Notes under the pieces: generated by a model
Told to the model about the DNA's origin: nothing
What the model saw: the letters and a program-made list of their open reading frames with translations, nothing else
Databases searched by the model: none
Assembly: GCF_014930455.1 (NCBI RefSeq)
Contig: NZ_JAAIYO010000001.1
Coordinates: 558,001 to 622,000, forward strand
DNA length: 64,000 nucleotides
Source: Corallococcus soli
GTDB lineage: Bacteria; Myxococcota; Myxococcia; Myxococcales; Myxococcaceae
Reading direction: 5' to 3'
Shown here: positions 1-64,000 of the stretch, piece by piece
Numbering within the stretch: the first letter of the stretch is position 1
Layout: the number at the start of each line of letters is the position of its first letter
Made by a program: the position numbers and the translations under genes

Positions 1-1070
1 CGCCGGTCATGCGCAGCAGGAGCATTGGCGGCGGAGGCCCGGGCGGCATGCGCGACCGGCTGGAGCAGAGCACCGCGGTGAAGACCGTGACCAAGGAGGT
101 GGGCGACCTCTTCGAGTACGGCGTGGACCGCCCCGTCACGGTGCACCGCAACCAGAGCGCGCTCGTCCCCATCCTGCACCGCCCCTTCGAGGGCCGCCGC
201 GTGCTGCTCTACAACCGCGCCACGCGTGAGAAGAACCCGATGACGTGCATCGAGTTCAAGAACACCACCGGCCTCACGCTGGAGGGCGGCCCCGTCACCG
301 TCACCGAGGACGAGACCTACGTGGGCGAGGCGATGCTGGACACCCTCAAGCCCGACGACGTGCGCTTCGTGCCCTACGCCGTGGAGCTCTCCTGCTCCGT
401 GTCCGTGGAGGACGAACAGGAGGACGGCCCGGTGTTCCGCGCGCGGGTGAACCGGGGCACGCTGGTGACGGAGTTCTTCCACCAGCGCCGCACGAAGTAC
501 ACCGTGCGCAACAAGGCGAAGCGCGTCCAGACGCTCTACGTGGAGCACCCGCGCACGGGCTGGGAGCTGAAGGACACGCCCGCCCCCGCGGAGACCACCG
601 ACGGCTTCTGGCGCTTCAAGCGGGACCTGGCGCCGGGCGCCTCCGACACGCTCACCGTCACCGAGCGCACCCGCGGAAACCGCCAGTACTACATCAGCAA
701 CCTGGGGCTGTCCGAGGTGGCGTTCTTCCTCGACTCGCGCTTCATCGACGCGGGCGTCGCCCAGGCCCTGCGCGACGTGGTGGCCCTGCGGGAGAAGCTG
801 GCCCTGTTCACCGTGGAGGCCCAGAACCTGACCGACAAGCGCACCCAGCTCTTCACGGACCAGGAGCGGATCCGCTCCAACATCGACTCGCTCAAGAGCG
901 GCGTCGCGCAGCGGGAGCTGGTGGACCGCTTCGTCACCAAGCTCAACGCCCAGGAGGACAAGCTGGAGACCATCGGCCGGGAGCTGGAGCGCCTGGAGAA
1001 GGATCGCGCCCGCGTGCAGGAAGAGGTCAACCAGCGCATCCAGTCGCTCAGCTACGAGGCGGAGCTCTAA
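1..1070 (+). CDS. DUF4139-type coiled-coil protein, 5' partial
   Basis: C-terminal part of a protein that enters from outside the window; the frame is open to the first bases, so the ATG at 9 is probably internal. The visible 350-odd residues have a beta-rich region typical of DUF4139 proteins (VELSCSVSV, 'NKAKRVQTLYVEHPR', 'DLAPGASDTLTVTE') and then, from about residue 255, a long charged Lys/Glu/Arg coiled coil that runs to the stop. Proteins of this type have no established biochemical activity. No cysteines or metal motifs stand out. It converges on the amidohydrolase gene, with 29 nt between the stops. The family call is from memory of its style, not from a search. Confidence 0.6.
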   Translation, partial: PVMRSRSIGGGGPGGMRDRLEQSTAVKTVTKEVGDLFEYGVDRPVTVHRNQSALVPILHRPFEGRRVLLYNRATREKNPMTCIEFKNTTGLTLEGGPVTVTEDETYVGEAMLDTLKPDDVRFVPYAVELSCSVSVEDEQEDGPVFRARVNRGTLVTEFFHQRRTKYTVRNKAKRVQTLYVEHPRTGWELKDTPAPAETTDGFWRFKRDLAPGASDTLTVTERTRGNRQYYISNLGLSEVAFFLDSRFIDAGVAQALRDVVALREKLALFTVEAQNLTDKRTQLFTDQERIRSNIDSLKSGVAQRELVDRFVTKLNAQEDKLETIGRELERLEKDRARVQEEVNQRIQSLSYEAEL

Positions 1071-1099
1071 CGCCCCGCCTCGCCAGACGGACGTCCCGG

Positions 1100-2806
1100 C
1101 TACGGCGTGGTCGCGCGAAACACCTCGCGGCCCGCCACCACCGTCAGGCGCACCTGCGCGGTGAGCAGCTCCGCGGCGGGCCCGTCCACGGGGTCCACGG
1201 ACAGCACCACGAAGTCCGCGTCCTGCCCCGGCTTCAGCCGGCCGCGCTGCTCCTCCACGAACGACGCGTAGGCCGCGCCCACCGTGAAGCCCTCCAGCGC
1301 CTCCTCGCCGCTCAGGCGCTGGTCGGGCTGCCATCCGCCGGGCGGCTGACCGCTGGCGTCCTGCCGCGTGCGCGCCGCGTACAGCCCCGCGAGCACGTCC
1401 GGCCGCTCCACCGGGAAGTCGCTGCCCAGCGCCAGCACCGCGCCCGCGGCCTTCAGCTTCTGCCACGCATAGGCGCCCTGGATGCGCTCCGGCCCCACGC
1501 GGTCCTGGGCCCAGGGCATGTCGCTGGTGGCGTGCGTGGGCTGGACGCTCGCGACGAAGCCGTTGGCGCCCAGCCGGGTGATGTCCTCCGGGCGGAGGAT
1601 CTGCGCGTGCTCCACGCGGTGGCGGCCCTCCTTCTTCCCCGTGGCCTCCATCTCCTTGAGGAGCGTGTCCAGCACCAGCGTGTTGGCGCGGTCGCCAATC
1701 GCATGCGTGGCCACCTGGAAGCCGCGGCCCACGAAGGCGCGCACGCGCGCGGCGTACTCCTCCGGGGACAGCACCAGCAGGCCCTGGTGGCCGGGCTCGT
1801 CGCTGTAGGGCGTGCTCAGCGCCGCGCCCCGGCTGCCCAGCGCGCCGTCCATGACGAGCTTCACCGCGCGCATCGTCAGGAGCTTGCCCTGGAAGGGGCC
1901 GTCCTTCAGGTACTGCTCGCGGTCCGCCGTCTGTCCATCCGCCATCGCGTAGATGCGCAGGGGCAGGCGGCCGTCCTTGTCCCACTGCTGGAGCTGCCGG
2001 AACGTCTTCAGGTCCATGCCCGCGTCGTGCACGCCGGTGAGCCCCACGCGCGCGCAGTGCTCCAGCGCCGCGGTGAGCCGCGCAGCGAGCTGCTCATCCG
2101 TGGGCGGGGGCAGCACCGCGTCCGCCAGCGCCATGGCGTTGTCCACCAGCACGCCGGTGGGCTCGCCATCCGGGCCCCGGAGGATGCGGCCTCCCTGCGG
2201 GTCCTTCGTGCCCTTGTCGATGCGCGCCCGGCGCAGCGCCTCGCCGTTGAGCCACAGCGCGTGGCCGTCCACGCGCGACAGCACCACGGGCGTCCTCGGG
2301 AAGGCCGCGTCCAGGTCCGCGTGCGTGGGGAAGGCCTTCTGGGGCCAGTCGTTCTGGTCCCAGCCCCCGCCCAGCAGCCACTCGCCCTGGTACGCCGTCG
2401 CGGGCGCCTGGGCCAGCCGCGCGCGCACTTCCTCCAGCGACGCGGTGCCCTCCAGCCGCACGCGCACGAGCGCCGCCGCGAGCCCCGCCAGGTGGGCATG
2501 CGCATCCGTGAGGCCCGGCACCACCGTGGCGTCACCCAGCTCCACCACGCGCGCCGCGGGGCCCGCCGCCGCGAGCACCTCTTCCCGGGTGCCCACCGCG
2601 AGCACCTGTCCGTCCCGCACGGCGAGCGCCTGCGCCACGGGGCGCGCCGCGTCCAGCGTGCGGATCTGCTTCGCCACGTACACGGTGGGCGCCCCGGAGA
2701 CGGCCGCTTCCGCGGGCGTCGCTTCCGGCACGCGACGGGAGCAGCCCGCCACGCCCACCAGCAGGAGCAGCGCTCCCAGGGTCCGACCGAAACGTCCTCG
2801 CATCAT
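1100..2806 (-). CDS. Secreted amidohydrolase (YtcJ-like, lipoprotein)
   Basis: Metal-dependent amidohydrolase of 568 aa. The open frame extends much further upstream, but the ATG at 2806 fits best because it starts a lipoprotein signal peptide: MMRGRFGR, a hydrophobic stretch, then the lipobox VAGC. The metal site DAHAH lies near residue 98. Other family marks are KLVMDGALGSRGA, THAIGDRAN, HRVEHAQ and ALGSDFPVE, the order seen in YtcJ-like amidohydrolases (amidohydrolase family 3), which hydrolyse C-N bonds. The substrate cannot be read from sequence. The signal peptide suggests action outside the cytoplasm. The next gene upstream is a divergent HAD phosphatase, 147 nt away. Confidence 0.85.
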   Translation of the reverse strand: MMRGRFGRTLGALLLLVGVAGCSRRVPEATPAEAAVSGAPTVYVAKQIRTLDAARPVAQALAVRDGQVLAVGTREEVLAAAGPAARVVELGDATVVPGLTDAHAHLAGLAAALVRVRLEGTASLEEVRARLAQAPATAYQGEWLLGGGWDQNDWPQKAFPTHADLDAAFPRTPVVLSRVDGHALWLNGEALRRARIDKGTKDPQGGRILRGPDGEPTGVLVDNAMALADAVLPPPTDEQLAARLTAALEHCARVGLTGVHDAGMDLKTFRQLQQWDKDGRLPLRIYAMADGQTADREQYLKDGPFQGKLLTMRAVKLVMDGALGSRGAALSTPYSDEPGHQGLLVLSPEEYAARVRAFVGRGFQVATHAIGDRANTLVLDTLLKEMEATGKKEGRHRVEHAQILRPEDITRLGANGFVASVQPTHATSDMPWAQDRVGPERIQGAYAWQKLKAAGAVLALGSDFPVERPDVLAGLYAARTRQDASGQPPGGWQPDQRLSGEEALEGFTVGAAYASFVEEQRGRLKPGQDADFVVLSVDPVDGPAAELLTAQVRLTVVAGREVFRATTP

Positions 2807-2953
2807 CCGAGCACCCACCCTTGGCAATCCGCCCCGGGCACCGGGCCCGGGGCATCGCGCGCGGCACTCTGCCGCACGGGCGGTGCGACGGCCAGTCGCC
2901 CGCATGGGGCCCTTCCAGCCACGGGACGCGTGCACCCGGGGGCCGGAGCGCGT

Positions 2954-3610
2954 ATGCAGCGGCGCGTGAGCACTGCGGCCCCCCGTGGCATCCTCTTCGA
3001 CCTCGACGGCACGCTGGTGGATTCGCTGCCGGACATCATCGCCAGCTTCCTCCACGGCTTCTCGCACCTGGGGTTGCCGGCGCCCTCCGTCGCGGAGGTG
3101 CGGGCCCTCATCGGCCAGCCGCTGGATGCCATGTACATGCGCTTCGCGCCCGAGCACGTCACCGGCCTCTGCGCGGCCTACCGCGAACACTACCCGCGCA
3201 ACTTCCTCAACCACTCGCGCCCCTTCCCCGGCGTGGAGCGGACGCTGCGCGCCCTGCGCGAGCGCGGCTACCTGCTGGCCGTCGCCACCACCAAGCGCAG
3301 CGACATGGCGCGGCGCTTCGTGGACGCCCTGGGATTGGACGGGCTCCTGCACCATGTGCAGGGCACGGATGGCTTTCCGCACAAGCCCGCGCCGGACGTG
3401 CTCCACCGCGCGCTCGCGGCGCTGGGCACCGGGGGCCTGTGGATGGTGGGCGACACCACGCTGGACCTGCGCGCGGGCCAGGCCGCGGGCCTGCGCACCT
3501 ATGCCGTGACCTGGGGCACGCACTCCCCGGAGGAGCTGGCCACCGCCACGCCGGACGAGCTCCAGCCCGACCTGGAGCGGCTGCTCTCCCACCTGCCGCC
3601 GCTGGCCTGA
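2954..3610 (+). CDS. HAD-superfamily phosphatase (phosphoglycolate phosphatase-like)
   Basis: 218-aa HAD hydrolase. Motif I is FDLDGTLVDS near residue 14 (nucleophile and acid/base Asp), motif II is the Thr of VATTKRS, motif III is the Lys of HKPAPD, and motif IV is MVGDTTLDL, which binds Mg2+. The alpha-helical cap between motifs I and II is the size expected for Gph/PgmB-type enzymes. It probably removes phosphate from a small metabolite such as phosphoglycolate; the exact substrate is open. ATG 2954 is chosen because the protein then begins just before motif I; the longer open frame upstream is antisense to the amidohydrolase. It converges with the NADH dehydrogenase gene, 12 nt between stops. 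Confidence 0.85.
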   Translation: MQRRVSTAAPRGILFDLDGTLVDSLPDIIASFLHGFSHLGLPAPSVAEVRALIGQPLDAMYMRFAPEHVTGLCAAYREHYPRNFLNHSRPFPGVERTLRALRERGYLLAVATTKRSDMARRFVDALGLDGLLHHVQGTDGFPHKPAPDVLHRALAALGTGGLWMVGDTTLDLRAGQAAGLRTYAVTWGTHSPEELATATPDELQPDLERLLSHLPPLA

Positions 3611-3622
3611 GCGCGTCCGGCG

Positions 3623-5035
3623 CTAATGCCGCGCCTGCGGCTGGAGGCCCTGCACCTGCCGCACCTGCTGGTGGCTGGACAGCGGGAGGGCCGGAAGCGT
3701 GAGCTGATCCAACTCCCGCGGACCAATGAACTGCACCACGTCCTTGCGGAAGAGCAGGTCCAGCGTCCAGCCCAGGGCCACGCGCACCTTCGTCTCCAGC
3801 CGGGGCAGCTTCGCCAGGTAGAGGGTGCGCCACAGGACCCACGCGACGGTGCCGGAGAACTTCAGCCCCAGGATGCGCGCCACGCCCGCGCGCCGGCCAA
3901 TCGCCGCCAGCTGCCCCAGCATCTTGTAGCGGAACGCCTTGCCCGGCCGGCCCTTCAGCGCCGAGCACACGTTGCGCGCCACCACCTGCCCCTGGCGCAG
4001 CGCGTGCTGCGCGGTGGGCGGGCAGGGCCTGCCTCCGTTCGTGAGGTCCGGCACCGACGCGCAGTCCCCCAGCGCCCACACGCCCGGGAAGCCCGGCACC
4101 TCCATGCGCTCGTTCACCTTGATGCGGCCGCGCTCCTTCTCGCACGGCAGTGACGCCAGCAGCGACGGTGGCGTGACGCCCGCGGTCCACACCACCGTCT
4201 TGGTGGGCACCCGCGTGCCGTCCGGCAGCACCACGCCGGCCTCCGTCACGTCCTGGACGTGGATGCCGGTGCGCACCTCGATGCCGTGCTCGATGAGCTT
4301 CCTGTGCGTGTACGCGCCCAGGTCCTCGCCCAGCTCCGGCAGCACCTCCTTGCCGCCGTGCACCAGCAGCACGCGCACGTTGTGGTGCTGGATGTTCGGG
4401 TAGTAGGGCAGGGCGCCGTGGATGAAGTCGTTGATGGCGCCCGCCGTCTCCACGCCCGCGAAGCCGCCGCCCACCACCACGAAGGTGACGACGGGGCGCT
4501 TGCCGCCCTCCGTGAGGCAGTCCGCGTCCGCCTCCTCCAGCCGGTCGATGAGGCAGTTGCGCAGGAGCATCGCGTCGCCCAGCGTCTTCATCGTCAGCGC
4601 GTGGTCGCGCGGGCCCGGCTTGCCGAAGAAGTTCGTCTCCGAGCCCATGGCCAGCACCGCGCAGTCGTACGACAGCGTGTGGCTGTGTCCGTCCAGCCCG
4701 CCGTGCGCCACCGTGGCCGTCCTCGCGTGCAGGTCCAGGCCGGTGAGGTCGCCCTCCACGAACGACAGGTGCGGCAGCAGCTTGCGCAGCGAGATGACGA
4801 TGGCGCTCGGGTTCAGGTCGCTCGCCGCCACCTCGTGGAGCATGGGCGTGAAGAGGAAGTAGTTGTCGCGGCTCACCAGCGTCACCTCCACGTCGTCGCG
4901 CCGCCCCAGCCGCCGCTCCAGGTGCAGCGCCGCGTACACCCCCGCGAACCCGCCTCCCAGGATGAGCACCCGCTTGCGCGAAGGTCCGCTGGCCGCTGGC
5001 ACATGGAGCCCCCGCGACTGGTTGTCCGCTCCCAT
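3623..5035 (-). CDS. ndh: Type II NADH dehydrogenase (NAD(P)/FAD oxidoreductase)
   Basis: 470-aa flavoprotein of the NDH-2 family, which passes electrons from NADH to quinone at the inner membrane without pumping protons. The FAD-binding GGGFAG lies at about residue 27 and the NAD-binding VVGGGFAGVE near residue 187. The third family mark is VWALGDCASVPD, which closes the FAD site. A C-terminal stretch (VAWVLWRTLYLAKLP and LGWTLDLLF) is the amphipathic or membrane-anchoring region found in these enzymes. A good ribosome site (GAGGAGG) precedes ATG 5035. The rhomboid gene lies 124 nt upstream on the same strand, so co-transcription is possible. Gene symbol by family only. Confidence 0.88.
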   Translation of the reverse strand: MGADNQSRGLHVPAASGPSRKRVLILGGGFAGVYAALHLERRLGRRDDVEVTLVSRDNYFLFTPMLHEVAASDLNPSAIVISLRKLLPHLSFVEGDLTGLDLHARTATVAHGGLDGHSHTLSYDCAVLAMGSETNFFGKPGPRDHALTMKTLGDAMLLRNCLIDRLEEADADCLTEGGKRPVVTFVVVGGGFAGVETAGAINDFIHGALPYYPNIQHHNVRVLLVHGGKEVLPELGEDLGAYTHRKLIEHGIEVRTGIHVQDVTEAGVVLPDGTRVPTKTVVWTAGVTPPSLLASLPCEKERGRIKVNERMEVPGFPGVWALGDCASVPDLTNGGRPCPPTAQHALRQGQVVARNVCSALKGRPGKAFRYKMLGQLAAIGRRAGVARILGLKFSGTVAWVLWRTLYLAKLPRLETKVRVALGWTLDLLFRKDVVQFIGPRELDQLTLPALPLSSHQQVRQVQGLQPQARH

Positions 5036-5159
5036 GCCCGCCTCCTCGTGACGCGAAGAACGTCACCCACCAATGTCGGGGCGCCGCGTCGCGTCCGCAC
5101 CCCCCGCCACCAGGGGCCCGCCTCCCTGTCCGTGGGGGAGGCCGGGGCGCGTCAGGGGC

Positions 5160-5933
5160 TCAGGGGTGGTCGGGGTGCATCCGGTGCCGCCACAGCGTGC
5201 GCTGCGAGGTGTAGCGCGGGTTCACGAACAGCTTGATGAGCGCCATGCCGGCCACGAAGCCGCCGATGTGCGCCCACACCGCCACGCCGCCGGACACCTC
5301 CGGCCTGAGCGTCATGAGCTGCGGAAGGCCGGTGATGAGCTGGAGCACGAACCACCACAGCAGCACGCCCCAGGCCGGGATGGGGATGACGCGGATGATG
5401 ATGAAGAAGATGAACAGCATGTTCACGCGCACGCGCGGGTAGAGCACCAGGTACGCGCCCAGCACGCCCGCGATGGCCCCCGACGCGCCCACCGTGGGCA
5501 CCGGCGACGTGGGGTCCACCGCCACGTGCGCCGCCGCCGCCACCAGCCCGCACAGCAGGTAGAACACCAGGAAGCGCAGGCGCCCCATGCTGTCCTCGAT
5601 GTTGTTGCCGAAGACCCAGAAGAACAGCACGTTGCCCAGCAGGTGCCCCCAGCCGCCGTGCAGGAACATGGAGGTGAGGGGCGTGGCGCGGTTGATGGCC
5701 TCCGCGTCCACGACGCAGGCGTAGCCATCCCCCAGCGGCACCGCCTGCCCCAGCGGTGCCCGCCCGGTCAGCTCCCCCGGCACCATGCCCAGGTTGCAGA
5801 TGCTGGTGGCCAGCGCCTCCACCTGGAAGCCCGCGCCCTGGATGAACACCCAGACGAATCCCAGGGTTCCCAGCAGCAGGTACGTCATCACGGGGGTGCG
5901 CAGGGTCGGATTGTCGTCGCTGATGGGAATCAT
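5160..5933 (-). CDS. Rhomboid family intramembrane serine protease
   Basis: 257-aa polytopic membrane protein with the rhomboid signature. GHLLGN gives the oxyanion-hole His/Asn, GASGAIAGVLGAY carries the catalytic Ser, and AHIGGFVAGM carries the catalytic His. Six to seven hydrophobic segments are visible. A soluble loop of about 60 residues lies between the first and second membrane segments. Rhomboids cleave membrane-anchored substrates inside or near the bilayer; the substrate here is unknown. The catalytic residues are intact, so it is predicted to be active. ATG 5933 begins MIPISDDNPTL, directly before the first hydrophobic segment. Confidence 0.88.
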   Translation of the reverse strand: MIPISDDNPTLRTPVMTYLLLGTLGFVWVFIQGAGFQVEALATSICNLGMVPGELTGRAPLGQAVPLGDGYACVVDAEAINRATPLTSMFLHGGWGHLLGNVLFFWVFGNNIEDSMGRLRFLVFYLLCGLVAAAAHVAVDPTSPVPTVGASGAIAGVLGAYLVLYPRVRVNMLFIFFIIIRVIPIPAWGVLLWWFVLQLITGLPQLMTLRPEVSGGVAVWAHIGGFVAGMALIKLFVNPRYTSQRTLWRHRMHPDHP

Positions 5934-6061
5934 GGCTGGCCCTCAGCATGACGCCACTGTCGGGCCGGCGGACGTTCGCGTGCGCGCGGGTGTATGGCGT
6001 TGGACGCAACCCCCGGCATCCGGGGTGACCCGGGGCGTGCCTTGGTTAGGGTCCAGGCCCC

Positions 6062-6958
6062 ATGAACGCGCCCGACTCCGTCTTCTTCCCGCTGCCCGGC
6101 CTGCGCATGCACGCGCTCGAAGCAGGGCCCGTGGACGGCCCGCTGGTCCTCCTGCTGCACGGCTTCCCCGAGCTGTCGGAGAGCTGGCGCCAGGTGATGC
6201 CGCCCCTGGCCGACGCGGGCTTCCACGTCGTCGCGCCGGACCTGCGCGGCTATGGCGGCACGGACCGGCCCGACACGGGCTATGACGTGGACACGCTCGC
6301 GGAGGACGTCGCGCGGCTCGCGCACCACCTCCAGCCCGGCCGGCCCGCGCACGTCGTGGGGCATGACTGGGGCGGCGCCATCGCCTACCACCTGGCCACC
6401 CTGAAGCCCCAGGTCGTGGACCGGCTGGTGGTCATCAACGCCCCGCACCCCGCCATCCTCGCGCGGCGCCTCTGGAACCCGGCCCAGCTGGTGCGCTCCT
6501 GGTACATGTTCTTCTTCCTCGTGCCCTGGCTGCCGGAGCGCCTGCTGGCGGCGCGGGGGGGCCAGCGGGTGCCCCGGATGATCCGCCGCGCGCTGTCGGA
6601 CCCTTCACGGGTCGGCGATGCCCGGCTCACCCCGTACGCGGCGAACATGGCCCGCCCGGGCCGCGCGGGCGCCGCCATCGACTACTACCGCGAGGCCTTC
6701 AAGGGGGCCGTCACCTCGCGGCGCACCCGGCGCCTGCTGCGCGACCCTCCCCGCATCCGTGCGCCCTTCCTCCTCATCTGGGCCGAGGACGACGTGGCGC
6801 TCGGGCGCGAGCTCACCCAGGGACTGGAGCCGTATTTCGAGGGGACGCCCGCCGTGCACTTCCTGCCGGGCGTGGGCCACTTCGCGCCCCTGGAGGCCCC
6901 GGACGCCATCGCGGGGCTCGTGCGGGGGCACCTGGAGCGGGGCGCGCCGCCGAAATGA
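6062..6958 (+). CDS. Alpha/beta hydrolase, epoxide hydrolase-like
   Basis: 298-aa alpha/beta-fold hydrolase. HGFPE near residue 33 is the epoxide-hydrolase oxyanion motif. GHDWGG near residue 101 carries Asp as nucleophile, which separates epoxide hydrolases and dehalogenases from Ser esterases. LLIWAEDD is the region of the acid residue, and GVGHFAPLEAP carries the catalytic His. The cap contains an aromatic stretch (SWYMFFFLVPWL). It likely opens epoxides to diols in the cytoplasm; the substrate is unknown. ATG 6062 follows a weak ribosome site. It is divergent from the rhomboid gene across 128 nt. Confidence 0.85.
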   Translation: MNAPDSVFFPLPGLRMHALEAGPVDGPLVLLLHGFPELSESWRQVMPPLADAGFHVVAPDLRGYGGTDRPDTGYDVDTLAEDVARLAHHLQPGRPAHVVGHDWGGAIAYHLATLKPQVVDRLVVINAPHPAILARRLWNPAQLVRSWYMFFFLVPWLPERLLAARGGQRVPRMIRRALSDPSRVGDARLTPYAANMARPGRAGAAIDYYREAFKGAVTSRRTRRLLRDPPRIRAPFLLIWAEDDVALGRELTQGLEPYFEGTPAVHFLPGVGHFAPLEAPDAIAGLVRGHLERGAPPK

Positions 6959-7064
6959 TGGTTGCCGCCTGGATGGCATTTCATCCCACCCCGGCGGCCA
7001 CTTGGCGGCGGGCCCGCCCCCGAGCGATGTTCCGGAGTCGTCTTCATTCCATGGAGTCCGGAGC

Positions 7065-7589
7065 ATGAACCCCTTGAAGTCGTCGTCCCGTTCCGCCGCG
7101 CTGCTCGTGGTGTCCGCCCTCGCCCTCGCGTTCACCGGCTGCGCCGCGCGTCGTCAGCAGGCGTACCTGGAGGACAAGGCCCTGGGACACGTCTACCGCA
7201 AGCCCCTCGCGGAGGTGTGGCCGGAGGCCCTGGCCCTCGTGAAGGACAAGGGCTTCTCCGTGATGCAGGGCAAGGGGGGCTTCGAGGCGCAGACGGAGTG
7301 GCTCCAGACGAGCGCCGCCTCCTCGCTGGGCACCTCCTTCGCGCGCTACCTGGTGCGCGGCTACGAGCGCGGCCCCGGCCAGAGCGCCATCGAGTTCCGG
7401 CGCCAGGACCGCTCCGAGGCCCGCGCCGCCGACAACACGGACGGCCGCCCCACGGCGCCGAGCGAGACCGCGACCGGCCCCAACAACTCCCAGATGCGGC
7501 GCGACACGGAGCTGGAGTGGGAGCTGCTCCAGAAGGTGGATCCGGACGCCGCCGCCGCCCTCAAGGCCGAGGCGAAGAAGCTCGAGTAG
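7065..7589 (+). CDS. Small lipoprotein of unknown function
   Basis: 174-aa predicted lipoprotein. Signal peptide MNPLKSSSRSAALLVVSALALAFTGC has a basic start, a hydrophobic core and a lipobox FTGC. The mature part (KPLAEVWPEALALVKDKGFSV) resembles the opening of proteins that compare or remodel envelope components, but I do not recognise a named domain. The C-terminal 60 residues are polar and low-complexity, ending in Lys/Glu. The ATG at 7065 gives the signal peptide; the frame stays open upstream into the hydrolase gene. The intergenic gap is 106 nt. Confidence 0.75.
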   Translation: MNPLKSSSRSAALLVVSALALAFTGCAARRQQAYLEDKALGHVYRKPLAEVWPEALALVKDKGFSVMQGKGGFEAQTEWLQTSAASSLGTSFARYLVRGYERGPGQSAIEFRRQDRSEARAADNTDGRPTAPSETATGPNNSQMRRDTELEWELLQKVDPDAAAALKAEAKKLE

Positions 7590-7627
7590 TCCGCCGCCGC
7601 ACGGGGCGCCGCTCGCGCGACGGTGCG

Positions 7628-8551
7628 TCAGTCGCGCAGCGGCAGCTCCACGGTGAGCCCGTCGAAGGCCACTTCCACCGGCCCCTTGAACGCCTCGCGC
7701 GCCTGCGTGAGCAGCTTGCCGGGGTCGGTGTCGTGGCGGCTGGACAGGTGGGTGAGGATGAGCCGCCGCGCGCCCGCGGACTGCGCCACCTGACCTGCCT
7801 CCCGCGCCGTGGAGTGGCGCGTCTCCTGCGCGCGCTCCTGCTCGTCGTCGGAGAAGGTGGACTCGTGCACCAGCAAGTCCGCGTCCTTCGACGCCTGCAC
7901 CAGCGCGGGGCACGGCCGCGTGTCGCCTGAAATCACCAGCCGCCGTCCGGCCCGCGGCTCGCCCAGCACGTCCTCCGGCCTCACCACGCGCCCGTCCGGC
8001 AGCGTCACGGCTTCGCCCTTCTGCAGCTTGCCGAAGGCGGGCCCCTCCGGCACGCCCAGCTCCCGCGCCTTGGCCAGGTTGAACTTCCCCGGCCGGCCAT
8101 CCTCCGCCAGCACGTAGCCCAGCGCGTGGATGCGGTGGTCCACGCCCACCGCGTGCACCGCGTAGCCGCCCCGCTGCACCACGTCCCCGTCCTTCAGCTC
8201 GTGGATCTCCACCGGGAAGGCCAGGGACTCCAGCCCCAGGTGCACCGCCTGGTGCAGCAGCCGCCGCGCGGGCGGGGGCCCGTACAGGTGCATGGGCGCC
8301 GTGCGGCCCATCATCCCCAGGGTGCGCAGGAAGCCGATGATCCCCAGGTAGTGGTCGGCGTGGAAGTGGGTGAAGAACGCCACGTCCACGGTGAAGCCCG
8401 TGCCAAAGCGGACCATTTGCCGCTGACTGCCCTCACCGCAGTCGAACAGCAGCAGATCCGCGTCCGCCTTCACCGTCAGTCCGGAGAGCCCTCGATGCAG
8501 GGTGGGCTGCGCGGCGGAGGTGCCGAGGAAGGTGAGCCTGAGAAGGGACAT
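7628..8551 (-). CDS. rnz: Ribonuclease Z-like metallo-beta-lactamase-fold nuclease
   Basis: 307-aa member of the RNase Z/ElaC family, which trims the 3' ends of tRNA precursors. The zinc motif is THFHADHYLG, near residue 63 (HxHxDH). FLGTSAAQPT at the N-terminus and GDTRPCPAL, LLVHESTF and THLSSRH further on are the other metal and family motifs. ATG 8551 (MSLLRLTFLG) is preferred to the in-frame GTG five codons upstream, because GGAAG sits at a proper distance before it. It converges with the lipoprotein gene (38 nt) and is divergent from the DUF2293 gene. Length fits the short bacterial form. Confidence 0.88.
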   Translation of the reverse strand: MSLLRLTFLGTSAAQPTLHRGLSGLTVKADADLLLFDCGEGSQRQMVRFGTGFTVDVAFFTHFHADHYLGIIGFLRTLGMMGRTAPMHLYGPPPARRLLHQAVHLGLESLAFPVEIHELKDGDVVQRGGYAVHAVGVDHRIHALGYVLAEDGRPGKFNLAKARELGVPEGPAFGKLQKGEAVTLPDGRVVRPEDVLGEPRAGRRLVISGDTRPCPALVQASKDADLLVHESTFSDDEQERAQETRHSTAREAGQVAQSAGARRLILTHLSSRHDTDPGKLLTQAREAFKGPVEVAFDGLTVELPLRD

Positions 8552-8674
8552 GCCAGCGCTTCCCACGAAGAGTGTGGCCTCCGCGTACGCGCACCGTCAC
8601 CGCCAGCGCGCACCCGGGGGCATTTACCAGGGTGCGAAGGGTCGTGCTATGCAGCCGACCCCCGAAAGCCACCC

Positions 8675-9376
8675 ATGCCTGATTCCTTGACGGTCGGCCC
8701 CACGGCCGAGCCCCGCCGCGTGCGTGCCCAGGACGGCCGCCTCCTCTCCGTGCCTGACGGGTGGGCCCTGCTCCCCCCCGGCGACGCCGGCCTCACCCGC
8801 CGCGTGAAGGCCGCCGGCCCCACCTGGACCGTGGTGGAGAAGGTGGGCCGCAAGCTCTTCTCCCGGGGCGTCTGGGCGCCGGAGGCCCACATCGTCCACG
8901 CCCGCGCCGTGCTCGACGCGGAGCGCGCCACCCCCGCCTACGCGAAGAAGCTGGCCCAGGGCCGGGACCGCCGCGCGCGCGAGCAGGAGGTCTACGAGGT
9001 CGACTTCGCCAACGCCGTCCTGCGCTTCCTGGCCTTCAGCCCCGCTTGGCTCCCCCACGCCAAGCGGATGGCCGTCCTGGTCGCCGGCCACGCCACCCCC
9101 GTGGGCAGCGGCACCGTGGCCCGCACGGAGCGCATCCCCATTGAGCGCCGCGCCGAGGCCGCCGTCATCGCCTGGATGCGCCACCAGACGACGAGCTACG
9201 ACGACATGCGCATCCAGCGCGTGAAGGGCGCCCGCCGGGAGGTGCGCCGGGAGCTGGCGGACGTCTCCCGCGCCGTCCTGGACCTGCACCGCCGGGACGC
9301 CCCCCACGCCCCGCCGGCATGTCCGCTCTGCTCCGCCCTCCTCCGCCCCCCGCCGACACGCCCCCCGGATTCCTGA
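8675..9376 (+). CDS. DUF2293 domain protein
   Basis: 233-aa soluble protein. The central and C-terminal part, with AVIAWMRHQTTSYDDM, matches the DUF2293 pattern (a helix with Arg-His followed by a Tyr-Asp pair). It is rich in Arg and Ala, and the C-terminal tail carries CPLC. No catalytic motif is evident. ATG 8675 (MPDSLTVGP) is the start that clears the divergent rnz gene and its upstream region by 123 nt. The family has no assigned function that I know of; a role in nucleic acid binding would be a guess from the basic composition only. Confidence 0.7.
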   Translation: MPDSLTVGPTAEPRRVRAQDGRLLSVPDGWALLPPGDAGLTRRVKAAGPTWTVVEKVGRKLFSRGVWAPEAHIVHARAVLDAERATPAYAKKLAQGRDRRAREQEVYEVDFANAVLRFLAFSPAWLPHAKRMAVLVAGHATPVGSGTVARTERIPIERRAEAAVIAWMRHQTTSYDDMRIQRVKGARREVRRELADVSRAVLDLHRRDAPHAPPACPLCSALLRPPPTRPPDS

Positions 9377-9385
9377 CCCGGCGTT

Positions 9386-9397
9386 CAGTCACGACTG
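9386..9397. promoter_or_regulatory. Candidate TetR operator (palindrome)
   Basis: Perfect inverted repeat CAGTC-AC-GACTG, centred 44 nt before the TetR start and inside the short 58-nt gap that must carry the promoter of the efflux operon. It is followed by an AT-rich stretch (TGTTTTATTTCTGA). TetR repressors usually bind palindromes at their own promoters, so this is the best operator candidate. The arms are short (5 bp), so chance is possible. Confidence 0.4.
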
Positions 9398-9434
9398 TTT
9401 TATTTCTGACCGGCGGGTTAGGAATGCGCCCGTC

Positions 9435-10196
9435 ATGTCCCGCCCCGCCGACCCGAAAGCCCGCAGCGCGCTCATCAGCGCCGCGCGGGCGGAGTTCGCC
9501 CGTCGGGGCGTGAAGGGGGCGCGCATCGGCGACATCACCGCCGCGTGCGGCCTGTCCAAGGGCGCCTTCTACCTGCACTTCCCCTCCAAGGAGGCCCTCT
9601 TCGGCAGCCTCGTGGAGGCGTTCGTGGCGGACCTGGAGCGGGTGAGCCAGAAGCGCCTGGCGTGCCTGGAGCACTTCCGCGCGGACCATGGCCAGCCGGG
9701 GCCCGCGGACGTCGCCGCGCGCTCCGAGCGCTACCGGACCTTCCTGAGCATGGAGGCCGCGTCCGACCTGGAGATGCTGGAGCTCATGTGGACGAACCGT
9801 GAGCTGGTCACCGCGCTCATCGTGGGCAGCCAGGGCACCGCCTTCGAGTCCGTCATGTGGGACCTGGTGGACCGCGAGGTCGACCGCATCTCCCGCGAGT
9901 TCCGCACCCTGCGGGGCCAGTCGGGGGAGGGGCCGGACGTGGACCCCGGCCTCTTCGGCTCCTTCATCGTGGGCACCTACCTGCTGCTGGCCCGGCGGAT
10001 GGGGCGGCTCGCGCGCAAGCCGGACCTGGCCGCCTGGTCCACCGGCATCCAGCGGCTGATGCACGAAGGCACCGCCCCGCGCGACATGCCGCTGCCCGCC
10101 ACCGTCGCCGCCCGCACCCCTTCTTCCACGCCTTCCACGCGCCGGCGTCACGCCCGCGCGGCCAACCCGCAACGCCCTCCAAGGAAACGCCCGTGA
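9435..10196 (+). CDS. TetR-family transcriptional regulator
   Basis: 253-aa regulator. The N-terminal 60 residues form a TetR DNA-binding domain: ALISAARAEFARRGV, GARIGDITAACGLSKGAFY and LHFPSKEALF, the last being the classic helix-turn-helix end. The rest is a ligand-binding helical domain with a loose Ser/Thr/Arg-rich tail. Its last codon overlaps the GTG start of the membrane fusion protein by 4 nt (GTGA), so the two are translationally coupled. The most likely role is ligand-relieved repression of this efflux operon, through the palindrome just upstream. The efflux substrate and inducer are unknown. Confidence 0.9.
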   Translation: MSRPADPKARSALISAARAEFARRGVKGARIGDITAACGLSKGAFYLHFPSKEALFGSLVEAFVADLERVSQKRLACLEHFRADHGQPGPADVAARSERYRTFLSMEAASDLEMLELMWTNRELVTALIVGSQGTAFESVMWDLVDREVDRISREFRTLRGQSGEGPDVDPGLFGSFIVGTYLLLARRMGRLARKPDLAAWSTGIQRLMHEGTAPRDMPLPATVAARTPSSTPSTRRRHARAANPQRPPRKRP

Positions 10197-11311
10197 AATC
10201 GTCCACGAAGCCCGCTGCTTCCCGTGCCTTCGCCGCCGTGGGCGTGGCCGCCGCGCTCGCGCTCACCGCCTGTGACAAGGCGGACGCCTCCGCTCCTCCC
10301 GCCGCCGACAAGGCCGCGGGCAAGGCCGCCACCGACAAGGCCGTGACCCCCGTGAAGGTCGTCACCCCCCGGGGGGAGCAGGCCTCCGCGTCCGAGGAGG
10401 TGACGGGCACGCTGTTCCCCGCCCAGGGCCTCAAGGTGGGCTTCGAGGTGGGCGGCCGGCTGGAGTCGGTGCGCGCCCAGAAGGGGCAGGCGGTGAAGAA
10501 GGGCGACGTGCTCGCCCAGCTCAACCCCGAAATCGCGGACGCGCAGGTGGCCGGCGCGGAGGCCGCGGTCGCCGCCGCGGAGGCCGGCGCCGCCATGGCG
10601 AAGGACGCGGCCGACCGCAGCGAGAAGCTCAGCGCGGGCGGCGGCATCAGCGAGCAGCAGCACCGCGGCGCCACCTCCACCGCCGCGCAGGCCCAGGCCC
10701 AGGTGCTGGCCGCGAAGGCGCAATTGTCCCAGGCCCGCGCGGCGCGCCGCCGGCACGACCTGAGGGCGCCCTTCACCGGCACCCTCATTGAATCCCCGGA
10801 CCAGACGGGCGCCACGGTGGCCCCGGGCACGGCGCTCTTCACGCTGGAGCAGCTGGACACGCTCGTCTTCCGCACCACGGTGCCGGAGTCGTCGCGCGCG
10901 CTGCTCAAGCCCGGCGTGAAGGTGCGCGTGGTGTCGCTGGGCGGCGGCGCGGCCACCGACGACGCGGTGGTGCGCACCATCCTCCCGTCCGCGGACCCCG
11001 CCACCCGCCGCGTGCCGGTGGAGATCGCCGTGCCCAACGCGGACGGCCGCTTCGTGGCCCACACGCTGGCGCGCGCGATGCTCAAGCTGGGCGAGCTGCG
11101 GGAGGCGCAGGTGCTCCCCATGACGGCGCTGTCCTCCTCCAACGGGGACCACGTCCTCGTCGTGGACGACGGCGCGCTCAGGCGCGTGGACGTGCAGGTG
11201 CTGGAGCGCCGCGACCGCGAGGTGGTGGTGCTGGCCGCGTCCGTCCTCCAGCAGGTGGTGGACTACCCCACGCCCGCCATGTCCCCCGGCACCCGCGTCT
11301 CCGTGAAGTAG
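10193..11311 (+). CDS. RND efflux periplasmic adaptor (membrane fusion protein)
   Basis: 372-aa lipoprotein adaptor of a tripartite RND pump. The start is GTG 10193, preceded by AAGGA and overlapping the tetR stop. Signal peptide ends with lipobox LTAC (Cys27). The order is the usual one: beta-barrel start (GTLFPAQGLKVGFEVGGRL), lipoyl half (GQAVKKGDVLAQLNPE), an Ala-rich alpha-helical hairpin (about residues 120-185), the second lipoyl half (RHDLRAPFTGTLIE) and a beta-barrel/membrane-proximal part. It links the inner membrane pump to an outer membrane channel. No outer-membrane channel gene is present in the operon. Confidence 0.9.
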   Translation: MKSSTKPAASRAFAAVGVAAALALTACDKADASAPPAADKAAGKAATDKAVTPVKVVTPRGEQASASEEVTGTLFPAQGLKVGFEVGGRLESVRAQKGQAVKKGDVLAQLNPEIADAQVAGAEAAVAAAEAGAAMAKDAADRSEKLSAGGGISEQQHRGATSTAAQAQAQVLAAKAQLSQARAARRRHDLRAPFTGTLIESPDQTGATVAPGTALFTLEQLDTLVFRTTVPESSRALLKPGVKVRVVSLGGGAATDDAVVRTILPSADPATRRVPVEIAVPNADGRFVAHTLARAMLKLGELREAQVLPMTALSSSNGDHVLVVDDGALRRVDVQVLERRDREVVVLAASVLQQVVDYPTPAMSPGTRVSVK

Positions 11312-11363
11312 CCCCGGCGCCCCTTTCGGCCGCGGCCCGTGCGCGCGGCGACGTGAGTCCTTC

Positions 11364-14300
11364 ATGATTCTCAGCGACGTTTCCATCCGTCGGCCGGTGT
11401 TCACGGCCATGTTGTCCCTGTTGCTCGTGGTGCTGGGGCTGATGGGCCTCAGCCGCCTGGGCACCGACCTCTATCCCGACGTCAGCTTCCCCATCGTGGT
11501 GGTCAACACCCTCTACAAGGGCGCGGGCCCGGGCGAAATCGAGACCCAGGTCATCAAGCCCCTGGAGGACGCGGTCGCCGGCATCAGCGGCGTGGACAAC
11601 ATCCACTCGTTCAGCCGCGAGAACGTGGGCACCGTCATCGTGGCCTTCACCCTGGGCACCAGCCTGGACACGGCCGTGCAGGACGTGCGCGACAAGGTGG
11701 GGCAGGCCGTCAACAAGCTGCCCACGGACGCGGAGGCCCCCATCGTCAGCCGCGTGGACCTGTCCGCCACGCCCATCCTCACCTACGCCGTCTCCGCGGA
11801 CATGAAGTCCCAGGCGCTGCGCAAGCTGCTGGATGACCGCATCAAGCCCGCGCTCGCGCAGATTGGCGGCGTGGCGGAGGTGCGCATCACCGGCGGCGAC
11901 GTGCGCGAGGTGCAGGTGGACATCGACCTGGACAAGGCCCGCGCCGTGGGCATCACGCCCGCGCAGGTGGCCCAGCGCATTGGCACGGAGAACCTCAACC
12001 TGCCCGCGGGCCGCCTCCAGCTGGGGCCCAACGAGCTGACGGTGCGCTCCATGGGCGAGTTCCGCAGCGTGGAGGACCTGCGCATGCTGCCCATCGCGCG
12101 CAGCGCCACGGGCGCCCAGGTGCGCCTGGAGGAGATCGCCACCGTGACGGACGGCGTCGCGGAGCGCCGCACCACCGCGCGCCTCAACGCCCGCGACGCC
12201 GTGGTGCTGGAGATCGTCAAGCAGCCGGGCTCCAACACGGTGGCCGTCAGCGACGGCGTGAAGAAGACGCTCGCGGAGATGACGCCGGTGGTGGGGCAGG
12301 GCTTCCAGGCGACGCTGCTCATCGACCAGTCGGACCTCATCCGCGCCAACACCCACGAGGTGTGGGTCGCCATCATCTTCGGCGGCCTGATGGCGGTGCT
12401 CATCATCCTGATGTTCCTGCTGGACCCGCGCGGCACGGCCATCTCCGCGCTCGCGCTGCCCACGTCCGTCATCGGCACGTTCTTCGTGATGTACGTGCTG
12501 GGCTATTCGCTCAACCAGATGACGCTGCTGTCGCTGTCGCTGGCCATCGGTCTGCTCATCGATGACGCGGTGGTGGTGCGTGAGGCCATCACCCACCGGC
12601 TGGAGAAGGGCGAGGACCCGGTGAGCGCCGCGTCCAACGGCACCCGGGACGTGGGCCTGGCCGTGCTCGCCACGACGCTGGCCCTGGTGGCGGTGTTCAT
12701 CCCGGTGGCGTTCATGCCCGGCATCGTGGGCCAGTTCTTCAAGCAGTTCGGCATCACCATCTCCGTGGCGGTGCTCATCTCGCTGTTCATCTCCTTCACC
12801 CTGGACCCCATGCTGTCCGCGCGCTTCGCCAAGGCGCGCAAGCCCGGAGAGGTGCACAGGGAGGCCGCGGTGTTCCGCGCGCTGCGCCGGTTCCTGGAGG
12901 GCACGGAGAACACCTACGCGCGCATCCTGGGCTGGGTGCTGCGCCACAAGTGGCTCACCGCGGGCCTCACCGCGCTGGTGCTGGTGCTGTCGTTCGGCGC
13001 GGCCAGCACGCTGGGCGCGGAGTTCATGAGCGCGGAGGACCGCTCGCAGCTCATCGTTGAGTTGCAGTTGCCGGACTCCTCCAGCCTCGCGCAGACCACC
13101 GAGCGCGCCGCGGAGGCGGAGAAGCTGCTCAAGCAGATCCCGGAGGTCACCGACATCTACACCACCGTCGGTCCCAACGGAGACGTCTACAAGGCGCGCA
13201 TGCGCGTGCTCACCGTGCCCAAGGACGCGCGCACCAAGGGCATCCCCGTCCTGAAGGAAGAGGCGCGCGCGCTGCTCGTCCCGAACCTGGTGTCCACCGC
13301 CGTCACCCTGTCGGACCCGCCGTCCATCGAAGGCCTGGGCGACTGGTACCCCATCATGGTCCGCGTGGTGGGGCCCGACCTGAAGCTCGTCAACGAGGAG
13401 GCCGAGCGCATCGCGGGCATCCTGCGCAGCCTGGGCACGTCCGACGTGCGTGTGGACGCGAACCCCGCCAAGCCGGAGCTCCAGGTGCAGATTGACCGGG
13501 CGCGCGCCACGGACGTGGACCTGTCCGCGGCCGCGCTCGCCACGCAGCTGCGGCTCGCCATCGACGGTGACGTGTCCGCCAAGCTGCGCGAGGGCACCGA
13601 CGAGACGGACATCCGGGTGCGGCTCCAGGAGCGCGACCGCGCCAACCCGGAGCGCGTGCGCCAGCTCATGGTGTCCACGCCCCAGGGGCTGCGCCAGGTG
13701 ACGGACGTGGCGAACGTGTCCCTCAAGGACGGCCCCAGCGTCATCGAGCATGAGAACCGCGAGCGGCAGGTGGCCGTGGTGTCGCAGCTCGCCAAGGGCG
13801 CCGCGCTGGGCGACGTGGCCACGCAGTTGAAGGCCGCCATCGCGGCGAAGCCGCTGCCCCCGGGCTACGCCATCGTCTACGACGGGCAGATCAAGAGCCT
13901 GGATGAGCAGAACGACGCGTTCGGCGCCGCCTTCGGCCTGGCGTTCGTCTTCATCTACATGGTGCTCGCCAGCCAGTTCGAGTCCCTCAAGCACCCGTTC
14001 ACCATCATGGTGTCGCTGCCGCTGGCGCTCGTGGGCGCGCTCCTGGCCCTCGTCGTCACCGGCTACCACCTCAGCCTGGGCGCCATGATTGGCGTCATCC
14101 TGCTGATGGGGCTCGTCACCAAGAACGCCATCCTCCTCATCGACGGGGCCCTGCAGCACCTGCGCGAAGGCGACTCCGTGGACGAGGCCCTGCTCAAGGC
14201 CGGCCCCCGCCGCCTGCGCCCCATCCTCATGACGAGCGCCGCCATGGCCATTGGCATGGTGCCCACCGCCGTGGGCACCGGCACCGGCTCCGAGTTCCGC

Positions 14301-14483
14301 GCCCCCATGGCCATCACCGTCATCGGCGGCGTCATCACCTCCACCTTCCTCACCCTGCTGGTGGTGCCGGTGGTGTTCGCGGCCATGGAGAAGCTGTCCT
14401 TCGGCCGCAAGCGGCCCCGGACGCCCGACACGCTCGCCACGCCGCCCACGGACGTGCACGTGGCGACCGACCGCGCGGCCTGA
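11364..14483 (+). CDS. RND multidrug efflux permease (AcrB/MexB-like)
   Basis: 1039-aa inner membrane pump of the HAE-type RND family, normal length. It starts [16 protein letters not shown], typical of these pumps. The proton-relay Asp pair is in [11 protein letters not shown] near residue 400. Twelve membrane segments and two large periplasmic loops are apparent, with the second half opening at [14 protein letters not shown] and the family mark [13 protein letters not shown] near residue 913. It exports substrates using the proton gradient. It follows the adaptor by 52 nt and ends before a strong terminator. The specificity (drug, lipid or siderophore) cannot be read. Confidence 0.93.
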
Positions 14484-14520
14484 GGCGGCGCGCGTCGCCG
14501 CGCCTGACGGAAGTCCTTCA

Positions 14521-14561
14521 CGGGGCGCGAGGGCCATCTGCCTCGCGCCCCGTCGTGTTTT
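14521..14561 (+). terminator. Rho-independent terminator of the efflux operon
   Basis: A perfect 12-bp GC-rich stem (CGGGGCGCGAGG / CCTCGCGCCCCG) with an 8-nt loop, followed by TCGTGTTTT. It begins 38 nt after the RND permease stop. Confidence 0.9.
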
Positions 14562-14955
14562 CAGCGCCCCTGGACGCAAGCCGCCCGGGGACGGCGGGGG
14601 AGCGCGGGGGGAGGCGAAGGACCCGCCCTGCCAGGTCAGGCCCGCTTCGCCAGGGGCAGACGCAGGGGGGCCCGGCGCGGTGTCTCACGCGCCCCATGAA
14701 ATGTTTCACTCGGGGGATAAAGATACACAGACGCGGACGGCGGAGCTGTCACGCACGTCGCGGGCGCTGTGAGGGGATGCAGCGAGCCTCATCCGGCGTG
14801 GGGGGCGCCTCGTGGGGAGGTGCCTGCCTTCACGGCCGTGGATGTGACCTGTCAGGTGTCTTGGATTGATGGGAACGCGGGCACCCGTCTCCGGACGGCG
14901 ACAGCGGGAGACGGGGCCTCACGAGGTCCTTCGCGGTAGCGAAAGTCGCGCTGCT
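14562..14955. other. Intergenic region with three hairpins, no gene seen
   Basis: 394 nt between the efflux terminator and the 3' end of the STAS-like gene. Short open frames exist but none has a supporting start or composition. At 14884-14915 there is an 8-bp inverted repeat (CCCGTCTC / GAGACGGG). Further on, near 14930-14945, is a short TTCGC-GGTA-GCGAA hairpin, and near 14945-14965 a third, imperfect one that reaches into the STAS gene end. They may end the STAS transcript, though no T-run follows. Confidence 0.4.
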
Positions 14956-15375
14956 TCAGCGACCGGCGGCCGCCTGGCCTTCATTGTTCAGCGACAGCCG
15001 CACGCGGGCCTTGGCCAGCTGGCTCTGCGCTTCCTCGAGCGACACACAGTCCACCGTGATGTCGTCGTTGGGCGAGGCCTCCGACGCCACGCGGGCCGTC
15101 TGCAGCCGCGCGATGGTGGAGTCCGACACGTGCGCGCACATCACACAGCCATTCTTGCGCCCGTGGGTGATGACCTCGGAGAACAGGTTCGCCGATTCCG
15201 GCTCCAGCGGGCGAAGCCCCCGCATGTCAGCCAGCACCAGGTGCCGCCCTCCGCCGTAGCTGTCCGTGGCCTTGCGGTAGACCGCCACGTACTCCTTCAT
15301 CTCATTGGGCCGCATGAAACCGCTCATGCGGGCAGTGATGGTCCGACGGCTCACATCGTTGGTGACTTCGAACAT
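14956..15375 (-). CDS. STAS/SpoIIAA-like protein
   Basis: 139-aa soluble protein. The layout (MFEVTNDVSRRTITARMSGF, then RHLVLADMRGLRPLEPES, then a cluster of short helices and strands) resembles SpoIIAA-like/STAS-fold proteins, with the loop 'LADMRGL' where anti-sigma-factor antagonists carry their phosphorylation site. The canonical Ser is not visible there, so regulation by phosphorylation is unproven. The start ATG 15375 has a GGGAGGG ribosome site upstream. It stands alone, downstream of the csp terminator. The fold call is from pattern only; a domain search could overturn it. Confidence 0.65.
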   Translation of the reverse strand: MFEVTNDVSRRTITARMSGFMRPNEMKEYVAVYRKATDSYGGGRHLVLADMRGLRPLEPESANLFSEVITHGRKNGCVMCAHVSDSTIARLQTARVASEASPNDDITVDCVSLEEAQSQLAKARVRLSLNNEGQAAAGR

Positions 15376-15500
15376 GGTGCGCCCCTCCCTCGCGGTGCAA
15401 AGCCTAACAGACGTCTTTGTGACTTTGTACAGGCCCCCCCGCGATTCTCCTGGGGGTGCAGGGTTTGAAAGGAATTGCGTGTTTTTCCTTCTCGGCAGGT

Positions 15501-15546
15501 TGTAAAAATGAAGAAGCCCGGCCGCGCGCGCGCGAGACCGGGCTTC
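15501..15546 (-). terminator. Rho-independent terminator of the cold-shock gene
   Basis: On the minus strand, 9-bp stem GAAGCCCGG / CCGGGCTTC around a GC-rich loop, followed by TTCATTTTTACA. It lies about 40 nt after the csp stop. Confidence 0.85.
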
Positions 15547-15587
15547 CGGATCCGGGCGGGGGCCCGGGATCGGCTTGGGGCGACCGC

Positions 15588-15791
15588 TCAGGCGGCGCGG
15601 ACGTTCTGGGCCTGCAGACCCTTGGGGCCGCGGGTCACTTCGAACTCCACCTTCTGGCCCTCGGCCAGGGTGCGGAAGCCATCCATGTTGATGGCGCTGT
15701 GGTGGCAGAACACGTCCTCACCACCGCCGTCCTGCGTGATGAAGCCAAAGCCCTTCGCATCGTTGAACCACTTCACCGTACCAGTAGCCAT
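15588..15791 (-). CDS. Cold-shock domain protein (CspA-like)
   Basis: 67-aa single-domain nucleic-acid chaperone. It starts [18 protein letters not shown], which includes the RNP1 motif KGFGFI, and has the RNP2-like DVFCHHSAI (usually DVFVHHS; Val is Cys here). It is the normal CspA length and binds single-stranded RNA or DNA. The upstream stretch to about 15900 probably holds a long 5' untranslated region, common for csp genes, but no motif there can be named with confidence. A strong terminator follows. The neighbour upstream (membrane protein) is divergent. Confidence 0.95.
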
Positions 15792-16081
15792 GAATCGTCT
15801 TCTCTTTGTGGGTGGGGCGTGGCACCCCCGCCCTGGGGCGGCCGGTCCTCTCGAAATGTGAGGGCCTGAGTGCGAACAGCAGTTTGCCCGGGGGGGAGGG
15901 GTGGGTGGAAGCCCCCCTGGCGACCAGCCGACAGTTCGGCGGGTGGGCAGCTTTCCCACCCGACCAGGAACAGGCAGGCGGGCAGGAGTCCCGGGGCGCT
16001 CCAGCGTCCGGGCCGGGAGGCGTGGCTACCGTTCGTGGAAGGGTCCCGTCCCCCGGAAACGGGCGGGAGAGGAGACATGCC

Positions 16082-16630
16082 ATGTACCAGGTCCAAGCCC
16101 CGCAGGCCGTGCTGCCCCCCGTTCCTCCGCGTCCCGAGCGTGTCTTGAGTCGGGAGTGGCGCCGGCTGGTGGACCACAGCGCGGCGGCGGGCATCCTGTC
16201 GCGGCCCCTGTTCGGCCGGCTGCCGCTGCGCCGCGTGCTGTCGCAGGACGTGCACTCCGTCCTGGACTACGTGGCGGGCGCCGCGCTGGTGGGCGCGGGC
16301 GTGGCGGCCGGCGGCGGGGCGGCGAAGGCGACCGGGTGGGCCCTGGGCGGGGGCGTGCTGGGTGTGTCGCTGCTCACGGACTACCAGCTGAGCCTCACGA
16401 AGCTCGTCCCCATCGAAGCGCATGAGCTGGCCGACTACGCCTATGGGCTGGGAGCGGTGCTGGCGCCGTTCGTGTTCGGGTACGCGAAGCGCCATCCCGG
16501 GGTGGCCGCGGTGCACGTGCTGGTGGGCGCCGTCACCGTGGTGGCGTCGCTGTTCACGGACTACCGCTGCCAGACGGGCATGCACCTGGGCGGGGAGCTG
16601 GCCACGGATCCGGAAGGCATCGGGGCCTGA
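16082..16630 (+). CDS. Four-helix membrane protein of unknown function
   Basis: 182-aa protein. After a basic, Pro-rich 50-residue N-terminus (ending in SREWRRLVDHSAAAGILSR), four hydrophobic segments follow: around VLDYVAGAALVGAGVAAGG, TGWALGGGVLGVSLL, YGLGAVLAPFVFGYA and AAVHVLVGAVTVVASLF. The pairs 'TDYQLSL' and 'TDYRCQT' after the second and fourth segments suggest an internal duplication. This resembles SPW-repeat-like small membrane proteins, but I cannot confirm it. ATG 16082 has GGAGA upstream. Function unknown. Confidence 0.65.
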   Translation: MYQVQAPQAVLPPVPPRPERVLSREWRRLVDHSAAAGILSRPLFGRLPLRRVLSQDVHSVLDYVAGAALVGAGVAAGGGAAKATGWALGGGVLGVSLLTDYQLSLTKLVPIEAHELADYAYGLGAVLAPFVFGYAKRHPGVAAVHVLVGAVTVVASLFTDYRCQTGMHLGGELATDPEGIGA

Positions 16631-16676
16631 GTCCCGCCGGGGCGGGGCGACGGACGCCTTCGCTGTCCCGCCCGGC

Positions 16677-18107
16677 TCAGGGCCTCAGGCGCAGCAGGAA
16701 GCCATCCTGGAGCCGCTGGGAGGGCCCGTCCTCGGGAATGGGCCGGTGCAGCCCTCCCGCGAGCAGCACGCCCCCGGCGGAGTCCACGGACACGCTCCTG
16801 GCATTGGACGACGTGCCCGCGCTGGCGAAGCCTCGTACCCAGAGCGACGTGCCTTCGTCCGGCAACAGCTTGGCGACATACAGCCCGGCGGGCAGCTCCG
16901 CGCCGCCCAGGGCCCGGCCACCATCATGGCTGCCGGCCACCGTGAGCTGGCCTGCTTCGTCGGTGGTGACCACCGGGGCCCCGGTGGGGAAGGTGCGCGC
17001 CCAACGCTGGCTGCCCTGGGCGTCGTAGGCCAGGAGGAAGCCGTCGCGCGAGTCGGCGCGGTGCCAGGCATTCTTGAAGTAGAGCCGGCCGCTGAAGCCG
17101 CCGCCCACGAAGACGCGGTCGGGGCCCACGGCCACGGACAGCGCGGAGCCATCCGTGCCGCGCACGTCGTGGCTCCACACGTGGTCGCCGTCGTGGGTGA
17201 GCTTCACCACGAAGGGCGTGCGCTGGCGCACGGTAAGGAAGGTGGCGTCGCCGAAGGACACCGCCCCCGCGTAGCCGCCCACCACGTGCACGTCGCCGAA
17301 GACGTCCACCGCCACCGCGCGCGCGGAGACTTCACCTTCGCCCACGGGCGTCCACACGCGGCTCCAGCGCTGTTCGCCGTTCGGCCCTACGCGCAGCGCG
17401 AAGCCCGCGTGTCTGCCATTGGGCGCGGACTTCAATCCCTCTCCAAGGTCGCGCTGGCCGGTGAAGTCCCCCACCACCACCGCGCCGCCGTCGTTGTCGG
17501 ACGTGACGGCGTTCACCGCGACGGGACCTTCCCCCGGCAGCGAGCGCACCCAGTCCAGGGCGCCCTCGCCGCTCAGCCGGACGAGGAATGGCCCCTCCGG
17601 CAGCGTCGCGCCGTCGCGGGTGAAGCCCGCGGACGTGCCCGCGACGAAGACGTGGTCGCTGGCATCCACCGCCAGCCCCCCCACGCGCGCCCGCGCTTCA
17701 CTCCGGGGCGTCCAGCCCCGGGCCCAGCGCAGCGTGCCTTCCGAAGAGAAACGCGCCACCAACAGATGCGGCGCCACGACATTGCGGTCGAAGGGCAGGG
17801 GCCCCGCCCCCAGATTGATGGGCTCCTGATAGGTGGCGGCGACGAGGACGTCCCCGTTGGAGGTCACCACCGCGTGCGGCGCCTGCTGATCCCCAATCAT
17901 CAGGGTCCGCGACCACGCATGGGCCTCCACGCCCTCTTGCCCCACCTGTCCGCCCACCTCGTCGAGCACCGGGATGCGCGGTGTCGTAGCCCGGGCTTCC
18001 TCGCACCCCACGAGGAACAGCAGCCCCCCCACGCTCACCGCCATCCGAAACCACGCCACCGTCGCCACCCCGTCCCGGTCTCGACCCACCAACCCCGACT
18101 CCCCCAC
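16677..18107 (-). CDS. Lipoprotein with repeated beta-propeller-like blades
   Basis: Up to 476 aa. A lipoprotein signal (MAVSVGGLLFLVGC) is clear; the start is uncertain between GTG 18107, GTG 18068 and ATG 18044. The mature part is a run of blade-like units about 45-50 residues long, each built around a Trp/Tyr-rich strand followed by V-D-x-x-G-x-V-x-V-x-G. Examples are 'AVDASDHVFVAGTS', 'AVDVFGDVHVVGGY' and 'VSVDSAGGVLLAGGL'. This is the SBBP/beta-propeller style of cell-surface proteins common in myxobacteria. Function is not known; surface binding is an inference. It converges with the membrane protein gene, 46 nt between stops. Confidence 0.75.
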   Translation of the reverse strand: MGESGLVGRDRDGVATVAWFRMAVSVGGLLFLVGCEEARATTPRIPVLDEVGGQVGQEGVEAHAWSRTLMIGDQQAPHAVVTSNGDVLVAATYQEPINLGAGPLPFDRNVVAPHLLVARFSSEGTLRWARGWTPRSEARARVGGLAVDASDHVFVAGTSAGFTRDGATLPEGPFLVRLSGEGALDWVRSLPGEGPVAVNAVTSDNDGGAVVVGDFTGQRDLGEGLKSAPNGRHAGFALRVGPNGEQRWSRVWTPVGEGEVSARAVAVDVFGDVHVVGGYAGAVSFGDATFLTVRQRTPFVVKLTHDGDHVWSHDVRGTDGSALSVAVGPDRVFVGGGFSGRLYFKNAWHRADSRDGFLLAYDAQGSQRWARTFPTGAPVVTTDEAGQLTVAGSHDGGRALGGAELPAGLYVAKLLPDEGTSLWVRGFASAGTSSNARSVSVDSAGGVLLAGGLHRPIPEDGPSQRLQDGFLLRLRP

Positions 18108-18257
18108 CCTTCAACCGCGCCCTGACCCTTCTGCAAGCACGCGGCCAAGGCCCTCGGGTGAAGGTGTTCCGTCGGGGAAGGCCATGGGAGGCCGCCTTGG
18201 GGGCACGCCGCGTGTCCGCCACCCGGTAATTCCTCCCGACTTCGGGGTGGGGCGGCG

Positions 18258-18307
18258 GTAAAGAAAGACGCCCGCGCGGGCTGCCCTCCTGGGGGCCCGG
18301 CGGGCGT
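18258..18307 (-). terminator. Rho-independent terminator
   Basis: On the minus strand, stem ACGCCCGC / GCGGGCGT with a long GC-rich loop, then CTTTCTTT. It is about 35 nt after the stop of the small secreted protein. Confidence 0.75.
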
Positions 18308-18343
18308 GCGTGGACCGCGGCGCTGAGCGCGCGCGACGGCTTG

Positions 18344-18847
18344 CTACAGGACCTTCACCGGCACTTCCTTGAGCACCTGGTCGCCGCGCATGATGGAGAC
18401 GGTCCACGCGCCGGGCTTCGCCAGCTTCACGCCGGTCCACTGCCGCGCGCGCCAGCCTTCGCCCTTCACCTTCACGTCCTTCGTCTCGCGCACGGTGGCG
18501 CCCTGCTTCACCTGCACCGTCAGGTCCTCGACGGAGTCGCCCTGGGGCACCAGGTAGCTCTGCCACAGCATCACGGCGGTGCCCGCCTTGACGCCCTCGG
18601 GGCCCACCTCGGCGGTGCACTCGTACTTGTTGGGGCCGTCCTTGGCCACCTCGGTGCACAGCTTGGCTTCCACCAGCACGGGGCCCTGGCCCTGGCCCTT
18701 GTAGAAGAAGTTCCAGGTGTCGCGCACCGCGTCCGCGCTGGGGGCCTTCACCGGCTGCGCCGCCGGGGCCGCCGCCTCCTGCGCTCCCGCGACCGTCGCC
18801 ACACCCAGCACCGCGCACAGCACGCTTCCGTTGAGCAAGCTCTTCAT
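18344..18847 (-). CDS. Small secreted protein
   Basis: 167-aa protein with a cleavable signal peptide (MKSLLNGSVLCAVLGVATVAGA). The mature part begins with an Ala/Pro-rich linker and has about 120 residues of beta-rich sequence: TWNFFYKGQGQGPVL, CTEVAKDGPNKYECT (two Cys, perhaps a disulphide) and KGEGWRARQWTGVKL. No named family. ATG 18847 with GAGGGGA upstream; an in-frame start further upstream at 18937 gives a non-signal leader and is not chosen. It lies 96 nt after the AtoE gene on the same strand and ends before a terminator. Confidence 0.7.
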   Translation of the reverse strand: MKSLLNGSVLCAVLGVATVAGAQEAAAPAAQPVKAPSADAVRDTWNFFYKGQGQGPVLVEAKLCTEVAKDGPNKYECTAEVGPEGVKAGTAVMLWQSYLVPQGDSVEDLTVQVKQGATVRETKDVKVKGEGWRARQWTGVKLAKPGAWTVSIMRGDQVLKEVPVKVL

Positions 18848-18943
18848 GTTCGGGGTCCCCTCGTTTGGATGTCGAAAGGGGCCGTCCCACGTCCGGCCCC
18901 ATGTGTGCCTGTCTACCATGAAACAACGTCGGGTCATTCCGCC

Positions 18944-20290
18944 CTACCCGAACAGCAGGAAGCCCAGCGTCACCAGCGGCAGGTAGACGAGGAACGCGAC
19001 CAGGAGGAAGCCGAGGATGTCCTTGAACTCCAGCCGCGCCACGGCCAGCAGCGGCAGCGCCCAGAAGGGCTGGATGAGGTCGGTGGCCATGTCGCCCCAC
19101 GCGTACGCCAGCACCACCTTCTCCGGCGCCACGCCCAGCCGGCCCGCGGCCTCCAACAGATACGGTGCTTCAATGGCCCACTTGGAGCCGCCGGAGGGCA
19201 CGAAGTAGTTCACCACGCCGCTGTACAGGTACACGATGGCGGGGAAGGTCTCCCGCGTGGACAGGGACACGAAGAGCTCCCCGATGCGGTCCGTCAGCCC
19301 CGTGGCCTTGAAGATGCCGTAGATGCCCGCGTACAGCGGGAACTGCAGCACGATGCCGTGCAGCACGCTGGCGGCCTCCTCGCTCGCCTTGAGCAGCCGC
19401 GCGGGCGTGCCGTGCAGCAGCACCGCCAGCACCAGGAAGGTGAAGTTCACCACGTTGAGGTTGAGCGCGCGCCAGCCGCCGTGCAGCCACAGGTGCCGCG
19501 CGAACCACGCCAGGCCCAGCACGCCGAAGACGACGTTGAGCAGCCACGCGTGGTCCAGCCACTCCGCGGGGCTGAGCTTCCCGGAGGGCTTCGGGGGCGG
19601 GGTGAAGTCCGCCAGCTTCTCCAGCACCGCGGGCTCCACGCGCACGGTGCGCTCCGGCGACGGGTGCAGCGCCCAGGCGAGCGCCGTGAGCAGCGCCACC
19701 GCGCTCAGCGTGAGGCCCACGTTGAAGGCGGAGAACAGGGTCCGGTCGATGGGGATGATCCCCAGCTGCTTCTCCAGGAAGTGCCCCGGCGTCGCGACCA
19801 GCAGCGGCGCGGAGGCGGACAGGCCCGCGTGCCAGGTGGCGCCCAGGCCGAAGTACGCGCACGCCACCAGCAGCCGGTAGTCCACGTCCGGCCGCCGCCG
19901 CGCGATGAAGCGCACCAGCATGGCGCTGGCCACCAGCGACAGGCCCCAGTTGAAGTACGCGAGCGCCATGGACACCGCCGCCATCAGCGCCGTGGCGCCG
20001 CGCGGGCTCTTCGGCAGGCTCGCCACCTTCTCCAGGAGCGCCTTCACCGGGGCGGTGAGCGCCAGCAGGTAGCCGGTGAACATCACCAGGGCCATCTGCA
20101 TGGAGAAGGTGAGCAGCTCCCAGAAGCCGCCGCCCCAGGCGTCCAGCACTCCGGCCGGCGGCGCCCCCACCCAGCCCACGGCCAGCGCCAGGGTGAGCAG
20201 GGTGAGGAGCACGGCGATGGCGAAGGCGCTGGGGACGAAGCGCGAGGAGAAGCGGCCCAGCCCTTCAGCGAGCCTGACGAGGGTTTCCAC
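18944..20290 (-). CDS. atoE: Short-chain fatty acid transporter (AtoE family)
   Basis: 448-aa polytopic membrane protein, GTG start at 20290. It has about ten hydrophobic segments and the family-type stretches 'GWVGAPPAGVLDAWGGGFW', 'YFGLGATWHAGLSASAPLL', 'ATGLTDRIGELF' and 'VNYFVPSGGSKWAIEAPYL'. These fit the AtoE/TIGR00366 group, which moves acetate, butyrate or acetoacetate-type acids across the inner membrane. No catabolic atoAD genes are nearby, so its place in metabolism is open. It is divergent from the KaiC gene across 77 nt. Symbol by family only. Confidence 0.85.
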   Translation of the reverse strand: METLVRLAEGLGRFSSRFVPSAFAIAVLLTLLTLALAVGWVGAPPAGVLDAWGGGFWELLTFSMQMALVMFTGYLLALTAPVKALLEKVASLPKSPRGATALMAAVSMALAYFNWGLSLVASAMLVRFIARRRPDVDYRLLVACAYFGLGATWHAGLSASAPLLVATPGHFLEKQLGIIPIDRTLFSAFNVGLTLSAVALLTALAWALHPSPERTVRVEPAVLEKLADFTPPPKPSGKLSPAEWLDHAWLLNVVFGVLGLAWFARHLWLHGGWRALNLNVVNFTFLVLAVLLHGTPARLLKASEEAASVLHGIVLQFPLYAGIYGIFKATGLTDRIGELFVSLSTRETFPAIVYLYSGVVNYFVPSGGSKWAIEAPYLLEAAGRLGVAPEKVVLAYAWGDMATDLIQPFWALPLLAVARLEFKDILGFLLVAFLVYLPLVTLGFLLFG

Positions 20291-20367
20291 GAGACGGGAC
20301 TCCAGGCGGGCAGGCGCCCCACGAACTTCGGAGCGACACCCCGGGTTTTACGGTATGAGCGGTCGCC

Positions 20368-21840
20368 ATGTCCCCTACCGAGCAGCACCCTCCCGTCTTC
20401 GAGCGCATCGCGACAGGCGTGCCCGGGCTGGACCCCATCCTGGGCGGCGGGCTGATGGCGTCGGGCGTCTACATCGTCGTGGGGGAGCCCGGGGCGGGGA
20501 AGACCATCCTGGCCAACCAGCTCTGCTATCAGCAGGCGCGCCAGGGCACGCGCTGCCTGTACGTGACGCTGCTGGCGGAGTCGCATTCGCGCATGCTGGC
20601 GAACCTGCGCAGCATGGCGTTCTTCGACGCCGCGCAGCTCCCGCAGCGCATCTACTACGTCAGCGGCTTCCGCATGCTGGAGGAGCAGGGGCTGCCGGGC
20701 CTGCTGGAGCTGCTGCGCCGGGAGATGCGCAACCACGGCGCGGGCATCCTGGTGCTGGACGGGCTGGTGCAGGCGCAGGAGGCGGCGGGCAGCAGCCGCG
20801 ACTTCAAGAAGTTCATCCACGAGCTCCAGGTGTCCGCGGGCCTCACGCGCTTCACCGCGCTGCTGCTCACGAGCAGCGTGGGCCCCACCGTGCATCCCGA
20901 GTACACGATGGTGGATGGCATCCTGGAGCTGCGCGAGCGCACGGCGGCCATGCGCTCCTGGCGCGAGCTGCAGGTGCGCAAGTTCCGCGGCAGCGCCAGC
21001 CTGAGCGGGTCGCACCACTTCCGCATCTCCGAGGAGGGCGTGGAGGTGTTCCCCCGGCTGGAGACGGTGGTCAGCCGCGAGCAGCCGCCGGACTGGGGCA
21101 CGCAGCGGGTGCGCTTTGGCGTGCCCACGCTGGACGCCATGATTCCGGAGGGGCTGGCCGCCGCGTCCACCACGCTGGTGATGGGCCCGCCGGGCTGCGG
21201 CAAGACCATCCTGGGCGCGAGCCATCTGGCCGAAGGCCTGCGGCTGGGCGAGCCCGGCCTGATGGTGAGCTTCTACGAGGGCCCGGACCGGCTGCTGCAC
21301 AAGGCCGCCAACGTGGGGCTGGCGCTGGGCAGCGCGGTGCGGGACGGCCGGCTGAAGCTCCAGTGGAACATGCCCGTCGAGTCCAACCTGGACCTGGTGG
21401 CGCACACGTTGCTGGAGGACGTGCGCAAGCGCGGCGTGAAGCGGCTCTTCGTGGACGGCCTGAGCGCCATGGTGGAGACGTCGCACGAGCCGGCGCGCAT
21501 CAGCCCCTTCTTCGCCGCGCTCACGCAGGAGCTGCGCCGGCTGGGCGTCACCACCTTCTTCACGCTGGAGACGTCCCGGCTCTTCGGCCCGGAGATGGAC
21601 GTGCCCCTGGGCACCGGCCTGTCCGGCGTGGCGGAGAACCTGCTGTTCATGCGCCACCTGGAGCTCAACGGCCGGCTGCGGCGGCTGCTCTCCATCTTCA
21701 AGCTGCGTGACGCGGACTACGACCCGACGCTGCGTGAGTTCCTCATCACGCCCCAGGGCATCGAGGTCCAGCCTCCGTTCCAGCCGTCGCCGGAGCTGCT
21801 GCTCACCGGCATCGCCCGCTTCCCGGGCAACCACTCCTGA
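20368..21840 (+). CDS. KaiC-like RecA-fold ATPase with two ATPase domains
   Basis: 490-aa protein with two KaiC/RecA domains in tandem. Each has a Walker A motif (GEPGAGKT near residue 39 and GPPGCGKT near residue 272) and Walker B-type strand (GILVLDGL and KRLFVDGL). The TGVPGLD and FGVPTLD openings are typical of KaiC domains. The position that holds the two KaiC glutamates reads LLAESHS in the first domain and FYEGPDR in the second. Such stand-alone double KaiC proteins occur in signalling, often with kinases or receivers. A receiver follows after 14 nt. No KaiA or KaiB is present, so this is unlikely to be a clock. Confidence 0.9.
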   Translation: MSPTEQHPPVFERIATGVPGLDPILGGGLMASGVYIVVGEPGAGKTILANQLCYQQARQGTRCLYVTLLAESHSRMLANLRSMAFFDAAQLPQRIYYVSGFRMLEEQGLPGLLELLRREMRNHGAGILVLDGLVQAQEAAGSSRDFKKFIHELQVSAGLTRFTALLLTSSVGPTVHPEYTMVDGILELRERTAAMRSWRELQVRKFRGSASLSGSHHFRISEEGVEVFPRLETVVSREQPPDWGTQRVRFGVPTLDAMIPEGLAAASTTLVMGPPGCGKTILGASHLAEGLRLGEPGLMVSFYEGPDRLLHKAANVGLALGSAVRDGRLKLQWNMPVESNLDLVAHTLLEDVRKRGVKRLFVDGLSAMVETSHEPARISPFFAALTQELRRLGVTTFFTLETSRLFGPEMDVPLGTGLSGVAENLLFMRHLELNGRLRRLLSIFKLRDADYDPTLREFLITPQGIEVQPPFQPSPELLLTGIARFPGNHS

Positions 21841-21854
21841 ACCCCAGAGGCTCC

Positions 21855-22241
21855 GTGGCTCCCGCGACCGAGACCGTGCTGGTGGTGGATGACGAACAGG
21901 GCATCCTGGAGGCGCTCGCCGACCTCTTGAGGGAAGAGGGCTACCGCGTGCTGACGGCGTCCCATGGCCGCGAGGCCCTGGAGCGCATGGCGGAGGTGAA
22001 GCCGGACCTGGTGCTCACCGACTGGATGATGCCCGTGCTGGACGGGCCCGCGCTCATCGAGCGCATCCGGCAGGACCCGGCGCTGCGCCACGTCGCGGTG
22101 CTGGGCATGAGCGCCGTGGACACCAATGGCCTGAGGCGCCAGCACCCCGGCATGGATTTCCTCCAGAAGCCCTTCGACATCCGCGCCCTGATGAAGCAGG
22201 TGCGCAAGTCCCTGGACGCCCCCCGCGTCCAGGAAGGCTGA
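21855..22241 (+). CDS. Single-domain response regulator (receiver)
   Basis: 128-aa stand-alone receiver. GTG 21855. VLVVDDEQG gives the acidic pocket, LVLTDWMMP the phosphoacceptor Asp, and LQKPFDI the conserved Lys. The usual Thr/Ser of strand 4 is Ser in LGMSAVD. It has no output domain, so it must act on a partner protein. It follows the double-KaiC gene by only 14 nt, so the two likely work together. Confidence 0.9.
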   Translation: MAPATETVLVVDDEQGILEALADLLREEGYRVLTASHGREALERMAEVKPDLVLTDWMMPVLDGPALIERIRQDPALRHVAVLGMSAVDTNGLRRQHPGMDFLQKPFDIRALMKQVRKSLDAPRVQEG

Positions 22242-22271
22242 ACGTCCCAGCCGCGCGCCCGGAGGTCCGCC

Positions 22272-23093
22272 ATGTTCCACCTGCTCAAGCTGGGTCCCGT
22301 GCCCCTCTCCCTGGGCACCACCGGGGTGTACCTGCGCATCGGCGAGTCGGGCGACCCGTCCGCCCCCGTCTTCGAACAGGACGACATCGCGGGCCTGCGG
22401 GCGCTCATCGCGGGCCTGGAGGACACGTCCCAGGTGCGGTGCGAGCCCGCGCTCGCGGAGGCCGCCCTGGAGCTGGGCCTGGCCGTGGCGCCCGCCCCGC
22501 CCGCGGCGCTCTCCGCCCGGGCCGCCATCGCCACGTTCCTCGCGTGGGGCCAGCGCGGCGTGTCCGGGCTGGGCTCGGACAAGGCGCTGCTCTTCGTCCA
22601 GGCCGCCACGGAGTACTGGAGCGCCAGGCCCTGGACCCACTGGGATGACGGCCAGCCCTTCGTGGTCGCCGTCACCGGCGCGCACGAGCACACCTACGAA
22701 GGCTGCGTCTTCCACGCCGATGACGGCCTCGCCGGGCTGGCCCTCTACGAACAGCCCGGCGCGCTCGCGCGGCTGCTGGAGCTCCAGGTGCACGGCCTGG
22801 CGGAGGAGGCCAAGGCGCTGCCCGCCATCGCCGTGTCGCTGGAGCCCAGCCCCGCCTACGCGGTGGAGGCCCTGGCCGCCGCCGGCCGCGTGCCCCGCCT
22901 GCCGCTGCCCATCAAGTCCGGGCCGCACGGGGTGAGCGTCCCCTCCAGCCTGGAGGCCCTCATCCTGGTGGCCGCCCTGCGCGCCGTGGCCCGCCTCTCC
23001 CCACAGCAGGTGGACGCCCTGAGTTCCATGGTGGCAGGGGAGGCGCGCATGGACGTCCGGGTGCGAGCCCCCGCCCAGCGCGTGCGCAACTAG
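22272..23093 (+). CDS. Conserved hypothetical protein
   Basis: 273-aa soluble, acidic protein with a strong GGAGG ribosome site before ATG 22272, 30 nt after the receiver stop. I do not recognise the family. Visible parts are a first segment (LGTTGVYLRIGESGDP), an Ala/Pro stretch at residues 70-85, a middle domain with Trp-rich EYWSARPWTHWDDG and GCVFHADDGLAGLALYEQP, and an Ala-rich C-terminus. No signal peptide, membrane segment or catalytic motif. The position suggests it belongs to the KaiC/receiver transcript. Confidence 0.6.
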   Translation: MFHLLKLGPVPLSLGTTGVYLRIGESGDPSAPVFEQDDIAGLRALIAGLEDTSQVRCEPALAEAALELGLAVAPAPPAALSARAAIATFLAWGQRGVSGLGSDKALLFVQAATEYWSARPWTHWDDGQPFVVAVTGAHEHTYEGCVFHADDGLAGLALYEQPGALARLLELQVHGLAEEAKALPAIAVSLEPSPAYAVEALAAAGRVPRLPLPIKSGPHGVSVPSSLEALILVAALRAVARLSPQQVDALSSMVAGEARMDVRVRAPAQRVRN

Positions 23094-23221
23094 GCGGAAT
23101 CAGGGGCCCCCCGGCGTGACGGACCCTGGCCGGCCAGGGAACCGGGCTCCTGTAGGACTGTGAACAACCGTTGTAAGGGAAAAGGTTGATTCACAAAGTA
23201 TCTGGGTCCATAGGTGGAGGC

Positions 23222-23629
23222 GTGACTGACGCCGGCCTCCCACCACGGGTCCAGCGCTTCCTCACGACGCACATCGATTCCATTGAGAAGCTGGAGGTGC
23301 TCCTCCTGCTTCGTGCCCGGACGGACCGGGTATGGACGGCGCCGGCGGTGGCCCTGGAACTGCGAATCACCGAAGCTTCGGCGGCCCGCCGTCTGGCGGA
23401 GCTGAAGACGGGAGGGCTCCTTCTCCAGGATGGGGTTTCGGGCGAAGCCTACCGCTTCAGCCCCCTCCAACCCGACGAAGCCCAGTCCGCTTCGGAGCTG
23501 GCGGCCGCGTACGCGGCGCGGCGCGTGAGTGTGATTTCGTTCATCTTCTCCCGGCCCATGGACCGGGTGCGCGGATTCGCGGACGCCTTCGTGCTGAAGC
23601 CGGACAAGGATGGCAAGGACCATGGCTGA
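23222..23629 (+). CDS. Winged-helix DNA-binding-like protein
   Basis: 135 aa from GTG 23222 (GGAGG immediately before); a TTG at 23186 would add 12 residues. The middle has a helix-turn-helix pattern: KLEVLLLLRARTDRVW, TAPAVALELRITEASAARRLAEL and TGGLLLQDG as the wing, followed by RFSPL. The C-terminus VISFIFSRPMDRVRGFADAF is more hydrophobic and may bind a partner or membrane. It overlaps the next gene (a small membrane protein) by 8 nt, so coupling is likely. This cassette is probably a sensor/regulator unit; see the findings. Confidence 0.7.
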   Translation: MTDAGLPPRVQRFLTTHIDSIEKLEVLLLLRARTDRVWTAPAVALELRITEASAARRLAELKTGGLLLQDGVSGEAYRFSPLQPDEAQSASELAAAYAARRVSVISFIFSRPMDRVRGFADAFVLKPDKDGKDHG

Positions 23630-23879
23630 GACGGTCTACATCCTGTGTGCGTTGACGAGCGTGGCGTGCGCGGTGCTGCTCTTGCGCGCGTGGCGGCGCA
23701 CGCGGATGAAGCTGCTGCTCTACAGCGGGCTGTGCTTCGCCATCTTCGCGGTGAACAACGTGCTGCTCTTCGTGGACCTGGTGCTCATCCCCGCCGGGGA
23801 CCTGTCGCTGGCGCGCACCGTCACGTCGCTGCTGGGCAGCGGCGTGCTGCTCTACGGCCTCATCTGGGACGTGTCCTGA
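23622..23879 (+). CDS. Small three-helix membrane protein (DUF5985-like), copy 1
   Basis: 85-aa membrane protein. Three hydrophobic segments: ETVYILCALTSVACAVLLL, LLYSGLCFAIFAVNNVLLF and a third ending in LLYGLIWD. ATG 23622 overlaps the winged-helix stop by 8 nt and has AAGGAC upstream. It is a paralogue of the next gene: both share Cys-Ala near the start, an Arg-rich loop (RAWRRTRMK / RFHRQSRDR), N-x-L in helix 2 and G-x-I-W-D at the end. I believe the family is DUF5985, from memory only. Function unknown. Confidence 0.75.
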   Translation: MAETVYILCALTSVACAVLLLRAWRRTRMKLLLYSGLCFAIFAVNNVLLFVDLVLIPAGDLSLARTVTSLLGSGVLLYGLIWDVS

Positions 23880-23892
23880 GGGACGACCGGTC

Positions 23893-24168
23893 ATGCTCAA
23901 GACCCTGCTCGATGGCGCGGTGATGATGGCGTACCTGTCGTGCGCCCTGTTCTTCCTGCGCTTCCACCGTCAGTCCAGGGACCGGCTCTTCGCCTTCTTC
24001 TCCCTGGCCTTCGCCCTGATGGGCGTGCACAACCTGCTGACCACGGTGGTGGGCCCAGACCTGGACGCCGAACGCCGTTACTTCCTGTTCGTCGTGCGGC
24101 TGGTCGCCTACCTGCTCATCCTGGGCGCCATCTGGGACAAGAACCGCGCGGGGCGAGGCACGCGGTAG
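23893..24168 (+). CDS. Small three-helix membrane protein (DUF5985-like), copy 2
   Basis: 91-aa paralogue of the previous gene, with the same three-helix plan (MMAYLSCALFFLRF, FFSLAFALMGVHNLL, VVRLVAYLLILGAIWDK) and an Arg-rich loop after helix 1. ATG 23893 follows the previous stop by 13 nt. Twin copies next to each other suggest a heterodimer or a recent duplication. Nothing catalytic is visible. Confidence 0.75.
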   Translation: MLKTLLDGAVMMAYLSCALFFLRFHRQSRDRLFAFFSLAFALMGVHNLLTTVVGPDLDAERRYFLFVVRLVAYLLILGAIWDKNRAGRGTR

Positions 24169-24287
24169 CCGCCGGGCGCGGCCCGTGTCGCGGGTTCTCT
24201 GGCGGACAGTCGTCTTGATTCCAGGTCCAGTCGGGTCTTGTCGACCCCGGGTGGCCGTCATTATCGAAGCGCACCCCTGGCGAAGAC

Positions 24288-27200
24288 ATGTTGTCCGTGT
24301 GGCGCCCGTGGATCGCTTCCATGTCCGACCCCGTCCCTGAACCTCCCGCTGAGCGCCCCAGCGAACCCTCCGTGGCCTCTCCCGCGACGCCAGCGGAGGG
24401 CGCGCCGGAGACGTTCTCCTGGGGGACGATGGAGCCCCTGAGCCAGGGGCCGAACGTCGTGTCCGGCCTGGGGCCGGCGCTGGCGGCCGCGGCGTCCATG
24501 ACGCCCATGGAGGTCACGGTCGTGCCGGCGGGTCAGCCCATGGCGCTGGCTGGAGGGGACATTCCCCCGGGACAGGCCTCTCTGGAGGATCCGCTCCTGG
24601 AAGGGGACCTGACGGCGCCGGTGCTCCCGCGCGCGGCGGCCTCCCCTGGAGAGGGCGCCCCCTTCCTCCCGCGGGTGGAGGAGGGCCGCTTCGCGTTCCT
24701 GGCCCGCGCGGGCGAGGTGCTGGCCTCGTCACTGGATGAGCCCACGGTGCTGCGCCAGCTGGCGGCGCTGGTGGTGCCGGCCCTGGCGGACTGGTGCACG
24801 GTGGATCTGCTCACGCCCACGGGCGCGGTGGTGCGCCGGGCCGCGGCGCACCGGGACTCCACGCTCGTGCCAGAAATCCTGGCGCTCGCGGACGACTGCT
24901 TCGCGCGCGGGGAGTCCCTGGCGGGCGTGCCGCGAGTGCTGGCCACCGGCCAGCCCCTGCTCGTGTCGGAGGTGCCGGAGGCGCAGGCCCGGGAGGCGAT
25001 GGACCGGGGGGACCGCATGCTGGCGCGGGCGTGGAGCCTGGGCTGTCGCTCCGTGATGCTGGTGCCGCTGGAGGCGCGGGGGCGGGTGCTGGGATGTCTG
25101 TCATTGATGTCCGGCGCGCTGGAGCGCCGCTACGGTGAGCGGGACCTGGAGCTGGCGCGGGAGCTGGCGCGCCGGGCCGCGCTGTCGCTGGACAACGCGC
25201 TCCTGTACGGCGAAGCCCGCGGCGCCCAGGCACGCACGGCGCGCCTCCAGGCGGTGACGGCGGCGCTGTCCCGCGCGGCCACGGAGGACGCGGTGGCCCA
25301 GGTGCTGGCGCGCGAGGTGTGGGAGGCGAGCGGCGCCACGCGCGTCGCGGTGCTGGCGCTGGAGGCGGACGGCCGCACGCGGGCCCTGCGCGTGCTGGGC
25401 TACCCGGACGACGCGGCGGAGCGCCTCACCCGGAGCGCGCCAGCGGACTCCCTCATGACGCCGCGCCCGGGCGGGCGGCGCGAGGCGTGGTGGTTCGGCT
25501 CGCTGGAGGAGGCCCTCGCCGTCCACCCCCGGGAAGAGGACCTGGCGCGGCGCCTGGGGCCGGGGGCCAGCGCGGTGATTCCGCTGTGGGGTGAGACGCG
25601 GGTGCAGGGGCTGTTGCTGCTCGGGTGGCCGGAGCCGCGCGCCTTCGCGTCCGCGGAGCGCGCGTTCCTGGAGGCGCTGGCGCACCAGTGCGCGCAGGCG
25701 CTGGAGCGGGCCGCGCTCTACGAAGCCCTGCGCGAGCGCACGGAGCGGCTGCGCCAGGCGCTGGTGACGGGCGACGTGGGCACCTGGCGGCTGGACCTGC
25801 TCCGGGGACAGGAGGTCCGGGACGCGGCGCTCAACCACCTGCTGGGGCTGCCGGCGGTGGACACGCAGGCCCCGCTGGGCGACTTCCTCCAGTACATGCA
25901 CCCGGACGACCTGGCCCTGCTGGGGCCGGAGGTCCGCCGGCAGCAGGAGGCGGCCCCGGTGTGCTTCGAGCTGGAGTTCCGCCTGGTGCGCCGCGACGGC
26001 GGCATCCGCTGGGTGCACAGCGGAGGGCAGTCGCTGGCCGGGCCGGACGGCAAGGTCGCGTACCTCACGGGCGCGATGGCGGACATCACGCGGCGCAAGG
26101 AGGCGGAGGAGCGTCTGCAGTTGCTGCTGGACGCGAGCCGCGTGCTGGCGCTGCGCCTGGACGAGGTGGAGCAGGCGCTGCCGGAGGTGGCGAGGCTGGT
26201 GGCGGACCACGTGGCCACCGGCTGTCTGGTGGACCTGACGGCGCTGGACGGCACCCTGCGGCGGGTGACGGCGGCCCACCGGGACCCCGCGCTCGACGCG
26301 CGGCTGAAGGCGGCGCTGTCGGCCGGGGGCCGGGGGCCCGAGCACCCGGCGCTCCGGTGCTTCGCGTCGGGGGAGGTCTGCTTCCTGGCGTCCCCGGACT
26401 GCATGCGGAGCGACGGCATGTCCTCCAGCGACGAGCACCGCGCGCTGCTGGAGCACCTGGCTCCCACGTCGGTGCTGTCGGTGCCGCTGCGCTCGCGGGG
26501 CCGCACGCTGGGCGTCGTCACGCTGTTCACCGCCGCGCCGCAGCGCACGCTGGTGGCCGCGGACGTGACGATGGCGGAGGAGCTGGCGCTGCGCGTGAGC
26601 GTGGCGCTGGAGAACGCGCGGCTGTTCCACGACGCCCAGTCCGCGGTGCGCCTGCGTGACGAGTTCCTCTCCGTGGCGAGCCATGAGCTGAAGACGCCGC
26701 TCACCAGCCTCATCCTCCAGCACAACCTGATTGGCAGGGCGCTGGAGCTGGCCGGGGCGCAGGGGGCGGTGTCGGGGAGGCTGGCCACCGCGCAGCGGCA
26801 GGTGCTCCGGCTGACGGCGCTGGTGGACAACCTGCTGGACGTCAGCCGTCTGTCATTGGGCAAGCTGGCGCTGGAGCGCGCGGAGGTGGACCTGGCGCAA
26901 CTCACGCGCGACGCGGTGGAGCGGCTGGAGGACGTGTTCGCGCAGGCGCGGTGCCCGCTGCGCGTGGAGCTGCCGCGCACGCTCACCGGCCAGTGGGACG
27001 CGCTGCGCCTGGACCAGGTGCTGGTGAACCTGCTCAGCAACGCGGCCAAGTACGGCGCGGGCCATCCGGTGTCGGTGCGCGCGGGGCTGGGCGCGGACGG
27101 CGAGGCCTGGCTGGAGGTGCGCGACGAGGGCATCGGCATCGAGGCGGACGCGCTGCCCCGGCTCTTCGGCCGCTTCGAGCGCGCCGTGTCCGACCGGCAC

Positions 27201-27362
27201 TACGGCGGCATGGGCCTGGGGCTCTACATCAGCCGGCGCATCGTCGACGCGCTGGGAGGCAGCATCGAAGTGGCCAGCCTGCCGGGCCAGGGCGCCACCT
27301 TCACCCTGCGGCTGCCCCGCGCGCCCGCGCCGGAGCGGCTCTCCGGCACCCCCCCGTCATAG
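24288..27362 (+). CDS. Multi-GAF/PAS sensor histidine kinase
   Basis: 1024-aa cytosolic sensor kinase with no membrane segments. After a Pro/Ala-rich N-terminus of about 130 residues come a GAF domain (about 133-305), a second GAF (316-480), a PAS (483-607), a third GAF (612-775), the HisKA domain (790-855, with ASHELKTPL and His799) and the ATPase domain (895-1005: N box LLSNAAKYG, G box DEGIGIE, GMGLGLYISRRIV). It autophosphorylates on His799 in response to small molecules bound by GAF or PAS domains. ATG 24288 is used; ATG 24321 is the other candidate. No receiver is encoded next to it. Confidence 0.93.
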   Translation: MLSVWRPWIASMSDPVPEPPAERPSEPSVASPATPAEGAPETFSWGTMEPLSQGPNVVSGLGPALAAAASMTPMEVTVVPAGQPMALAGGDIPPGQASLEDPLLEGDLTAPVLPRAAASPGEGAPFLPRVEEGRFAFLARAGEVLASSLDEPTVLRQLAALVVPALADWCTVDLLTPTGAVVRRAAAHRDSTLVPEILALADDCFARGESLAGVPRVLATGQPLLVSEVPEAQAREAMDRGDRMLARAWSLGCRSVMLVPLEARGRVLGCLSLMSGALERRYGERDLELARELARRAALSLDNALLYGEARGAQARTARLQAVTAALSRAATEDAVAQVLAREVWEASGATRVAVLALEADGRTRALRVLGYPDDAAERLTRSAPADSLMTPRPGGRREAWWFGSLEEALAVHPREEDLARRLGPGASAVIPLWGETRVQGLLLLGWPEPRAFASAERAFLEALAHQCAQALERAALYEALRERTERLRQALVTGDVGTWRLDLLRGQEVRDAALNHLLGLPAVDTQAPLGDFLQYMHPDDLALLGPEVRRQQEAAPVCFELEFRLVRRDGGIRWVHSGGQSLAGPDGKVAYLTGAMADITRRKEAEERLQLLLDASRVLALRLDEVEQALPEVARLVADHVATGCLVDLTALDGTLRRVTAAHRDPALDARLKAALSAGGRGPEHPALRCFASGEVCFLASPDCMRSDGMSSSDEHRALLEHLAPTSVLSVPLRSRGRTLGVVTLFTAAPQRTLVAADVTMAEELALRVSVALENARLFHDAQSAVRLRDEFLSVASHELKTPLTSLILQHNLIGRALELAGAQGAVSGRLATAQRQVLRLTALVDNLLDVSRLSLGKLALERAEVDLAQLTRDAVERLEDVFAQARCPLRVELPRTLTGQWDALRLDQVLVNLLSNAAKYGAGHPVSVRAGLGADGEAWLEVRDEGIGIEADALPRLFGRFERAVSDRHYGGMGLGLYISRRIVDALGGSIEVASLPGQGATFTLRLPRAPAPERLSGTPPS

Positions 27363-27392
27363 ACAGACAGGGGGGGCGGCGGGCGCGGAAGC

Positions 27393-27782
27393 TCAGTGCT
27401 GGGGCCCCTTCAGCGGGGGCCCCTCCGCTTCGAGCAGGCGGTGCTCGTCGTCGGTGAACAGGCGTGAGCGGATGAGGAAGCGCACGCCCTCCGGGGCTTC
27501 GACGGAGAAGCCACTGCCGCGTCCGGGCACCACGTCCACGGTGAGGTGGGTGTGGCGCCAGTACTCGAACTGCGAGCCGGACATGTAGAAGGGCGTGCCG
27601 ACGATTTCACCCAGGTACACGTCCTCCTGGCCCACGCGGAAGTCGCCGCGCGGGAAGCACATGGGCGCGCTGCCGTCGCAGCAGCCGCCGGACTGGTGGA
27701 AGAGCAGCGGACCGTGGAGGCCCTGCATCTTGTGGAGCAGGGCCTCGGCGGCCGGCGTCACCTCGACGCGCGCGACAGGCAT
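27393..27782 (-). CDS. DUF779 domain protein
   Basis: 129-aa soluble protein of the DUF779 family (HQSGGCCDGSAPMC, YWRHTHLTVDVVPGRGSGFS). The Cys-rich motif may bind a metal. It begins 2 nt after the aldehyde dehydrogenase stop, so it is co-transcribed with that gene. DUF779 proteins are often encoded beside aldehyde dehydrogenases, where their job is undefined. It converges with the large histidine kinase gene, 30 nt between stops. Confidence 0.88.
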   Translation of the reverse strand: MPVARVEVTPAAEALLHKMQGLHGPLLFHQSGGCCDGSAPMCFPRGDFRVGQEDVYLGEIVGTPFYMSGSQFEYWRHTHLTVDVVPGRGSGFSVEAPEGVRFLIRSRLFTDDEHRLLEAEGPPLKGPQH

Positions 27783-27784
27783 CC

Positions 27785-29311
27785 CTAGAAGAAGCCCATG
27801 GGCTTGGGGTCGTAGCTGACGAGCATGTTCTTCGTCTGCTGGTAGTGATTGAGCATCATCTTGTGGTTCTCACGGCCGATGCCGGACTGCTTGTAGCCGC
27901 CGAACGCCGCGTGCGCGGGGTACAGGTGGTAGCAGTTCACCCAGACGCGGCCGGCCTGGATGCCGCGGCCCATGCGGTAGGCGGTGTTGGTGTCGCGCGT
28001 CCACACGCCGGCGCCCAGGCCGTAGAGCGTCTCGTTGGCCTGCGCGAGCGCGTCCGCCGCGTCCTTGAACTTCGCCACCGCGACGACGGGGCCGAAGATC
28101 TCCTCCTGGAACACGCGCATCTTGTTATTGCCTTCAAAGATGGTGGGCTCCACGTAGAAGCCCTCCGCCAGCGCGCCGGGCAGGGACTTGCGCCCGCCAC
28201 CGGTGAGCACCTTCGCGCCCTCCTTCTTGCCGATGTCCAGGTAGGAGAGGATCTTCTCCAACTGGTCATTGGACGCCTGCGCGCCAATCTGCGTCGCGGT
28301 GTCCAGCGGGTTGCCCTGCACGATGCGCTTGGTGCGCTCCACGGCCTTCTGCATGAAGTCGTCGTAGAAGCGCTCCGCGACGAGCGAGCGCGACGGGCAC
28401 GTGCACACCTCGCCCTGGTTGAGGGCGAACATGGCGAAGCCCTCCAGCGCCTTCTGGGCGAAGTCGTCGTCCTTGGCGAAGACGTCCTCGAAGAAGATGT
28501 TGGGGGACTTGCCGCCCAGCTCCAGCGTCACCGGGATGAGGTTCTCGGAGGCGTACTGCATGATGAGGCGGCCCGTGGTCGTCTCACCCGTGAAGGCGAT
28601 CTTCGCGATGCGCTTGTTGCTGGCGAGCGGCTTGCCGGCTTCGATGCCGAAGCCGTTCACGATGTTGAGCACGCCGGGGGGCAGCAGGTCCCCCACCAGC
28701 TCCACGAACTTCAGGATGGTGACGGGCGTCTGCTCCGCGGGCTTGAGCACGATGCAGTTGCCGGCGGCGAGCGCGGGCGCCATCTTCCACGCGGCCATCA
28801 GCAGCGGGAAGTTCCACGGGATGATCTGCCCCACGACGCCCAACGGCTCGTTGAAGTGGTAGGCGACGGTGTTGTCATCCAGCTGGCTGAGCGCCCCTTC
28901 CTGCGCGCGGATGCAGCCCGCGAAGTAGCGGAAGTGGTCGATGGCGAGCGGCAGGTCGGCGGCCAGACACTCACGGATGGGCTTGCCGTTGTCCCAGGAC
29001 TCGGAGACGGCCAGCATCTCCAGGTTCTGCTGCATGCGGTCGGCGATCTGATTGAGGATGTTCGCGCGCTCGGCCGCGGGCGTCTTGCCCCACGCGTCCT
29101 TCGCCGCGTGCGCGGCGTCCAGCGCCTTCTCGATGTCCTCGGCGGTGGAGCGCGGGACTTCGCAGAAGGGGCGCCCGGTGACGGGGCTGATGTTCTCGAA
29201 GTACTGGCCCTTCACGGGGGGCACGAACTTCCCGCCAATGTAGTTGCCGTAGCGGCTCTGGAACTGGACCTTGCTGCCCTTCTGACCCGGTGCTTCGTAG
29301 ACGGTCGACAT
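27785..29311 (-). CDS. Aldehyde dehydrogenase (AcoD/ExaC-like)
   Basis: 508-aa NAD-dependent aldehyde dehydrogenase, normal length. The catalytic Cys is in [12 protein letters not shown], the catalytic Glu in [11 protein letters not shown], and the NAD-binding stretch ends in [11 protein letters not shown]. It oxidises aldehydes such as acetaldehyde to acids; AcoD/ExaC-type enzymes are recognised by the double-Cys CTCPSRS and the DUF779 gene downstream. ATG 29311 has GGGAG upstream. The upstream 800 nt carry no gene; no sigma-54 site with a good match was found. Confidence 0.93.
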
Positions 29312-30114
29312 GCGTCACTCCCGCGGGGGTTGGAAGACGGACCGACGATAGGCAGCCAACGCTCCGCGTCATGCGAAACGGAGGGCCTGGCACCGTCGGG
29401 TATTGAGCAACACGCGCCGCCGAAGCGGGCGTCCGGGACGGGATGCGCCTCGCACGTCCAGGGGGCGGGCAGCGACAGCGCCGTCGGCGCTCACGCCCGG
29501 GTGGCGCGGGGCAATGCCTCTCACGGCGGAAGGGGGGATGACGCCGTCCGCGGACCTGCTCCCCGCGGAGCCCGGAAGCCCCCGGCAGCCGGGCAGAACC
29601 CTTCATCCCGGATGGTTTTTCCGTGTTTCTCACCGCGTGATGATCCGCGCCGCGCTCGCGCGGGTTCAGCGGCTTCCAGGGGGCCACCGGGAGACTCGCG
29701 AACACGGGTTACTTCGAGAGCGGACGAGATGTTTTCCGCTCTTGATTCGGATGTTGATGCGCACTGGAAACCCGCACGAGCGCCTGTCATCTTGGTGGGA
29801 CTGCGCGGTGCGGCAGCGACGTTGAAGGGCCGTGAGGGCGGAAGTCGCTCAAGGTCTGGTGGATGGAACGTCTTGGGTAGCAGGGCGGAAAAGTATTCCG
29901 CCCCGGGGCTGTAAAAAGTCCCCGAAACCGAAGGGTGTCTCCGGATGCGCTGGAACACGGGTCGCGAAGGAGTGTCGGAAAAGCGAAGCGGATCAACCGT
30001 TTGGCGCGGCCCTCCGCGCGAACCTGAAAATCCCGGGTCCTGGCACACCGCTGGCATCCATCCCTGACGCTGGTTCCACCCCCGCTTCGCTCCTCCAGCT
30101 CCCGGTCCCCCTCC
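29312..30114. other. Large gene-free region between aldH and the kinase gene
   Basis: 803 nt with no supportable gene, the largest gap in this window. It must hold the minus-strand aldehyde dehydrogenase promoter and the plus-strand kinase promoter. GC content looks lower than in the genes in places (about 29720-30000). Frames are open for 100-140 residues on both strands but with no ribosome site and a composition unlike the surrounding coding sequence. A palindrome at 29883-29903 is described separately. Confidence 0.6.
29883..29903. repeat. Inverted repeat in the gene-free region
   Basis: Perfect palindrome GGGCGGAA-AAGTA-TTCCGCCC (8-bp arms, 5-nt loop), followed at once by a second, weaker hairpin of the type CGGGG...CCCCG. 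No T-run follows on either strand, so it reads more like an operator or RNA element than a terminator. Confidence 0.55.
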
Positions 30115-32049
<1,935 letters not shown>

Positions 32050-32123
32050 GGGGGCCGACCCCGCATCTGTCCCGGGGCTGCCTTGCGTATGGGAGGGGAC
32101 TCCTCGTTAATCCTCTCCTCTCC

Positions 32124-33434
32124 ATGGCTTCCGACCCCGACGACAAGCTTCCGCCCCAGGGGCGGCTCAACCGCCTGCGCAAGCTGGCCGGTCTCTCCAT
32201 GCACGTGGGCTCGGAGGTGCTCAAGACGGGCGCCAAACACCTGGCGGGCTCCAGTCCTTCGGAGCTGCTCAGCCTGGGCACCGCGGAGAAGCTGGTGGCC
32301 ACGCTGGGGGAGATGAAGGGCGCGGCCATGAAGCTGGGCCAGGCGCTCTCCATGGACCAGGACCTGCTCACGCCCGAAGTGCGGCAGATGCTGGCGAAGC
32401 TCCAGAACCAGGCGCCCGCCATGTCCTACGCGCAGGTGTCGCGTGTGGTGAAGGAGGAGCTGGGCGCGCCGCCGGAGGAGCTGTTCCGGGACTTCTCCCG
32501 TGAGGCGCTGGCCGCCGCGTCCCTGGGGCAGGTGCACAAGGCGGTGCTGCACGACGGCCGCAAGGTGGCGGTGAAGGTGCAGTACCCGGGCATCGACGCG
32601 TCCATGGGCCACGACATGGACAACCTGGGCCTGGTCGTGAAGACGGTGTCCAGGACGTCGAAGATGATGGACGGCACCGCGTACTTCCAGGAGTTCCGCG
32701 ACGAGCTCATGCTGGAGCTGGACTACCGCCGCGAGGCGACGCTCGCCGCGGGCTTCGCGCAGAGCGTGGCGAAGCTGCCGGACCTGTACGTGCCGCAGGT
32801 CATCGTGGACCGGAGCGCCCGGCGCGTCCTCACGCTGGAGCTGCTGGAGGGCCAGACGCTCAAGGACTGGGTGACGACGTCCCCGGACAACGACGCGCGC
32901 TTCCGCGTCGCGCGTCAGCTCATCCGCGCCACCTACGGGCCCTTCCTGGACGCGGGGGAGATCCACGCGGATCCGCACCCGGGCAACTTCATGGTGATGC
33001 CGGACGGGCGCATGGGCCTCTTGGACTTCGGCTCCATCAAGCGCTTCAGCCCGGGCTTCGTCGCCGCCAACCGCCGCATGTTCCACCAGGCGCTGCGCCT
33101 GGAGACGCTGGACGTGCTGGGGCTGTGCCGGGAGGTGGGCTTCTCCGTGGAGCTGCCGGAGCCGGAGGCCGAAGCGCTGCTGCGCGAGGTGCTGCACATC
33201 GCCGGGCGGCCCATGCGCTCCGCGCCGTACGACTACGGCACCTGCGACATCAACCGCGACCTGCGCAACCACTTCACGCGCAACGCCGCGCGCTTCCTGC
33301 GGATCAAACCGCCCCCGGAGGCGATGATGTTCTTCCGCGCCACCGGAGGCCTGGCGCAGAACCTGCGCATGCTGGGCGCCCACGGCGACTTCCGACAGGT
33401 GTTCCTGGAGGTCGGCGCGCTCGTGGAGGCCTGA
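32124..33434 (+). CDS. AarF/ABC1/UbiB-family kinase-like protein
   Basis: 436-aa protein. It shows the ABC1 family marks: KLGQALSMD (KxGQ), ALAAASLGQVHKAVL (A-rich loop that replaces the kinase glycine loop), VAVKVQYPG, ADPHPGNFMVM and LLDFGSIKR. Members of the family act in coenzyme Q biosynthesis or lipid homeostasis as atypical ATPases. Compared with UbiB there is no C-terminal membrane pair that I can see. It follows the Ser/Thr kinase by 74 nt on the same strand. It converges with the receiver gene, where a hairpin lies between the stops. Confidence 0.88.
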   Translation: MASDPDDKLPPQGRLNRLRKLAGLSMHVGSEVLKTGAKHLAGSSPSELLSLGTAEKLVATLGEMKGAAMKLGQALSMDQDLLTPEVRQMLAKLQNQAPAMSYAQVSRVVKEELGAPPEELFRDFSREALAAASLGQVHKAVLHDGRKVAVKVQYPGIDASMGHDMDNLGLVVKTVSRTSKMMDGTAYFQEFRDELMLELDYRREATLAAGFAQSVAKLPDLYVPQVIVDRSARRVLTLELLEGQTLKDWVTTSPDNDARFRVARQLIRATYGPFLDAGEIHADPHPGNFMVMPDGRMGLLDFGSIKRFSPGFVAANRRMFHQALRLETLDVLGLCREVGFSVELPEPEAEALLREVLHIAGRPMRSAPYDYGTCDINRDLRNHFTRNAARFLRIKPPPEAMMFFRATGGLAQNLRMLGAHGDFRQVFLEVGALVEA

Positions 33435-33439
33435 GGGCG

Positions 33440-33465
33440 GCGCTCCACGCCCGGGCGTGAAGCGC
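33440..33465. terminator. Hairpin between convergent genes (possible bidirectional terminator)
   Basis: Near-perfect 13-bp inverted repeat (GCGCTCCACGCCC / GGGCGTGAAGCGC, one mismatch) between the stops of the AarF and receiver genes. There is no T-run. Confidence 0.5.
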
Positions 33466-33878
33466 TACTTCGCGGGGGCCGCGGGGGCCGCGGCGGTGCG
33501 CGGGCGCTTGTGCAGCCGCTCCAGCTTGCGCGCCAGGTCCTCGCCCTGCGTGCTCTTGGACAGGTAGCCGTCCGCGCCCGCCGCCAGCGCCAGGGCGCGC
33601 AGCTTCGCCTCGTCGGAGGCGGAGTAGAGGACGAAGCGGGTGTGCGCCGGCGCCTGCTGCCGGGCCAGCGCCAGCACCTTGTCGCCGCTGAGCGCCGGGA
33701 TGTTCACGTCCAGGAGCACCAGGTCCGGCGCCGTGGTGCGCACCAGGTTGGAGACCCCCAACGACGAGCGGTGCGTGCGCACCTCGAAGTTGTAGGAAGA
33801 CAGCGTCCGCTCCGCCAGCGCGAGCTGGTCCGGGTCATCGTCCACGATGAGGACGCGAATCTTGGACTCCGACGACAT
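33465..33878 (-). CDS. Single-domain response regulator (receiver), copy A
   Basis: 137-aa stand-alone receiver. VLIVDDDPDQ gives the acidic pocket, LVLLDVNIPAL the phosphoacceptor Asp, and GYLSKSTQG the conserved Lys. ATG 33878 with GGGGGAG upstream. It is closely similar to the receiver at 44843-45262 (both have the same layout in strands 2-4). No sensor or output domain is next to it, so its partner is elsewhere. Confidence 0.92.
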   Translation of the reverse strand: MSSESKIRVLIVDDDPDQLALAERTLSSYNFEVRTHRSSLGVSNLVRTTAPDLVLLDVNIPALSGDKVLALARQQAPAHTRFVLYSASDEAKLRALALAAGADGYLSKSTQGEDLARKLERLHKRPRTAAAPAAPAK

Positions 33879-34159
33879 GGTGGCTCCCCCTGGAACCGAC
33901 AGTTGGGATGTCACGTCACGCCGCCCCAAGGACCCGCGAGCCGGACACGGCCTGAGTATCGCCCAACCCCCTCCTGGCTGGCCAGCGTCCCTGGAATTTT
34001 CTGGAGTGTCTCCTGCTGGAAAGCGACCTGCCCCGTCGTCCTGTCACTGAAAGTGGAGGGCCTGCCTCCTCCGTGGCTGGGCAACCCGTACGGGCGTTCC
34101 TAGCCTTCAAGGACACGGGTTGCCAGGAGGGCGGGTCGCCTCCCAGCAGGGAGACTCCC

Positions 34160-34564
34160 ATGACACCGCAGGAAGACACGTCGCCATTGGACAAGCGTGG
34201 CCAGGCCCTGGAGGCCCGTGCGCACGCGCGGCGGGCGGAGGCGGAGGCGGCGCGAGCCCAGGCGGCGGCCTATGACACGCTCGCGCAGGCCTGCCAGCAG
34301 CGGGTCCTGGCCTTGAGGACGGTGTGCACCGCCAACCAGTCCCTGGCGGACAACACCGACCTCGACCTGGAGCGGACCCGGGCGCTGGAGGATGGCAAGC
34401 GCGCGTTGGATCACTCCCACCTCATGGAGCGCGAGGCGTCGCTCCACGAAGCCGAGGCCCGCCGGGCGTTCGCGGAGGCGAACCGCGCGGAGGCCGAAGC
34501 CGAGGTGTCCTCGCAGAAGGCCCAGGCCTTCCAGGAACCGGGGCACGGCGAAGCCACGGAATAG
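34160..34564 (+). CDS. Small coiled-coil protein
   Basis: 134-aa highly charged protein rich in Ala, Glu and Arg, nearly all helical (AEAEAARAQAAAYDTLAQA..., AEANRAEAEAEVSSQKA). Heptad-like spacing makes a coiled coil likely. ATG 34160 with AGGGAG upstream; the longer frame starting at 34073 is not chosen because it adds a non-helical leader with no good ribosome site. No family recognised. Confidence 0.6.
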   Translation: MTPQEDTSPLDKRGQALEARAHARRAEAEAARAQAAAYDTLAQACQQRVLALRTVCTANQSLADNTDLDLERTRALEDGKRALDHSHLMEREASLHEAEARRAFAEANRAEAEAEVSSQKAQAFQEPGHGEATE

Positions 34565-34730
34565 GCGGAGGCTGCTGGACCCTCGTCCAATGGGGGACGC
34601 CGCTTTTCGTCACTGGCGCGCCCGCTGGCCTTCCGACGTGCCCGGGGCGCGCTGCGGGGGGGAGGGGACCTGACTACGTTGGGAGCTTGAGGCGGAAACC
34701 TTCATGGCTCCTGGCAAGGAATGAGGGAAC

Positions 34731-35780
34731 GTGCAGAACCACGACATCATCGTCATTGGCGCCTCCACGGGGGGCGTGGAAGCGCTGACCCTGCTGGCCC
34801 GGCAGCTTCCGAAGGACCTGGCCGCCACCGTGCTGGTGGTGCTGCACGTGTCCTCCCAGCACCGCAGCTACCTGCCGGAGATCCTCACCCGGTCCGGGCC
34901 GCTGCCGGCCCACCACCCGCGCGACGGCGAGTCCCTGGAGCAGGGCCGCATCTACGTGGCGCCCAATGACAGACACCTGCTGGTGGAGTCCGGGCGGGTG
35001 AAGGTGGTGAAGGGCCCCCGGGAGAACGGCCACCGGCCCGCGGTGGATCCGCTGTTCCGCTCGGCCGCGAGCGTCTACGGCCCGCGCGTGGTGGGGGTGG
35101 TGCTCACCGGAGCGCTGGACTGCGGCACCGCGGGGCTCATCGCGGTGAAGAAGGAGGGCGGGCTGGCCGTGGTGCAGGACCCCCGCGACGCCGTCTGTCC
35201 GGACATGCCCCGGAGCGCGCTTGAGTTCGTGGCGGCGGACCACTGTGTCCGCATGGATGAGCTGGCGCCCCTGCTGACGCGGCTGGCGTCCCAGGCCGTG
35301 CCCGCGCGGACGCGCAAGCGTTCGCGGCAGGTGGCGAACGAGGTGAAGGCGATGACGGTGGACATTCCCTCCATGGAGGAGCCTCCCACCCCTTCGGAGT
35401 ACGCGAAGCCCTCCCACTTCTCCTGTCCCGACTGCGGGGGCGTGCTCTTCGAGCTGGATGAGGACGGGCTCCTGCGCTTCCGCTGCCGCACCGGCCACGG
35501 CTACACCGGCGAGGCGCTGTCCGGCAGCCAGCAGCACCAACTGGACGCCGCGCTGTGGGCCGCCCTGCGGGCGCTGGAGGAGAGCGCGTCCCTGTCGCGC
35601 CGCATGGCCGTGCGGGCCCGGGAGCGCAACCACGCCCACTCCGCGGAGCGCTTCGATGAGCGGGCCCGCTCGGCGGAGTTCAACGTGGAGCTGCTGCGCC
35701 GGGCGGTGCTCGGGGGGCCCGCGCCCTTCGCGGCGGCCACCGAAGGCGCGGCGTCGGATGGACCGGAGGAGGCGCTCTAG
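34731..35780 (+). CDS. CheB-type methylesterase with zinc-ribbon-like tail
   Basis: 349 aa, GTG 34731. The N-terminal 185 residues are a CheB methylesterase domain without the usual receiver: IVIGASTGG (catalytic Ser12) and LTGALDCGTAG. A C-terminal domain (about 230-265) has FSCPDCGG and CRTGHGY, a Cys/His pattern that suggests metal binding, followed by a helical tail. It may demethylate chemoreceptors or another substrate. It converges with the histidine kinase gene; the two stops share the palindrome CTAG, so the genes overlap by 4 nt. The CheR partner is encoded close by. Confidence 0.88.
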   Translation: MQNHDIIVIGASTGGVEALTLLARQLPKDLAATVLVVLHVSSQHRSYLPEILTRSGPLPAHHPRDGESLEQGRIYVAPNDRHLLVESGRVKVVKGPRENGHRPAVDPLFRSAASVYGPRVVGVVLTGALDCGTAGLIAVKKEGGLAVVQDPRDAVCPDMPRSALEFVAADHCVRMDELAPLLTRLASQAVPARTRKRSRQVANEVKAMTVDIPSMEEPPTPSEYAKPSHFSCPDCGGVLFELDEDGLLRFRCRTGHGYTGEALSGSQQHQLDAALWAALRALEESASLSRRMAVRARERNHAHSAERFDERARSAEFNVELLRRAVLGGPAPFAAATEGAASDGPEEAL

Positions 35781-37249
35781 CCGCGCGCGGGGCGGCGGCC
35801 CTTGCGGCGCGCGGGGGGCTTGAGCGCCGGGAAGCTGAGCGTGAACACCGCGCCCCCTTCCGGGCGGTTGGCGGCGGTGAGCGTGCCGCCCGCGCGCGTC
35901 ACCACGCCATGGGCCATGGACAGGCCCAGGCCCGTGCCCTTGTCGCCCTTGGTGGTGAAGAAGGCCCGGAAGATGTCGGAGAGGTGCTCCTCCGGGATGC
36001 CGGTGCCTTCGTCCTCCACCGTGAGCCGCACGGCCTTCGCGACCCGGGCCGCCCGCACGCGGATGGTGCCCCCCTGGGGCATGGCGTCGCGCGCGTTGAT
36101 GAGCAGGTTGATGAGCACGTACCGCAGCTCCATGGCCGAGCCCGCCACCAGCGGGAGCTGCTCCGGCAGCACCACGTCCAGGTGCGGCGCCGGAGCCCCC
36201 TTCGGGTGCCGGTGCTCGATGCCGCCCCGCGCGATGTCCACCGCGTCCCGCACGACGTCGAGCAACTGCACCTGCTCCACGTGGGTGTCGGTCTTCTGTC
36301 GGGAGAAGTCCTGGAGGCGGCCCACGCGCGCGCCCGCGTCGGAGACGATGCGCGCCAGCGCGTCCATGTGGTGCTGCCCGCGCTCGGTGAGGGGGATGGC
36401 GTCGCGCTGGAGCATCTCCAGCCTCAAGCGCATGGCGTTGAGCGTGTTGCGCAGGTCGTGCGCGATGCCCGCCGCCAGCTCCCCCAGGGCCCGCAACTGC
36501 GCGCGCTCCATCAGGGTGGCGCGCGCGTGCACCAGCTCCTCCTCGTCGCGGGCCTGGGCGGTGATGTCGCGGGCGAGCACCAGCACCTGCCGCATCGCCG
36601 AGGGGGTGACGGCCTCCGAGCGCACCTCCAGCACCTGTGGGTCGGTCCCTCGCGTCTGCTGGTAGCGCGTGACGTGGGGCCCCATCCCCTGGGCGAGCAC
36701 CGCCTCCGCCTCCGCCGCGGCCACGTCGCGCAGCGAGGCGTACTCCGGGCCCTGGACGCGGCCCTCCGCGTAGCGCCGCCAGGGCCCTCGCGCCCGGCCC
36801 ATGGCGTGCCAGCGGGAGTTGGCCAGCACCACCCCGCCCGAGCGCAGCACCGCCAGGGCGCTGGCGCTGGTCTCCAGCGCCCAGCTCGACAGCTTGAAGG
36901 TGCTGACGTGCAGCGTGGTGCGCTCGTCCAGCTTGCGCACCAGCGTGTCGTGCTTCACCAGCAGCTGCTGGTACTTGCGCAGCAGGCCCGGGTTGTCATT
37001 TATGTCTGGAATGCCATGTTTGCCATGTTTGCCATGTTTGCCATGTTTGCCATGTTTGCCATGTTTGCCATGTTTGCCATGTTTGCCATGTTTGCCATGT
37101 TTGCCGTGTTTGCCATGGATGTCCTGGCTGACTGGGGGCGGGGGGCTTGGGGCCTGGGGCGCGGCCTGCGCCGCGTCGCGTGTCGGAGCCTGGACGGGGG
37201 CCTTCGCCGGGACCCGGGGTGAACGCGGTGAAGGGCGCCGTGGGCTCAT
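35777..37249 (-). CDS. Sensor histidine kinase with an HGK repeat
   Basis: 490 aa from ATG 37249, which overlaps the CheR-PAS stop by 4 nt (ATGA). The N-terminal 40 residues are Pro/Ala/Arg-rich, then 11 tandem HGK triplets (residues 45-77) and HG. A PAS-like region follows (about 100-235), then HisKA (about 250-315, AHDLRNTLN with His264) and the ATPase domain (365-480: LLINARDAM, DEGTGIPE, GTGLGLSMAHGVV). No membrane segment. It likely receives a signal relayed by the CheR-PAS protein. The repeat is encoded by an unusually AT-rich 9-bp array. Confidence 0.92.
   Translation of the reverse strand: MSPRRPSPRSPRVPAKAPVQAPTRDAAQAAPQAPSPPPPVSQDIHGKHGKHGKHGKHGKHGKHGKHGKHGKHGKHGKHGIPDINDNPGLLRKYQQLLVKHDTLVRKLDERTTLHVSTFKLSSWALETSASALAVLRSGGVVLANSRWHAMGRARGPWRRYAEGRVQGPEYASLRDVAAAEAEAVLAQGMGPHVTRYQQTRGTDPQVLEVRSEAVTPSAMRQVLVLARDITAQARDEEELVHARATLMERAQLRALGELAAGIAHDLRNTLNAMRLRLEMLQRDAIPLTERGQHHMDALARIVSDAGARVGRLQDFSRQKTDTHVEQVQLLDVVRDAVDIARGGIEHRHPKGAPAPHLDVVLPEQLPLVAGSAMELRYVLINLLINARDAMPQGGTIRVRAARVAKAVRLTVEDEGTGIPEEHLSDIFRAFFTTKGDKGTGLGLSMAHGVVTRAGGTLTAANRPEGGAVFTLSFPALKPPARRKGRRPARG
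37013..37111. repeat. Tandem 9-bp repeat, 11 copies
   Basis: Ten exact copies of GCCATGTTT (plus strand) and an eleventh GCCGTGTTT, inside the histidine kinase gene. On the coding (minus) strand this reads AAA-CAT-GGC, giving Lys-His-Gly. The unit uses CAT and AAA codons, which are rare in the surrounding GC-rich genes, and there are no frame shifts since the unit is a multiple of 3. Confidence 0.95.
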
Positions 37250-39183
37250 GCCTTCATCCTCGCCTTGAGCAGGCGGTTCTCCTCCAGGAGGGCCGTCGTG
37301 CGCGTGGTGTCCTCGAAGAGGACGATGGAGCCCAGCACGTTCGTGTCGGTGACGAGCGGCGTGGCCACCAGCGTGGCGCTGCCCTTGCCCCCGTGCGGGA
37401 GCTGGTAGGGCACGGCCTCCATGCGCAGGGAGCGGTTCTCCTGGAGGTGCCGGCGCAGCTTCTGGATGATGGGGCGCTTGAGGGCGGGCACGTGCAGGGA
37501 CCACAGCGTCTGTCCCACGGCCTCGCGTTCGGTGAGGCCCAGCAGCCGCTCCGCGGCCAGGTTCCAGGTGGTGATGCGCCCGTCACCCTCCAGCACCAGC
37601 ACCGCCGCGGAGAGGGTGCGGATGATGGTGCGCTGGGTGAAGCCCAGGGAATCCATCTCCAGGGTGCGGTGCGCCAGCTCGCGGTTGGTGGCGTCCAGCT
37701 CCGCGTTGGCGGACTGGAGCTCCTCGTTGGTCGTCTCCAGCTCCTCGTTGGTGGACTGCAGCTCCTCGTTGGTCGTCTGCAGCTCCTCGTTGGCGGACTG
37801 GAGCTCCTCGTTGGTCGTCTCCAGCTCCTCGTTGGAGGCACGCAGCTCCTCGTTGGAGGACTGCATCCGCAGGTTGAGCGACTGCAGCTCCTCCTGCGCG
37901 CCCTGGAGGGCCTTCTCCACGCCGCGCACGTGGGTCAGGTCATGGGAGACGTACATGAGCCCGTGGCGCTCCCCGTCGCGCTCGCGCAGGGCGACGACCT
38001 GGGTTCGCACCGTGAGGGGCTCTCCCCCCGCGCCGTCCAGGTATCCGTCCGCGGACTCGCGCTCCGAGCGGCCGGTGCGCACCCGGTTGCTCTGTTCGAT
38101 GAGCAGGTCCCCGCCCAGGCCGGACAGGCCCAGCGCGGCCAGCTTCTTGCCCAGCACGTCGCCTTCGTTGCGGTTCCACAGCCGCGCCGCCGCGCGGTTC
38201 CAGTGCGTCACCGTGCCGTCGTTGTCCGTCGCGATGATGGGGCAGGGCTGCGAGTCCAGCAGGCTGCGCAGGAAGGGCCGCTCGGGCTCCAGCGCGATGG
38301 GCTCCAGCAGGCGCGGCAGGGACGCCGGCTCCGGGGACAGCCGGTCCTGTGTCGTGGCCGTCACGTCCACCTGCCCGTCCTTGCGGTACACGCGCCGCGA
38401 CAGGTCCACGGGCCGGAAGAGCCGGGCCGCGAAGGGGATGAGCTCCGAGCGGCCCAGCACCATCAGGCCGTTGCGGCGCAGGGCGAACTGGAAGCGCGCC
38501 AGCACCCGCTTCTGCAGGTCCGAGTCCAGGTAGATGAAGACGTTGCGGCACAGGAGGATGTCGATGCGCGACACGGGCGCGTCCGACACCAGGTTGTTCA
38601 CCCCGAACACCACCGCGCGGCGGATCTCCTTGCGCACGGTGTAGTTGTTGCCGGTGCGCACGAAGAAGCGGGCCAGCCGCTCCGGGGAGACGTTCTCCAA
38701 CTGCTCCGGGGAATAGATGCCGCGCCGGGCCGTGGCGATGGCGTCCTCGTCCACGTCCGTGCCGAACACCTTCAGCTCCGGGCCGGGATGCCCCGGCCCC
38801 AGCGCCTCCGCGGCGGCGATGGCCAGTGAGTACGCCTCCTCGCCCGTGGCGCAACCCGCGCTCCAGATGCGCAGCTCCTTGTCCGGGCGCTGGCGGATGA
38901 GCTCCCCCATGGACTGCTCCAGCGTCTGCCAGACCTCCCGGTCGCGGAAGAAGCAGGTCAGCTTGATGAGCATGGACGACACGAGCGTGGTGACCTCCGC
39001 CGGGTCGCGCTCCAGCAGAGCCAGGTAGGCCGAGCGGCTGCGGCAGCGCGTGGCCTGCATCCGCCGCTCGATGCGGCGCTGGAGCGTGGCGCGCTTGTAG
39101 TTGCGGAAGTCGAAATTGCGGACCTGCCTCACCCTCTCCAGGATGGCTTCGAGCTCGCTGTCGCGGGGGGGCTTGGACGCCAT
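37246..39183 (-). CDS. CheR methyltransferase-PAS fusion with NEEL coiled coil
   Basis: 645 aa. N-terminal CheR domain (about 15-275: FRDREVWQTLE, WSAGCATGEEAYSLA for SAM, LLCRNVFIYLD), then PAS (about 315-440), then eight heptads of N-E-E-L-x-x-x (about 440-496), then a second PAS (515-640) ending in ENRLLKARMKA. CheR methylates glutamates of chemoreceptors. CheB and CheR domains joined to PAS and kinase are known as large fusion kinases; here CheB, CheR-PAS and the kinase are separate genes. It overlaps the kinase gene by 4 nt. Confidence 0.92.
   Translation of the reverse strand: MASKPPRDSELEAILERVRQVRNFDFRNYKRATLQRRIERRMQATRCRSRSAYLALLERDPAEVTTLVSSMLIKLTCFFRDREVWQTLEQSMGELIRQRPDKELRIWSAGCATGEEAYSLAIAAAEALGPGHPGPELKVFGTDVDEDAIATARRGIYSPEQLENVSPERLARFFVRTGNNYTVRKEIRRAVVFGVNNLVSDAPVSRIDILLCRNVFIYLDSDLQKRVLARFQFALRRNGLMVLGRSELIPFAARLFRPVDLSRRVYRKDGQVDVTATTQDRLSPEPASLPRLLEPIALEPERPFLRSLLDSQPCPIIATDNDGTVTHWNRAAARLWNRNEGDVLGKKLAALGLSGLGGDLLIEQSNRVRTGRSERESADGYLDGAGGEPLTVRTQVVALRERDGERHGLMYVSHDLTHVRGVEKALQGAQEELQSLNLRMQSSNEELRASNEELETTNEELQSANEELQTTNEELQSTNEELETTNEELQSANAELDATNRELAHRTLEMDSLGFTQRTIIRTLSAAVLVLEGDGRITTWNLAAERLLGLTEREAVGQTLWSLHVPALKRPIIQKLRRHLQENRSLRMEAVPYQLPHGGKGSATLVATPLVTDTNVLGSIVLFEDTTRTTALLEENRLLKARMKA
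37697..37864 (-). repeat. 21-bp heptad array coding the NEEL coiled coil
   Basis: Eight consecutive 21-nt units, each holding the sequence AGCTCCTCGTTG (or close) on the plus strand; seven are identical in that core. They encode the heptads of NEEL in the CheR-PAS protein. Confidence 0.9.
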
Positions 39184-39375
39184 GAAGGGGGAGTAGCCCA
39201 GTGGCTGGGGCCCGGCAAGCGCGCATACCCATCAGGGCTGGGCTCCAACCCAAGATGTCTCTGGTCAGGTTGTCGCCCATTGGCCCCAGGACCAATTCCG
39301 GAGGCTCGCCTGGCACCCCCATCCTCCTGGGGAGGAGACGCCCGGCTCAAGGCGCCCTCTTTGACGGGAGCCTCC

Positions 39376-39714
39376 ATGCCGTGGGCGGTCCACATCCCAG
39401 AGGAACTGTGCTCCCGGCTGGAGGCCCTCCCGCTCAGGCCCCGGTTGGCGGTCCGGCTGCGGCTGCTGCGTCTGGCCGAAGCCGCGGAGCAGTGGCTGCC
39501 GGAGGATCCACGCTGGCGGCGCGTGGCCCGGCCGGACGTGGAGGGGTGGCGCTTCTACACGGAGGGGTGCTGCGTCCGTGTCCATCAGGACAAGGAAGGA
39601 GAGCGACTGACCGTGCATTCGCTTGGGAGGGTGCTCATCCATGATGCATCCACTTCCCGGGAGGTCGTCCGCATCCTTGTCTTTCAACGTCCGATACATG
39701 ATGGAGGTGATTGA
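39376..39714 (+). CDS. Small protein, RelE/ParE-like in outline
   Basis: 112 aa. A basic, Leu/Arg-rich N-terminus (LEALPLRPRLAVRLRLLRLAE), then WRRVARPDVEGWRFYTEGCCVRVHQDKEGERLTVHSL, strands that look like the end of a RelE/ParE-type toxin fold. No partner antitoxin gene is seen in the next 100 nt. ATG 39376 with GGGAG upstream. The fold call is weak, and it could equally be an ordinary small protein. It is divergent from the CheR-PAS gene. Confidence 0.5.
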   Translation: MPWAVHIPEELCSRLEALPLRPRLAVRLRLLRLAEAAEQWLPEDPRWRRVARPDVEGWRFYTEGCCVRVHQDKEGERLTVHSLGRVLIHDASTSREVVRILVFQRPIHDGGD

Positions 39715-39818
39715 GGGTTTCCCCCACTGGGATGGCGCTGCTAGGAAGGCTGCCCACAAGGTAGGAAACGGATGGCATTGAAGGCATCCAGGTTCGCTGG
39801 GAAGGCAACGGTGGCGTG

Positions 39819-40508
39819 ATGGAATTGAACACGTTGGGAGAGCAGATCCGGGTCGCGCTCCTGGAGGATCAGCTGCTGTTCCGGGAGAGCATGGAGTCCC
39901 TCCTGGAGGGAGCGGGAATGAAGGTGGTGGCCCGCTGCTCCGACACGAATTCGTTCCTGTCCCAGGTGCGCAGCGCCGCGCCCCACGTCGCGCTGGTGGA
40001 CCTGCGGCTGGAGCGCCCCGGTCGCTCCACCGTGGAGGACGGCCTGGTGGTGCTCAAGTACCTGCATGACTTCCATCCCCACGTGCGGTCCCTGGTGCTG
40101 TCGGGCCACCACGAGGCGGAGATGATGGAGCGCTGCTTCCAGGCGGGGGCGGCAGGCTACCTGTGCAAGCTGAACGTGGGCTGTGAAGACGTGGTGCGCG
40201 CCGTGGGCCGGGTGGCCCGGGGAGAGCGGCTGCTGCCCGTGGAGATGCTCCAGGCCAATGGCTTCCGGCTGGAGGATTTGACGTCGACGGCGCCCGCCCT
40301 CTCACGGCTCACGCTGCGGGAGCGCGAGGTGCTGGGCTACGTGGCGGCCGGCGCGGACAACCTGAAGATCGCCGCGCACCTGGGCATCACCGAGCGCACG
40401 GTGAAGGCGCACCTGACGAACATCTACCGCAAGCTGGGGCCGGAGAACCGCGCGCAGCTCGCGGTGCTGGCGTGCGAGCTGGGCGTGCCCCGCCCCGTGG
40501 TGGCGTAG
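39819..40508 (+). CDS. NarL/LuxR-type response regulator
   Basis: 229 aa. Receiver domain (VALLEDQLLF; phosphoacceptor Asp in ALVDLRL; Lys of YLCKLNVG) and a C-terminal LuxR-type HTH: LTLREREVLGYVAAGADNLKIA, LGITERTVKAHLTNIYRKLG. It should bind DNA when phosphorylated. ATG 39819 is preferred to GTG 39816. No kinase is next to it, but the CheR/kinase pair lies 600 nt away. The gene ends 68 nt before the stop of the converging hydrolase. Confidence 0.92.
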   Translation: MELNTLGEQIRVALLEDQLLFRESMESLLEGAGMKVVARCSDTNSFLSQVRSAAPHVALVDLRLERPGRSTVEDGLVVLKYLHDFHPHVRSLVLSGHHEAEMMERCFQAGAAGYLCKLNVGCEDVVRAVGRVARGERLLPVEMLQANGFRLEDLTSTAPALSRLTLREREVLGYVAAGADNLKIAAHLGITERTVKAHLTNIYRKLGPENRAQLAVLACELGVPRPVVA

Positions 40509-40575
40509 GCCTCTTGGGGCCTGCCGGGAGACACCCGCGAAGTCGCGCGGATGCCTCCCTGGCGTGAGGCCGTGC

Positions 40576-41370
40576 TCAGGGGCCGGACGCCGGTTCTTCG
40601 GCGTGCCGGGGCGAGCCCAGGTGCTGGAGGAACCACTCCCCGGCGAGCTCGGCCACCCGCTCCAGCTCCGCGTCCTCCTGGAAGTGGTGGGTCGCGCCCG
40701 GGATGATCTCCATGTGCTTGGGGGCCTGGAGGGCGGCATGGGCCCGGCGGTTGATGTCCAGGCCCAGCGCGTCCGCGCCGCCCACCAGCAGCAGCGTGGG
40801 GGCCCGCACCCGGGGCAGCACCGCGCCGGCCAGGTCCGGTCGGCCGCCTCGCGACACGACGGCGTCCACCAGCTCCGGGCGGTTGGCCGCGGCGGACAGC
40901 GCCGCGCCCGCGCCGGTGTGCGCGCCGAAGTAGCCCACGCGCAGGTCGGGGATGGGGGACTCGCGTTGCAGCCACCGCGCCGCGCCCGCCATGCGCAGGC
41001 CCAGCAGGCCCATGTTGAAGCGCAGCTGCCGCGTGCGGCGCTCCTCCATCTCCTCGCTGGTGAGCAGGTCCAACAGCAGCGTGCCCAGCCCCATCGCCTG
41101 GAACAGGCGCGACGTGAGCGCGAGCCGGGGACTCTCACGGGTGCTGTCGCTGCCTCGCGCCAGCACCACCAGGCCCCGGGCCCCCGCGGGCACCGCCATC
41201 CGTCCTCGGAGGAGGACGGCGTCATCCACCGGCACCATCACCTCGCGCTCCAGGTGCGTGCGCGCCGCCGACGTTCCTCCCCGGGGCGCGGGAGCTTCCC
41301 GCTGCGACTCCGACGTCCCGTGGTCCTGCCGTGCTGCCCTCAACCCCGTCCGTGACCGGGGACCTGTCAT
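40576..41370 (-). CDS. Alpha/beta hydrolase fold protein with His at the nucleophile position
   Basis: 264 aa. The core fits the alpha/beta hydrolase fold of the dienelactone-hydrolase-like group: LVVLARGSDST, then GYFGAHTGAGAA, then PTLLLVGGADALG and ATHHFQE with the catalytic His. The nucleophile elbow normally reads GASTG; here it is GAHTG, with His151 (codon CAC at 40918-40920) replacing Ser. The protein is therefore probably not a classic esterase. ATG 41370 with GGGAGGAG upstream. It lies 198 nt downstream of the methyltransferase on the same strand and may belong to that transcript. Confidence 0.8.
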   Translation of the reverse strand: MTGPRSRTGLRAARQDHGTSESQREAPAPRGGTSAARTHLEREVMVPVDDAVLLRGRMAVPAGARGLVVLARGSDSTRESPRLALTSRLFQAMGLGTLLLDLLTSEEMEERRTRQLRFNMGLLGLRMAGAARWLQRESPIPDLRVGYFGAHTGAGAALSAAANRPELVDAVVSRGGRPDLAGAVLPRVRAPTLLLVGGADALGLDINRRAHAALQAPKHMEIIPGATHHFQEDAELERVAELAGEWFLQHLGSPRHAEEPASGP

Positions 41371-41449
41371 ACAGGCTCCTCCCGTCTGCGTTTGACCCTG
41401 GTTGACTGCTGCGACAGGGCCAATTTGACCACCCCTGGCGGCACTGAGA

Positions 41450-41500
41450 CCTGTCGGAAGGTCCAGGGTGTCCGCCTTGCGACATCCCCCTGTCGGAAGG
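41450..41500. repeat. Direct repeat in the spacer before the hydrolase
   Basis: The 12-mer CCTGTCGGAAGG occurs at 41450-41461 and 41489-41500 (39-nt period), in the spacer between the methyltransferase end and the hydrolase start. Nearby CGACAGG forms an inverted partner. Candidate regulatory repeat; could be chance. Confidence 0.35.
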
Positions 41501-41568
41501 GAGGACGGGCAGGGGGGCAGCCCTTCCCTGGGGGAGGGCGCCGCCGCCCGGAAGGCGACAGTCGGCCC

Positions 41569-42603
41569 TCAGGGCTTCGTGGCGACGACCAGCTCGAAGG
41601 GGCCGGGCAGCACGTGCGCGCGCGCGAAGCCCGCGGCGGTGAGCGCGTCCAGGTAGAACTCCACCTCGCGCAGCCGGCTGGAGCACGCGTCCACGCCGAT
41701 GAGGAAGTAGGACCAGAAGAACTGGGCCGCCAGTCGCTCCGGCGTGCGGAACTCCTCGCAGATGAGCACGCGGCCGCCGGAGGGCAGCGCGGCGAAGGCG
41801 GCCTGCATCAACTGGCGCGCCACCTCCGCGGGCCAGTCGTGCAGCACGCGCACGAACGACAGCGCGTCGTAGCCCCCGGGCAGCGCCTCCCGCAGGAAGT
41901 CCCCGCCCACGAAGCCCAGGCGCTCTCGCGGCAGCCCCGCGCGCTCGCGCGTGCGCGTCACCAGCGCTTCGGTGGCGGGCAGGTTGTAGACGTCCACGGA
42001 CAGCGCCGGGTGCTCGCGCAGCAGGTGCTCCGCGAGCGTCCCGTCACCGCCGCCCACGTCGAGCAGCCGCGCCCCGGAGGGCCACAGCGCGCCCGCGTGC
42101 GTGCGGAACGTCTCCAGGATGGGGCCCAGGCCGGCGGCCATGCTGGCCTCGAAGCCCTCCACCTGTTCGGGCGTGCGCGGAGGCCAGTCGAAGGAGGCGG
42201 CGGACATGGCGTGCTGTCCGCGCAGCACCTCCGGCAGCCGGCCGTGCAGCGCCTTCCAGTCGTACTTCTCCCGGTCGCGCTCCAGCGCGCGCGGCCCCAG
42301 CACCGCCTCCGCCGCCGCGCGCAGGCCCGCGACGCCCCGGTAGCGCGTGGCCTCCAGCGCGTCGGAGGGCTGCTCGCGCTGCACCAGACCCAGGCTCTCC
42401 AGGCAGTCCAGGAACTTGTACAGCCGCTGCGGCACGAAGCCGTGCCGCGTGGCCAAATCCCCCAGCGTCACCGGCCCGGGCTCCAGCGCGTCCAGCAGCC
42501 CCAGCCCCAGCGCCGTCTCCACCACGTCCAGGGCGCGCGCGCCGTTGAACAGCAGGTGCAGCAGGGCGCGCGGCGACGTGGGCTCGCGCGGCGCCGCGCT
42601 CAC
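41569..42603 (-). CDS. SAM-dependent methyltransferase (O-methyltransferase-like)
   Basis: 344 aa. N-terminal winged-helix dimerisation part (ALEPGPVTLGDLATRHGFV), then a Rossmann SAM fold: LLDVGGGDGTLAEHLL (motif I), FVRVLHDWPAE (the VLHDW motif of plant-type and acetylserotonin-type O-methyltransferases) and LICEEFRTPE. It likely methylates an oxygen (or nitrogen) of a small aromatic. ATG 42603 overlaps the upstream kynureninase-like stop by 4 nt. It is last in a three-gene coupled operon. Confidence 0.88.
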   Translation of the reverse strand: MSAAPREPTSPRALLHLLFNGARALDVVETALGLGLLDALEPGPVTLGDLATRHGFVPQRLYKFLDCLESLGLVQREQPSDALEATRYRGVAGLRAAAEAVLGPRALERDREKYDWKALHGRLPEVLRGQHAMSAASFDWPPRTPEQVEGFEASMAAGLGPILETFRTHAGALWPSGARLLDVGGGDGTLAEHLLREHPALSVDVYNLPATEALVTRTRERAGLPRERLGFVGGDFLREALPGGYDALSFVRVLHDWPAEVARQLMQAAFAALPSGGRVLICEEFRTPERLAAQFFWSYFLIGVDACSSRLREVEFYLDALTAAGFARAHVLPGPFELVVATKP

Positions 42604-43745
42604 GCGGCCTCCCGGCGCTGTTCTTCGATGAGCGCGTCCATGAAGCCCTCCACTTCCTCCGGCGTATTGTAGAAGTGCGGCGCCACGCGCAGGAAGCCCC
42701 GGTGGCTGCAGATGAAGCCGCGCGCCACCAGCCGCTGCATCACGCGCGCATCACCGGGGAAGCTCAGGGCCACGACGCCGCCCCGCTGGTGCGGCTCGCG
42801 CGGCGTCACCACGCGCAGGCCCGCTTCGTTCGCGCGCGCCATCAGCCGCGACGTCAGCTTCAGCGAGTGTTCGCGCACGGCATGGATGCCCACGCCCTTC
42901 AGCAGCTCCAACCCCGGGCGCGACAGCAGCACCATCAGCGGCGCGGGCGTGCCGCCCATCATCCGCCGCGCGTCCGGCGCCCAGTCCTCCGGGGCCTGGA
43001 AGGCCAGCGGCGTCGCGCCGGCCAGCCACCCGGTGCTCGCGGGCTTGAGCGTGGGCAGCAGCTCCGGACGCACGTACAGGAAGGCGGCCTCGGAGCCGCC
43101 CAGCCACTTGTGCGCGCCGCCCATGAGGAAGTCCACGTCCAGCGCGCGCACGTCCACCGGCACCGCGCCCACCGTCTGGTACGCGTCCGTGGCGATGAGC
43201 GCCCCGGCCGCGTGCGCCGCCTTCGCCACGCGCGCGACGTCCAGCAGGGCGCCGGTGGCGAACGCGGCGTGCGACACGCAGACCAGCCGCGTGCGCTCGT
43301 CGATGGCCGCCTCCAGCGCCGCCTCATCCACGCGGCCGTCGCGCGAGGGCACCACCACCAGCTCCGCCCCGTAGCGCGCGAAGCCCTTCCAGATGAAGGG
43401 CACCGTGGGGAACTCCAGGTCGGTGATGACGACGCGGCGGCGCTCGCCGCTGAAGTCCAGGCAGGTGCCCAGCCGCGACAGGTGCGCGCTCAGGTTCAGG
43501 TCCAGCGCCACGGACCCTGGCTGCGCGCCGATGAGGTCCGCCACCGCGTCCGCGTAGCCCTGCATCTGGGACAGCCAGCCATCCCAGACGGCGTCGCGCC
43601 ACGTGCGCATCGTGGTCCAGTAGTGCGCGAGCACGCCCTCCACGGCCCGGGGCATCGCCCCGGTGGAGTTGCTGTTGAGGTACGTGCAGGTCTCCAGGAG
43701 GGGGTACTCCGCGCGCAGGGCCCCCGGGAGCACCGCTCCGCTCAC
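42600..43745 (-). CDS. Kynureninase-like PLP enzyme (class V fold)
   Basis: 381 aa, pyridoxal-phosphate dependent. YLNSNSTGAMP near residue 22 matches the kynureninase-type opening (YLxGNSLGxxP). The PLP Asp is in TDAYQTVGAVPVDV, the Schiff-base Lys in GGAHKWLGG, and GGTPAPLMVL with the following helix fits the kynureninase phosphate/dimer region. A kynureninase would cleave kynurenine to anthranilate and alanine; a related lyase or aminotransferase role is possible. It overlaps the TDO-family gene by 4 nt upstream and the methyltransferase by 4 nt downstream. Confidence 0.8.
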   Translation of the reverse strand: MSGAVLPGALRAEYPLLETCTYLNSNSTGAMPRAVEGVLAHYWTTMRTWRDAVWDGWLSQMQGYADAVADLIGAQPGSVALDLNLSAHLSRLGTCLDFSGERRRVVITDLEFPTVPFIWKGFARYGAELVVVPSRDGRVDEAALEAAIDERTRLVCVSHAAFATGALLDVARVAKAAHAAGALIATDAYQTVGAVPVDVRALDVDFLMGGAHKWLGGSEAAFLYVRPELLPTLKPASTGWLAGATPLAFQAPEDWAPDARRMMGGTPAPLMVLLSRPGLELLKGVGIHAVREHSLKLTSRLMARANEAGLRVVTPREPHQRGGVVALSFPGDARVMQRLVARGFICSHRGFLRVAPHFYNTPEEVEGFMDALIEEQRREAA

Positions 43746-44629
43746 GTCTGGCTCCGGTGCTCCTGGGCAAACGCCGTCGGCGCCGCGTGGGCGTGCATGG
43801 GGCAGCCGCCCGCCCGCGCCGCCGCGTGCACATCCGAGCCGCCGCGGGCCTCGCCCGTCGCATAGCCGCCCTCACGCTTCCAGCCCGCCGTCATCTCCAC
43901 GCGCACGTCCCACAGCGCGCGGAACAGCGGCAGCGTCATGCGTCCGGCCAGCACCTGCGTGGGCAGGCCGTCCAGCGCCTTCACGGAGCGGTCCACGCCG
44001 ATGGTGCGGCGCACCAGCTGGAAGTGAGCGAAGAGCCAGCCCTGGAAGGCCTCGTCCATGCTCAGCAGGTTCTCACAGACATGCTTCAGGTCTTCATGCC
44101 CCCCGGCCGTGTAGACCTGCAGCAGCGTCACGTTGCGGCGCGCCAGCATCCGCTCCAGCGCGGACTCCAGCCCCGTGGCCGCCAGCCGGAACGTGTTGTA
44201 GCCCGGCGACTCCTGCCCGCTGCCGTTGCCCAGGCTGCGGCGGATGACCTGGTACGCCTCCGGCGTCATCGTCTCCAGGATGGCCATCTCCGCGCTGATG
44301 CACTGGAGGATGCGCTGCACCCGCGCCAGCCGCGCCACCACCGCCCACAGCGCGTCCTTGTCCAGCTCCGCCACCACCTCCACCACCTCGCGCGACGCCA
44401 GCTTCAGGTACAGCTCCTGGGACTGGTGGACGACCTGGAACATCAGCTCGTCGTGCGACACGCGCTCCGCCTCCGCGGACTGGAGCCCGAGCAGCGTCTG
44501 CGTGTGCAGGTAGCGCTCGTAGTCCAGCTCCCCCTTGCCCACCCACTTCTTCAGCATCGGGTTGAAGAGCGGCTGGGTCAGCTCGTGCTTCAGTTTTTCC
44601 GCGTGGCTGTAATCGGTGGACATGAACAT
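43742..44629 (-). CDS. Tryptophan 2,3-dioxygenase family protein (divergent)
   Basis: 295 aa, haem-dependent TDO superfamily. Conserved parts: DYERYLHTQTLLGLQS, HDELMFQVVHQSQELYLKL, and FAHFQLVRRTIG with the expected haem-axial His. The segment that in typical TDOs reads SGFQSxQYR, which positions the substrate, reads SGQESPGYNTFR here, so substrate or reaction may differ from standard N-formylkynurenine production. The C-terminus ends in a His/Ala-rich tail. ATG 44629 has GGAGGG just before; ATG 44623 is also possible. First gene of the operon. Confidence 0.85.
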   Translation of the reverse strand: MFMSTDYSHAEKLKHELTQPLFNPMLKKWVGKGELDYERYLHTQTLLGLQSAEAERVSHDELMFQVVHQSQELYLKLASREVVEVVAELDKDALWAVVARLARVQRILQCISAEMAILETMTPEAYQVIRRSLGNGSGQESPGYNTFRLAATGLESALERMLARRNVTLLQVYTAGGHEDLKHVCENLLSMDEAFQGWLFAHFQLVRRTIGVDRSVKALDGLPTQVLAGRMTLPLFRALWDVRVEMTAGWKREGGYATGEARGGSDVHAAARAGGCPMHAHAAPTAFAQEHRSQT

Positions 44630-44842
44630 AGCTCCCTCCAGGGCGCAGGAACGTATGAGTGCTGGGTGGAATGCGCCCCAGTTCGGGGGGAACAGTGAGC
44701 GCGGAAAACTCCAGAAGCGACTACCTTACAGGGCTTTTTGTAGAGTTCAAGTCATCTACCCTGTCAGGTTATCACTTTCCGAGATTTTTCTCGTACTCAG
44801 AGGCAGGGTGGCCCGAGGGGTCGGGCACACCCGGGGTGTTGG

Positions 44843-45262
44843 CTACCCCTCAACGGGCGAGGGATTCCGGCCTGGCGTGGCGGGACGGGGCTTCAGGCGC
44901 ATCGCGTTGAGCTTCTGGGCCAGGTCGGCGCCCTGCACGCTCTTGGAGATGTAGCCGTCCGCGCCGGAGGCGATGGCCAGCGAGCGCAGCTTCGCCTCAT
45001 CCGAGGCGGAGTAGAGGATGAAGCGGGTGCCGGGGGGGGCGTACTGGCGCGCCAGCCCCACGACCTTGTCCCCCTTGAGGGCGGGGAAGTTCACGTCGAT
45101 GAGCACGAAGTCCGGCTCGGACGCGCGCACGATGTTGGACACGCCCAACGCGGACGTATGGGTCTGCACTTCGAACCCGTACGCGCTCAGCGAGCGCTGT
45201 ACGAGGTCGAGCAGGTCCGGGTCGTCGTCCACCACCAGGACGCGCGGTTTTGGTTCAGCCAT
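44843..45262 (-). CDS. Single-domain response regulator (receiver), copy B
   Basis: 139-aa receiver. VLVVDDDPDLLD is the acidic pocket, FVLIDVNFPAL the phosphoacceptor Asp, and GYISKSVQG the conserved Lys. It overlaps the 3' end of the hybrid kinase gene by 8 nt, so it is translationally coupled and presumably its downstream partner. It is closely similar to the orphan receiver at 33465-33878. Confidence 0.92.
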   Translation of the reverse strand: MAEPKPRVLVVDDDPDLLDLVQRSLSAYGFEVQTHTSALGVSNIVRASEPDFVLIDVNFPALKGDKVVGLARQYAPPGTRFILYSASDEAKLRSLAIASGADGYISKSVQGADLAQKLNAMRLKPRPATPGRNPSPVEG

Positions 45263-48221
45263 GGCTTCTCCCTAGGTACTGACGAATCGTCTCGATCAAC
45301 TGATCGCGATCCAGGGGCTTGGTCAGGTAGGCGGTGCAGCCGGCCGCCTGGGCCTTGTCCTGGTATTCGCGCCCCGCGTGGGCGGTGACGGCGATGACGG
45401 GCACGTTCTGCCCATCCGGCAACGCCCGGAGCCTGCGGGTGACTTCCCAGCCGTCGAGCCTCGGCAGGGACAGGTCCATGAGGATGAGGTCCGGCACGTC
45501 GGCACGGGCACGCTCCAGCCCCTGCTCGCCGTCCTCCGCTTCGATGAGGTCATACAGCCCGCCCAGGTAGCGGCGGACGATGTCGCGGTTCTGCTCGCTG
45601 TCCTCCACGTACAGCACGCGGGGCAGCTTGCCGGCGCTCGCGGCCCGCTGGGACATCAGCAGCCCCTTGGCCTGGGAGATGACGTCCTCCAGGGCCGTGC
45701 CGCCCTTGCGCACGAAGCCGGCGAAGCCGTCGCGCAGGAGCGTCTCTTCGTCCGGGGTGAGCGTCTTGCCGGTGAGCACCACCACCGGCACGGACAGCTT
45801 CTCCGCGCGCAGCCGGCGCAGCACCTCGAAGCCGTCCAGGTTCGGCATCATCAGGTCCAGCACCACCAGCGACGGCGGCGACACGCGCGCCTTGAGCAGC
45901 GCGTCCTCGCCGTTGCGCGCCTCGTTGGTGGAGAAGCCCGCGCGGCGCAGGTTGCGGCTGACCAACTCGCGCGTGGCCGCGTCGTCGTCCACCACCAGCA
46001 CGTCGCCCGTGGCGGACGTGGCGCCCGCGGAGGCGAGGCTCTTCTGCACCACCTCCACCAGCCGCTCCGGCTCCACCGGCTTCACCAGGTATTCGCACGC
46101 GCCCAGGCTGAAGCCGCGCGCGCGCTGCTCCTCCACGGACACGAGGATGACGGGGATGGCGGCCAGGCCCGGCTCGCTCTTGAGCTGGCTGAGCACGGAC
46201 CAGCCGTCCATCCGGGGCAGGTGGATGTCCAGGATGATGGCCTGCGGCTTGAGCTCGCGCGCCAGCTTCAGCGCGGCGATGCCGTCATCCGCCGTCACCA
46301 CCTTGAAGCCCGCGGGCTCCAACTGCCCGGTGACGAGCTGCTGGATGAGCGGGTCGTCGTCCACCACCAGCACCGTGCTGCCCGGCCGCGCGATGGGCGC
46401 GAGCTTCATCGCCACGTCGTGCACCGGCACCAGGCGCTCGGTCGCGTGCGGGCTGTTCGCGGTCACCGTGCGCGCCAGCACGTCCGGCAGGCGCACCGTG
46501 AAGGTGGAGCCGCGGCCCAGGGTGCTCGTCACGTCCACGGTGCCGCCCAGCACGCGCGTCAATTCGCGCACGATGGCGAGCCCCAGCCCCGTGCCGCCCA
46601 CCTTGCGCGTGGTGGAGCCGTCCACCTGGCGGAACTTCTCGAAGATGAAGGGCAGCTGGTCCGCGGGGATGCCCACGCCGGTGTCCTCCACCGTCATCAG
46701 CATCTCGCCGGAGCCCGCGGGCACCACCGTCAGGGCGACCTCGCCCGTGTCGGTGAACTTGGCCGCGTTGCTCAAGAGGTTGAGCATGATCTGCCGCAGC
46801 TTCAGCGCGTCCGTGCGCACCTCGTGCGCCTCCGGGTCCACGTGCACGGTGAGGGCGACGTCCTTGCCCTTCAGGTACTCCTTCACCGTGGCCATGCACT
46901 CGTCGGCCAGTTCCTGCACGTCCACCGGTTCGGTGACGACCTCCACGCGGCCGGCTTCAATCTTGGACAGGTCCAGGATGTCGTTGATGAGCGCCAGCAG
47001 CGTCTTGGCGTTCGTCTTCACCACGTTGAGGTCGCGCCGGCCGTGCGGCGTCAGGCGGTTGCCCTCCTCGCGCATCAGCAGGTCGCAGTAGCCGATGATG
47101 CCGTTGAGCGGGGTGCGGATCTCATGGCTGAAGTTCGCCAGGAACTCGCTCTTGAGTCGCACGGCGCCCTCGGCCTCGCGCGCGCGCTCCTCCTCGTTGC
47201 GCTTGGCGACGGAGAGCTCCTGGGCCAGCCGGTCCAGGTCCTCGTTCTGCTGACGGATGATCTCCATCTGCAGGGCGCGCTGCTGGTAGCTGGCCAGCGA
47301 CCGGGCGGACACCGCGCGCGTCTTCTTGATCTCCTCCAGGCTGGCGGCCAGTTGCTTGTTGGCGGCCTCCAGCTCCTCCTTGGAGGCGCGCAGCATGGCC
47401 TCGTTCTGCTTGCGCTCGGTGATGTCGTCGGTGACGCCCATCACGAAGCGCGCGATGCCGTGCTCGTCCAGCAGCGGAATCTTGCGCGTGGCGAAGATGC
47501 GGTCCTCGCCGTCCGCGCGGGCCACCTCCTCGAACGTCTTCATCTTCCGGGTCTCGAGGATCTCCGTGTCGATGGCGACGAACGAGTCCGCCTGGTCAAG
47601 CGGGAAGTAGTCGTGGTCCAGCTTCCCCAGCAGCCAGTCCTTGGTGACCTTGAAGGCGTCCGCGAAGGTCTTGTTGGCCACCACCAGCCGGCGCGACTCG
47701 GCCTCCTTCACGAACAGCACGAAGGGCAGCGCGTCGATGATGTTGCTCAGCAGGTAGTTGGTGCGCTTCAGCTCCACGCCCGTCGCCTGGTGCTGGGCGC
47801 GCTCGGCGTGCAGGCGCAGCTCGCGCGCGACGATGAAGGGCAGGTGGCCGTAGCGGTCCTCGGTGACGTAGTCGAGCGCCCCCAGCCGCATGGCGGCGCC
47901 CAGCACGTCCGGGTCCCAGGTGGGCGAGCTCACCACGAACGCGAGCGACAGCCCGCGCTGGGCCCAGGTCGCCTGGACGGCCTCCCAGGAAAGCCCCGGC
48001 AGCTGCGACCCGGCGAGCACCAGCGCGTACGGCCGCTCCAGCGCCTTGTCCAGGGCCTCCTTCGAGCACGCCTGCTCCAGCGTGAGCATGGAGAGGATGT
48101 CCTCGCGCTCCAGCGCGTCGCGCATCGCGCGCGTTTCGCGCTCGCTGCCCACCAGCAGCAGCGACAGGGTGTACCTCAGCGGAGCTTCCGCGAGCGCCAC
48201 GTCGAACGGTTGGTTGGCCAT
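45255..48221 (-). CDS. Hybrid histidine kinase with three receivers
   Basis: 988 aa, cytosolic. The N-terminus (about 12-130) has a receiver-like fold in which the Asp is lost (LVLAGSQLPG), a pseudo-receiver. Then PAS (145-275), a coiled coil (275-345), HisKA (355-420, NFSHEIRTPLNG, His366), ATPase (465-580), and three receivers near 615-730, 745-860 and 866-985, with phosphoacceptor Asp in IILDIHLPR, VVLDLMMPN and LILMDLSLPR. Signals flow His366 to receivers. It is 6 nt after the FIST gene and overlaps the receiver gene. ATG 48221. Confidence 0.94.
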   Translation of the reverse strand: MANQPFDVALAEAPLRYTLSLLLVGSERETRAMRDALEREDILSMLTLEQACSKEALDKALERPYALVLAGSQLPGLSWEAVQATWAQRGLSLAFVVSSPTWDPDVLGAAMRLGALDYVTEDRYGHLPFIVARELRLHAERAQHQATGVELKRTNYLLSNIIDALPFVLFVKEAESRRLVVANKTFADAFKVTKDWLLGKLDHDYFPLDQADSFVAIDTEILETRKMKTFEEVARADGEDRIFATRKIPLLDEHGIARFVMGVTDDITERKQNEAMLRASKEELEAANKQLAASLEEIKKTRAVSARSLASYQQRALQMEIIRQQNEDLDRLAQELSVAKRNEEERAREAEGAVRLKSEFLANFSHEIRTPLNGIIGYCDLLMREEGNRLTPHGRRDLNVVKTNAKTLLALINDILDLSKIEAGRVEVVTEPVDVQELADECMATVKEYLKGKDVALTVHVDPEAHEVRTDALKLRQIMLNLLSNAAKFTDTGEVALTVVPAGSGEMLMTVEDTGVGIPADQLPFIFEKFRQVDGSTTRKVGGTGLGLAIVRELTRVLGGTVDVTSTLGRGSTFTVRLPDVLARTVTANSPHATERLVPVHDVAMKLAPIARPGSTVLVVDDDPLIQQLVTGQLEPAGFKVVTADDGIAALKLARELKPQAIILDIHLPRMDGWSVLSQLKSEPGLAAIPVILVSVEEQRARGFSLGACEYLVKPVEPERLVEVVQKSLASAGATSATGDVLVVDDDAATRELVSRNLRRAGFSTNEARNGEDALLKARVSPPSLVVLDLMMPNLDGFEVLRRLRAEKLSVPVVVLTGKTLTPDEETLLRDGFAGFVRKGGTALEDVISQAKGLLMSQRAASAGKLPRVLYVEDSEQNRDIVRRYLGGLYDLIEAEDGEQGLERARADVPDLILMDLSLPRLDGWEVTRRLRALPDGQNVPVIAVTAHAGREYQDKAQAAGCTAYLTKPLDRDQLIETIRQYLGRSHG

Positions 48222-48227
48222 TTGTGT

Positions 48228-49388
48228 CTAGTTGGAACCGAACGCCAGCACGGTCAGCGTGGTGTTGATGTGGAAGCCTGAGTAGATTTCAAACTGCACG
48301 TTCATCCCAGCGGCGGACGGTGCGAGCTTCAACGCCTCCGAAAGCTGGGGCACCACACCCGTGGCGTTCGCGTACCACATGCGTCCGCTGCAGTGGAACA
48401 GGAGGGCGGCCTGGGGGTTCTGGACCCGCCTGGGCAGCTCCTCCGCGAAGAAGTCGCGCGTCATACCCGCCAGGTCGCCTGCCTTCATCAGGTCCAGCTC
48501 GCTGCCCTCCTCCAGCAGGTTGGCGAACAGGATGGAGCCGTCCTCCAGGGGCCGCCACGCGGCGCGGATGAAGTACTCGCGGCCCACCTTCAGCGCGGTG
48601 GGGCGCACGGCGAAGCCCTTGGGCTTGCCGAACTCCAGCTCCTCCGGGGTGACGCCCAGGATTTCGGCGTAGCGCTTCGCGGCCGGCAGCCCGTCGATTT
48701 CGAGCGCGCGCGTGTGCGTCTCATCCACCTTGGTGATGGTGAGCCGCTGGCCGGTGGGCACGTACCAGTGCGAGCGCAGCGCGGCCCAGGGCGCGTTCGT
48801 CTTGAAGAGGGCCACGAGCACGCCGTCGCCGGCGACTTCACCGTCCACGTGGATGAGCGCGGACTGGCGCGAGGGGTCCGGCTCCGAGTCGCTGGCGCCG
48901 CCGCCCACCAGCACCAGCGTCTGGTTCTTCTCCAGGATGCCCAGCAGCAGCTCTTCTTTTTTGTAGCGGAAGCCGTCGTCAATCACGAGGCCCACGTACC
49001 GGCGCGCGTCCAGGTCCTGCTGGCGCACGCCCAGCTCCTCGCACGCGCGCTTGATGGCCTGGGCGCCCGCGGCGATGGCGTCGCCGGTGAGGCCGCTGCC
49101 CAGGCCCAGGCCGACCTCGAAGTCGCCGGAGAGCGCGCCCAGCACCACGCTGTTGACGTGGATGCCGTTGTTGTCCAGCTCCCCCGCCGTGGTGGCGCCC
49201 ACGAGCCGGGTGTCCTTGGGCAGCCGCTCGCGCACCGCGCGGTTGAGCGCGCGCTGGTCTCGCTGGCGGGAGGCGAACAGCGTGACCAGCTTCGGCGGGG
49301 GGCCGTGCAGCTGTCGTAGGAGGTCCTCCGCGGCAGCGACTGGATCCGTGAGGGTGGAGCGAGCCGTCTGCATCTTCACGTTGGCCAT
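48228..49388 (-). CDS. FIST domain sensor protein
   Basis: 386 aa, no membrane segment. It has the FIST N- and C-domains: VGATTAGELDNNG and LVLVGGGASDSEPD in the first, then LEFGKPKGFAVRP, ALLFHCSGRMW and FEIYSGFHINT near the end. FIST proteins are thought to bind small ligands and act as input for kinases or cyclases. The ATG 49388 (MANVKMQ) has GGGAGTCC upstream and is preferred to the longer frame starting at 49490. It lies 31 nt after the cytochrome and 6 nt before the hybrid kinase. Confidence 0.9.
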   Translation of the reverse strand: MANVKMQTARSTLTDPVAAAEDLLRQLHGPPPKLVTLFASRQRDQRALNRAVRERLPKDTRLVGATTAGELDNNGIHVNSVVLGALSGDFEVGLGLGSGLTGDAIAAGAQAIKRACEELGVRQQDLDARRYVGLVIDDGFRYKKEELLLGILEKNQTLVLVGGGASDSEPDPSRQSALIHVDGEVAGDGVLVALFKTNAPWAALRSHWYVPTGQRLTITKVDETHTRALEIDGLPAAKRYAEILGVTPEELEFGKPKGFAVRPTALKVGREYFIRAAWRPLEDGSILFANLLEEGSELDLMKAGDLAGMTRDFFAEELPRRVQNPQAALLFHCSGRMWYANATGVVPQLSEALKLAPSAAGMNVQFEIYSGFHINTTLTVLAFGSN

Positions 49389-49419
49389 GGAGGACTCCCT
49401 TGCGAACCGGGCGTGGCGG

Positions 49420-51264
49420 CTAGAGGCCGCTGCCCGGGTGTGTCTTGTGACAACTGCCGGTGCACTGCTGGAACGATTCGCGACCGCCACCGACGTACAT
49501 GCTTTCGATGGGGCCGAAGGACTTCACGTGGCTGTCCGGGTAGCTCTTGTGGCACGACAGGCAGGCGGCCTTGCTGGTGCGCTGCGTGGTCTCCTTGTCC
49601 AGGTGGCAGGACGAGCACTTCTCCAGGGGCGCGTCGAAGCGGTTGGAGCGCGAGTGGATGAAGTGCGTGCGCACGAAGATGGGCCCCTCCAGTTCGAAGC
49701 CCAGCGGAGCATGGCACGACGCGCAGGCGGCGCGGTTGTCGTTCGCATGCAGCACGGTGTCCAAATCGCCACCCTTGCTGTGGCAGGTGTTGCACGGGCC
49801 GGTGGTCAGCTTCGCCTCCGTGTGCTTCTTGGACCCCACCTGGATTTCAATGGTGCGCGAGCCGGGCAGGTCCTCGCCCAGGAACACGCGGCGGCCCTTG
49901 GCGGTGACCAGGTACGTGCCGGGCTTCGCGTCCGCGGGCAGGTGGTAGGTCCAGGTGTCGCTCACGGGCGCGTCCCAGCGGCCGTCATTGGGGAAGAAGG
50001 CGCCGCCGAAGAGCTTGTTGGCGGGCGGGAAGGTCATGAACTGGGCGTAGACGCCGTCGCGCGCCGGGGTGGCGATGGTCTGCACGTCCTGGGAGTCGTC
50101 GAGGAACGCTTCCAGGTCCACGATGCTCCGGATGGGCTTGATGTCCTGCGCAGGCCCGATGAGCTGCGTCATCATCATCCGTTCACGGTGCTTGCGGCGG
50201 TAGTACGTGGCGGTCGGGTCGAAGAAGGCCTGATAGTACTGGATCCCGGCGGGGTTGCCGGGAGCACCCGGCGGTGCGACCTCATTGTAGGTTGGAAGGC
50301 GGCCGGCGGGGTGCAGACGCTTGCCCTTCCCGTCCTTCAGGGTGAGCTGGAAGGTGACATCCGACCCGGGGGCGTACGTACCGTCCTTGCGGGGCGCCGT
50401 CAGGGGCTTGATGTCGATGGCGAACCCGTAGTCGTGGGCAGGCGAGCTCACCTGCGTGACGGGGATGTAGTACGGGGCGAACGGCCGCAGGCTCCAGCGC
50501 AGGCGCAGGCCCTTCGTCCGGGACGTGAAGGTGAGGGTCTGCTTCTTCGCGTGCTCGTACGCGTTGCGCACCTCCACCAGCGCCTCCTCCTCGAAGGCCT
50601 TCGCGCCCGTACAGTCCGTGACGCTGCGACAGTCGCGCGTCCACTGGATGGCGCGCAGACGGCGGATGAAGAAGTCGTCGCGCTCCGTGCGGCGCGTCTC
50701 GTCGCCGCCGATGTTCAGGAGCACCGGCGGGCCCGTGAGCACGCCGCGCGCGTCCACCGGCTCCACGGTGAAGAGGCTGGTGGCCTTCATCCAGGCCGCG
50801 TCGCGGAAGAACCGGCGGCGGGTGAAGGTGCCGTCCGGGTTGGACAGGCCCACGAACTCCTCGTCCGCCAGGCGCACACCCCCCCACCCGATGGCGAGGA
50901 AGTCGCTGTTCTGGCGCAGGCCGTTCACGCCCTCGTCCACCGTGGCGTTGATGGAGGCGCGCAAATCAATCTGGTTCACCCAGAACGTCTGCCCGGCCTT
51001 CACCGTGAGGGGCACGCCCTCCCCGTTGTCCACTTCCAGCGCCAGCGCCACCGGCGCCGGGCGGCCGTTGCCCCCCTTGCGGGCGTCGTCGTCCGTCATC
51101 GCCTGGGTCTGGGACTCAAGGTTCGCGGGCGTGACCGTTTCATCCAGGGACGCCGCGGTTTCGAGCCCTGAAGCCTCCTGTCCACCGCACGCCAGCGCCA
51201 GGCCCGTCAACACCGACAGCAGGCCCGTGCGGCCCGCGGAACCGAAAGCTCCAACTGCACCCAT
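49420..51264 (-). CDS. Multihaem c-type cytochrome lipoprotein
   Basis: 614 aa, signal peptide with lipobox LALAC. The N-terminal 470 residues form a mixed, mostly beta region with no haem motif. The C-terminal 150 residues hold five haem-binding sites: CNTCH, CASCH, CSSCH, CLSCH and an unusual CTGSCH (C-x3-CH). The motif spacing is that of cytochrome c3-like modules. It is probably anchored on the periplasmic or outer surface and passes electrons. ATG 51264 follows GAGGAG. It heads a run of four same-strand genes (cytochrome, FIST, hybrid kinase, receiver). Confidence 0.9.
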   Translation of the reverse strand: MGAVGAFGSAGRTGLLSVLTGLALACGGQEASGLETAASLDETVTPANLESQTQAMTDDDARKGGNGRPAPVALALEVDNGEGVPLTVKAGQTFWVNQIDLRASINATVDEGVNGLRQNSDFLAIGWGGVRLADEEFVGLSNPDGTFTRRRFFRDAAWMKATSLFTVEPVDARGVLTGPPVLLNIGGDETRRTERDDFFIRRLRAIQWTRDCRSVTDCTGAKAFEEEALVEVRNAYEHAKKQTLTFTSRTKGLRLRWSLRPFAPYYIPVTQVSSPAHDYGFAIDIKPLTAPRKDGTYAPGSDVTFQLTLKDGKGKRLHPAGRLPTYNEVAPPGAPGNPAGIQYYQAFFDPTATYYRRKHRERMMMTQLIGPAQDIKPIRSIVDLEAFLDDSQDVQTIATPARDGVYAQFMTFPPANKLFGGAFFPNDGRWDAPVSDTWTYHLPADAKPGTYLVTAKGRRVFLGEDLPGSRTIEIQVGSKKHTEAKLTTGPCNTCHSKGGDLDTVLHANDNRAACASCHAPLGFELEGPIFVRTHFIHSRSNRFDAPLEKCSSCHLDKETTQRTSKAACLSCHKSYPDSHVKSFGPIESMYVGGGRESFQQCTGSCHKTHPGSGL

Positions 51265-51414
51265 TTGGGACTCCTCGAAGGCGTGATTGCGGACGCTTAC
51301 AGTCACAGCGTCGCGTTCAGGGGACCCGGTAGCCCTTCCGTCGGGGGGACGGTGGCGGATGAGGTCCGACTCAAAACCGGCTTTTACCGGGAGCGAGTAC
51401 TTTTAGCCGTACGA

Positions 51415-51444
51415 AGAATATCCACAATCAACAGACCGATTCAA
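51415..51444 (-). promoter_or_regulatory. Candidate sigma-70 promoter for the cytochrome operon
   Basis: Minus strand TTGAAT, then 18 nt, then TATTCT, about 150 nt before the cytochrome ATG. It lies in the most AT-rich stretch of this region (about 51380-51480). Matches to consensus are only 4 of 6 at each element. Confidence 0.3.
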
Positions 51445-51531
51445 CTTCTGAGAATATTTCCGCTCAGAGGGGAATCAGACTGTTTGGGACTGGATGGGAG
51501 GGGTGCCTGGGGCACAACCCACCCGGAGGGG

Positions 51532-53391
51532 TCAGGCGCGAATCGCCGCCACGACGCCAACCGGGGTTTCCGGAGTGAACGGGAGTTCGACGGTGAACTC
51601 CGCGCCCTCGCCCTGGCGGCTGTGGACGCGGATGGTGCCGCCGTGGGCCTCCACGAGCTGCCGGACGATGTAGAGGCCCAGGCCGAAGCCGGGGGTGCTG
51701 CTGTCGGTGGTGACGCGCTCGAAGCGGGCGAAGAGGCGCTGCTGGTCCTCCAGGGGGATGCCGGCGCCGTGGTCGCGCACGACGAGCCGGGCCTTGTGGG
51801 CGTCGTGCTCCACGCGCACCTCCACGGGCTTTCCCCGGCCGAACTTGAGGGCGTTGCTGACCAGGTTGGTGAGGACGCGGTCCAGCCGCTGGCGGTCCCA
51901 CCGGCCGGGGGCGGCGCCCCGGGCGTGGACGGTGAGGGCGCAGCCGGCGGCGGTGGCCTGGTCCTCGTGGCGGGCGGCCACCTCGTGCGCCAGCTGCGCC
52001 AGGTCCATGGGGCGCGCGTCCAGCTCCAGCCGGCCGCCGGACAGCCGCGACAGGTCCAGCAGGTTGTGCACCAGCCGGCCCAGGCGCTTCGTCTCGTCCT
52101 CGGCCAGCAGCAGCCCCTCGCGCAGGCGGGGATCCTCCGCGTTGGCGGGGGCGCACTGCAGGCGCAGGCGGCGCAGGCGCAGCTGGAGCGAGCTCAGCGG
52201 GTTGCCCAGGTCGTGCGCCGCGACGCCGATGAGCTCCAGCGCCCCCTGCGTCGCCGCGAGCAGCCGGGCGTTGTCCAGCGCGAGCGCGGCCCGGGCGGAC
52301 AGCTCCTCCAGGAAGGCCTGGTCGGCCGCGCCGTAGTGGCGGTGGGGGCGGGTGGACAAAAGGCACAGCGCGCCCAGCACGCGGTTGTCCACGATGAGCG
52401 GCACGCTCAGGGCGGAGCGCACGCCCAGCGCGCGCCACAGCTCGCCGTAGGTGCTGTCGCTGACGGACGCGGGCAGCCGCTCCAGGTCCACCTCCGCGAA
52501 GCGCTCCGCGCGGCCGGTGTGCACAACGCGGGCGGGGCCGGGCTCGTCGCGCGCGGGCCGGCGCAAGAGCGGCTCCCACAGCCGCGTCTGGGTGGCGGCG
52601 TCCGCGCAGGACACGGCGCCCGGGCGCACGTGGCCATCCTCGTCCGGCAGGTAGAGCACGCACGCGTCCGCCACCTCCGGCACGCACAGGCGGGTGAGGT
52701 CGGCGCCCAGGGCCTCCGCGCCGGCCTGGGGCTGGAGCACGCGGCCGGCCTCGGCGAGCAGCGCGTGCATGCGTTCGGTGCGCTTGCGCTCGGTGATGTC
52801 GCGCGTCACCTCCGCGAAGCCCTGCAGGCGGCCCGTCTCGTCGGTCAGCGCGGTGAGCAGGCTCTCCGCCCAGAAGCGCGAGCCGTCCTTGCGCATCCGC
52901 CAGCCCTCGGACTGCAACCGCCGCTCGCGGGCGGCGCGCTCGCGGTAGGAGGCCGGCACGCGCCGGGCCACCGCGTCCGGCACGTGCAGCAGCTCCACGT
53001 CCTGGCCCACGATGTCGTCCGACGTCCAGCCCGTCAGCCGCTCCGCGCCGGTGCTCCAGCAGGACACCCGGCCATCCGGCTCCAGGAAGCACAGCGCGTA
53101 GTCCGACACGCCATCCATGAACAGGTGCAGTCGCTGCTCACTGCGCAGCCGCTCCTCGTGCATGGGGCCCAGGGCGTTCCTGAGCACCATGCCCAGCGCC
53201 GCCACGCAGCCCAGGCCCAGCAGCGACGCCACCAGCGTGCGCAGGTGGGAGTCCCGCTGCACGGAGAGCGCCACGTCCGTCACCAGCGTGTGGGCCGCGG
53301 ACACCAGGGTGGCGAGCAGGATGAGTCCGGCCAGCAGGCACACGGACAGGCCGGCCCCGACCCGCTGAGCGAAGGTCCAGCGACGCAACAT
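51532..53391 (-). CDS. Membrane-bound PAS-GAF histidine kinase
   Basis: 619 aa. Two membrane segments at about residues 9-31 and 46-68 (VCLLAGLILLATLV and TLVASLLGLGCVAALGMVL) with a short loop, then PAS (85-205), GAF (210-375), HisKA (385-450; AAHDLGNPLSSL, His393) and ATPase (490-605; LVSNALKFG, DHGAGIP, GFGLGLYIVRQLV). The H-box reads HDLGNPL rather than HELRTPL, a known variant. No receiver is adjacent. The ATG 53391 has GGGGGGAG upstream. It is divergent from the helicase across 389 nt. Confidence 0.92.
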   Translation of the reverse strand: MLRRWTFAQRVGAGLSVCLLAGLILLATLVSAAHTLVTDVALSVQRDSHLRTLVASLLGLGCVAALGMVLRNALGPMHEERLRSEQRLHLFMDGVSDYALCFLEPDGRVSCWSTGAERLTGWTSDDIVGQDVELLHVPDAVARRVPASYRERAARERRLQSEGWRMRKDGSRFWAESLLTALTDETGRLQGFAEVTRDITERKRTERMHALLAEAGRVLQPQAGAEALGADLTRLCVPEVADACVLYLPDEDGHVRPGAVSCADAATQTRLWEPLLRRPARDEPGPARVVHTGRAERFAEVDLERLPASVSDSTYGELWRALGVRSALSVPLIVDNRVLGALCLLSTRPHRHYGAADQAFLEELSARAALALDNARLLAATQGALELIGVAAHDLGNPLSSLQLRLRRLRLQCAPANAEDPRLREGLLLAEDETKRLGRLVHNLLDLSRLSGGRLELDARPMDLAQLAHEVAARHEDQATAAGCALTVHARGAAPGRWDRQRLDRVLTNLVSNALKFGRGKPVEVRVEHDAHKARLVVRDHGAGIPLEDQQRLFARFERVTTDSSTPGFGLGLYIVRQLVEAHGGTIRVHSRQGEGAEFTVELPFTPETPVGVVAAIRA

Positions 53392-53780
53392 GTGGCACTC
53401 CCCCCCGACGGCACCGAGCGCTTCTGTGCAGAAGGACCCGCAGCATCACTGAAAAAGTAGGGAGAATGACATCGCACTCCCGGGCAGGGTAGTCATTAAC
53501 CCATGCTTTCCTGGAATACCCCGGCAGCATGCGCGCCCCCGACAGAGAAGGAAAGTCCCTGGCCCCTGGCGCAGGGCGGGGGTGTCCGGCGGCGGACACC
53601 GGGAAAGGAAGCGGAAATCCGGGGAAATGGCCTCCTTCCCGGCGCCGGGGTCCGCGCGGGGGGCGGTAGGAGGGGGCGGGCGGCCGGGAGAACGGGTCGT
53701 CCGGGTGCCCGTGAAATGGCCTTGCGGGCGCTGGGACGTTATGGAGCGCCCCCCTCTTCGCACCCGGTTGTTGCTCTTCT
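53392..53780. other. Divergent promoter region, no gene seen
   Basis: 389 nt between the membrane kinase (minus) and the helicase (plus). The half near the kinase is less GC-rich (53440-53520); the half near the helicase is very GC-rich with no evident terminator or operator. No small gene is supported. Confidence 0.5.
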
Positions 53781-56700
53781 ATGGCGTCTCTCGTCGAAGG
53801 TCTGAAGGTCCGCTACCTCCCGCAGCCCGAGTGGGGCGTGGGGCATCTGCTGTCGTTGCAGGAGGAGGGGTCCAAGGCGCTCATCGCCTTCCCGTCCCGC
53901 GAGGACGCGCCGGTGCTGGTGTCCACCCGGGGCGGCGCGCTGGTGCCGTACGCGCTGCCCCACGGTGAGCCCATCCAGACGCCGAAGGGGCGCAAGGCCA
54001 CCATCCTGGGGGAGGAGCCCGGCGCGCGCGGCCTGCGCCGCTACGTGGTGCGCTTCGACGACGGGGAGGAGGACGAGCTGCCGGAGTCGGAGGTGCGCTG
54101 CCTGGCGCCGCGCTCGGACCTGCTGTCCACGCTGCGCGACGGGCGGGTGGGGGACGCGAAGGCGTTCATGCTGCGCAAGCAGGCGCTGGTGCTGGACGAC
54201 GAGCGCCGGGGCGACGCGCTGGGGGCGCTGCTGGCCAGCCGGGTGATGGTGAAGCCGCACCAGGTGGGCGTGGTGCAGCGGGTGCTGTCCGCGCGCCGTC
54301 CGCGCTTCGTGCTGGCGGACGAGGTGGGCCTGGGCAAGACGATTGAAGCGGGCATGGTGTTCAGCGCGCTGCGGCTGGTGGGGCTGGCGCGCAGGTGTCT
54401 GGTGGTGGCGCCCAGCCACCTCACCGTGCAGTGGCTGGTGGAGCTGTTCCACAAGTTCAACCAGCTCTTCACGCTGATGGACTCGGACCGCTACGAGCAG
54501 TCGCTGAAGGAGGCGCCGGACGTCTCCCCGTGGGCGCGCTTCCCGCTGGTGGTGACGAGCCTGGAGTTGCTCAGCCGCACCCGCGAGCACCGCGCGGAGG
54601 TGGCGGCCGAGGACGCCTTCTGGGACCTGGTCATCATCGACGAGGCGCACCACCTGAAGGGCGAGAAGGCCTTCGCGGCCGCGCAGGGGCTGGCCGCCAA
54701 CGCGTGGGGCCTGTTGCTGCTCACCGCCACGCCCATGCAGTTGGATCCGGCGGAGTACCACGGGCTGCTCACCCTCATCGACGCGACCACCGCCCCTTCC
54801 GTGAAGGGCTTCGAGGCGCGGCTGCAACGCCAGGAGGAGCTGTCCGCCGCGGTGCGCGCGCTCCAGGAGGGCCAGGGCGCGAAGGCCGCCGTGGCCGCGC
54901 TGGCGAAGCGCTTCCCGGAGGACGCGCGCCTGCAGACGCTGAAGGAGCCAGAGGCGCTGCTCGCGCACCTGGCGGAGACCTACAGCCTGTCGGACCGGCT
55001 GGTGCGCAACCGGCGCGCGGTGGTGGGCGGCTTCTCCACGCGCAGGCTCCACCGGCACCCGGTGCAGCTCACGCCGGAGGAGCTGCAGGCCCGCGACAGC
55101 GCGCTCGCCACGCTGGCGCAGGGCACGCTGAGGGGCGCGCCGCTGGCCAACGTGCTGCGGCGGCTGGAGTCCAGCCCCGCGGCCTTCGCGGGCGCGGTGA
55201 GGGCGAACCCGGCGCTGAAGGAAGCGGACCTGAAGCTGCCCGCCCGCGACGCGAAGTTCCTCGCGTTCGTGGGCGTGCTCGGCGGCATCTGGAAGGCGGA
55301 GCCGCGCGCGAAGGTGCTGGTGTTCACGGAGAGCCGCGACACGCTGGAGGCGCTCCAGGCGGAGCTGTCGCGCGAGGGCGTGGAGGCGCTGGGCTACCAC
55401 GGCGACCTGCCGCTCGTGGAGCGCGACCGGCAGGTGGCGCGCTTCCGGGATCCGGAGGGGCCCCGGGTGCTCATCTGCACGGAGGTGGGCGGCGAGGGCC
55501 GCAACTTCCAGTTCGCGCACCACCTGGTGCACTACGACCTGCCGTGGAGCCCCTCCACGGTGGAGCAGAGAATCGGCCGGTTGGACCGCATCGGTCAGGC
55601 GCACCCGGTGGACATCCACGTCTTCGACCCCGCGGGCACGCTCGCGTCGGACGTGCTGATGCTGCTGGCGGACGCCGTGGGCGTCTTCGGTGAGACGGTG
55701 GGCGGCCTGGACGCGGTGCTGGAGGAGGTGGAGGCGCGCATCGCGGAGCTGGCGCTGCTGCCCCGCGAGGCGCGCGTGGGCTACGCGGCGGAGCTGAAGA
55801 CGCGCGTGGAGGCGGCGCGCGCGCAGGTGACGCGCGCGTATGATCCGCTGCTGGACGTGCGCAGCTTCGACAAGCCGGCCGTCGCCCGGCTGGTGGCGCG
55901 CGCGCACGAGCGCATGGGCGACGAGCCCCCCGAGGACGACGAGGAGGCCGCGCCGCTGGAGGACGGCCTCTGGAGCGTGGCGCGCGACCTGGACGAGCGC
56001 CTGGAGGAGACCGTCACGGAGCTGGCGCGCCGCGTGGGCATTGGCGTGGACGTGGACGAGCAGGTGGAGGCCTTCCAGGTGGCCTTCCAGTTCGGCCACG
56101 CGCTCAATGTGGAAGGGCTGCCCGGCATCGACGTGATGCAGGACCGCACGCTCCTGGGCACCTTCTGGCGCGACACCGCCGTGGAGGCGGAGGAGCTGGA
56201 GTACTTCGCCACCGGCCACCCGCTGGTGGAGGCGCTGTTCGGCTTCCTCAAGGATGGGCCCTACGGCCGCAGCGGCTTCCGCCTCATCGAGAAGCGCGGC
56301 CTGAAGAAGCCCGTGCGCGGCCTGGAGCTGCTCTTCCACGTCCAGCTCCCGGAGCCCGAGGACACCTCCCCCGGCGCCCGCGTGCCCAGCCGCCAGCTGG
56401 CGCGCTTCCTGGAACGCGCCCTGCTGCCCGTCGCCGTGGTGGAGGGCCCGGACGGCCCCGTGGCGGACCCGTCCGTCCTGCCCGCCCTGGAGTCAGAGGG
56501 CCGCGCCCTCAAGGGCGACGACGTCCACCAGGCCTTCCCCGGCTTCGGCCCCTTCGTGGACGCCGCCCTCCCGGTGGCCCAGGCCGCCGCCCAGGCGGAG
56601 CTGACCCGGCGCGCCCAGAAGGCCCGGACCGCCCTGGAGGCCGAGCGCGACGCCGCCGAGGCCCGCCTGCGCCTGTCCCTCTCCCACCAGGGCCTGCCTC

Positions 56701-56819
56701 CGGAGGCGGTGGACGCCCAGGTTGACGCGGAGCGCCAACACTACGCCCGGCTCCTCCAGGCCCTCGGCGGGGCCACCGTGGCGCTCGACGCGGCTTGCGG
56801 TTTCACCCTCAATCGTTGA
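53781..56819 (+). CDS. SNF2-family helicase, RapA-like
   Basis: 1012 aa. The N-terminal 140 residues carry strand-rich, Tudor-like sequence (RYLPQPEWGVGHLLSL, RRYVVRFDDGEEDELPESE). The helicase core follows: DEVGLGKTIEA (motif I, near 180), VIIDEAHHLKG (motif II), LTATPMQ, then the second lobe with FTESRDTLEAL, CTEVGGEGRNFQFA and SPSTVEQRIGRLDRIGQ (motif VI). The long C-terminus is helical. RapA releases stalled RNA polymerase using ATP; this protein may do so or remodel other nucleic-acid complexes. The ATG 53781 begins MASLVEGLKV. Confidence 0.88.
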   Translation: MASLVEGLKVRYLPQPEWGVGHLLSLQEEGSKALIAFPSREDAPVLVSTRGGALVPYALPHGEPIQTPKGRKATILGEEPGARGLRRYVVRFDDGEEDELPESEVRCLAPRSDLLSTLRDGRVGDAKAFMLRKQALVLDDERRGDALGALLASRVMVKPHQVGVVQRVLSARRPRFVLADEVGLGKTIEAGMVFSALRLVGLARRCLVVAPSHLTVQWLVELFHKFNQLFTLMDSDRYEQSLKEAPDVSPWARFPLVVTSLELLSRTREHRAEVAAEDAFWDLVIIDEAHHLKGEKAFAAAQGLAANAWGLLLLTATPMQLDPAEYHGLLTLIDATTAPSVKGFEARLQRQEELSAAVRALQEGQGAKAAVAALAKRFPEDARLQTLKEPEALLAHLAETYSLSDRLVRNRRAVVGGFSTRRLHRHPVQLTPEELQARDSALATLAQGTLRGAPLANVLRRLESSPAAFAGAVRANPALKEADLKLPARDAKFLAFVGVLGGIWKAEPRAKVLVFTESRDTLEALQAELSREGVEALGYHGDLPLVERDRQVARFRDPEGPRVLICTEVGGEGRNFQFAHHLVHYDLPWSPSTVEQRIGRLDRIGQAHPVDIHVFDPAGTLASDVLMLLADAVGVFGETVGGLDAVLEEVEARIAELALLPREARVGYAAELKTRVEAARAQVTRAYDPLLDVRSFDKPAVARLVARAHERMGDEPPEDDEEAAPLEDGLWSVARDLDERLEETVTELARRVGIGVDVDEQVEAFQVAFQFGHALNVEGLPGIDVMQDRTLLGTFWRDTAVEAEELEYFATGHPLVEALFGFLKDGPYGRSGFRLIEKRGLKKPVRGLELLFHVQLPEPEDTSPGARVPSRQLARFLERALLPVAVVEGPDGPVADPSVLPALESEGRALKGDDVHQAFPGFGPFVDAALPVAQAAAQAELTRRAQKARTALEAERDAAEARLRLSLSHQGLPPEAVDAQVDAERQHYARLLQALGGATVALDAACGFTLNR

Positions 56820-56918
56820 ATAACCGTTGGGCCCAAATGGAATGACGTTGAAACGGGCTCGGGCCATTTGACCGATTCCCCAATCATCGAGAATCTAGGA
56901 GGAAGCCTACATCCCCCC

Positions 56919-57716
56919 ATGGCCTCCTCCCAATCCCAGCGTCGGAAGTCCGAGTCCGGTCAGGCGGCCGTCGAGGCGGCGTTGTGCATGCCGCTGGTGG
57001 TGTTCCTGGTGCTGGGGTCGCTGCAGCTCTTCATGCTGTTGCAGGGCCGCATCCTGGCGCAGGTGGCGGTGTACCGCGCGGTGCGCGCGGGCAGCCTGAA
57101 CCACGGCAGTTGCCAGGCGATGACGCACGCGGCGCTGGTGACGATGCTGCCCACGGTGACGTCCACCAACACGGGCGCGAAGCTGGCGAAGGCCTTCGAG
57201 GACCGCGAGCGCAACCACCTGCGCGTGAGCGGCTCCAAGGGCGAGCTCTTCACCGAAGGCCCCATGGTGGAGATCGTCCGCGAGTCGCCGGACGTCGCCT
57301 GGGTGCGCGGCCTGGACGGGGACGAGGACCTGCTGTTCGACGCGCCCACGGATTCGGCGGTGGAGCTGCGGCGGCGCACGCTCGAGATCCGCATGGTGGC
57401 CTGGTACTACATGCGCATCCCGTTCGCGGACTGGGTGATGAGCCGCATGTTCCTGGCCCACTTCCACCTGAGGAACTACCAGAACGCCAACCCGCTGAAC
57501 CCCGCGCAGGGCAAGACGGACTGGTGGAACGACACCGACGTGGAGCTGGGCGCGGACGGGTGGCCCGGCGGTGACCTGGGCGAGCGGATGGTGAAGTGGA
57601 GCGGGCAGGGCCACTACCTGTTCCCCATCCAGGTGCACGCGGCCATGCGGATGATGACGCCGGTGAAGGCGGAGAACTTCCAGGGAGGTGCCGGATGCAG
57701 CCTGCACGGCTTCTGA
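56919..57716 (+). CDS. TadE-like pilus assembly protein
   Basis: 265 aa. The N-terminus has the TadE pattern: GQAAVEAALCMPLVVFLVLG, a short basic leader followed by one hydrophobic segment with Glu near its start. The rest is soluble and periplasmic. It overlaps the next gene by 22 nt. The ATG 56919 is far (about 16 nt) from AGGAGG, so the true start is uncertain, with a TTG at 56868 as alternative. TadE-type proteins are minor subunits of Tad/Flp pili. First of four coupled genes. Confidence 0.75.
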   Translation: MASSQSQRRKSESGQAAVEAALCMPLVVFLVLGSLQLFMLLQGRILAQVAVYRAVRAGSLNHGSCQAMTHAALVTMLPTVTSTNTGAKLAKAFEDRERNHLRVSGSKGELFTEGPMVEIVRESPDVAWVRGLDGDEDLLFDAPTDSAVELRRRTLEIRMVAWYYMRIPFADWVMSRMFLAHFHLRNYQNANPLNPAQGKTDWWNDTDVELGADGWPGGDLGERMVKWSGQGHYLFPIQVHAAMRMMTPVKAENFQGGAGCSLHGF

Positions 57717-59236
57717 GGCACGGCGGACGCGGACAGGCGCTGGTCCTGTTCTCGCTCACGCTCCTCTTGCTGACGCTGATGGTGTTGATGACGCTGGGCT
57801 TCGGCATGCGCGCCAAGGAGCGCGTCGAAATCCAGATGGCGGCGGACGCGGCGGCGTACAGCCAGGCGGTGTCCACGGCGCGCACGTTCAACGCCATCGC
57901 GGTGATGAACCGCGCGCAGATCGCCCACATGGTGGCCATGGCGGGCACCCAGTCGATGATCAGCTTCGGCAGCCAGTACCACGCCGCGCGCCAGGCCACG
58001 CCCTGCCCCGTGCCGGACCCGGCGTTCGCGCTGCTGGACGAGGCCGCCGCCACCCAGACGCGGCAGCTCCAGGGGCGGGCGGGCGCCATGTACAGCGCGG
58101 AGCTGGCGCTGTACTCGCGCCTGGTGGGCTCGCAGCTGGCGGACCAGAAGCTCACCCGGGCCATTGCCCGGGCGGTCAACCCGGAGCTGGACGCTCCGGA
58201 GCAGGGCGCCAACAAGTCCCTGTCGGAGGTGTCCGGCGGCGCGTCCTCCATCCAGAGCAAGGACAAGCTCATGGAGCAGGAGGCCGCCGGCAATACGCCA
58301 GCGGCCACCGGCGCGGTGGCGACGACCGGTGGCGGTCAGGGCGACGCCATGCGCAACGCCACCATGGGCAGCCTGGGCTGGACGTGGGTGCACGGCCGTC
58401 CCAGCGGCAGCGCGGGCTTCGGCTCGGGCATGGCCGCGAACAACCCGGGCTTCACGCACTACCCCAGCATCGGAGGGATGGACTCCTCCACCTACCAGAC
58501 CATCTCCGGCCGCAACTCGTGGGCGCACGACCACGCGGATGCGCCGGCGCTCATCCCGTGCCCGGACGGCAACATCTACCCGAGCCCCACCGCGAACGCC
58601 TGGGTGATGTCGGACGAGTACCAGTCCAAGCAGGACCAGCACGTCTTCATGCTCCACCCGGCGCCCGGCCAGGGCATGGAGTCCGGCAAGCGCGTGGATG
58701 AGATGCACACGCTGGGCGCCTGCGTCGTCTGCCCGGGCATCTGGCCCTATGCGGTGGGCTTCAACGCGGGGCTCCTGCACGACAACGGCGGGGAGAACGA
58801 CTTCGGACAGCCCAAGCTGTACGCCATGGTGCTGCGCGACTACGCCAGCAACAGCCGCAGGGCCCGGCCGGACCCCTGGAACCTGATGTTCAAGTTCAAG
58901 TTCGCGGGCCAGGAGACGCTGTTCGACAACTCGGCGCCGCTGGGCCGCATCCAGCCCACCGGCCGCGAGGACGTGCAGCGCAACCAGGTGGCCCTGTCCG
59001 CGGGCATGGCCTACTACCACCGGCCCCGGCCCGCGGCGGTGGGCGGCGGCTGGGAGGAGCCTCCCAACTTCCTCAACCCCTTCTGGCGCGCCACGCTGGT
59101 GAGCACCGAGGGCGCCCGGGACGACAAGCCCGCGGAGAGCCTGGACCAGGCGGGCTTCTCCGAACACGCGGGCGCGCTGCGCCGGCTGGACGCCGCGGGC
59201 TACCGGGGCGCCAGCCGCACCGGCGGAAGGTACTGA
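57695..59236 (+). CDS. Tad-family protein, large TadG-like
   Basis: 513 aa with a single N-terminal membrane segment (GQALVLFSLTLLLLTLMVLM) followed by MAADAAAYSQAVSTARTFNA, the typical Tad start with an 'AADAAA' helix. The long remainder is soluble, rich in Gly/Ser/Ala, with a pair of Cys (GACVVCPG). No von Willebrand domain is seen. ATG 57695 has GGGAGG at the right distance and lies 22 nt inside the previous gene. It probably sits in the periplasm as a minor pilin or assembly subunit; no Tad ATPase is in the window. Confidence 0.75.
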   Translation: MQPARLLRHGGRGQALVLFSLTLLLLTLMVLMTLGFGMRAKERVEIQMAADAAAYSQAVSTARTFNAIAVMNRAQIAHMVAMAGTQSMISFGSQYHAARQATPCPVPDPAFALLDEAAATQTRQLQGRAGAMYSAELALYSRLVGSQLADQKLTRAIARAVNPELDAPEQGANKSLSEVSGGASSIQSKDKLMEQEAAGNTPAATGAVATTGGGQGDAMRNATMGSLGWTWVHGRPSGSAGFGSGMAANNPGFTHYPSIGGMDSSTYQTISGRNSWAHDHADAPALIPCPDGNIYPSPTANAWVMSDEYQSKQDQHVFMLHPAPGQGMESGKRVDEMHTLGACVVCPGIWPYAVGFNAGLLHDNGGENDFGQPKLYAMVLRDYASNSRRARPDPWNLMFKFKFAGQETLFDNSAPLGRIQPTGREDVQRNQVALSAGMAYYHRPRPAAVGGGWEEPPNFLNPFWRATLVSTEGARDDKPAESLDQAGFSEHAGALRRLDAAGYRGASRTGGRY

Positions 59237-59242
59237 CGCGCC

Positions 59243-60223
59243 ATGGGCAAGCGGACCTTCGCGGCACGGCGGGGACAGGCGCTGGTGGAGACGGCGCTGG
59301 GCACGATGGTGTTCATCACCGTGCTCATGTTCGGCATCTACTTCGCGGAGGTGGCCGCGCTCACGCTCAAGGTGCAGGAGGCCGCCAACTTCGCGCTCTG
59401 GGAGTCCACCGGCCACGTGATGCACGACCCGGAGACGGGCGTCTTCCAGCGGCCGAACGCGGCGGCGCTCGCGTCCTCGGAGGCCAGCGGGCGCTACGGC
59501 GACTTCGACGGCCGGGCCAGCGTGCAGGGCAACATGACGCTCCAACTGGCCATCGCGCGCGCGGAGCGGATGCGCGTGATGTGTGACTCGGCGCGGCCCG
59601 CGGGCAGCGACCCCGACGCCATCCTGGGCGTGCGTCCCACGGACGCGGACCCTGGCTCGCCCGCGCTGGGGCTGGCGATGCAGACCCAGTCCGAAGGCAT
59701 CTCCTGCACGGCCTCCGCCACGCTGAGCACGCAGCGCATCGGCCGGTTCATGGAGCCGGAGTTCTTCAAGGTCTCGCACCGGCGCGCGACGGATCAGTTC
59801 GTGGTGTGCGCCGCGGGGCGCGCGTCGAACGGCCAGTGCCGCGGCCGCTTCTTCATGCTGCTGGACGACTGGGGCCTGTCCAGCGTCGCGGAGGGGCGCG
59901 CGTGCCCGCTCAGCGCGAACACGGGCGCGACGTGCCAGAACGTGGACTACTACTCCTGGGTGGAGCGCGTGTACCGGGAGAACGGCGGCGGCGGGAACGC
60001 GGGCAGCGCGCTGATGGCGGGCGTGGGCGCGGTGGGCGGCGTGAACGAGGACCAGTTCTTCATGAGCTTCACGGGCGCGGAAGCCAACTACGAGCAGAGC
60101 ATTGGCGCGTCGCACGCGGGCAACCAGACCGTCTGGGAGACGTCCCCCTTCCGGGCGGACAACCTCTCCCCCAAGTACGACGTGAACCGCCGCAACAAGT
60201 GGCTGGGGCGCGTGCGGCCGTGA
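59243..60223 (+). CDS. TadE-like protein 2
   Basis: 326 aa. Basic start then GQALVETALGTMVFITVLMF, again a TadE-type segment with Glu, followed by soluble sequence with several Cys (VMCDSAR, ISCTAS, VVCAAGR, GQCRGR, ACPLSA, ATCQNV) that could form disulphides outside the cytoplasm. It begins 6 nt after the previous gene and its stop overlaps the next start by 4 nt (GTGA). Cellular role as in the Tad group. Confidence 0.75.
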   Translation: MGKRTFAARRGQALVETALGTMVFITVLMFGIYFAEVAALTLKVQEAANFALWESTGHVMHDPETGVFQRPNAAALASSEASGRYGDFDGRASVQGNMTLQLAIARAERMRVMCDSARPAGSDPDAILGVRPTDADPGSPALGLAMQTQSEGISCTASATLSTQRIGRFMEPEFFKVSHRRATDQFVVCAAGRASNGQCRGRFFMLLDDWGLSSVAEGRACPLSANTGATCQNVDYYSWVERVYRENGGGGNAGSALMAGVGAVGGVNEDQFFMSFTGAEANYEQSIGASHAGNQTVWETSPFRADNLSPKYDVNRRNKWLGRVRP

Positions 60224-60915
60224 GGTCCGTGCGCGGGGCGCTGGCGCTGCTGGCGCTGGTGCTGGCTCCGCCCGCCGGGGCGACGGACGCGGGCGTGAAG
60301 GAGGCCATCCCCCCGCGCTTCGAGTGGCCCCGGCTCCAGGTGCTGGAGCACGTGGAGGCGAGCGAAATCGTGGAGGCGGAGGGCGTCCCCGTGGCGCTGC
60401 GCGCGGTGCGCGTGAAGGAGAACGCGCGGGTGCTGGTGCAGCGCTTCGCGGACGCGTTCCGCGACCAGGGGCTCTACGTGGCGCCGGGCAGGAAGCAGGC
60501 GCAGCTGGCGAACAACGCGGCCATGCTCACCGCGTTCGATCCGCTCCGCGCCATCACGTACACGGTCATCCTCCAGCCGCAGCCGGACGGCACCACGTCG
60601 CTGTACCTGGGCGAGGCGAACCACGCGCTGGCGAAGAAGGTCTCCGCGGCGGGTGACTTCGCGCCGCTGCCGTCGCAGGCGCGGGACGTGCTGCGCGTCA
60701 ATTCAGAGGGGTCGCGCACGCTGAGCTTCCAGACGTCGCTCACGGGCGAACAGGTGCAGGCGTTCTACGACGACGCGCTCGCCAAGGCCGGGTGGAAGCC
60801 CGCCGACGAGCCGGGGCTCTACACGCGGCCCGGCGGCGAGCTGCGGCTCACGCACGAGCCCGGCAAGACGGGCCAGCGCGCGGTGGTGCTGCTCTACGTG
60901 GCCCGCGCGCGCTGA
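60220..60915 (+). CDS. Secreted protein, last gene of the Tad-like operon
   Basis: 231 aa from GTG 60220. Signal peptide VRSVRGALALLALVLAPPAGAT, then a soluble mixed domain with repeated pairs of basic and acidic segments. A C-terminal unit with TSLTGEQVQAFYDDALAKAGW is typical of periplasmic proteins that bind peptide or envelope components. No family recognised. It is coupled to the previous gene by a 4-nt overlap and converges with the next gene, 9 nt between stops. Confidence 0.7.
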   Translation: MRSVRGALALLALVLAPPAGATDAGVKEAIPPRFEWPRLQVLEHVEASEIVEAEGVPVALRAVRVKENARVLVQRFADAFRDQGLYVAPGRKQAQLANNAAMLTAFDPLRAITYTVILQPQPDGTTSLYLGEANHALAKKVSAAGDFAPLPSQARDVLRVNSEGSRTLSFQTSLTGEQVQAFYDDALAKAGWKPADEPGLYTRPGGELRLTHEPGKTGQRAVVLLYVARAR

Positions 60916-60924
60916 GCCGGAGCG

Positions 60925-61479
60925 TCAGGCGCGCAGCTTCTCGCGCAGCGCCTTCGCGCGGCCCTGCATGTCGGGATCCAGGCCGGTCAGCTCAATGGAC
61001 TTCAGGCGCTGATCCAGGCTCTTGGGCACCTTCTTCTGGAGCGTGCCGGCCTCCTGGAGCGCCTCCAGCTTCGCCAGCGCCTGGTCGACGATGCGGTCGC
61101 GCGGGTGGTCCAGCAGGCTGTCGAGGAAGTACGCGTCCTCGGGCAGCTCCGGGTACTTCTCCAGGTACTCGACGACGCCCTTCACCCAGTCCGCGCGCGT
61201 CTCCGAGTCCTGCACCTTCTGCAGGGCGGCCTTCTGGGCCTTGCGCTTGCCTTCGGGGTCGAACGTCTTCGCGAGGCCCTCCGGGAGCTCTCCGCCGGTG
61301 AAGAGCGCGTCCGCGGCCGTCTTGTATTTCTGGTAGCTGGCGCTGCGCTCCAGCTTCTGCTGCGCCGGGTCGTCCTGGCGCGAGTGGTACTTGCTCTTGC
61401 CCCGCTGCGCGTCCAGCTCGCGGTAGGACTTGTTGCGCTTGCCGGTGAACCCGCCACCGTCGTTGTCATCTCGGGCCAT
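60925..61479 (-). CDS. Hypothetical charged protein
   Basis: 184 aa, very hydrophilic and rich in Lys, Arg, Asp and Glu. A KNR-K repeat-like N-terminus (FTGKRNKSYRELDAQRGKSKY) leads into helical sequence (QALAKLEALQEAGTLQKK). No membrane or signal sequence. GGGGAG precedes ATG 61479, and the stop of the upstream gene is 3 nt before it, so they are one transcript. Family unknown; a nucleic-acid-associated role would be a guess from the charge. Confidence 0.65.
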   Translation of the reverse strand: MARDDNDGGGFTGKRNKSYRELDAQRGKSKYHSRQDDPAQQKLERSASYQKYKTAADALFTGGELPEGLAKTFDPEGKRKAQKAALQKVQDSETRADWVKGVVEYLEKYPELPEDAYFLDSLLDHPRDRIVDQALAKLEALQEAGTLQKKVPKSLDQRLKSIELTGLDPDMQGRAKALREKLRA

Positions 61480-61482
61480 CGT

Positions 61483-62244
61483 TCATCTCCCCTTGCGGGC
61501 GCGCCACAGCGCCGCCAGTCCCCGCCGGACGAGGGTGCGCACCTGCGCCAGCTCCTCGGGAGCGAGGGGGTGCTCCTCGTCATGCTCCGCCTCGAACAAC
61601 GCTTCCGTCACGTAGGCCTGGAGGGTGTCCGGCGCGGGCGGCGCATCCGGATCCCCGTCCAGGGCCGCCGCTTGCGCGGCCGTCAGCCCTGGGGGCCAGC
61701 CCAGCTCCAGCATGGCGTGCAGCTCGAAGAGCAGATGCCGGGCGACCCCGTAACCTTCGTCCGTGAGGCCGGCGGCGTCAAGCGCACCCAGCAGGCCATC
61801 CTGCCGGTTCTCATAGGCATGCATCAGCCGCGTGCGCGCCTTGTCGTCGTCCTCCAGGTAACGCCAGGCGGCCTCCACGAATTCGGCGGAGGGCTCGCCG
61901 GGGTGGAAGGGCGCGGGCGGCTGCAGGCGCTCCTTCTTCGGGCGCGGCGGGCGCGGGCCGTCGTCCAGCCGCACCGCCTTGCCCTCCAGCACCGCGTCCC
62001 AGAGGCCCAGCAGGTTCTGGTACAGGCGGCGCGCCAGCTCCGGGTCCTTGAAGCGGGGCTCCTCGGCGAAGAGGGTGGGGATGACGTCGCTGGCGGCGTC
62101 GCCCTCCGCGCGCGCCTGGCGCATGCGTTCGAGCACCTCGGCGGTGTCGCAGGGACTGCCGGCCAGCTCCAGCAGCCCGTCGAGCGTCTGTGCGCCCTCG
62201 AACTGGCGGATGAAGTCGGGGCCTCGGTCTTTGGAGCGGCTCAT
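61483..62244 (-). CDS. Hypothetical soluble protein
   Basis: 253 aa from ATG 62244 (MSRSKDRGPDF); the frame stays open to 62301 but with no better site. It is acidic, helical and Ala/Leu-rich, with EFVEAAWRYLEDDDKAR and EEHPLAPEELAQVRTLVRRGL as visible helices. No motif recognised. It forms a pair with the next gene at its 3' side (3 nt gap). Confidence 0.65.
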   Translation of the reverse strand: MSRSKDRGPDFIRQFEGAQTLDGLLELAGSPCDTAEVLERMRQARAEGDAASDVIPTLFAEEPRFKDPELARRLYQNLLGLWDAVLEGKAVRLDDGPRPPRPKKERLQPPAPFHPGEPSAEFVEAAWRYLEDDDKARTRLMHAYENRQDGLLGALDAAGLTDEGYGVARHLLFELHAMLELGWPPGLTAAQAAALDGDPDAPPAPDTLQAYVTEALFEAEHDEEHPLAPEELAQVRTLVRRGLAALWRARKGR

Positions 62245-62377
62245 CGTGGGGCGGACGGTAGGCACAAGGTGGGCGTCCACGCACGGGCCATTCACGGCCA
62301 CCTGTTGACGGAGGGCGGCCGGGCGGCGGGTGGGCTGGCTTCCGTTTCCGGCCGGGCGCCCCTACTCTGCGCCATTC

Positions 62378-63058
62378 ATGGCCGTGGAAACCTCGCCCGA
62401 AACCCTGAAGTCCGCGATGCAGGAACTCTATCGGGCGCGAGCGGTGGAGGGGCCTCCGGGAGAGAACGGCCTGCGCACCGTGTGGCACCTGAGCCCCCAG
62501 GGCGCGGAGCTGCTGTCCCTCATCGACGAGGAGGGACGCGTCCGGCGACAGGAGCTCACGCTGCTGGACGAGCACTGCATCTGGGCCAGCGGCCAGGGCG
62601 TGCGCACCGGCCGGGTGGAGCTGGGAGAGGCGCGGCGCCCGCCGGTGTCCACCGAAGTGCGCGCGGACCCGGAGCTCGTGCCCCACCGGCTGGTGCGCGC
62701 GGCGCAGGCGCTGGCCTCCTACGCGGGGCAGGACCGGTACATCCTCCACATGCAGCGCGTGCTGGCGCTGGCGCGCGAGGGCCTGGAGATGTCCAGCATC
62801 GTGGGCACGGAGTCTCTAGCGCGCACGGGAAGCCCGGCCCTCTTCACGCCGGTGACGCCGCCGCCGGAGGAGGAGCCCGTCGCCCAGCCGCGCGTCGAAC
62901 CGGCGCCAGAGGTGGTGCTGCGCCACGGCGAGGCGCTGCCCAACGAGGTGCTGCCGCCGGTGGTGCGCCGCTCGGAGGGGCTGGTGCTGGTGGCCGTCTT
63001 CGGCGTGGCGGTGGTGGTGGCCATCCTCATGCTGGTCGTGATGTCGCGGGGAGGCTGA
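62378..63058 (+). CDS. Hypothetical protein with a C-terminal membrane anchor
   Basis: 226 aa. The N-terminal 140 residues are soluble (helical, LSLIDEEGRVRRQELTLLDEH), then a Pro/Glu-rich linker (TPVTPPPEEEPVAQP), then one hydrophobic helix at the end (LVLVAVFGVAVVVAILMLVVM). This is a tail-anchor plan. The end overlaps the end of the converging membrane gene by 32 nt. ATG 62378; family unknown. Confidence 0.65.
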   Translation: MAVETSPETLKSAMQELYRARAVEGPPGENGLRTVWHLSPQGAELLSLIDEEGRVRRQELTLLDEHCIWASGQGVRTGRVELGEARRPPVSTEVRADPELVPHRLVRAAQALASYAGQDRYILHMQRVLALAREGLEMSSIVGTESLARTGSPALFTPVTPPPEEEPVAQPRVEPAPEVVLRHGEALPNEVLPPVVRRSEGLVLVAVFGVAVVVAILMLVVMSRGG

Positions 63059-63995
63059 GGCGCGAGGGCCCGCGCGTCTCCCGCAGGTGGGTCACGTCCG
63101 CGTCCGTGGGCATGGGCCCAGGGGTGCGGCGGCCCGCGGTGACGCGCTCCGGACCCAGCGTGGTGTGCAGCGGGTGCGCGTCCAGCACCAGCAGGCCGCC
63201 CACCGCGACGGTGAGCACCAGGCCGCCGGCCCACTCCAGCGTGCGCGCGCGCCGAGCCTCCCGGGCGCGGTACGTCAGCCAGGTGAAGGCCAGCACCGAC
63301 AGGCAGCCCAGGCAGCTCCAGCGCACCGTGCGCAGCCGCGCCGCCTGCGCCATGCCCTCCGCCATCAGGTCCGGCCGCAGCGACTCCGGCGCCCGCGACA
63401 GCCGCGACAGCAGCGTGAACAGGTGGTGCGCCTCCATCGCGGCCACCGCCGCCATGCCCGCGAGCGCCGCGGACACCAGGCTGGCCAGCAGCAGCCCGCG
63501 CCGCGACCCCTGGCCCAGGCTTGCGCGGCTGAAGCGCGCCACCGCCAGCGCCACCGCCAGCGAGCCCAGCAGCACCGCGGTCGCCCACGCGCCCAGCAGC
63601 CGGGGCGCCATCGCCTTGCCCATCCCCGCCGTCAGCGCGATGCCCGCGTCCCCCTCGCCCACCAGGGGCAGCGCCGCGTGCATCCGCTCCAGCAGGACCT
63701 CCGTGCCCAGGAGCCCCAGCGTCCAGGGCACCGTCGCCATGCCCACCATCACCGCCAGCGGCACCGCCCGGCCCAGCAGCGTGGACCCCGCCGCCACGGT
63801 GAGCAGCGGCACCTCCACCAGCAGCGCCAGCCCCACCAGCACCGCGAAGGGCCCCGCGGAGGTCATCACGCTCACGAGGCCGGCGGGGCCTCCCAGGAAC
63901 GCGGGCAGCGTGCAGCCAAGCACGCACACCGTGGCGGGAACGGCCAGCGCCACGAACAGGCCGGGCGCGAGGTGTGGTCTGACTGGAACGAGCAT
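63027..63995 (-). CDS. Polytopic membrane protein of unknown function
   Basis: 322 aa, about seven hydrophobic segments, for instance LFVALAVPATVCVLGCTLPA, GPFAVLVGLALLVEVPLLTV, AWATAVLLGSLAVALAVA, LLLASLVSAALAGMAAVA, CLGCLSVLAFTWLTY and LEWAGGLVLTVAVGGLLVL, ending in a polar tail of about 50 residues. Cys occur in pairs in segments 1 and 5. No family recognised. Its start is at the window edge, so a longer start outside cannot be excluded. Confidence 0.6.
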   Translation of the reverse strand: MLVPVRPHLAPGLFVALAVPATVCVLGCTLPAFLGGPAGLVSVMTSAGPFAVLVGLALLVEVPLLTVAAGSTLLGRAVPLAVMVGMATVPWTLGLLGTEVLLERMHAALPLVGEGDAGIALTAGMGKAMAPRLLGAWATAVLLGSLAVALAVARFSRASLGQGSRRGLLLASLVSAALAGMAAVAAMEAHHLFTLLSRLSRAPESLRPDLMAEGMAQAARLRTVRWSCLGCLSVLAFTWLTYRAREARRARTLEWAGGLVLTVAVGGLLVLDAHPLHTTLGPERVTAGRRTPGPMPTDADVTHLRETRGPSRLSLPATSRPA

Positions 63996-64000
63996 TTCCA

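Follow-up and report, generated by a model that had tools for sequence, protein, structure and literature searches.

A probable young coding minisatellite in the predicted disordered N-terminal tail of a Corallococcus soli histidine kinase

Introduction

Short repeats are well known in prokaryotic proteins generally (PMC6821194, PMC6868369), and our literature searches listed no paper that we recognised as reporting an array of this type in a kinase from a myxobacterium. Among the closest described systems are the coding minisatellites of bacteria (in-frame variable-number tandem repeats, VNTRs), in which a short unit with a length that is a multiple of three is repeated head to tail, in near-identical copies, within a disordered part of a protein. 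Here, we describe a 9-bp array with these same properties in a histidine kinase gene of the myxobacterium Corallococcus soli, found in a 64,000-nucleotide stretch of DNA (hereafter, the window; contig NZ_JAAIYO010000001.1, positions 558,001 to 622,000, assembly GCF_014930455.1), and we compare it with orthologous genes from the same family and with the other protein classes that it resembles.

Results

Tandem Repeats Finder (TRF) identified a period-9 array with the unit TGCCATGTT in the window (97% matches, score 205; Table 1), of which a first-pass annotation made from the sequence had recognised eleven units (37013–37111). Among 50 dinucleotide-shuffled versions of the window, TRF scored at most 83 and period-9 arrays reached at most 3.2 copies, which confirms the array as real and places it far beyond what chance would produce. 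It occupies residues 45–79 of the encoded protein, and translation reproduced the 12 His and 11 Lys previously counted among these 35 residues. The units are identical except for one CAC in place of CAT and a final triplet ATT where AAA would be expected; codons within the array thus include 11 AAA, 11 CAT and a single CAC, as compared with 0 AAA versus 12 AAG and 1 CAT versus 13 CAC in the remainder of the gene, in line with the earlier remark that AAA and CAT are otherwise rare there. The array codons have a GC content of 45%, versus 74% for the rest of the coding sequence. With head-to-tail, near-identical units (11.8 copies) that keep the frame open, as also anticipated, the array has the unit structure of a coding minisatellite. 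A dispersed repeat family was considered and rejected: a pair of HGK units occurs at one site in the whole C. soli genome, and an 18-base search that allowed two mismatches gave matches in each of the 16 genus genomes; in the 15 apart from C. soli, these were isolated sites (one or two per genome) with two mismatches and no array.

Table 1. Positions in the window of the array, its host gene and the neighbouring genes.
Feature	Position	Strand	Basis
9-bp tandem array, 11.8 copies, (HGK)11HG	37012..37117	-	TRF, translation
AT-rich codons following the array (IPDINDN), not unit-derived, missing in orthologues	36992..37012	-	Sequence, orthologue comparison
Histidine kinase gene, 490 aa; HisKA 255–318, HATPase_c 372–475	35777..37249	-	Pfam, translation
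N-terminal tail, codons 1–88, mostly very low model confidence	36986..37249	-	Model
Helix, residues 87–126, with conserved LLRKY motif	36872..36991	-	Model, alignment
PAS-like fold, residues 131–228	36566..36859	-	Model only; no Pfam PAS match
CheR-PAS-PAS gene upstream of the kinase gene, 645 aa	37246..39183	-	Pfam
CheB methylesterase gene, convergent with the kinase gene	34731..35780	+	Pfam

The host gene was confirmed as a histidine kinase by HisKA and HATPase_c matches above the Pfam cutoffs, and its H, N and G motifs are conserved across the aligned sequences. In the predicted structure (mean pLDDT 75.6, pTM 0.41, 19 sequences), pLDDT fell below 50 at residues 1–4, 15–33 and 38–86, and the tail was followed in order by the helix, the PAS-like fold, the HisKA helices and the ATPase domain. 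The closest folds were PAS/LOV histidine kinases, for example 4gcz (E 2.8e-20, TM-score 0.41 over the query) and 8a52; no Pfam PAS match was found in the kinase protein at E 0.001, so the PAS identity of this domain rests on the model. The kinase gene begins at an ATGA that overlaps the cheR-PAS stop codon, an arrangement present in 22 of the 30 loci scanned (one, G026, with GTGA), the eight loci outside this count being a tail-less kinase (G016), six kinases of another genus (g19) and G041, in which the start rule failed. Because the tail is modelled with low confidence and the gene start overlaps cheR-PAS, the array is predicted to lie in a disordered, free N-terminal tail that precedes the helix and PAS-like fold; it does not lie between two domains, which corrects the word "linker" in the first-pass annotation. 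A start codon located past the array, leaving it out of the protein, was judged unlikely, there being no in-frame ATG, GTG or TTG from the array to LLRKY, and is also countered by the start overlap at the majority of loci. The CheR-PAS gene has repeats of its own (window 37684–37893; periods 21 and 42), coding for an NEELQ-type helix between its CheR and PAS parts, and similar repeats occur in several orthologues.

The search for the kinase covered 96 family genomes, including 16 from the same genus. A tailed kinase was found in 13 of these 16 (one copy, in G021, split across contigs); G016 has a kinase without the tail, and G023 and G024 have only distant kinases. Tail length among the 13 is 88 residues in C. 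soli, 64 in G019 and 21–29 in the other eleven, as compared with 13–26 residues outside the genus (nine measured, with G041 left out because the start rule failed there). None of the 12 other tailed orthologues in the genus has the HGK repeat. The proposed recent, lineage-specific expansion, against which a copy number shared among orthologues would have counted, thus survives the comparison, because HGK is absent from all 12 and 11 of their tails are short. Kinase relatives in other phyla or classes (at least 80 loci among the matches listed) were 25–36% identical.

At the equivalent tail site, two orthologues have different arrays: 15.0 perfect copies of ATAGCTCGG, coding for SSD repeats, in G019, and 4.1 copies of CCGGAGCCG (93% matches), coding for PPE repeats, in G022. 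Net tail charge is +13 in C. soli versus −12 in G019, with 12 His versus 1. The SSD unit occurs at a single site across the 96 family genomes. A tree built from the kinase with the tail removed pairs G019 with G022 as sisters (100/99) and gives C. soli no firm place. Elsewhere, period-9 arrays of 5.7 and 3.2 copies lie downstream of the kinase gene in two genomes of genus g7 (L033, 3700–3750; L034, 3608–3636).

The tail-less kinases of G016 (L023) and the six g19 genomes (L035–L040) open, before the conserved part, with a stretch resembling the first 25–31 residues of CheR. For G016, the alignment score of this stretch was 103, versus a shuffled maximum of 38; for the six g19 kinases, scores were 41–52 versus 30–45 for shuffles (weakest for L035, at 49 versus 45). 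No CheR-PAS gene was found at E 1e-100 in any of these seven genomes. From their sequences, these kinases are apparent in-frame deletion fusions with the start of CheR, with junctions that differ between G016 and g19.

Across 1.66 Mb of the C. soli genome, HGK was the only period-9 array with at least 4 copies and at least 80% matches (15 arrays passed this rule, 14 of them with other periods); a further period-9 array (L203) was far less regular, with 60% matches. Two arrays passed in a 0.4-Mb sample of G018, neither of period 9, and SSD was the only period-9 array in a 0.38-Mb sample of G019 (listing threshold 3.5 copies). Under an exact-copy rule (at least 3 identical 9-bp copies in an open reading frame (ORF)), 2 of 1029 sampled ORFs passed in C. 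soli, 0 of 256 in G018 and 1 of 249 in G019. Proline-rich windows from the three samples included one, among 682, with a nearby exact-copy run, namely the one beside the HGK array.

Discussion

Together, these results suggest that the array is probably a young coding minisatellite, grown by slippage or template switching and tolerated in the N-terminal tail of a soluble histidine kinase of the PAS type, a tail that would be both disordered and dispensable. A chance 9-bp duplication in the tail codons would have been the start, slippage or template switching during replication would have enlarged it, and the array could have been retained because its unit preserves the reading frame and almost any sequence is acceptable in the tail; the physical effect would be a longer, charged, floppy tail before the helix that precedes the PAS-like domain. 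The array itself, its uniqueness, its absence from orthologues and the presence of a different array at the same site elsewhere are direct observations, from which we infer slippage, near-neutrality and any influence on kinase output. Growth of chance duplications by slippage, in a tail tolerant of nearly any sequence, is consistent with the near-perfect copies, the frame-keeping unit, the uniqueness of each unit and the different arrays of the two sister species. This reading is further supported by the 11 of 13 tailed orthologues that are short and lack the array, by the finding of three consecutive HGK units in no phylum genome searched other than C. soli, by the intact HisKA and ATPase motifs, by the tail-less kinases and by the low-confidence modelling of the tail. 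Two points run counter to this account: unit growth does not explain the AT-rich codons that follow the array, and the clustering of arrays at the tail site suggests more than plain tolerance.

This clustering bears on the reading of the site as a mutational hotspot or selected tuning knob, at which 9-bp arrays recur and kinase output is adjusted through the length or charge of the tail. Under the exact-copy rule, 2 of the 12 non-focal tailed orthologues in the genus passed, compared with 1 of the 1532 other sampled ORFs that remain once the two focal arrays are set aside (Fisher p 1.7e-4, or 0.015 when G019 alone is counted), but the numbers are small, G022 was noticed before being counted, and the ORFs were picked mechanically, include wrong-strand frames (in G019, an antisense frame) and are a general sample as opposed to matched disordered tails with orthologues. 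The HGK, SSD and PPE units are unrelated to each other, as recurrence would have it, and the repeated origin of arrays at this position is a hint of a mutational hotspot or of selection acting on the tail; against this, the HGK and SSD units show no folding signal. Hairpin-driven expansion was considered because both units hold a 4-bp palindrome (CATG and AGCT), and was rejected because, as single strands, the arrays do not fold more stably than shuffled sequences (z −1.2 and +0.6 for the two HGK strands, and +3.7, that is, worse, for the G019 array). On balance, we regard a hotspot or tuning knob as unlikely. In its fuller form, unrelated in-frame 9-bp arrays would arise time and again at the start of the kinase gene, every lineage would extend a disordered tail with a charge of its own, and tail length or charge would be a setting of kinase output that can evolve, the cause being local and either mutational or selective; this seems quite improbable.

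His-rich runs can bind metals, and with so many His and Lys in so few residues the array could be a metal- or anion-binding module feeding the kinase. The first-pass annotation had likewise suggested metal binding or a basic spacer, a function that is not supported at this site: the 12 other tailed orthologues lack HGK, the G019 tail is oppositely charged and nearly free of His, and other relatives have kinases without any tail. The opposite chemistries of the HGK and SSD sequences argue against a conserved metal-binding role, and a dedicated module is very unlikely; given the chemically opposite repeat at this place in a related species, the HGK run looks more like a tolerated or tunable spacer. 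Insertion of foreign AT-rich DNA, later expanded, would accommodate the low GC both in the array and in the codons after it, but three consecutive HGK units were found in only 1 of 195 phylum genomes searched, C. soli itself, and 24 bases of the array matched no viral contig searched (both queries being made of array bases); we therefore consider this origin decidedly unlikely. Tandem repeats are often misassembled (PMC6868369), and the assembly comprises 68 contigs, yet the C. soli array spans just 106 bp, inside a 1.8-Mb contig and in frame in a conserved gene, making an artefact of copy number or presence extremely improbable. The SSD array sits on a 3.9-kb contig, and its copy number is less sure than that of HGK and may be misassembled.

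A young, tolerated minisatellite thus remains our preferred reading, and the locus would then be a clear case of de novo minisatellite formation in a genus of 70% GC, with units of unusual composition and with related species having arrays of opposite chemistry at the same orthologous position. The contrast between HGK and SSD separates a tolerated tail from a needed peptide and cautions against inferring function from runs rich in His. Should further genomes show the same recurrence, these kinases would provide a natural series on how disordered tails affect soluble kinases.

Comparison with known systems

Unlike in bacterial in-frame VNTRs, copy-number differences here are known between species only (one genome per species was compared), and other species have a different unit at the site. 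With soluble PAS–HisKA–HATPase sensor kinases (4gcz, 8a52), the C. soli kinase shares the HisKA and ATPase domains and, in its model, the PAS-like fold, but it differs in its long repeat tail before the PAS-like fold and in having no Pfam PAS match.

Collagen-like Gly-X-Y repeats likewise have Gly at every third residue, but the array has 11 triplets and no Pro, and its Pfam Collagen score (26.5 bits) is below the gathering cutoff (27.2), so it was not assigned to that domain. The His-Xaa-Ser repeat proteins (HxsA4, NF038313) also have a long run of His-Gly-X tripeptides. A search with the HGK peptide matched 8 of the 96 genomes: C. soli, three genomes of genus g4 with HxsA4-like proteins (G009, G010 and G012) and, more weakly, G028, G047, G052 and G065. 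The three g4 loci (L169, L167 and L168, respectively) encode small proteins ending in (SHG)n, with roughly twelve His-Gly-Ser units; NCBIfam identifies L167, the one scanned, as HxsA4 (E 4.2e-29). The C. soli array does not belong to this family, as X is Ser in HxsA4 and Lys in the array, and the HxsA4 repeat forms the C-terminal tail of a small protein. The (HGS)n repeats, an array that is maintained, are also written in mixed synonymous codons, as compared with nearly none in the HGK array, and this contrast, along with the acidic SSD array, suggests that HGK chemistry is not the selected property.
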